From IMG/VR virus record IMGVR_UViG_3300000127_000006, positions 7,378 through 27,898 of that record: 20,521 nt of DNA. The stretch is one strand, 5' to 3'. This document shows positions 1 through 20,521 of the stretch, piece after piece (the stretch's first letter is position 1; the number at the start of each line of letters is the position of its first letter). The notes under the pieces were generated by a model. It had not been told where the DNA came from. It did not search any database and was given only the letters and a program-made list of their open reading frames with translations. A program made the translations under genes and the position numbers. Source of the DNA: a virus.

Positions 1-282
1 GAGAATTACCAAAACCTAAAGACACAATGCTACTATAAATTAGCTGAATTAATTAATTCCGGTGATATATTTATTAAGGATAAGCAATTTAAAGACTTAA
101 TTATATCAGAACTTGAAATTATTAAAAGAGATAAGGTCGATAAGGATAGTCAAAAACTTGCAATAGAGGGCAAAGATATACAGAAAACTAAATTAGGTCG
201 TTCACCGGATTACGCTGATGCCTTAATGATGCGAATGTGGTTTGAATGTTTCGGTTCTTATGGCGAGTATGCTCTTATTTAA
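1..282 (+). CDS. terL: Phage terminase large subunit, C-terminal fragment
   Basis: This is the last 93 codons of a gene whose start lies before the window. The large terminase is the ATP-driven DNA packaging motor, and its C-terminal RNase H-like nuclease cuts the concatemer at the portal. The fragment carries the pattern typical of that nuclease end: an early 'LKTQCYYKLAELINSGDI' segment, then a basic helix, then 'LGRSPDYADALMMR' (residues 67-80 of the fragment), whose SPDYADA motif carries the last acidic residue of the nuclease site in this family. The ATPase half is not visible. The stop at 280-282 is followed by a 34-base gap before the next gene. Its position at the head of the structural genes fits a packaging gene. 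Family assignment is by motif recognition and is strong for such a short piece. Confidence 0.85.
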   Translation, partial: ENYQNLKTQCYYKLAELINSGDIFIKDKQFKDLIISELEIIKRDKVDKDSQKLAIEGKDIQKTKLGRSPDYADALMMRMWFECFGSYGEYALI

Positions 283-316
283 CAACTTTACTAACAAATA
301 ACCTTTGTATTTATAG

Positions 317-922
317 ATGAAAGAATCAGTCGAAATAATTGTACCAACTAATTGGTCAGATGTTAGCCTAAAAACCTATCAAAACTACGTAAGTAAAATA
401 GAGGGTTTAACAAACGAAGATGAAATAGTAATACAAAGCGTTAGTTCATTGTGCAACATACCCTTAAAGCTGGTTAAAATGCTACGTAGAGAGGATATAA
501 AGCAATTATATACTAAGCTGTCTAAACTTATTTCAATACCAATTAATAAAGAGGTGATTGATAAGGTAGAAATTAAAGGTGTAACATACGGATTCCATTC
601 TAACCTTGATGAAATGACATTAGGCGAATTTGTTGATTTAGATGAATACAGTAAAAAGGGTGTAGATGGTATTCAATATATACTATCAATATTATACAGA
701 CCGGTTACAGAAGTAAAGGGCAACAAATACAACATAGAATCATACAAAGAGAAGCATATAGATAATGCCAGGTTATTTGAGGAGTTAAGTATAGACCTGG
801 TAAATGGTGTGATGGTTTTTTTTTATCATTTAGGGAGCGAATTGCTAACGAATTCACAAGGCTATTTGGAAAAGGAAGTGGAGAGGTTACAGCAAGAGGG
901 AACTATGGTTGGTTCAGCATAA
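317..922 (+). CDS. Tail assembly chaperone-like protein, frame-0 product (gpG-like)
   Basis: This 201-residue soluble protein has no membrane segment. Features include 'MTLGEFVDLDEYSKKG' near residues 100-115, 'ILSILYRPV' at 122-130 and a C-terminal helix 'FFYHLGSELL' from 168. This resembles the mostly helical proteins that Bacteroidota phages encode with their tail genes, and I read it as the tail assembly chaperone that coats the tape measure before tube polymerisation. The main reason is the -1 reading frame that opens at the T run at 816-824 and continues for 76 codons after this frame, as in the lambda G/GT pair. The frame-0 tail (LEKEVERLQQ) also looks like genuine protein, so both products may be made. 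A promoter-like CTTTGTATT lies just before the start. The tape measure is about 7.5 kb downstream rather than adjacent, which is unusual. The chaperone call is an inference; the dual-frame architecture is seen directly. Confidence 0.6.
   Translation: MKESVEIIVPTNWSDVSLKTYQNYVSKIEGLTNEDEIVIQSVSSLCNIPLKLVKMLRREDIKQLYTKLSKLISIPINKEVIDKVEIKGVTYGFHSNLDEMTLGEFVDLDEYSKKGVDGIQYILSILYRPVTEVKGNKYNIESYKEKHIDNARLFEELSIDLVNGVMVFFYHLGSELLTNSQGYLEKEVERLQQEGTMVGSA
817..823 (+). promoter_or_regulatory. Candidate -1 ribosomal frameshift slippery site (T TTT TTT)
   Basis: In the frame of the gene starting at 317 the bases read T TTT TTT TAT, inside a run of nine T at 816-824. This matches the X XXY YYZ form, where both tRNAs can re-pair after a one-base backward slip. 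A weak possible stem (GAATT at 839-843 with AATTC at 851-855, loop of 7) begins 15 bases after the heptamer. The stem is only five weak pairs, so it may not be a real stimulator. Support comes mainly from the continuous coding quality of the -1 frame up to 1050. Confidence 0.6.
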
Positions 923-1053
923 TAGATGGATTAGCTGGTGGAGATTTATTACAATTTAATTCAGTTACTGAATTGCCATTTAGATTATGTTTTGTTAAAA
1001 TGCAAATGCAACAAGATATTTCAAGAGAAGAAAACAAAAAGAATAAGCGATGA
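823..1053 (+). CDS. -1 frame extension of the chaperone gene (gpT-like half of a 245-aa fusion)
   Basis: This frame has no convincing start codon of its own and is entered from the gene at 317 by a -1 slip on T TTT TTT (817-823). It then reads 76 codons beginning LSFRERIANEFTRLFGKGSG and continuing through 'GNYGWFSIIDGLAGGDLLQF' to a lysine-rich end (EENKKNKR). The fusion would be 169 + 76 = 245 residues. The segment 'LAGGDLLQFNSVTELPF' is clearly protein-like, and it accounts for the otherwise unexplained 127 bases between the frame-0 stop and the next gene. Its TGA at 1051-1053 overlaps the ATG of the next gene (ATGA at 1050-1053), a common sign of translational coupling, which supports the frame being translated. 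The alternative is that one T is a sequencing error in the homopolymer and there is a single uninterrupted gene. Either way this frame is coding. Confidence 0.7.
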   Translation, partial: LSFRERIANEFTRLFGKGSGEVTARGNYGWFSIIDGLAGGDLLQFNSVTELPFRLCFVKMQMQQDISREENKKNKR

Positions 1054-2312
1054 TTACATATAGTTCAGTAATATCATATTTTCAAGAATTTGCAGACAAG
1101 CACATACAACTAAATTCATTTAGCTATGGTGCTTTGGATAAGCTTGAATTAAAGAAGATAAACGAATACCCAGCTTTACATATTATATTAACCAATACAG
1201 ATATATCAGATAAGGTGGTATCTTATGATTTTGATGTATATGTTTTTAGTGGGATAGCACAGCAGTCAGAAGAAGATGAACAAGTAAAAGAGAGTGCGTA
1301 TACTGATACACTTATGATACTGCAAGATTTAAGAGCAGAGTTCACAGAAGGTAAGTATATAGTCAATACCAACAAACTACTATTGCAAGGTTCTAACGAA
1401 TTATCTTGTACTCCTATTGAGGAAAGGTTTAATAATATGGTTATTGGCTTTAGCACATCTCTTAGCGTTCAATCAGCTAATGAAACAACAGCTTGTACAA
1501 TACCTTATCCAAAATACAACGGAGAAAATATCTTTGAAACTTGGAATAACATAAATGTAACTATTCCAACAATGGCTAATTTTGATAGTGGCTTTTATTG
1601 GTGGTCGGCAACTGAAAATGTACAGAATACTTTAACGTATACAAATAATGGTGTTGCAAGTGTTGGTTCATTATTCAATAGTAACTATCTAACTAATAAC
1701 CTTTTAACTTTTAACGATACAACACTATCAACTGCGATAAGATATAACACAGATTTTAGAGGCTTTGATTTTAAAGGTGCATTAGAAAACTACTATTTAC
1801 AAAGCACAATTAATACTTACAATGACAAGCAATTGTATGTAGTATTAAAGGTTAAAAACATAGGCAATTCTAAAGCCGGCTTAAATAACTTATTAGCAAT
1901 AAATAATAGTGCTGGAACAGAGGGTACAAATTTATATGTAGGTGGTACAACATCAAGTTCACCAAATCAATTAGTCTTAAAAGATATAGCAAGTTCAAAT
2001 ACTGATACTGTGCAAATCATATCAGATGGTAGTAATGACTATATAAGAGAGGGGAGTATTACAATCGGTGTAGCTATGTTTGGTTCAAGTATGTTAGGAG
2101 GTGTGGCCAATACTTGTAAGGTTTACTTAAATGGTATACAATACGCATCACTAAGTACAGATGCTGATAGTATTGATAGAATATTGATTGGTAATAACAC
2201 CGGTATAGATAGCAAGTTTGTATTACAAGAATGTTATATACAGCAAATAAATGATACAACATCTGATGTAGGTAGTTTCCCTAAATTAATGTCTTGGCTT
2301 AAAAACAGATAA
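1050..2312 (+). CDS. Tail terminator-like protein with C-terminal lectin-like (LamG-type) domain
   Basis: The 420-residue product divides into two parts. Residues 1-150 form a compact alpha/beta domain: a helix, 'YPALHIILTNTDISDKVVSY', the strand 'FDVYVFSGI', an acidic helix, and 'ERFNNMVIGFSTSLSVQS'. This pattern resembles tail terminator/completion proteins of Bacteroidota phages, which cap the tail tube below the head. From about residue 175 the composition changes to Ser/Thr/Asn-rich beta sequence with 'LYVVLKVKN', 'TCKVYLNGIQYASLS' and a closing strand plus helix (QECYIQQI, LMSWLKN). That is the layout of concanavalin-like LamG sandwiches. A similar C-terminal module ends the protein at 4304. 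The gene overlaps its upstream neighbour by ATGA and is followed after 1 base by the next. The terminator role is inferred from fold pattern and position; the lectin-like domain could instead be a decoration or whisker domain with unknown ligand. Confidence 0.55.
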   Translation: MITYSSVISYFQEFADKHIQLNSFSYGALDKLELKKINEYPALHIILTNTDISDKVVSYDFDVYVFSGIAQQSEEDEQVKESAYTDTLMILQDLRAEFTEGKYIVNTNKLLLQGSNELSCTPIEERFNNMVIGFSTSLSVQSANETTACTIPYPKYNGENIFETWNNINVTIPTMANFDSGFYWWSATENVQNTLTYTNNGVASVGSLFNSNYLTNNLLTFNDTTLSTAIRYNTDFRGFDFKGALENYYLQSTINTYNDKQLYVVLKVKNIGNSKAGLNNLLAINNSAGTEGTNLYVGGTTSSSPNQLVLKDIASSNTDTVQIISDGSNDYIREGSITIGVAMFGSSMLGGVANTCKVYLNGIQYASLSTDADSIDRILIGNNTGIDSKFVLQECYIQQINDTTSDVGSFPKLMSWLKNR

Positions 2313-2313
2313 G

Positions 2314-2889
2314 ATGGCAGAATTTTCATTAGATAATACTGCTAAAGCCTTTGATTTATTTGGTAAGGAAGTAATTAAACGTGCAAGGCGTAACCTAAAA
2401 ATAAAAAGAAAGGTAGATGGCAAGTATAGAATAACGGATAACACCGGTAAGCTGGGTAAGTCGTTAGCCTATAAAATAACAAGAGGTTCAAAAGGGTTAA
2501 ATCTTAAATTTATCAGTTCTTTAGATTATGCTAATTTTATTGAGAAAGGTGTAAAGGGTAGAGAAAGCACATATTCATCAGTAAATAAATACAAGCCTAA
2601 AGATAAAAATCCAGCACAATTCAAAAAAAAGAATTTAGCTAAAGGTGTGGTAGAAAAATGGGTAAGAAGTCCTAAAATTAAACTACGAGACAAGGATGGT
2701 AAGTTTATACCAAAGAATGATTCAAACATAAAAAGTGCATCTTATATGATTGGTAAAAGTATAGCAGAAAAAGGTATTGGCGCAAGGTCATATATGAAAG
2801 ATGCAATAGAAGAAAGCAAAAAGAGGTTTATATTAGATTTAAAGAAAGGATTACTAAAAGACCTAACAACAAATTTAACCATAGAATAG
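2314..2889 (+). CDS. HK97 gp10-like head-tail joining / tail completion protein
   Basis: The 191-residue product is strongly basic (many Lys and Arg). After an N-terminal helix it has 'TGKLGKSLAYKI' (residues 44-55) and 'LDYANFIEKGVKGRES', the pattern of the HK97 gp10-like family in which a strand pair is followed by a D/E-Y-A-x-x-x-E-x-G loop. Members act at the neck, joining the finished head to the tail or fixing the tube end. The C-terminal half contains 'GIGARSYMKDAIEESKKRF', consistent with the usual final helix. The start ATG lies 1 base after the preceding stop and the stop abuts the next ATG, so translation is probably coupled. No signal peptide or membrane segment is visible. Placement directly after the terminator-like protein agrees with a neck function. 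Confidence 0.6.
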   Translation: MAEFSLDNTAKAFDLFGKEVIKRARRNLKIKRKVDGKYRITDNTGKLGKSLAYKITRGSKGLNLKFISSLDYANFIEKGVKGRESTYSSVNKYKPKDKNPAQFKKKNLAKGVVEKWVRSPKIKLRDKDGKFIPKNDSNIKSASYMIGKSIAEKGIGARSYMKDAIEESKKRFILDLKKGLLKDLTTNLTIE

Positions 2890-4302
2890 ATGGCAATAAG
2901 TATATACAATTTTAACAATTCAGACTATGTGTTATCAGCATCTAAAAGAGTGATAACTTGTTATAGTGCTGATTATACAGAACCGAAGTTTAGCTATTAC
3001 TTAGAGTTAATTTATGGAGGTAATACTTACGCATATACATTTAGGCCAAATGGCACGGGTTATGGCATTATAGACATTAACAGCATACTTACAACTATTG
3101 TAAGTCCAACAAATGTACAAAAGGTTTTAACAGTACCACAAGCAGTAGAAAGTACGGGTTCAATAAATGACTTTCAACAAAACCTACACACAATACCACA
3201 CAATAAATTTACCGGAACCGGTTATACTCCACAGTATTTAAGCACAAGTAACACCGGTGCTATAAAAATACAACTAAAGCTATGGGAATATTATGCTGCT
3301 GATACAACATCAAGTCCAATAAAACAAGGTACGGCAACAACGGGTGATATGTATTTGCTATCCGGTTATAATAAAAGTACAGATTTAATAAACTTTTCAT
3401 TTAACGATTACAAATTAAATGCAGCTGATAAATATTACCTTAATGGTAATTATGATGAAAAAGGAACATATATAAACATTGATACAGCATTAACAGATTA
3501 CGGCACATTAGCAATATTGAACCGAACGGCAGATGTAAATACTACAGCAGATGGTGCATATAGATTCTTAGTTGAATATTTTAACTCAGCCGATGTTTCA
3601 TTAGGTTCACAATACTTTTTAAATACAACAGATTTCGGTGGTAAATACGATGCGAGTGGTGTAAGTGATGATTCTATGGTTATTCATTTTGGGTGTTATC
3701 CGGCTAACTTAAACAAATTACCAGCTACATTTGATAGACCATCAGACCAAACAAGTTTAGCTTATTACAATGTTAGTAGTGTAGCACCAGATGGAAGCGA
3801 ATCAAGTAAAAAGTACAGATTTAATATAATTGAAAGGTGCGACAAATATAATCCACAAAGATTTTCATACGTTAATAAGTTTGGAGTTTGGGAATACATC
3901 ACATTTACTAAAGAAAGGAACGATAAAATAAACAATAGAAAAACAGAAATAAAAAGTTCTATATATAATTATGAGCAATCTTATGCAACTGTATCAGCTG
4001 GTTACAATGAGAAACCATTCGTACCAAATGTGGCACATCAATCACGAAAGAATGTAGCTACTAACGTAAAACAAAATTTTACAATAAATACGGGGTTCTT
4101 AAAAGATTCACAAATAGAGCAAGTAAAAGATATGTTTATTAGTTCAAGCATAAATTACATAAATGAAGATGGTTCAGCTATTGCTGTACTATTAACAAGC
4201 CGGTCTATTGATGATGCTTTAATAAGTAGAAGATATAACCAAACAGAATACAAGCTTGCATTTGAATATAGCATAGATACATATAACCAAATCTTATTCT
4301 AA
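2890..4302 (+). CDS. Distal tail / baseplate-type structural protein
   Basis: The 470-residue protein is beta-rich with low Lys/Glu content over its first 300 residues and no signal peptide. Recognisable segments are an N-terminal strand-rich domain ('TYAYTFRPNGTGYGIIDINSIL'-like region, residues 47-68), then 'IIERCDKYNPQRFSYVNKFG' near 312-331 followed by 'WEYITFTK'. The latter corresponds to the 'C..Y.P.R..++N+.G..d.ftF' signature common in tail proteins of Bacteroidota phages, placed just before the hub protein. A terminal region ending 'YKLAFEYSIDTYNQILF' follows. It is immediately upstream (1 base) of the large hub gene, which suggests a Dit-like adaptor between tube and hub. I do not know a named family for it; the tail-tip assignment rests on the signature and the neighbours. 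Confidence 0.5.
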   Translation: MAISIYNFNNSDYVLSASKRVITCYSADYTEPKFSYYLELIYGGNTYAYTFRPNGTGYGIIDINSILTTIVSPTNVQKVLTVPQAVESTGSINDFQQNLHTIPHNKFTGTGYTPQYLSTSNTGAIKIQLKLWEYYAADTTSSPIKQGTATTGDMYLLSGYNKSTDLINFSFNDYKLNAADKYYLNGNYDEKGTYINIDTALTDYGTLAILNRTADVNTTADGAYRFLVEYFNSADVSLGSQYFLNTTDFGGKYDASGVSDDSMVIHFGCYPANLNKLPATFDRPSDQTSLAYYNVSSVAPDGSESSKKYRFNIIERCDKYNPQRFSYVNKFGVWEYITFTKERNDKINNRKTEIKSSIYNYEQSYATVSAGYNEKPFVPNVAHQSRKNVATNVKQNFTINTGFLKDSQIEQVKDMFISSSINYINEDGSAIAVLLTSRSIDDALISRRYNQTEYKLAFEYSIDTYNQILF

Positions 4303-4303
4303 T

Positions 4304-7300
4304 ATGGCATCTACTTTAGTTGCAATAGGCACAGATGGTACAAAGCACTTTTTAGACTTAATGAAAGGTCAGCCAATATCCTTAGATTTTAACTTTAAAG
4401 ATATTACAGACCTAAAAACAAAGGGTTCTTATTCGTACAATTTTAGGCTACCAAGTAGTATAGCAAATGATAAGTTCTTTGCCAACTATTATATGGTAGG
4501 GAGTAAAACAGATGGTACAAATAACAACTATAATCCATTTACTAAGTTAGAAGCCTATTTACTTCAAGATACTATTGAAGTTTTTAGTGGTTACATTCAG
4601 TTGAATAATGTGTATCTTAGAGAAGGTAATAGGTATGAATACGAGGTGTTATTATTTGCTCCAAGCATTTCACTATTAGATGATTTAAAAGGTGTTAATT
4701 TAGGTGATACATTAGGAGACACATATAATCACGATTACAATGTATCAACAATATATAACAGCTGGCACACAAACTCTATTGCAAGTGGTAAGGTGGTATA
4801 TTCCTTATATGATTATGGTAGTGGTGTATCTACTAATTTAGCTGATACATTTATAATGCCGGCATCTACGGGTGGCATTGAGCAAGGTCAAAATATGTTT
4901 GACATTCAGCACCTTAGACCACAAATACAATTAAAAGAAGTTTTAACAAAGATTTCCCAGCACGTAGGGTATGTGTTTAATAGTACCTTTTTTGATACTG
5001 CCGTATTTGAAAAGATATATGTAGATTGTAATTATGGAACAAATGCCCAATTACCTACACCAACATCATACAACGCATACAATGTAATTTTAGGTACAAA
5101 CGCTGGTCAATCATTTACTACCACCTATGGTTCAATTGCATCAATTAGCACTTCTACTAATTGGTTGCCAACTAATGAATTGCAAGATTTAACCGGTCAA
5201 TACAATACATCTACCGGAGAGTTTACACCGGCAGTTTTAGGGTTATGGAACTTATTTGTAGGAGGTACTATTACTGTACCTAATACAATGGTTGGAAGTA
5301 ATATTAGAATAAGGCTTTATAAGTTAGTAAATGGTAATATTGATTCATATACTGATTTAGAACAATTTGGATTTTCGACTACACCATTGACAAGAAATTG
5401 GTCAGCTAATGTACAGCTACCAATAACTGCAACCGGTAGTGTAAAATATGTGATTAGAGTTTATTCGGGTTACAATTCTAACCTAAATGGTACAACACTA
5501 ACCTTTACTAATTCATTTGCTCAATGGAGTTTATTACAAGGGTATGATACGGAACAAGTAAATGTAGGTAACTTATTTGGCGAATTAAAAGCATCAGACT
5601 TCTTATCAAGTATTATAAGAAAGTTTAATTTGGTTTTAATACCGGACAAATCTAATAGTAAGGTAATCACTATTGAACCATTTAATTCTTATATGGCTGG
5701 TGGTACTACAAAAGATTGGAGTGATAAAATAGATTTTAAAAAGGATGTTCAGATTTTACCACCAAGTAAAATAGCACCAAAGTCTATATTATTTGCAGAC
5801 CAAAATTCTAAAGATTATGTTAATCAAACATATGTAGATACATCACAAAGAATATACGGGCAGCACGAAAGGTTTACAGATAACCAATACACAGATAAGA
5901 CTACAAAATTTACTTCAATATTTAGTCCTACAATACCCTATCCCGTGCCAGCCGGTAATTTTTACACAAGTCCGGTAATAGAAATAAATGAGGGTGAGTA
6001 TAAAAATGTAGGTGGAGTAAGGTTATCATTCTATCACGGAGAAAAAACAATAGGCTCAAACCTTAGAATAAGAATTACAGATAGCTACTCACAATTAGCA
6101 AATCAAAATGAGGGTGTTCAATATGAAGAAGTCCCAAACTTTAGTCCATTTTCAGCTACCGGATTTTCAAACGATGCAAGTGTATATTCTATTAATTGGT
6201 CTTGTAGTTTATCGAATGATATTGTAGGGTATGAATCTATACCATTAAGAGGATTAGCAGAAGAATTTTGGGAACAATATATATTTACAAACTTTGATGT
6301 AAATGCTCGTATGCTTATTGCTTATATGAGGTTATCACAAGATGATATTTCTAATTTTAAGTTTAATGATTTAATCAACGTAAATGGTAATTCCTATTTT
6401 ATAAATTCTATAAAAGGGTATCCGGTATCAAGCACCGGTTTATGTAAAGTAGAATTGCTTAAATCTGATGGGTTCTTTTCTAATGATACTATTTATAATG
6501 GTATAAATTGTGGTAATTTAAATGACTTATATTCTAAGTTTGGTATTATACATAATGCTACCGATAACCCTATAGACAATCAAAATTGCTGTGATGCTTT
6601 TGGTTACTATTGGAGGAATGGTTCGTATGGTAATTTTTGCTACAATACACCAGCTACAAATACAACTCCAAGTGGGGATGAATTTAGGTCAGCTCTCTTT
6701 ACTGAAAATTCTAACATAGTTGGTTCGGGTAATATATCTACGTTTACTGATGGGGGTGTTATTAGAGGTAACAATAATAACATTTCAGTTGGTGGTAGAG
6801 ACATATTAGTTAAGGGTGATTTAAACAGGGTAGAAAGTAACTGCCGTAAATTAGAAATCTTAGGTGATGATAATCTTATTAAAGCAAATTCTAATAATGT
6901 ATCTATAACCGGAACGGGTAACATAGTATTTCCACAAGAAATGTCTGATGATATAAACGGAGAAAAAATACAATTTCAAAATTCTTTATCTAACATACAG
7001 ATAACCGGCGAATATGGAAAGGCTTTAAATAATAACGAAATAATATTATCAAAAGGTCAAAATGGTGTAGAGGGTAAAAACCAAACTTCAGAATATACCA
7101 ATAGGTTTATATCGGCTGGAACTCAAAGAAATGTATATGTAGGTCAGAATGGTGCTTTAGCTACACTTCCAGACCAAGTAGATTACAATACCATTTTAGG
7201 AGAATTGGCATTTAGATTACCGGATAAAAGTGTAATAGATTTAACTATTGAGATACAAGCTACAACCGATTCAGAAAGTAACACGTTAAAAGATGAATAT

Positions 7301-8308
7301 TGGAAAGCCGTTTACAAAGCTAAAATAATAAGTGGAACGGGTACAGTAATATATTCACAAGCACAAGTATCAAGTGAAACATCAACTAAGTTTATAGGCT
7401 CTACTATGGAGGTTATAAGTGTAAGTAATATACCATACTTGTACAATGGTTATATGTTAGAATTTACTTTACCATTTTCAACCTTAGTAAATGATAGTAG
7501 TTTTACAATAGTTCAGAAGTATAACTCTACTATGATTTCCGGTTCAAGTATCAGCAACTTTCTACCATCTCAATTAACAGATTTAAAAGCTTGGTTTGAT
7601 GCAAGTAACTTTTCAAGTTTAAGTTTCACATCTACCATTGGGAGTAGTCAGCCTATAAATGCTTGGAAAGATTTAAGTGATAACAATAATAATGTAAGCC
7701 AGACAAACGCAAGTAATCAACCTATTTGGATAAGTGGTACAGCAAACAGAGGTCGGCCATATTTAGGTTTTAACGGCTCTACATCTTGTTTATTTAATAA
7801 TGCAAGTGGTTTAATTAGTCTGCCAAATGAGAGTTATACAATGTTTGCAGTATTTGAAAGTGATATAACTACTCACGAAGAATATGGTCAAGTAATAACC
7901 GGTATAAATAAAAGTGATGGTACACCAATTGGTGGCGTTAATATTAACCCATTAGCTACTCACGGAGGTGGTGGTACTGATAGTGTTAGTTTCTATAATA
8001 AAAACACATTAACAAACTTATATGAAAACCATATTTTAACTGCTGGAGTAACTGACCCAAAAATTATAGTGGGTAGAAAGAACGGAACGGCTTTAGATAT
8101 TATAGATGAAAACGGAAGTACAGATACATCTACCGGTATAAATTCTACAGATGGTGCATACTTTACAATTGGTGCTTTAGTAAACAGCACAATAGATGCC
8201 GAGTTTGATGGCAAGATTTATGAGGTTATTGTAGTGGGTGAAAGTGTAAGCAACACAGATAGAGACAAGATAATTTATTACTTAAAAAACAAATGGAATA
8301 TACTTTAA
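4304..8308 (+). CDS. Tail hub / fibre protein with beta-helix repeats and C-terminal LamG-like domain
   Basis: This 1334-residue tail-tip protein has several parts. Residues 1 to about 730 look like the hub of Bacteroidota siphophages: 'LDFNFKDITDLKTKGSYSYN', 'SGYIQLNNVYLREGNRYEYE', then 'SDFLSSIIRKFNLVLIPD' near 430 and 'VITIEPFNSY' with a following WSDKIDFKKD. Residues 731-790 are Cys-rich (NCCDAFGYYW). About 800-905 hold short Asn/Gly repeats (NSNIVGSGN, GVIRGNNNNIS, GDLNRVESN, GDDNLIKANSNNV, GTGNIV) expected of a small beta-helix or trimeric stalk. About 925-1080 form a further beta domain. From 1086 to the end a LamG-type module is recognisable by 'LTDLKAWFDASNFSSL', 'NAWKDLSDNNNNVSQ', 'MFAVFES' and a final 'YLKNKWNIL'. 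The module probably binds a host surface glycan. Fibre and hub are thus one polypeptide. The stop overlaps the next gene by 16 bases. Confidence 0.75.
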   Translation: MASTLVAIGTDGTKHFLDLMKGQPISLDFNFKDITDLKTKGSYSYNFRLPSSIANDKFFANYYMVGSKTDGTNNNYNPFTKLEAYLLQDTIEVFSGYIQLNNVYLREGNRYEYEVLLFAPSISLLDDLKGVNLGDTLGDTYNHDYNVSTIYNSWHTNSIASGKVVYSLYDYGSGVSTNLADTFIMPASTGGIEQGQNMFDIQHLRPQIQLKEVLTKISQHVGYVFNSTFFDTAVFEKIYVDCNYGTNAQLPTPTSYNAYNVILGTNAGQSFTTTYGSIASISTSTNWLPTNELQDLTGQYNTSTGEFTPAVLGLWNLFVGGTITVPNTMVGSNIRIRLYKLVNGNIDSYTDLEQFGFSTTPLTRNWSANVQLPITATGSVKYVIRVYSGYNSNLNGTTLTFTNSFAQWSLLQGYDTEQVNVGNLFGELKASDFLSSIIRKFNLVLIPDKSNSKVITIEPFNSYMAGGTTKDWSDKIDFKKDVQILPPSKIAPKSILFADQNSKDYVNQTYVDTSQRIYGQHERFTDNQYTDKTTKFTSIFSPTIPYPVPAGNFYTSPVIEINEGEYKNVGGVRLSFYHGEKTIGSNLRIRITDSYSQLANQNEGVQYEEVPNFSPFSATGFSNDASVYSINWSCSLSNDIVGYESIPLRGLAEEFWEQYIFTNFDVNARMLIAYMRLSQDDISNFKFNDLINVNGNSYFINSIKGYPVSSTGLCKVELLKSDGFFSNDTIYNGINCGNLNDLYSKFGIIHNATDNPIDNQNCCDAFGYYWRNGSYGNFCYNTPATNTTPSGDEFRSALFTENSNIVGSGNISTFTDGGVIRGNNNNISVGGRDILVKGDLNRVESNCRKLEILGDDNLIKANSNNVSITGTGNIVFPQEMSDDINGEKIQFQNSLSNIQITGEYGKALNNNEIILSKGQNGVEGKNQTSEYTNRFISAGTQRNVYVGQNGALATLPDQVDYNTILGELAFRLPDKSVIDLTIEIQATTDSESNTLKDEYWKAVYKAKIISGTGTVIYSQAQVSSETSTKFIGSTMEVISVSNIPYLYNGYMLEFTLPFSTLVNDSSFTIVQKYNSTMISGSSISNFLPSQLTDLKAWFDASNFSSLSFTSTIGSSQPINAWKDLSDNNNNVSQTNASNQPIWISGTANRGRPYLGFNGSTSCLFNNASGLISLPNESYTMFAVFESDITTHEEYGQVITGINKSDGTPIGGVNINPLATHGGGGTDSVSFYNKNTLTNLYENHILTAGVTDPKIIVGRKNGTALDIIDENGSTDTSTGINSTDGAYFTIGALVNSTIDAEFDGKIYEVIVVGESVSNTDRDKIIYYLKNKWNIL

Positions 8309-8541
8309 CAGATAAAGTAGCCAAAGATATAAATGTAGATTTTATATTTAGGTTAGATACTTTAAACAATCACTTAGAAGAATGCACATCTATTGTAATA
8401 CCAATTATAGATGCTTTGCCAAGCTTTAAACATTTATATGAACCAAATAACGTAACAGATTATTATGGCCGTATGAAGCGAAATTATGAATCTAAAAAAA
8501 GTGCTTGGTTGCACAGACAAAAGATATGGCAGATAAAATAA
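8293..8541 (+). CDS. Small conserved-looking tail-module protein, function unknown
   Basis: The 82-residue product has alternating charged and hydrophobic residues (DFIFRLDTLNNHLEE, SIVIPIIDALPSF) and a basic C-terminus (KSAWLHRQKIWQIK). I do not recognise a family. It overlaps the end of the hub gene by 16 bases and the start of the tape measure gene by 16 bases (37 if the tape measure began at its earlier ATG). The lack of stops and tight overlaps on both sides argue that it is real. It has no membrane segment. Small genes directly before a tape measure are often chaperones or tape-measure partners, but nothing in the sequence shows that here. Confidence 0.6.
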   Translation: MEYTLTDKVAKDINVDFIFRLDTLNNHLEECTSIVIPIIDALPSFKHLYEPNNVTDYYGRMKRNYESKKSAWLHRQKIWQIK

Positions 8542-10292
8542 TATTTGATTTTGATTTTGGTGGTAACACAAAAGAAACAACCGAAGAGTTAGAATCCTTA
8601 AAAGAAGAATTAGATGGTATAAAAGGCGAACTATCAGCTATCAAAGAGGCTCAAAAAGATACAACTAAAGCTTTAAGTGGAATAGCAAAAGGGTTTAGTG
8701 GTATTGGTTTAGCAATTAAATCAGCTGGAATAGGTATTGTATTAAAAGCTTTTGAATTTCTTACTGATATACTAATGAAGAACCAGCGAGTAATGGATTT
8801 GGTTACCATTGCAACTGAGGCTTTAAGCATAGTATTTAATAAGGTCGCTACTATTGCAGTTGATTTAGGTACAAGCATTGTTGATGCTTTTTCTAATCCT
8901 AAAGAAGCAATAGTTGGCTTATGGGATATTATAAAAACTAATATTGTAAATCGTTTTGAGGGGTTAATTAACCAATTTAAAACGGCTGGTAAAATTTTAC
9001 AAGGTGTATTTACTTTAGATTGGGATTTAATTAACGAGGGTATATCGGAAACAACTACCAACTTTATACAAATGTCAACCGGATTAGATGAAGTACAACA
9101 ATCTGAATTTGCAAATACATTAATTGAGGGAACAAAAGCAATTATAAGCGCCGGAACAGAGGCAGTAAATACTGCTATTAAAATAACTGCACTAAGAAAT
9201 GAAGTTGTACAATTAGAGGCAGACCAAAAGCTTTTAAATTTCCAATACCTTAAAGAACAAGAATCGCAAAGGCAAATTAGGGATGATGTAACAAAGACTT
9301 TAGCAGTTAGAATAGAAGCAAACGAAAAGCTGGCTGAAAGTTTAGAAAATCAATTAGCAGATGAAAAAAGAATATTAGATAAAAAATTAGAATTAGCACA
9401 ATTAGAATCAGATTCAGATACTGAAAATGTAGAAAAGAAAGCTGAAGTTACAAATGCTTTATCTGAATTAGCAGACTTAGAAGAACGTATAAATGGTTTT
9501 AGGTCAGAACAATTAACAAACAGAACCGGTTTAGAATTAGAACAAAAAGCTATTTTAGATGAATTAAAATTAGCAGAGTTAACAGAAAAAGAAGCTGAAT
9601 TTGAGGCATTAAAGCAAGAGTATGATGCTAAAGTAGAACTTGCAAGATTGGCTGGTGCAGAAACAACTGCAATAGATGAACAATACTTAATAAACAAACA
9701 GAATTTAGTAGGCAAATACGCATCAGAAGACCAGGCAAAAATTGATAAACTGAACAAGGAAACAGTAAAAGCAAACGATGAAAAGAATAAAGCATTAATA
9801 GCATCAGATAAGGCGCAAAGAGATGCCTTAAATAATGGCTTACAAATGATTGAATCTTTATTTGCTGGTAATGAAAAGGCAGAAAAAGCATTTGCATTAG
9901 CTAAGATAGGAATAGACACAGCTAAAGCCATATCAAGCTTAACGGCTAATTCAGAAGCAAATCCAGCCAACGCTGTTACATTTGGTGGTGCTGGTATTAT
10001 ACAATTTGCTACCGGTTTAGTGCGAATAGTTGCAAATATAGCATCAGCTAAAAAGCTACTTAGTGGTAGTGGTACAAGTACACCGGATGCACCAAGTACA
10101 ACGGCATCTACACCTACCAGCGTTGTCAATAGTGGCTTTAGTTCTCCATCGGGGGGTGAATCACCTACATTTGACTTTGAACAATCTACATCTGCATTTG
10201 CATCACAGCCATTACAAGCATTTGTGATACAACAAGATGTGCAAGACCAAACGGAAATATCAACACAAATACAACAAAGAGCAACACTATAA
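8526..10292 (+). CDS. Tail tape measure protein
   Basis: The product is 588 residues from the ATG at 8526; an in-frame ATG at 8505 would add seven residues (MVAQTKD). I prefer 8526 because it gives the natural MADKIIFDFDFGG start. An N-terminal coiled-coil stretch is rich in Glu/Lys (residues about 15-50). It is followed by a glycine/alanine-rich amphipathic region (GFSGIGLAIKSAGIGIVLKA), then helical repeats with Trp (NPKEAIVGLWDIIK, GVFTLDWDLINEG), a long Glu/Lys/Ala coiled coil about 220-430, and a hydrophobic C-terminal part (FALAKIGIDTAKAISSL, GGAGIIQFATGLVRIVANIA) ending in a Ser/Thr-rich low-complexity tail. This is the pattern of short siphophage tape measures, which set tail length and are ejected ahead of DNA. 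At the usual ~0.15 nm per residue the tail would be near 90 nm. Its position after the hub gene is unusual. Confidence 0.8.
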   Translation: MADKIIFDFDFGGNTKETTEELESLKEELDGIKGELSAIKEAQKDTTKALSGIAKGFSGIGLAIKSAGIGIVLKAFEFLTDILMKNQRVMDLVTIATEALSIVFNKVATIAVDLGTSIVDAFSNPKEAIVGLWDIIKTNIVNRFEGLINQFKTAGKILQGVFTLDWDLINEGISETTTNFIQMSTGLDEVQQSEFANTLIEGTKAIISAGTEAVNTAIKITALRNEVVQLEADQKLLNFQYLKEQESQRQIRDDVTKTLAVRIEANEKLAESLENQLADEKRILDKKLELAQLESDSDTENVEKKAEVTNALSELADLEERINGFRSEQLTNRTGLELEQKAILDELKLAELTEKEAEFEALKQEYDAKVELARLAGAETTAIDEQYLINKQNLVGKYASEDQAKIDKLNKETVKANDEKNKALIASDKAQRDALNNGLQMIESLFAGNEKAEKAFALAKIGIDTAKAISSLTANSEANPANAVTFGGAGIIQFATGLVRIVANIASAKKLLSGSGTSTPDAPSTTASTPTSVVNSGFSSPSGGESPTFDFEQSTSAFASQPLQAFVIQQDVQDQTEISTQIQQRATL

Positions 10293-10316
10293 CTGAAAAC
10301 CCGTAAAACGAAAATT

Positions 10317-10919
10317 ATGACAAAAATAGTTGAATTAATAATAGATGAGAATAGTGAAGAAAACCAAGATGGTGTATTTGCTATTAGCTTAGTAGAATCA
10401 CCAGCTATGGAATCAGATTTTATAGCCTTATCAAAAGAAGAAAAAAAGGTAGAGGTAAAATTTGCTACACAAGACAAAGAAAAGCAATTATTGACCGGTG
10501 CAGTTCTAATACCAAATAAACAAATATTAAGAGTAGACAAAGAAAGTGGTTCAGATTACTATGTTTACTTTTCTAAGGATACAATCCGAAAAGCGAGTGA
10601 ATTGTTTATGATGAACAATTACCAATCTAATCACACTATACACCACAAAAGCGAATTAAAGCATTTAACAGTTGTAGAAAGTTGGATTAAGGATAACCCA
10701 ATAGACAAGTCTGTTAGATATGGCTTTGAAAAATTACCAGAGGGTACTTGGTTTGTATCTGTAAAAGTAAACGATAAATCTGTTTGGGATGATTACGTTA
10801 AAACGGGTAAAGTAAAAGGCTTTTCAATAGAGGGCTATTTTACAGATAAGATGGAATTGAGCGAAGATGAAATCACCTTAGAAAAAATCAAAGAAATCAT
10901 TAAGAAAGGTAAATACTAA
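10317..10919 (+). CDS. XkdF-like prohead serine protease
   Basis: The 200-residue protein resembles the phage XkdF putative serine protease family (S78-related), which trims scaffold and capsid proteins inside the prohead. Recognisable elements are 'GVFAISLVESPAM' (19-31), 'GAVLIPNKQILR' (61-72), the histidine cluster 'NHTIHH' (105-110), 'LTVVESWI' (117-124), 'EGTWFVSVKV' (142-151) and 'GKVKGFSIEGYF' (164-175), where Ser170 is the probable nucleophile and one of His106/109/110 the general base. The C-terminus is a short Lys/Glu helix. It directly precedes the scaffold and capsid genes, as expected for a maturation protease. The start follows a 24-base gap with no obvious ribosome binding site. 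Catalytic residue choice is inferred from the motif. Confidence 0.75.
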   Translation: MTKIVELIIDENSEENQDGVFAISLVESPAMESDFIALSKEEKKVEVKFATQDKEKQLLTGAVLIPNKQILRVDKESGSDYYVYFSKDTIRKASELFMMNNYQSNHTIHHKSELKHLTVVESWIKDNPIDKSVRYGFEKLPEGTWFVSVKVNDKSVWDDYVKTGKVKGFSIEGYFTDKMELSEDEITLEKIKEIIKKGKY

Positions 10920-10930
10920 CTTTTTATAAA

Positions 10931-10941
10931 TATCATCTTTG
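10931..10941 (+). promoter_or_regulatory. Candidate weak Bacteroidota-type promoter upstream of the scaffold/capsid genes
   Basis: The 51-base gap before the scaffold gene is AT-rich and contains TATCATCTTTG followed by TATTAA. CATCTTTG (10934-10941) differs by one base from the Bacteroidota -7 consensus TAnnTTTG. No good -33 TTG was found at the right distance. Initiation here would raise scaffold and capsid expression separately from the upstream tail genes. The box and gap are visible; promoter function is a guess. Aside from this, I see nothing else in the gap. Confidence 0.25.
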
Positions 10942-10970
10942 TATTAACGAACAATAACTAATTTTTTAAA

Positions 10971-11543
10971 ATGGCAAACCAAAAAAACGTACTGAATAGC
11001 ATTCGCACTTTGCTTGGTATGGAGTCAGAAATAGAATTGCTTGCAGAAGCAGTTTTAGAGGATGGCACACGTATCGGTACAGAAAGCGATGAATTTGCAG
11101 AAGGTGTAATGGCTTATGTTGTTTCAGAAGATGGCGAAAAAATGCCTTTACCATCCGGTTCTTATGCTACACAAGATGGTGTATCTATGGAAGTTGTAGA
11201 TGGCGAAGTAATTTCAATTTCTAAAGTGGAGGTCGTAGAAGAGGCTGAATCTGAGGATAAAAAAGAGGAAGAAGAAATGTCCTCTAAAGTTGATTTGTCT
11301 GCATACGCTACTAAGGAACAACTTGTAGAAGCATTAGGAACACTACACACAGAATTATCTGAAATGATTTCAAAGGTTGTTTCTGAAAATGAGTCTTTAA
11401 AACAAGACTTAGAAAAAGTGTCTAAAATGTCTGCCGAGAAACCGGTAACACATAATCAAACAAATCTTTCAACAGAAGAAGTATCTTATAATACGGGTAA
11501 CAAAGCCTTAGATATGATTCTACAATTAAAAAGCGCAAACTAA
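10971..11543 (+). CDS. Capsid scaffolding protein
   Basis: The 190-residue, highly acidic product is placed directly before the major capsid gene, overlapping it by one base (TAATG at 11541-11545). The first 85 residues form a small beta domain with the Gly/Asp pattern 'LEDGTRIGTESDEFAEG' ... 'DGEKMPLPSG' ... 'DGVSMEVVDGEVISI'. A Glu-rich linker follows (EEAESEDKKEEEE), then a coiled coil about residues 110-152 (EQLVEALGTLHTELSEM ... SENESLKQDLEKV), and a C-terminal segment ending 'NKALDMILQLKSAN' that would contact capsid protein. This resembles scaffold proteins of Bacteroidota siphophages and is a likely substrate of the adjacent protease. The beta domain and coiled coil are read by eye; the scaffold role is supported by context. 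Confidence 0.7.
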   Translation: MANQKNVLNSIRTLLGMESEIELLAEAVLEDGTRIGTESDEFAEGVMAYVVSEDGEKMPLPSGSYATQDGVSMEVVDGEVISISKVEVVEEAESEDKKEEEEMSSKVDLSAYATKEQLVEALGTLHTELSEMISKVVSENESLKQDLEKVSKMSAEKPVTHNQTNLSTEEVSYNTGNKALDMILQLKSAN

Positions 11544-12559
11544 TGAACAAGAATTATAACTTTAAATCAGCGAAGTACGAATTGGCTACCGATATTGCTA
11601 TTGGTGCAAATTCTTATGCTGGAGTGTTATCTCTACCTTACTTAGCACCAGCCGTTAAATTGGCTGAAACAGTAGCTAACGGATATGTAACGGAATTAGA
11701 TGGTATTACTTTAAAAGCAGTAGTAAATACTCTAACACCAGGTACAATGATTAAGGCAGCCGGATGTGATTGGGATAATGACCCTACAACTTTATCACTT
11801 GGCGAATCAGTATTAGAAGTTACTGATATGATGGTGAATGAAAGAGTATGTCGCAAGACTATTTACCCAACGTGGGTAGGTGCTGGATTTAGTGGTCGTA
11901 ATGGTGCTATACCAGCTGACTTTGCAACGTTCTTAGTAAGTACAGTAGCTAATAAAACGGCTGAAGAATTAGAGAATAGAATTTGGAAAGGTGGAGCATC
12001 ACCAACATTCAAAGGTTTCTTATCTAATGATGGTGTATTTGATAGAACCGGATTAGCAGCAGGTCAAATGGCTATTGGTGGTGGAGTAAATGGTCAAGCT
12101 ATCACGGCTATTACTGCATTAAATGTAGTTGCTGGTTTTGGTTTAGTTTACGCTAACGGAAATACAAATTGTCCAGGTATAATTGGTAAGGCTGATACTC
12201 AGTTTTTAGTTAACCAAAAGACTTTTGGTTTATATATGCAAGCTTTAGGTGAATCCGGTCTTTTACAAGGTGTGAATTTACAAGGTGCTAACCAAACATT
12301 TACATCTTTAGTATACTTAGGTATTCCGGTGAATGTATGTCCAGGTATGCCAGATGATGCAATTATCTTATGTCAAAAATCTAACTTATTCTTCGGAACA
12401 AACTTAGGAACAGATATGACAGAAGCTAAATTAATTCCATTCTACGAGTATGATGGTTCTGACAATGTTGGTATCTCAATGAGAATGGCCGTAGGTGTTC
12501 AAATAGGTGTAGCATCTGATATTGTATTAGGTACAACAGCAGCTATTTTACCAGCTTAA
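11543..12559 (+). CDS. Major capsid protein (HK97 fold)
   Basis: The 338-residue protein is the probable shell subunit. It is glycine/alanine-rich and neutral. Key stretches are 'GANSYAGVLSLPYLAPAV' (22-39) near the N-terminal arm, 'YPTWVGAGFSGRNGAIPADF' (108-127), a central helix 'LVSTVANKTAEELENRIWKG' (130-149) typical of the long spine helix region, and a C-terminal 'NVGISMRMAVGVQIGVASDI' strand set. There is no N-terminal delta domain because the scaffold is a separate gene. The scaffold before it and the tail tube gene after it fit this call. The initiating ATG overlaps the scaffold stop, suggesting translational coupling. No signal peptide is present. Confidence 0.75.
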   Translation: MNKNYNFKSAKYELATDIAIGANSYAGVLSLPYLAPAVKLAETVANGYVTELDGITLKAVVNTLTPGTMIKAAGCDWDNDPTTLSLGESVLEVTDMMVNERVCRKTIYPTWVGAGFSGRNGAIPADFATFLVSTVANKTAEELENRIWKGGASPTFKGFLSNDGVFDRTGLAAGQMAIGGGVNGQAITAITALNVVAGFGLVYANGNTNCPGIIGKADTQFLVNQKTFGLYMQALGESGLLQGVNLQGANQTFTSLVYLGIPVNVCPGMPDDAIILCQKSNLFFGTNLGTDMTEAKLIPFYEYDGSDNVGISMRMAVGVQIGVASDIVLGTTAAILPA

Positions 12560-12583
12560 TTATAAACTTTTAAATACTAAAAA

Positions 12584-13159
12584 ATGGCTTGTACAATTTC
12601 AACGGGAAAGGCTCGGTACTGCAAAGTGCAGCCGGGAGGTATAGACAAAGTTTATGTTATTGCGAGGTTTGATGATGCATCAGCTAAAACATTAGCACTT
12701 ACAGATGGAGTATTAACGGCAACATCTGGATTAACTTCACAAGATGGTGCAGCTGGTACATATTTCCAATTTGATACAGACCCATACCTTAGTTCACTTA
12801 ATCAAACGATTGTAGTGAATGAGGGTGGTGGTGTAGGTTTCCAACAAGACTTAGAATTAGTCTTTAAGGGAGTGTATGGTAAGGCAGATGTAACAATGCA
12901 AAACCTATCTAGTGGTTCTTGGCAAATAGTTGTAGAGGATAACACGGGTACGTTGTACTTCTGTGGTTTAGGTAAGGGGATGATTGCTACCGGTGGTTCA
13001 TTTGGACACAATGGTGATAAGGCTTTATCTGATAATATGGCTTACACCTTACAATTCCAAGCAATAGAATTAGAACCGGCATCAAATTGTGGTGCTTTGG
13101 CTAACTTTAGTGGTCAAGATGATGTTACAATTAGTGCAGCACAATTAAATGGTGCTTGA
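12584..13159 (+). CDS. Major tail tube protein
   Basis: The 191-residue protein is beta-rich, with an N-terminal 'GKARYCKVQPGGIDKVYVIA' (8-27), a central 'GGGVGFQQDLELVFKG' and 'WQIVVEDNTGTLYFCGLGKG' region, and 'SDNMAYTLQFQAIELEPA' near the C-terminus. This layout (C-K..GG...VY, nE.G..f...l.l.f, i.V.D..G.....G...G, D..aY.l.f.a.E..pa) is that of small tail tube subunits in Bacteroidota siphophages. It polymerises around the tape measure. It follows the capsid gene after a 24-base A-rich gap without a Shine-Dalgarno. A terminator hairpin lies 32 bases after its stop. A capsid-decoration role is a less likely alternative. Confidence 0.65.
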   Translation: MACTISTGKARYCKVQPGGIDKVYVIARFDDASAKTLALTDGVLTATSGLTSQDGAAGTYFQFDTDPYLSSLNQTIVVNEGGGVGFQQDLELVFKGVYGKADVTMQNLSSGSWQIVVEDNTGTLYFCGLGKGMIATGGSFGHNGDKALSDNMAYTLQFQAIELEPASNCGALANFSGQDDVTISAAQLNGA

Positions 13160-13191
13160 TAGATAACATTCTGTTTTGTTTTATATATATG

Positions 13192-13224
13192 AAAGGGTAG
13201 GTAGGTAATACTTACCCTTTTTTT
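13192..13224 (+). terminator. Rho-independent-type transcription terminator
   Basis: AAAGGGTA (13192-13199) is the reverse complement of TACCCTTT (13213-13220), separated by a 13-base spacer, and the T run extends to 13224 (seven T). It sits in the 82-base gap between the tail tube gene and the next gene, the longest non-coding gap in the window. An eight-pair stem with only three G-C pairs suggests partial rather than complete termination. It would separate the highly needed scaffold/capsid/tube products from the portal and spike genes. Confidence 0.65.
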
Positions 13225-13241
13225 CATTAAAGATTAAAGTA

Positions 13242-13448
13242 ATGGCAAGACTAAAAGTAAAAAATGAGTTAATAGGTGCAGAGATTAAGATAAATCCATC
13301 ACTTATTTTGGTATTTTCTGAATATATGACAGATAGTGAGTACCAATTTGCTCTAAAAGAATATCCAAAGTACTTTGAAAAACCAAAAGGTAAAGGTAAA
13401 GGTAAAAGTAAAGGAATAAATTTAGGTGGGTATGATTCAGATAAATAG
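13242..13448 (+). CDS. Small basic structural-module protein with a KG-repeat tail
   Basis: The 68-residue product has an N-terminal beta-type segment (ARLKVKNELIGAEIKINPSL), then 'TDSEYQFALKEYPKYFEK', then a low-complexity Lys/Gly run (PKGKGKGKGKSKG at 48-58) and 'INLGGYDSDK'. Small proteins of this kind with an 'E.I..YP.YFE' centre occur among Bacteroidota phage capsid genes, but their role is not known to me. It is the first gene after the terminator at 13192-13224 and overlaps the next gene by 17 bases. The KG run is encoded by repeating AAAGGT units, a site prone to length change. Function unassigned. Confidence 0.6.
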   Translation: MARLKVKNELIGAEIKINPSLILVFSEYMTDSEYQFALKEYPKYFEKPKGKGKGKSKGINLGGYDSDK

Positions 13449-13878
13449 CAACTATGGTGTAAAGTCTATTTTTGCCAATGTTTTTAAGAATGTTGAAAGT
13501 GTAAGTGTTAGTACAACACAATATACACCGGATTCTTTGCATACAAATTTGGCTACCAACAGATATAAGCTATTTATTACCAACCAGCTGACAAATAAAG
13601 TCTTTTCGGTGTTTCTAACCTATGTGTATTCTAATGCAAGAGGTTCTTATTTTACGTTTGAATTAGGGGATGGAACAAATAACACATTATTAGTAGATGA
13701 AAAGGGTACATTTACCTATGACATTTACAATATGAGTAATACAACTTCCTTATCAGACAAAATAAATGTATTAGATAGTGGTTTATTTCGTATCTATAAT
13801 AATGTTACCTTTGAAGATAAGTATTTTGATGCTGACCAACAAACAATACCGATAAGTAAGGTATATAAACCATCATAA
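13432..13878 (+). CDS. Beta-rich structural protein upstream of the portal, function unknown
   Basis: The 148-residue product starts at the ATG at 13432; an in-frame GTG at 13426 would add two residues. It reads MIQINSNYGVKSIFANVF at the start, 'NRYKLFITNQLTNKVFSVFL' in the middle and 'GTFTYDIYNM' later. This is the pattern of an Ig-like or fibronectin-like beta sandwich of the kind Bacteroidota phages place among their minor structural proteins ('Y.f.I.n..t...........' and 'G.y.Y.iY'). No motif indicates an enzyme. It overlaps the KG-repeat gene by 17 bases and is separated from the portal gene by 1 base. It may be a minor capsid or fibre-associated protein; this is inference from context. 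Confidence 0.55.
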   Translation: MIQINSNYGVKSIFANVFKNVESVSVSTTQYTPDSLHTNLATNRYKLFITNQLTNKVFSVFLTYVYSNARGSYFTFELGDGTNNTLLVDEKGTFTYDIYNMSNTTSLSDKINVLDSGLFRIYNNVTFEDKYFDADQQTIPISKVYKPS

Positions 13879-13879
13879 A

Positions 13880-15880
13880 ATGAGTGAATTATTACAATTA
13901 GGTAGAGGACACGAATACGTAGATGATACAGAGGTAATAAAGCAAGGTGAACCCTTTGTATCTTTTGGTAAAACAAATGATTATCCGGATTTTCTTATAA
14001 ATTTATACCAAAAATCAGCAGTTCACAACGCACTTTGTAACTCTATTGCAACGTGGGTGTATGGTGAGGGTATAACAAGTCCACAAATGCAAGGTAAATC
14101 CGAATCTTGGGCTAAGTTTAATGCCTTATTTGAGGGTGGTATAGGCAAGAACACTATACAAAAGTGTATTTTAGATTTAAAAGTACACGGAGGGTATTAC
14201 CTTTCTATATCATATTCATTAGATAGAAGTACAATAAGCGAAGTAAACCACATACCATTTGAGTGTATGAGGGTAGAACCGGAAATAGATGGTGAAGAAA
14301 GCCAATTTTACTTATATTCTAAGAATTGGGCAGATTACAAGACAGTTGGTTTCAAAAAGGTTAAATCCTTTGACCCAAACGAAAAGAAATCATATCCAAA
14401 TCAAATAGCTTGTTTTAAGGCTTATTCAGTAGGGCAATACTATTACCCAAAGCCGGATTATCAAGGAGGTATAAATTACATTGAATTAGATAAAAACGTA
14501 TCAGAGTTTCATTTAGCTAATATCAAGAATGGTTTAGCACCATCTTTTATGATTAATTTTTCTAATGGTATTCCATCAGAAGAAAAGCGTAGAGCAGTTA
14601 AAAACCAAATAGAAGAAGAATTATCCGGTGCAAGTAATGCCGGTAAATTTATAGTATCATTTTCAGATGATAGAAATAATTCCCCCGAAATAACTGTAAT
14701 GCCTCAATCGGATGCAGACAAACAATATGAATTTCTTAGCCGTGAAATAACATCTAAAGTGATGATTTCACACAGGGTAGTTTCACCAAGATTGTTTGGA
14801 GTAAATGCCGATGGGGGTGGTTTAGGTAATAATGCAGAAGAATTAAAAACTGCATCAGTTTTATTTGAGGAAAACGTAATTGATAATTACAGAGATTTAT
14901 TGACTGAATCTTTTGAATTAATAATGTTTGAAGCTGGGCAACCAATCAAATTAGATTTCATCTCTAAAAATCCATTTGAAGAAGAAGTAGTTGATGAAGA
15001 AGTTATAGAAGAATCACCAACGGGAGATACAGAAGAAGTGGTTGTAGAGGATAAAGATGTAGAGCAAGTAGAGGCATCATATAACGGGGCGCAAATTAGT
15101 TCAGCTATTGATATTATAGCAAAGGTACAAGAGGGTGTTTTAACGGAAGCGCAAGCGATTGTATTCCTTATTCAGTTCTTACAATTACCGGAACAAGTTG
15201 CAAGAGGTTTCTTTTCAGATAGTCCAGAAGAATCATTTGCTAAGTTATACGCATCTAAACACACTTTAGAAGTTAACGAAGTAGATATGTCTGATGAAGA
15301 TGAAAATACTTGGCTTGAATACTTAGCTGATAAGGGTGAACAAGTGAATACTGATGAATGGGAGTTATTAGAAGAAACAGAGGTGTTAGATGCCGAATTA
15401 GAAGCTGAGACACATAACACACCATTTAACTTTTTTAAGCGTTACGCAGACCCTAACGATAAGTCTAAGGTAGATAAAGGTCTATACAAGATACGCTATA
15501 GATATTCAGAAAATATATCTAATGATAGCCGTTTGTTCTGTAAAAATATGGTATCAAACGCTAAGATGGGTGTATCATATAGGTTTGAGGATATAAACGA
15601 AATGTCAGCTGATGGAATTAATGGAGAATTTGCAGAACGTGGCAAATCCAAATATTCGATTTGGTTATATAAGGGAGGCTGCTACTGCCATCATAAATTT
15701 ATCCGACAAGTTTGGTTCAGAAAAAGAGTAAAAGGTAAGTTCTTACCAAATGAAGGGTTAGATAACGATAAAGATGTTACAAATCAAGAACCAAAAGGTG
15801 CTGGATTAAGGAACGCAAGAGGTTGGAAAAAAGCAAATACACGAACAATAGATTTGCCTAATCGAGGTAAAGTAAATTAA
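13880..15880 (+). CDS. Portal protein with C-terminal Cys/His-rich MuF-like domain
   Basis: The 666-residue product contains the phage portal in its first ~370 residues: 'AVHNALCNSIATWVYGEGI' (47-65), 'KVHGGYYLSISYS' (100-112), 'HIPFECMRVEP', 'SREITSKVMISHRVVSPRLF' (286-305) and the loop/stem signature 'GLGNNAEELKTASVLF' (314-329). The portal forms the dodecameric ring through which DNA is packed. A Glu-rich linker (EEEVVDEEVIEE) follows, then a middle helical region and a C-terminal domain from about 515. That domain has 'YKIRYRYSENISNDSRLFC' with Cys554, 'YRFEDINEMS', and 'GGCYCHHKFIRQVWF' (Cys601, Cys603, His604, His605). It resembles minor capsid MuF/gp7-like domains that ride with portals. 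The fused domain may bind zinc. It ends in a basic segment. The portal call is firm, the MuF-like label tentative. Finding it 13.6 kb after the terminase is unusual. Confidence 0.75.
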   Translation: MSELLQLGRGHEYVDDTEVIKQGEPFVSFGKTNDYPDFLINLYQKSAVHNALCNSIATWVYGEGITSPQMQGKSESWAKFNALFEGGIGKNTIQKCILDLKVHGGYYLSISYSLDRSTISEVNHIPFECMRVEPEIDGEESQFYLYSKNWADYKTVGFKKVKSFDPNEKKSYPNQIACFKAYSVGQYYYPKPDYQGGINYIELDKNVSEFHLANIKNGLAPSFMINFSNGIPSEEKRRAVKNQIEEELSGASNAGKFIVSFSDDRNNSPEITVMPQSDADKQYEFLSREITSKVMISHRVVSPRLFGVNADGGGLGNNAEELKTASVLFEENVIDNYRDLLTESFELIMFEAGQPIKLDFISKNPFEEEVVDEEVIEESPTGDTEEVVVEDKDVEQVEASYNGAQISSAIDIIAKVQEGVLTEAQAIVFLIQFLQLPEQVARGFFSDSPEESFAKLYASKHTLEVNEVDMSDEDENTWLEYLADKGEQVNTDEWELLEETEVLDAELEAETHNTPFNFFKRYADPNDKSKVDKGLYKIRYRYSENISNDSRLFCKNMVSNAKMGVSYRFEDINEMSADGINGEFAERGKSKYSIWLYKGGCYCHHKFIRQVWFRKRVKGKFLPNEGLDNDKDVTNQEPKGAGLRNARGWKKANTRTIDLPNRGKVN

Positions 15881-15883
15881 GAT

Positions 15884-18073
15884 ATGGAAGCTATACAATT
15901 CACAGAAGCAGAAAGAATATGGAGTGAAACTACCTTAGAATTAGGTACAATCGCTAAGTCTTTAATGGGTAACCAAGAAGAAGTTACAGCCGGTAATTTT
16001 ATTGGTACTCAATTAGTAGAAAACCCAAATTTTGACCAAAATATACCTGGAGATAGTTCACCGGTATTAGGGAATGAATTAGTACAGAATGGAAGCTTTG
16101 AAGAAATAGGTACTGATTTAGTTACTAATGGTGATTTCTCTGATGGGGAAACCGGTTGGAATTTTAATTCAAATTGGTCGGCTCCTGCTGGTACAGCAAA
16201 TGCAGATGGAACATCTAATGCAGATATAAATCAAGGTACAACGCTTGCAGTAGTAGGGAAATCATATAAAATAATTTATGAAGTTGTTAGTATATCACAA
16301 GGGGAATTTTTCTTTAAGTTTGGTGGTGTAAATGGCACACTTAGAAATGAAATTGGTGTATTTACTGAGATAGTAAAAGCAGTAAACACAAATAGAATTT
16401 CTTTAGATGGTAATTATAATGTTATTGGTTCGGTAACCAACATCTCTGTACAACAACTTGACCCTAACGATTATTGGACACTTGGAACAGGGTGGATTAT
16501 TGGAGAGAATGAGGTAGTAAGAGAGGGTGCTACTGGAAATAGTCAAATAACCCAATCTATAAGTATAGAAGCTGGTAGCACTTACATTATATCTTATACA
16601 AGAAGATATATTTCGGGCGATGGTCAAACAAACTTTTACTCTGAGTTTATAACAGATGGAGTAAGTAAAACTTTAGGTAATTACGATAGTCAAGTTCAAG
16701 AAAGCGTTGTAGTTACAGACCAATTCAGACCTACATATTCGGGTAGTCTAAATTTACAGCTTTATGGCATAAGTACGTTTAACGGCTCTACAACCAACAT
16801 CTCAGTAAAACAAATTATTGCAGTTGATGTAGACTTGTGGACAACCAGAGTACCTAACATTGAAAGTTCTGTTAAATTTACAGAGGGTAAAGCTACTATT
16901 GATTATGATTCAGATGGTACACCACAAGGTGAGTGTGGAATAAACCAAGTTATATTATCAGTAGGTAAGTTCTATAATGTAGAAGTTGATTTTAAATTAA
17001 TTACCGGAACTGCAAGATTATATTGTGGTAGTAATTTTGTTACACTTACGGGAACAGCAAAAAGAACATACTCTTTAAGATGTGAAGGAACATCAAAACT
17101 AAGTATTGTTAGAAGTAGTAATACAAGTGACACTAAAATAGAGTTGTATTCTGTTAATGCTTACGAATCAACTAATTTAGTTGTAAATGGTACGGGTTCT
17201 GATAGTGTTGGATTGAGTGGTAATTGGAGTGTTAATAATTCAACTATTGAAAGTGATACTATTAATGGTGGTATTAATGTGACATTAACGGATTCAATAG
17301 GTTTTATTGGTCAAACAATATCGACAGTCATAGGAACTGAATATAGGTTATATGTAAAAGGTACTTTTGGTGATGTAAGTTCTTTTGCTGCTTGGAATGC
17401 TATAACGGGTGGCGCATCAAGCATATCAACAGATGGTGTGTCTTTTATAGATTTTACTGCAACTGGCACTACAACTGTAATTAGGACTTATGTTAGTGGT
17501 TCAGCTGGTCAATTTATAAATGTTACTGATATAAATTGTTCACCTACAACACCATTTGATTTAGGTTCAAATTGGGATTTACAAGCTGGTACGGGATTAG
17601 TTGCAAATGGGTATGGTAACAACAATGCAGTAGAGTCATTTACTGCCGTAGCTGGTCAAACATACCGAGTTGAATATAAAGTATCAAGCTATACACAAGG
17701 TTCTGTTAGAGTACAAATAGGTGGTACTAATGGAACGGCAAATGCAAGTGTAGGTACTTTTGTAGAAAATTTAATTGCAACCAATACCGGTGATATAGAT
17801 ATACAAAATGTACAAGTAGGAGGTCTTAACTTTATAGGTGTAATTGATTACATTAAAATACAAAGTGGCGAGCAATCTGATACGTTAGATATGACAGACC
17901 AAGACCCAAAAGCGATATGGATTACCGGAGGAGGTAATTTAAAAGTAACAGATATGTCCGGAACAACCAGCACTATTAATAATTTACCAAACGATAAGTT
18001 TATTGATTGGTTAAGAATTAGAAAAATATGGTTAACCGGAACAACTGCAACGGGTATTAAAGGAATTTACTAA
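15884..18073 (+). CDS. Head-spike protein: spike-base domain split by tandem carbohydrate-binding-like modules
   Basis: The 729-residue product has an N-terminal helix (2-30: FTEAERIWSETTLELGTIAK) and a C-terminal domain (about 669-729: AIWITGGGNLKV ... DWLRIRKIWLTGTTATGIKG). Both match the neighbouring 96-residue protein. The C-terminal domain matches the pattern of the RCAP_rcc01079 spike base family (GG.L.V....G......P....l.lr...i.aTGTTAt.i..lY), known from gene transfer agent head spikes. Between them lie about five beta-sandwich modules: roughly 64-192 (LVTNGDFSDGETGW), 193-312 (WTLGTGWIIGENEVV), 313-427, 428-553 (NLVVNGTGSDSVGLSGNW) and 557-660. They look like carbohydrate-binding jelly rolls; the first and last are clearly related (SQGEFFFKFGGVNGT with TQGSVRVQIGGTNGT). 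It probably projects from the capsid and binds a host glycan. Ligand and fibre symmetry are unknown. It could alternatively be a tail spike, but the family and connector neighbours favour the head. Confidence 0.65.
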   Translation: MEAIQFTEAERIWSETTLELGTIAKSLMGNQEEVTAGNFIGTQLVENPNFDQNIPGDSSPVLGNELVQNGSFEEIGTDLVTNGDFSDGETGWNFNSNWSAPAGTANADGTSNADINQGTTLAVVGKSYKIIYEVVSISQGEFFFKFGGVNGTLRNEIGVFTEIVKAVNTNRISLDGNYNVIGSVTNISVQQLDPNDYWTLGTGWIIGENEVVREGATGNSQITQSISIEAGSTYIISYTRRYISGDGQTNFYSEFITDGVSKTLGNYDSQVQESVVVTDQFRPTYSGSLNLQLYGISTFNGSTTNISVKQIIAVDVDLWTTRVPNIESSVKFTEGKATIDYDSDGTPQGECGINQVILSVGKFYNVEVDFKLITGTARLYCGSNFVTLTGTAKRTYSLRCEGTSKLSIVRSSNTSDTKIELYSVNAYESTNLVVNGTGSDSVGLSGNWSVNNSTIESDTINGGINVTLTDSIGFIGQTISTVIGTEYRLYVKGTFGDVSSFAAWNAITGGASSISTDGVSFIDFTATGTTTVIRTYVSGSAGQFINVTDINCSPTTPFDLGSNWDLQAGTGLVANGYGNNNAVESFTAVAGQTYRVEYKVSSYTQGSVRVQIGGTNGTANASVGTFVENLIATNTGDIDIQNVQVGGLNFIGVIDYIKIQSGEQSDTLDMTDQDPKAIWITGGGNLKVTDMSGTTSTINNLPNDKFIDWLRIRKIWLTGTTATGIKGIY

Positions 18074-18083
18074 AACAGATAAA

Positions 18084-18374
18084 ATGGCAGCACTTACAGA
18101 AGAACAATTAAGATGGTCGCAAACAACAACACAGCTGGGTAATGTATCTAAATCTTTAGATGCAGAATTTAGCGATAGCGTTGATTTGTTAGATAAAGCA
18201 CCTAAAGGTGTATGGATACAAACGGGTGGTACTTTAAAAGTCGACTTAATGGGTGGTACAACTATAGAAATAGAAAGTGTACCGGATGATACTTTTATAG
18301 ATTGGCTTAGAATTAAAAGAATTTATGCAACTGCAACGGGTACTGAAGTTAGTAATGTAACCGGAATATATTAG
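18084..18374 (+). CDS. Small spike-base-like capsid protein (RCAP_rcc01079-like), paralogue of the head spike
   Basis: The 96-residue product aligns end to end with the two terminal parts of the preceding 729-residue protein: 'LTEEQLRWSQTTTQLGNVSKSL' with its N-terminus, and 'PKGVWIQTGGTLKV' ... 'DDTFIDWLRIKRIYATATG' ... 'GIY' with its C-terminus. It lacks the modules in between. It therefore represents the bare base domain. Proteins of this family attach to the capsid surface, in gene transfer agents at the vertices, and carry spikes. This copy may form a plain vertex cap or a mixed complex with the long form. Protein similarity is obvious but the DNA is diverged, so the duplication is old. 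It starts 10 bases after the upstream stop and ends 3 bases before the connector gene. Confidence 0.65.
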   Translation: MAALTEEQLRWSQTTTQLGNVSKSLDAEFSDSVDLLDKAPKGVWIQTGGTLKVDLMGGTTIEIESVPDDTFIDWLRIKRIYATATGTEVSNVTGIY

Positions 18375-18377
18375 CCT

Positions 18378-18938
18378 ATGAATGCACAAGTATTATTTAT
18401 AGACAGCGATTATATAAAAGCCTATTCACAAGTAGGTGGTAATGTAGATGAAAAATACTTTTTGTCTGCAATACTTACGGCACAAGATAAGTATATACAG
18501 CCGATTCTTGGAACTAATTTGTTTAAAGACATACAAGCTAACATAGATGACTTGAGTGCAGCCAATACAAACTATCCTACACTTGTGAATGATTATATTC
18601 GTATGTGTACAATGAGATGGTCTTTGGTAGAATTATATCCGTATTTATCTAACAAGTTATTGAACAGTTCTATTAGTCAAGTATCCGGTGATAATGCTAC
18701 ACCTATATCTAAAGATGAAGTAGATTCTTTAATTAGCTTAGAGCGTAATAATGCACAATTTTATGCTGAACGGATGATAGACTATTTGCAAGCGAATACA
18801 AACCTATATCCTAAATACAATAGTATTGCATCAGCTGACCAAATGCAGCCAATGTATTCAGCTTATTATGAGAATGGACTAACTATAAGTGGTGGAGCGA
18901 ATAGAAATTGGCTTAACAAAATAAATTGTTGTAAATAA
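18378..18938 (+). CDS. Head-tail connector (adaptor), DUF6712-like
   Basis: The 186-residue, mostly helical protein has 'LFIDSDYIKAYSQVGGNVDEKYF' at the start, then 'ILTAQDKYIQPILGTNLFKDIQ' (32-53), 'YIRMCTMRWSLVELYPYLSNKL' (73-94), 'LERNNAQFYAERMIDYL' (121-137) and 'LYPKYNS'. This matches the small connectors of Bacteroidota phages (DUF6712-like, gp6/gp15 adaptor type), which add a ring below the portal. The helices around the 'I.aaQ..yI.piLG..ly..l' segment are the diagnostic part. Its closeness to the portal and spike genes supports a head-completion role. It is separated from the small spike-base gene by 3 bases and overlaps the next tiny gene by one base (TAATG). Confidence 0.65.
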   Translation: MNAQVLFIDSDYIKAYSQVGGNVDEKYFLSAILTAQDKYIQPILGTNLFKDIQANIDDLSAANTNYPTLVNDYIRMCTMRWSLVELYPYLSNKLLNSSISQVSGDNATPISKDEVDSLISLERNNAQFYAERMIDYLQANTNLYPKYNSIASADQMQPMYSAYYENGLTISGGANRNWLNKINCCK

Positions 18939-19036
18939 TGGGCAGACCTAAAGGCAGTAAAAATAACAAGGAAGAACACAAAGAAAAATTAAGGTTGTAC
19001 CTTGAAAAACAAAAGAAACAATGCAAGAAAAGTTAG
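18938..19036 (+). CDS. Tiny basic protein with AT-hook-like motif
   Basis: This 32-residue gene, too small for usual ORF cut-offs, starts at the A of the connector stop (TAATG). It begins MGRPKGSKNNKEEHKEKL; the GRPKGSKN core is an AT-hook-like minor-groove motif seen in small phage DNA-binding proteins. The rest is Lys/Glu-rich with a final CKKS. It overlaps the next gene (start 19021) by 16 bases. Such a protein could bind phage DNA, but nothing beyond the motif shows a function. Its coding status is supported by the overlaps and motif. Confidence 0.5.
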   Translation: MGRPKGSKNNKEEHKEKLRLYLEKQKKQCKKS

Positions 19037-19173
19037 ATGTTGCAGTATTTAATAGTATCAATGTAGGGGCTTTGGGTATTAGTTTTATAGGATTAGAACA
19101 AGTGTTAACAATATTGGTGTTGTTATCGGTATTAATTTATAACCTTAAAAAAATATTTAGCAAAAATGCTTAA
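19021..19173 (+). CDS. Small membrane protein, holin candidate
   Basis: This 50-residue protein starts at ATG 19021 inside the AT-hook gene. After a short polar start (MQEKLDVAVFNSINVG) it has a hydrophobic region (ALGISFIG, then VLTILVLLSVLIY about residues 28-40) and a basic end (NLKKIFSKNA). One, possibly two, spans and a positive C-terminus fit a small holin or its partner. It directly precedes, and overlaps by 8 bases, the endolysin gene, the classic holin position. Topology cannot be settled by eye. Confidence 0.55.
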   Translation: MQEKLDVAVFNSINVGALGISFIGLEQVLTILVLLSVLIYNLKKIFSKNA

Positions 19174-19519
19174 ACACTTTACAGAAAAGGAATTTACTTG
19201 TGATGGAATTAACTGTTATGATAAGATGAATCCTAAATTATTAAAAATGTTAGATGATGCACGAGAATTTGCAGATGTACCATTTACAATAACAAGTTCG
19301 TGGAGAAGTAAAGCACATAATATGGAGATTAATGGAAAACCAAACTCAGCGCATCTAAGAGGTAACGCAGTAGATATATCTTGCCTTAGTTCATTTCAAA
19401 GATTGCAAATAATTGAGGCTTTGACTGATGCTGGGTTTACTCGGATAGGAGTGGCATCAACATTTATACACGCAGACATAGATAGAGAGTTACCACAGCA
19501 AGTTATGTGGCTTTATTAA
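19166..19519 (+). CDS. Endolysin: M15-type D-Ala-type metallopeptidase
   Basis: The 117-residue protein matches the M15A/M15_3 peptidase group, which hydrolyses peptidoglycan stem peptides. Key elements are 'HFTEKEFTCDG' (4-14), 'ITSSWRSKAHNMEING' (42-57), 'NSAHLRGNAVDISC' (60-73) and 'FIHADID' (100-106). His63, Asp70 and His102 are the likely zinc ligands in the family's SxHxxGxAxD ... HxD arrangement. There is no signal peptide, so export would need a holin, and several small membrane proteins surround it. It could instead be a virion-associated lysin, but the location after the structural genes fits lysis. The next tiny gene starts in its stop codon (TAATG). Confidence 0.8.
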   Translation: MLKHFTEKEFTCDGINCYDKMNPKLLKMLDDAREFADVPFTITSSWRSKAHNMEINGKPNSAHLRGNAVDISCLSSFQRLQIIEALTDAGFTRIGVASTFIHADIDRELPQQVMWLY

Positions 19520-19653
19520 TGTATTGGAGACTTAGCATAGGGTTTTACACGGGTTTATTAATTGGGATTTATTCCCAAAAGTATAAAGATGGTATTGGGC
19601 ATTATGTCTATTTACCTTTTTGTTTCATTTGTTTAGATATATACTATGATTGA
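19519..19653 (+). CDS. Tiny membrane-associated protein after endolysin
   Basis: A 44-residue product beginning MYWRLSIGFYTGLLIGIYSQ, with a hydrophobic N-terminal half and a second hydrophobic stretch (VYLPFCFICLDIYYD). Small proteins with an 'R.GIGFY.G...G' start are common beside lysis genes in Bacteroidota phages. It starts in the endolysin stop codon and overlaps the next gene by 8 bases. It could be an accessory lysis protein; no motif proves it. Confidence 0.45.
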   Translation: MYWRLSIGFYTGLLIGIYSQKYKDGIGHYVYLPFCFICLDIYYD

Positions 19654-19804
19654 ATTTATTTCACAGAATTGGGGCGAGTTATTAGTAGGTTTAATGGCCT
19701 TTGTTAAGGTAATAGTAAACCTTACACCAACAGAAAAAGACAATGCCGTATTCGGTAGGTTAGATGCTTTTATTAATTTCTTTATTAAAGACAAATTAAA
19801 ATGA
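19646..19804 (+). CDS. Small phage protein (52 aa) in the lysis cluster
   Basis: A 52-residue product (MIEFISQNWGELLVGLMAFV at the start) with a hydrophobic segment about residues 11-25, then 'NLTPTEKDNAVFGRLDAFIN' and a basic end. The 'ISxNWGE...LMAFxKVxVNLTPTEKDN' pattern is typical of a conserved small Bacteroidota phage protein, probably membrane-associated and holin-like. It overlaps the previous gene by 8 bases and the next by 4 (ATGA). Confidence 0.6.
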   Translation: MIEFISQNWGELLVGLMAFVKVIVNLTPTEKDNAVFGRLDAFINFFIKDKLK

Positions 19805-19887
19805 TATATACTGCAATTATCTTTATTGTAATAGTGGTGATTTTAAGTTTTAAATATTTAATTTGGTTGTATGAAAACAATAGATAG
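19801..19887 (+). CDS. Possible 28-aa single-span membrane peptide
   Basis: ATGA overlap with the previous gene starts a 28-codon frame encoding MIYTAIIFIVIVVILSFKYL and then IWLYENNR, almost entirely one hydrophobic helix followed by a polar end. Phage lysis clusters often contain such peptides, and the coupled start plus 17-base overlap with the next gene argue for translation. At this length chance cannot be excluded. Confidence 0.4.
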   Translation: MIYTAIIFIVIVVILSFKYLIWLYENNR

Positions 19888-20029
19888 TAAAGAAAAACTT
19901 ACTGAAGAAAAGTACACAGAAGATATAGCAAGAGAAACCTGGGATTCTTGGATTGTAGATTTACAAGAAAAAGACCAACCAGCTTGCGATATTGATAACC
20001 AGGAAGATTGTGAAAATTGTGGTTCTTAA
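19871..20029 (+). CDS. Small acidic protein with a C-terminal Cys cluster
   Basis: The 52-residue, acidic and soluble product begins MKTIDSKEKLTEEKYTEDIA and ends DIDNQEDCENCGS. Three cysteines (39, 47, 50), the last two spaced CENC, lie in the acidic C-terminus and could bind a metal. I do not recognise a family. It starts inside the preceding 28-codon frame and overlaps the next gene by up to 20 bases. Confidence 0.4.
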   Translation: MKTIDSKEKLTEEKYTEDIARETWDSWIVDLQEKDQPACDIDNQEDCENCGS

Positions 20030-20234
20030 AGAGGCTATAAAATCCATAGGTAAAATATCTGATGTCTTTAAGGAAGGGCAAAGGCAAAAGAAATGGTCTG
20101 CAAAAAGGTCAGTAAGTGGTGTACTTGTAACGGCTTGCGTTACAGATATGGCATCTAATGGGCTAACAGAGTTAAATGTATTGTTATCCTTTATCGCAGT
20201 ATTACCATTATGCTTTAGCGTATTCCAAAGATGA
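20010..20234 (+). CDS. Small membrane protein, second holin candidate
   Basis: The start is uncertain: GTG at 20010 (74 residues) is preferred because AGGAAG (20001-20006) precedes it; TTG 19992 and GTG 20019 are alternatives. The N-terminus is basic (LKEAIKSIGKISDVFKEGQR, then QKKWSAKRS). It is followed by a hydrophobic C-terminal half with a likely span 'ELNVLLSFIAVLPLCFSVF' and a possible weaker one before it. A basic cytoplasmic N-terminus and hydrophobic C-terminus fit a small phage membrane protein. The stop overlaps the next ATG (ATGA). Confidence 0.45.
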   Translation: MKIVVLKEAIKSIGKISDVFKEGQRQKKWSAKRSVSGVLVTACVTDMASNGLTELNVLLSFIAVLPLCFSVFQR

Positions 20235-20521
20235 GAAAAGAGAAAGATGGTTGGAATAGAATGAGGCTAAAGCCGGAAGAAATTGATTTAATCAAAAAGC
20301 ACCGAGCAAATACCTTAGAAAATATCAACGATAATTCTGCACTTGATATACACTTACAAGAACGTGGTATTGAAAAGAAAGATGTTGTATCTGTTAAGCA
20401 TTGGCAGAATATGGGTGGTGAACTTCGCTTTTCTATTGTTACAAAAGAAGATATTGGAGTAGACCAAGATGGTGTATTCAACAAGCTACAAGAATACATA
20501 TCCAATCACGCACCTAAATAC
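20231..20521 (+). CDS. N-terminal part of a probable phage metallophosphoesterase-like protein (runs off window)
   Basis: 97 codons are present and the frame is open at the window end. The segment has a helix 'LKPEEIDLIKKHRANT' (13-28), 'ALDIHLQERGIEKKDVVSVK' (37-56), 'HWQNMGGELRFSIVTKEDI' (57-75) and 'YISNHAPKY' (89-97). It resembles the N-terminal region that precedes the calcineurin-type phosphoesterase domain in a family of Bacteroidota phage proteins, in which a strand pair and an 'h.P.Y' turn lead into the catalytic domain. The catalytic motifs lie beyond the window, so this is only a suggestion from memory of the family. It starts in the preceding stop (ATGA). Confidence 0.45.
   Translation, partial: MRKEKDGWNRMRLKPEEIDLIKKHRANTLENINDNSALDIHLQERGIEKKDVVSVKHWQNMGGELRFSIVTKEDIGVDQDGVFNKLQEYISNHAPKY

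Follow-up and report, generated by a model that had tools for sequence, protein, structure and literature searches.

Why does a marine phage carry two neighbouring genes, one of which looks like the other with some 630 residues built in, and what might such a pair make on the virion? The two open reading frames lie in the stretch of viral DNA analysed here (the window; 20,521 nucleotides, positions 7378-27898 of the 27.9-kb viral record IMGVR_UViG_3300000127_000006). Both are open and on the + strand, at 15884-18073 (729 aa) and 18084-18374 (96 aa), and their products are referred to below as the armed and the bare base. The answer that we consider fairly likely is a head spike on the capsid whose base polypeptide includes the glycan-binding arm, accompanied by a bare paralogue of the base.

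Locus, shared ends and base domain

The genes of the locus, and the parts of the armed base that are common to both proteins, are as follows.

11543..12559, + strand: candidate major capsid protein (context; phrog_11320, E 6e-16; phrog_1623, virion structural protein)
13880..15880, + strand: portal protein gene (context; stop at 15880; phrog_33693 portal, E 2e-66)
15884..18073, + strand: armed spike base gene, 729 aa, with N-terminal arm, modules and C-terminal base domain (ORF; NF048002)
15884..15973, + strand: N-terminal arm, residues 1-30, common to the bare paralogue (alignment against shuffles)
17867..18070, + strand: C-terminal spike base (Rcc01079-type) domain, residues 662-729 (NF048002; phrog_12296, E 2.5e-7)
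18084..18374, + strand: bare spike base paralogue, 96 aa (NF048002; fold match to 6tb9)
18378..18938, + strand: DUF6712 gene (context; start at 18378; PF20459, E 1e-17)

The portal, armed base, bare base and DUF6712 genes are tightly packed, with gaps of 3, 10 and 3 bases. The DUF6712 gene probably encodes the head-tail connector, and the product of 11543..12559 is probably the major capsid protein, as judged from its position and size. Along the record the genes are aligned in the order terminase, tail genes (one tape-measure-like), protease, capsid, portal, spikes, connector and M15 peptidase, a tail-before-head order opposite to that of most siphophages. By portal, the nearest isolated relatives, at only 29% identity, are P12024S/L, Nonlabens phages of marine Flavobacteriaceae; the host of this tailed phage is probably flavobacterial, a guess from these relatives. 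The portals of the window and of two related contigs, L003 and L007 (L007, 2767-4875), are more than 80% identical except for residues ~370-460, which are wholly unlike: L003 and L007 carry there a segment of ~100 aa (GGTEVGVARARDISNGKNLS...FSWASKKI) and the window an unrelated, shorter one.

The initial annotation had claimed that the two products share both ends and that the insert splits a base domain. The C-terminal domains are 50% identical over 70 residues (E 3e-19), with an alignment score of 182 against a maximum of 64 among 2000 shuffles. The N-terminal segments, TEAERIWSETTLELGTIAKSL in the armed and TEEQLRWSQTTTQLGNVSKSL in the bare base, score 61 against a maximum of 56 among 5000 shuffles, and in each of three phage pairs (the window and two related lineages) the arm alignment outscores every one of 5000 shuffles. 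The sharing of both ends thus holds, and, since it is also found in related contigs, the pairing is no coincidence of one assembly.

The claim of a split domain holds in part. In Rcc01079 of RcGTA, the N-terminus attaches to the capsid and is followed by a six-stranded jelly roll (PMC7296036). In the armed protein the arm is followed by modules, and the base picks up at residue 665 with 'SDTLDM'; in the profile match, position 21 aligns with residue 19 of Rcc01079, the conserved 'SDS.DL' being located at the same place in both. The insert (residues about 31-661, ~630 aa) is thus situated between arm and jelly roll. Modules and base form one polypeptide, with the binding-type part inserted between two base segments as had been proposed, but the jelly roll itself is uninterrupted and the insert lies beside the folded domain. 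By analogy, residues 1-30 would be the counterpart of the capsid-binding N-terminus of Rcc01079.

The assignment to the Rcc01079 type was confirmed by profile for the C-terminal domain and the 96-aa protein, and by fold for the latter. Against NF048002 (NCBIfam; spike base protein, RCAP_Rcc01079 family; 85 model positions, curated cut-off 28 bits), residues 665-729 of the armed protein score 39.2 bits and the bare protein 32.2 bits, both over the cut-off, as are the counterparts in L003 and L007. The family trait of being a small stand-alone protein is true of the 96-aa protein and false of the 729-aa protein; the latter is described as containing a base domain and not as an ordinary family member. 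In the PDB, a profile of 22 base sequences detected the RcGTA head spike base, 6tb9 (Rcc01079; E 7e-7), as well as 8cjz (E 7e-5), another entry deposited as 'Spike Base Protein'. A single-protein phmmer search gave 6tb9 at E 0.27, which is not significant, while the profile and fold searches were significant; tblastn with the 96-aa protein as query gave no matches among phage records. The AlphaFold model of the bare protein is of moderate confidence (pLDDT 69). In the Foldseek comparison with Rcc01079, which had been recommended at the outset, 6tb9 was its sole match under E 0.001 (5.9e-4, probability 1.00, TM 0.60/0.68), and by VIA 6tb9 was found at Z 9.2 (rmsd 3.4 over 76 residues), the next match being at 5.2. 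The six-stranded jelly roll as in 6tb9 is thus supported by the model of the bare protein, the base domain that was compared by fold. Further down the VIA list is the archaeal turret protein A223 of STIV (Z 4.8). By phmmer and PHROG the bare base was also weakly similar to an SGNH-esterase protein of 1090 aa (9cod, phrog_7697); this similarity was absent from the profile search and was discarded.

The slot between the portal and connector genes would also be apt for a neck protein, PHROGs and several GenBank records name the family 'tail fiber protein', and the jelly roll is a common fold. On these grounds the armed protein might be a neck or tail appendage with a borrowed base jelly roll, the bare protein alone being located on the capsid. 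We consider this quite unlikely, because Rcc01079, the solved relative of known location, is found on capsid pentamers (PMC7296036), the armed protein shares its N-terminal arm with the bare base, and the 'tail fiber' label is attached even to RcapNL gp29, from a phage with a reported rcc01079 match. By analogy with Rcc01079, both the armed and the bare base would instead be situated at capsid vertices as pentamers.

Modules of the armed protein and their exchange

The insert consists of about five beta-sandwich modules and a stretch of ~48 aa with extra 'LV.N..F' stubs.

15974..16117, + strand: linker with 'LV.N..F' stubs, residues 31-78 (sequence; 62% identical to L003)
16118..16471, + strand: module M1, beta-sandwich (similar to ZHS_9; replaced in relative L014)
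16472..16825, + strand: module M2, beta-sandwich, CBM4/16/22-like (structure matches Z 9-11, low-confidence model)
16826..17173, + strand: module M3, beta-sandwich, CBM29/CBM86/CBM11-like (structure matches Z 9-10)
17174..17560, + strand: module M4, without counterpart in the 609-aa relative (alignment gap, 124 columns)
17561..17866, + strand: module M5, the most conserved module, adjoining the base domain (78% identical to L003)

Of the initial annotation's five beta-sandwich repeats, fold and motif stand but clear sequence repetition does not, no mutual resemblance of the modules being detected by self-BLAST at E<=1. M1 is similar to ZHS_9 of the Edwardsiella phage vB_EpM_ZHS (28.7% identity over residues 62-194, E 1e-13), a module protein that aligns also with M5 and weakly with M2. 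Overall, AlphaFold modelled the 729-aa protein poorly (pLDDT 53.6, pTM 0.28), the best-predicted stretch being residues 361-430 in M3 (pLDDT 68-83). In this low-confidence model, residues 193-435 match the carbohydrate-binding modules (CBMs) CBM4, 16, 22, 29, 86 and others at Z 9-11, the matches of M2 spanning residues 193-312 and those of M3 residues 313-435; most of the best 50 VIA matches are CBMs or CBM-bearing enzymes (Z 9-11). No module was over any Pfam cut-off. The best curated CBM score was that of CBM31, PF11606 (whole protein, E 0.0019 and 18.8 bits, cut-off 25; M5, E 0.0064, below the cut-off). The likeness to CBM families, for which a structural comparison had been suggested, is thus suggested by the low-confidence fold of M2 and M3 and does not reach the Pfam thresholds. 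Cry/Vip proteins ranked high in Foldseek with the long model, but at TM <0.2; these matches were read as CBM-like beta-sandwich domains in common, not as a sign of a toxin.

A comparison of close relatives revealed where the modules change. The DNA of L003 and L014 is 96.4% identical over the portal end and the first 85 codons of the armed gene, followed by ~710 nt without blastn similarity and then by 82.5% identity from M3. At the protein level, identity is 100% for the arm, 96% for the linker, 37% for M1, 32% for M2 and 75% for M3. The DNA similarity between L014 and the window ends at the same point (residue 85), and the window carries one module more (M4) than L003. As read from these alignments, the M1-M2 cassette is swapped between near-identical phages with sharp borders, the arm and the next module being kept. 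Receptor-binding proteins such as phage tail fibres exchange their outer modules and keep their ends, and the M1-M2 exchange would be behaviour of this type. In another contig, L143 (1-1109), 99.6% DNA identity to L003 through the portal end and M1 gives way abruptly to unrelated, podovirus-looking genes; the switch lies near the contig end and represents either an assembly chimera or module-mediated recombination.

Glycan binding by the modules is suggested by their fold and by analogy. Given that no module passed a Pfam threshold, and that meprin and ephrin-receptor domains of the same beta-sandwich fold are included in the match list, the modules could alternatively be spacers of an Ig-like or structural kind, or have proteins or other phage particles as ligands. 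This seems unlikely to us, because most structural matches are carbohydrate-binding modules, the cassette is swapped between close relatives with the flanks retained, and the fibre that fills this role in RcGTA binds capsular polysaccharide (PMC10218006).

The armed and bare pair among related phages

Portal and connector searches detected more than 80 related contigs. An armed base followed by a bare base was located between portal and connector in the window (729 aa), L003 and L004 (609 aa), and the same slot of L023 and L024 contains a bare base behind an armed one of 209 aa with a single module. The inserts at the same site in the three lineages measure about 110, 510 and 630 aa. All complete armed loci seen (3 lineages) also contain the bare paralogue, and its retention beside the armed copy suggests that both are needed. 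In other relatives the slot contains one bare base alone (L020, L022, L031, L096-L101), a base and, behind it, a separate fibre-like protein of 545 aa (L032) or nothing (L025, L029, L033), and in six contigs (L035, L059, L103, L106, L107 and L109) a bare base is located further downstream, beside a phosphoesterase-like gene. The 402-aa ORF behind the base in L035 and L059 was considered as a fibre and rejected, its sequence reading as a metallophosphoesterase. On the portal tree these slot states are intermingled, indicating turnover of the slot. The base tree unites every armed and bare copy from armed phages in one clade (99/98), within which the bare copies group together (93/94); the single clade indicates one old duplication before the lineages split. 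Among 101 genomes of Armatimonadota the domain was found in 10, in all ten cases in short frames of 90-124 aa.

In RcGTA, base and glycan-binding part are separate proteins, in agreement with the initial annotation: one fibre (Rcc01080, GhsB) is attached to each base pentamer (Rcc01079, GhsA) via a Leu/Ile-Gly peptide in the pentamer pockets (PMC7296036). No such N-terminal plug peptide was detected in the sequence of the armed protein, and no other ORF of the 27.9-kb record has either of two plug patterns. Bare-only relatives are likewise without a plug fibre recognisable by the two patterns, several of these records being partial. A plug fibre in bare-only phages and none in armed phages would have separated the groups, but the test did not discriminate, neither group having one by these patterns. 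Since the plug is missing in both alike, its absence is no proof that the fusion replaced it.

Plug-like starts were observed elsewhere. In an Armatimonadetes contig (L115, 5941-8035), a base gene is followed by three successive proteins with the similar starts KLGSGIGVP, KIGSGIGVP and KLGQGIGLP, as if several alternative fibres use one base. In L032 (8689-10653), the 545-aa protein behind the 108-aa base has a module beginning with LVENGDF. Its N-terminus, MINVIQNTIGALARR, is plug-like and resembles that of elemo gp40, MFISIANAIGVNR; this may be the form that the plug takes in Bacteroidota.

Known spikes and a proposed assembly

The locus resembles the RcGTA spike in the base jelly roll (score, profile and fold), in the N-terminal arm before it and in the glycan-binding-type partner. 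It differs in that base and fibre are two proteins in RcGTA, whereas the modules here lie inside a second base copy and no plug peptide was found. Pairs of base and plug fibre were identified in isolated phages, including RcapNL (gp29/gp30), Verrucomicrobia phage P8625 (gp23/gp24) and vB_EpM_ZHS (ZHS_8/ZHS_9), with a variant plug in the Flavobacterium elemo phages. The gene directly after the base gene ZHS_8 encodes ZHS_9, a free-standing protein of 141 aa that begins with MIGLGLNIW, and RcapNL gp30 (MGLGLGIGLGLS...) and P8625 gp24 (MIGLGLDLS...) likewise come after base genes. These pairs have the base domain in common with the window, and the LV.NGDF-type module is found also in ZHS and RcapNL, but they consist of two genes, with one base copy and a downstream fibre carrying an N-terminal GLGLGL-like plug. 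The ZHS_9 and RcapNL pairs thus indicate that a module type bearing the plug peptide elsewhere is here built into a base. In PHROGs and GenBank/RefSeq, the base family (phrog_12296, RcapNL gp29, P8625 gp23 and elemo gp41 of L118-L120) is labelled 'tail fiber protein', despite the solved spike base on the capsid; a probable fibre gene adjoins.

Other capsid protrusions are similar in part. The HFTV1 turret is also a two-part protrusion of base and glycan-binding-type head, composed of a base hexamer and a head trimer with a galactose-binding-like domain (PMC12494034), but it belongs to an archaeal virus, is located on hexamers and is made of separate proteins, the trimeric head having a deacetylase-like domain. 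Decoration proteins of the T4 Hoc and T5 pb10 type, thought to help host adhesion, likewise combine a capsid-anchoring part and beta-sandwich modules in one polypeptide (PMC7602432). Their anchoring fold is different, and Hoc is a monomer at hexamer centres. To our knowledge, these anchors are without a bare paralogue.

We propose that the two genes encode paralogous head-spike base proteins of a tailed phage. Each would grip the capsid by its N-terminal arm, and the small jelly roll of each would form a pentameric collar at the vertex, as Rcc01079 does in RcGTA. In the armed copy, ~630 residues of tandem CBM-type modules would make the receptor-binding arm a covalent part of the collar, a separate plug-in fibre not being required, and the arm would most likely bind a host surface glycan for first, reversible attachment. 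As a speculation, one collar may contain both armed and bare subunits, with space for one or a few arms left by the bare ones. We put forward tentatively that the vertices of the capsid bear such mixed pentamers and that the number of arms at each is set by the armed:bare ratio. Just as tentative is the idea, raised in the initial annotation, that each kind of base assembles into homopentamers of its own, on different or contested vertices, the expression ratio of the two setting the spike number. The retention of arm and jelly roll in both proteins agrees with separate homopentamers, and the bare paralogue in all complete armed loci of the three lineages fits the spike-number idea, but five arms of 630 residues would presumably crowd one collar. 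The evidence presented here does not separate homopentamers from mixed pentamers.

The system is a variant of a known head-spike system, the parts of which have sound sequence and fold support, while the assembly is a specific hypothesis. No paper on such a base-module fusion was found in the open-access literature, a limited indication that the fusion is new. Tailed phages and gene transfer agents use head spikes for first contact, and these devices are under-studied. The locus shows that base and glycan-binding part, which are distinct proteins in RcGTA and the isolated phages examined, can form one polypeptide with a bare copy beside it. Many small phage 'tail fiber' proteins may be head-spike bases with the receptor-binding gene adjoining. 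If the proposed assembly is true, the 5:1 mismatch between base and fibre, solved in RcGTA by the plug peptide, would be met here by gene duplication and by insertion of modules between arm and jelly roll. Close relatives provide a natural series in one slot, from a bare base through a base with separate fibre and a one-module arm to an arm of four to five modules, so that how a pentameric collar bears fewer receptor-binding arms becomes directly testable.
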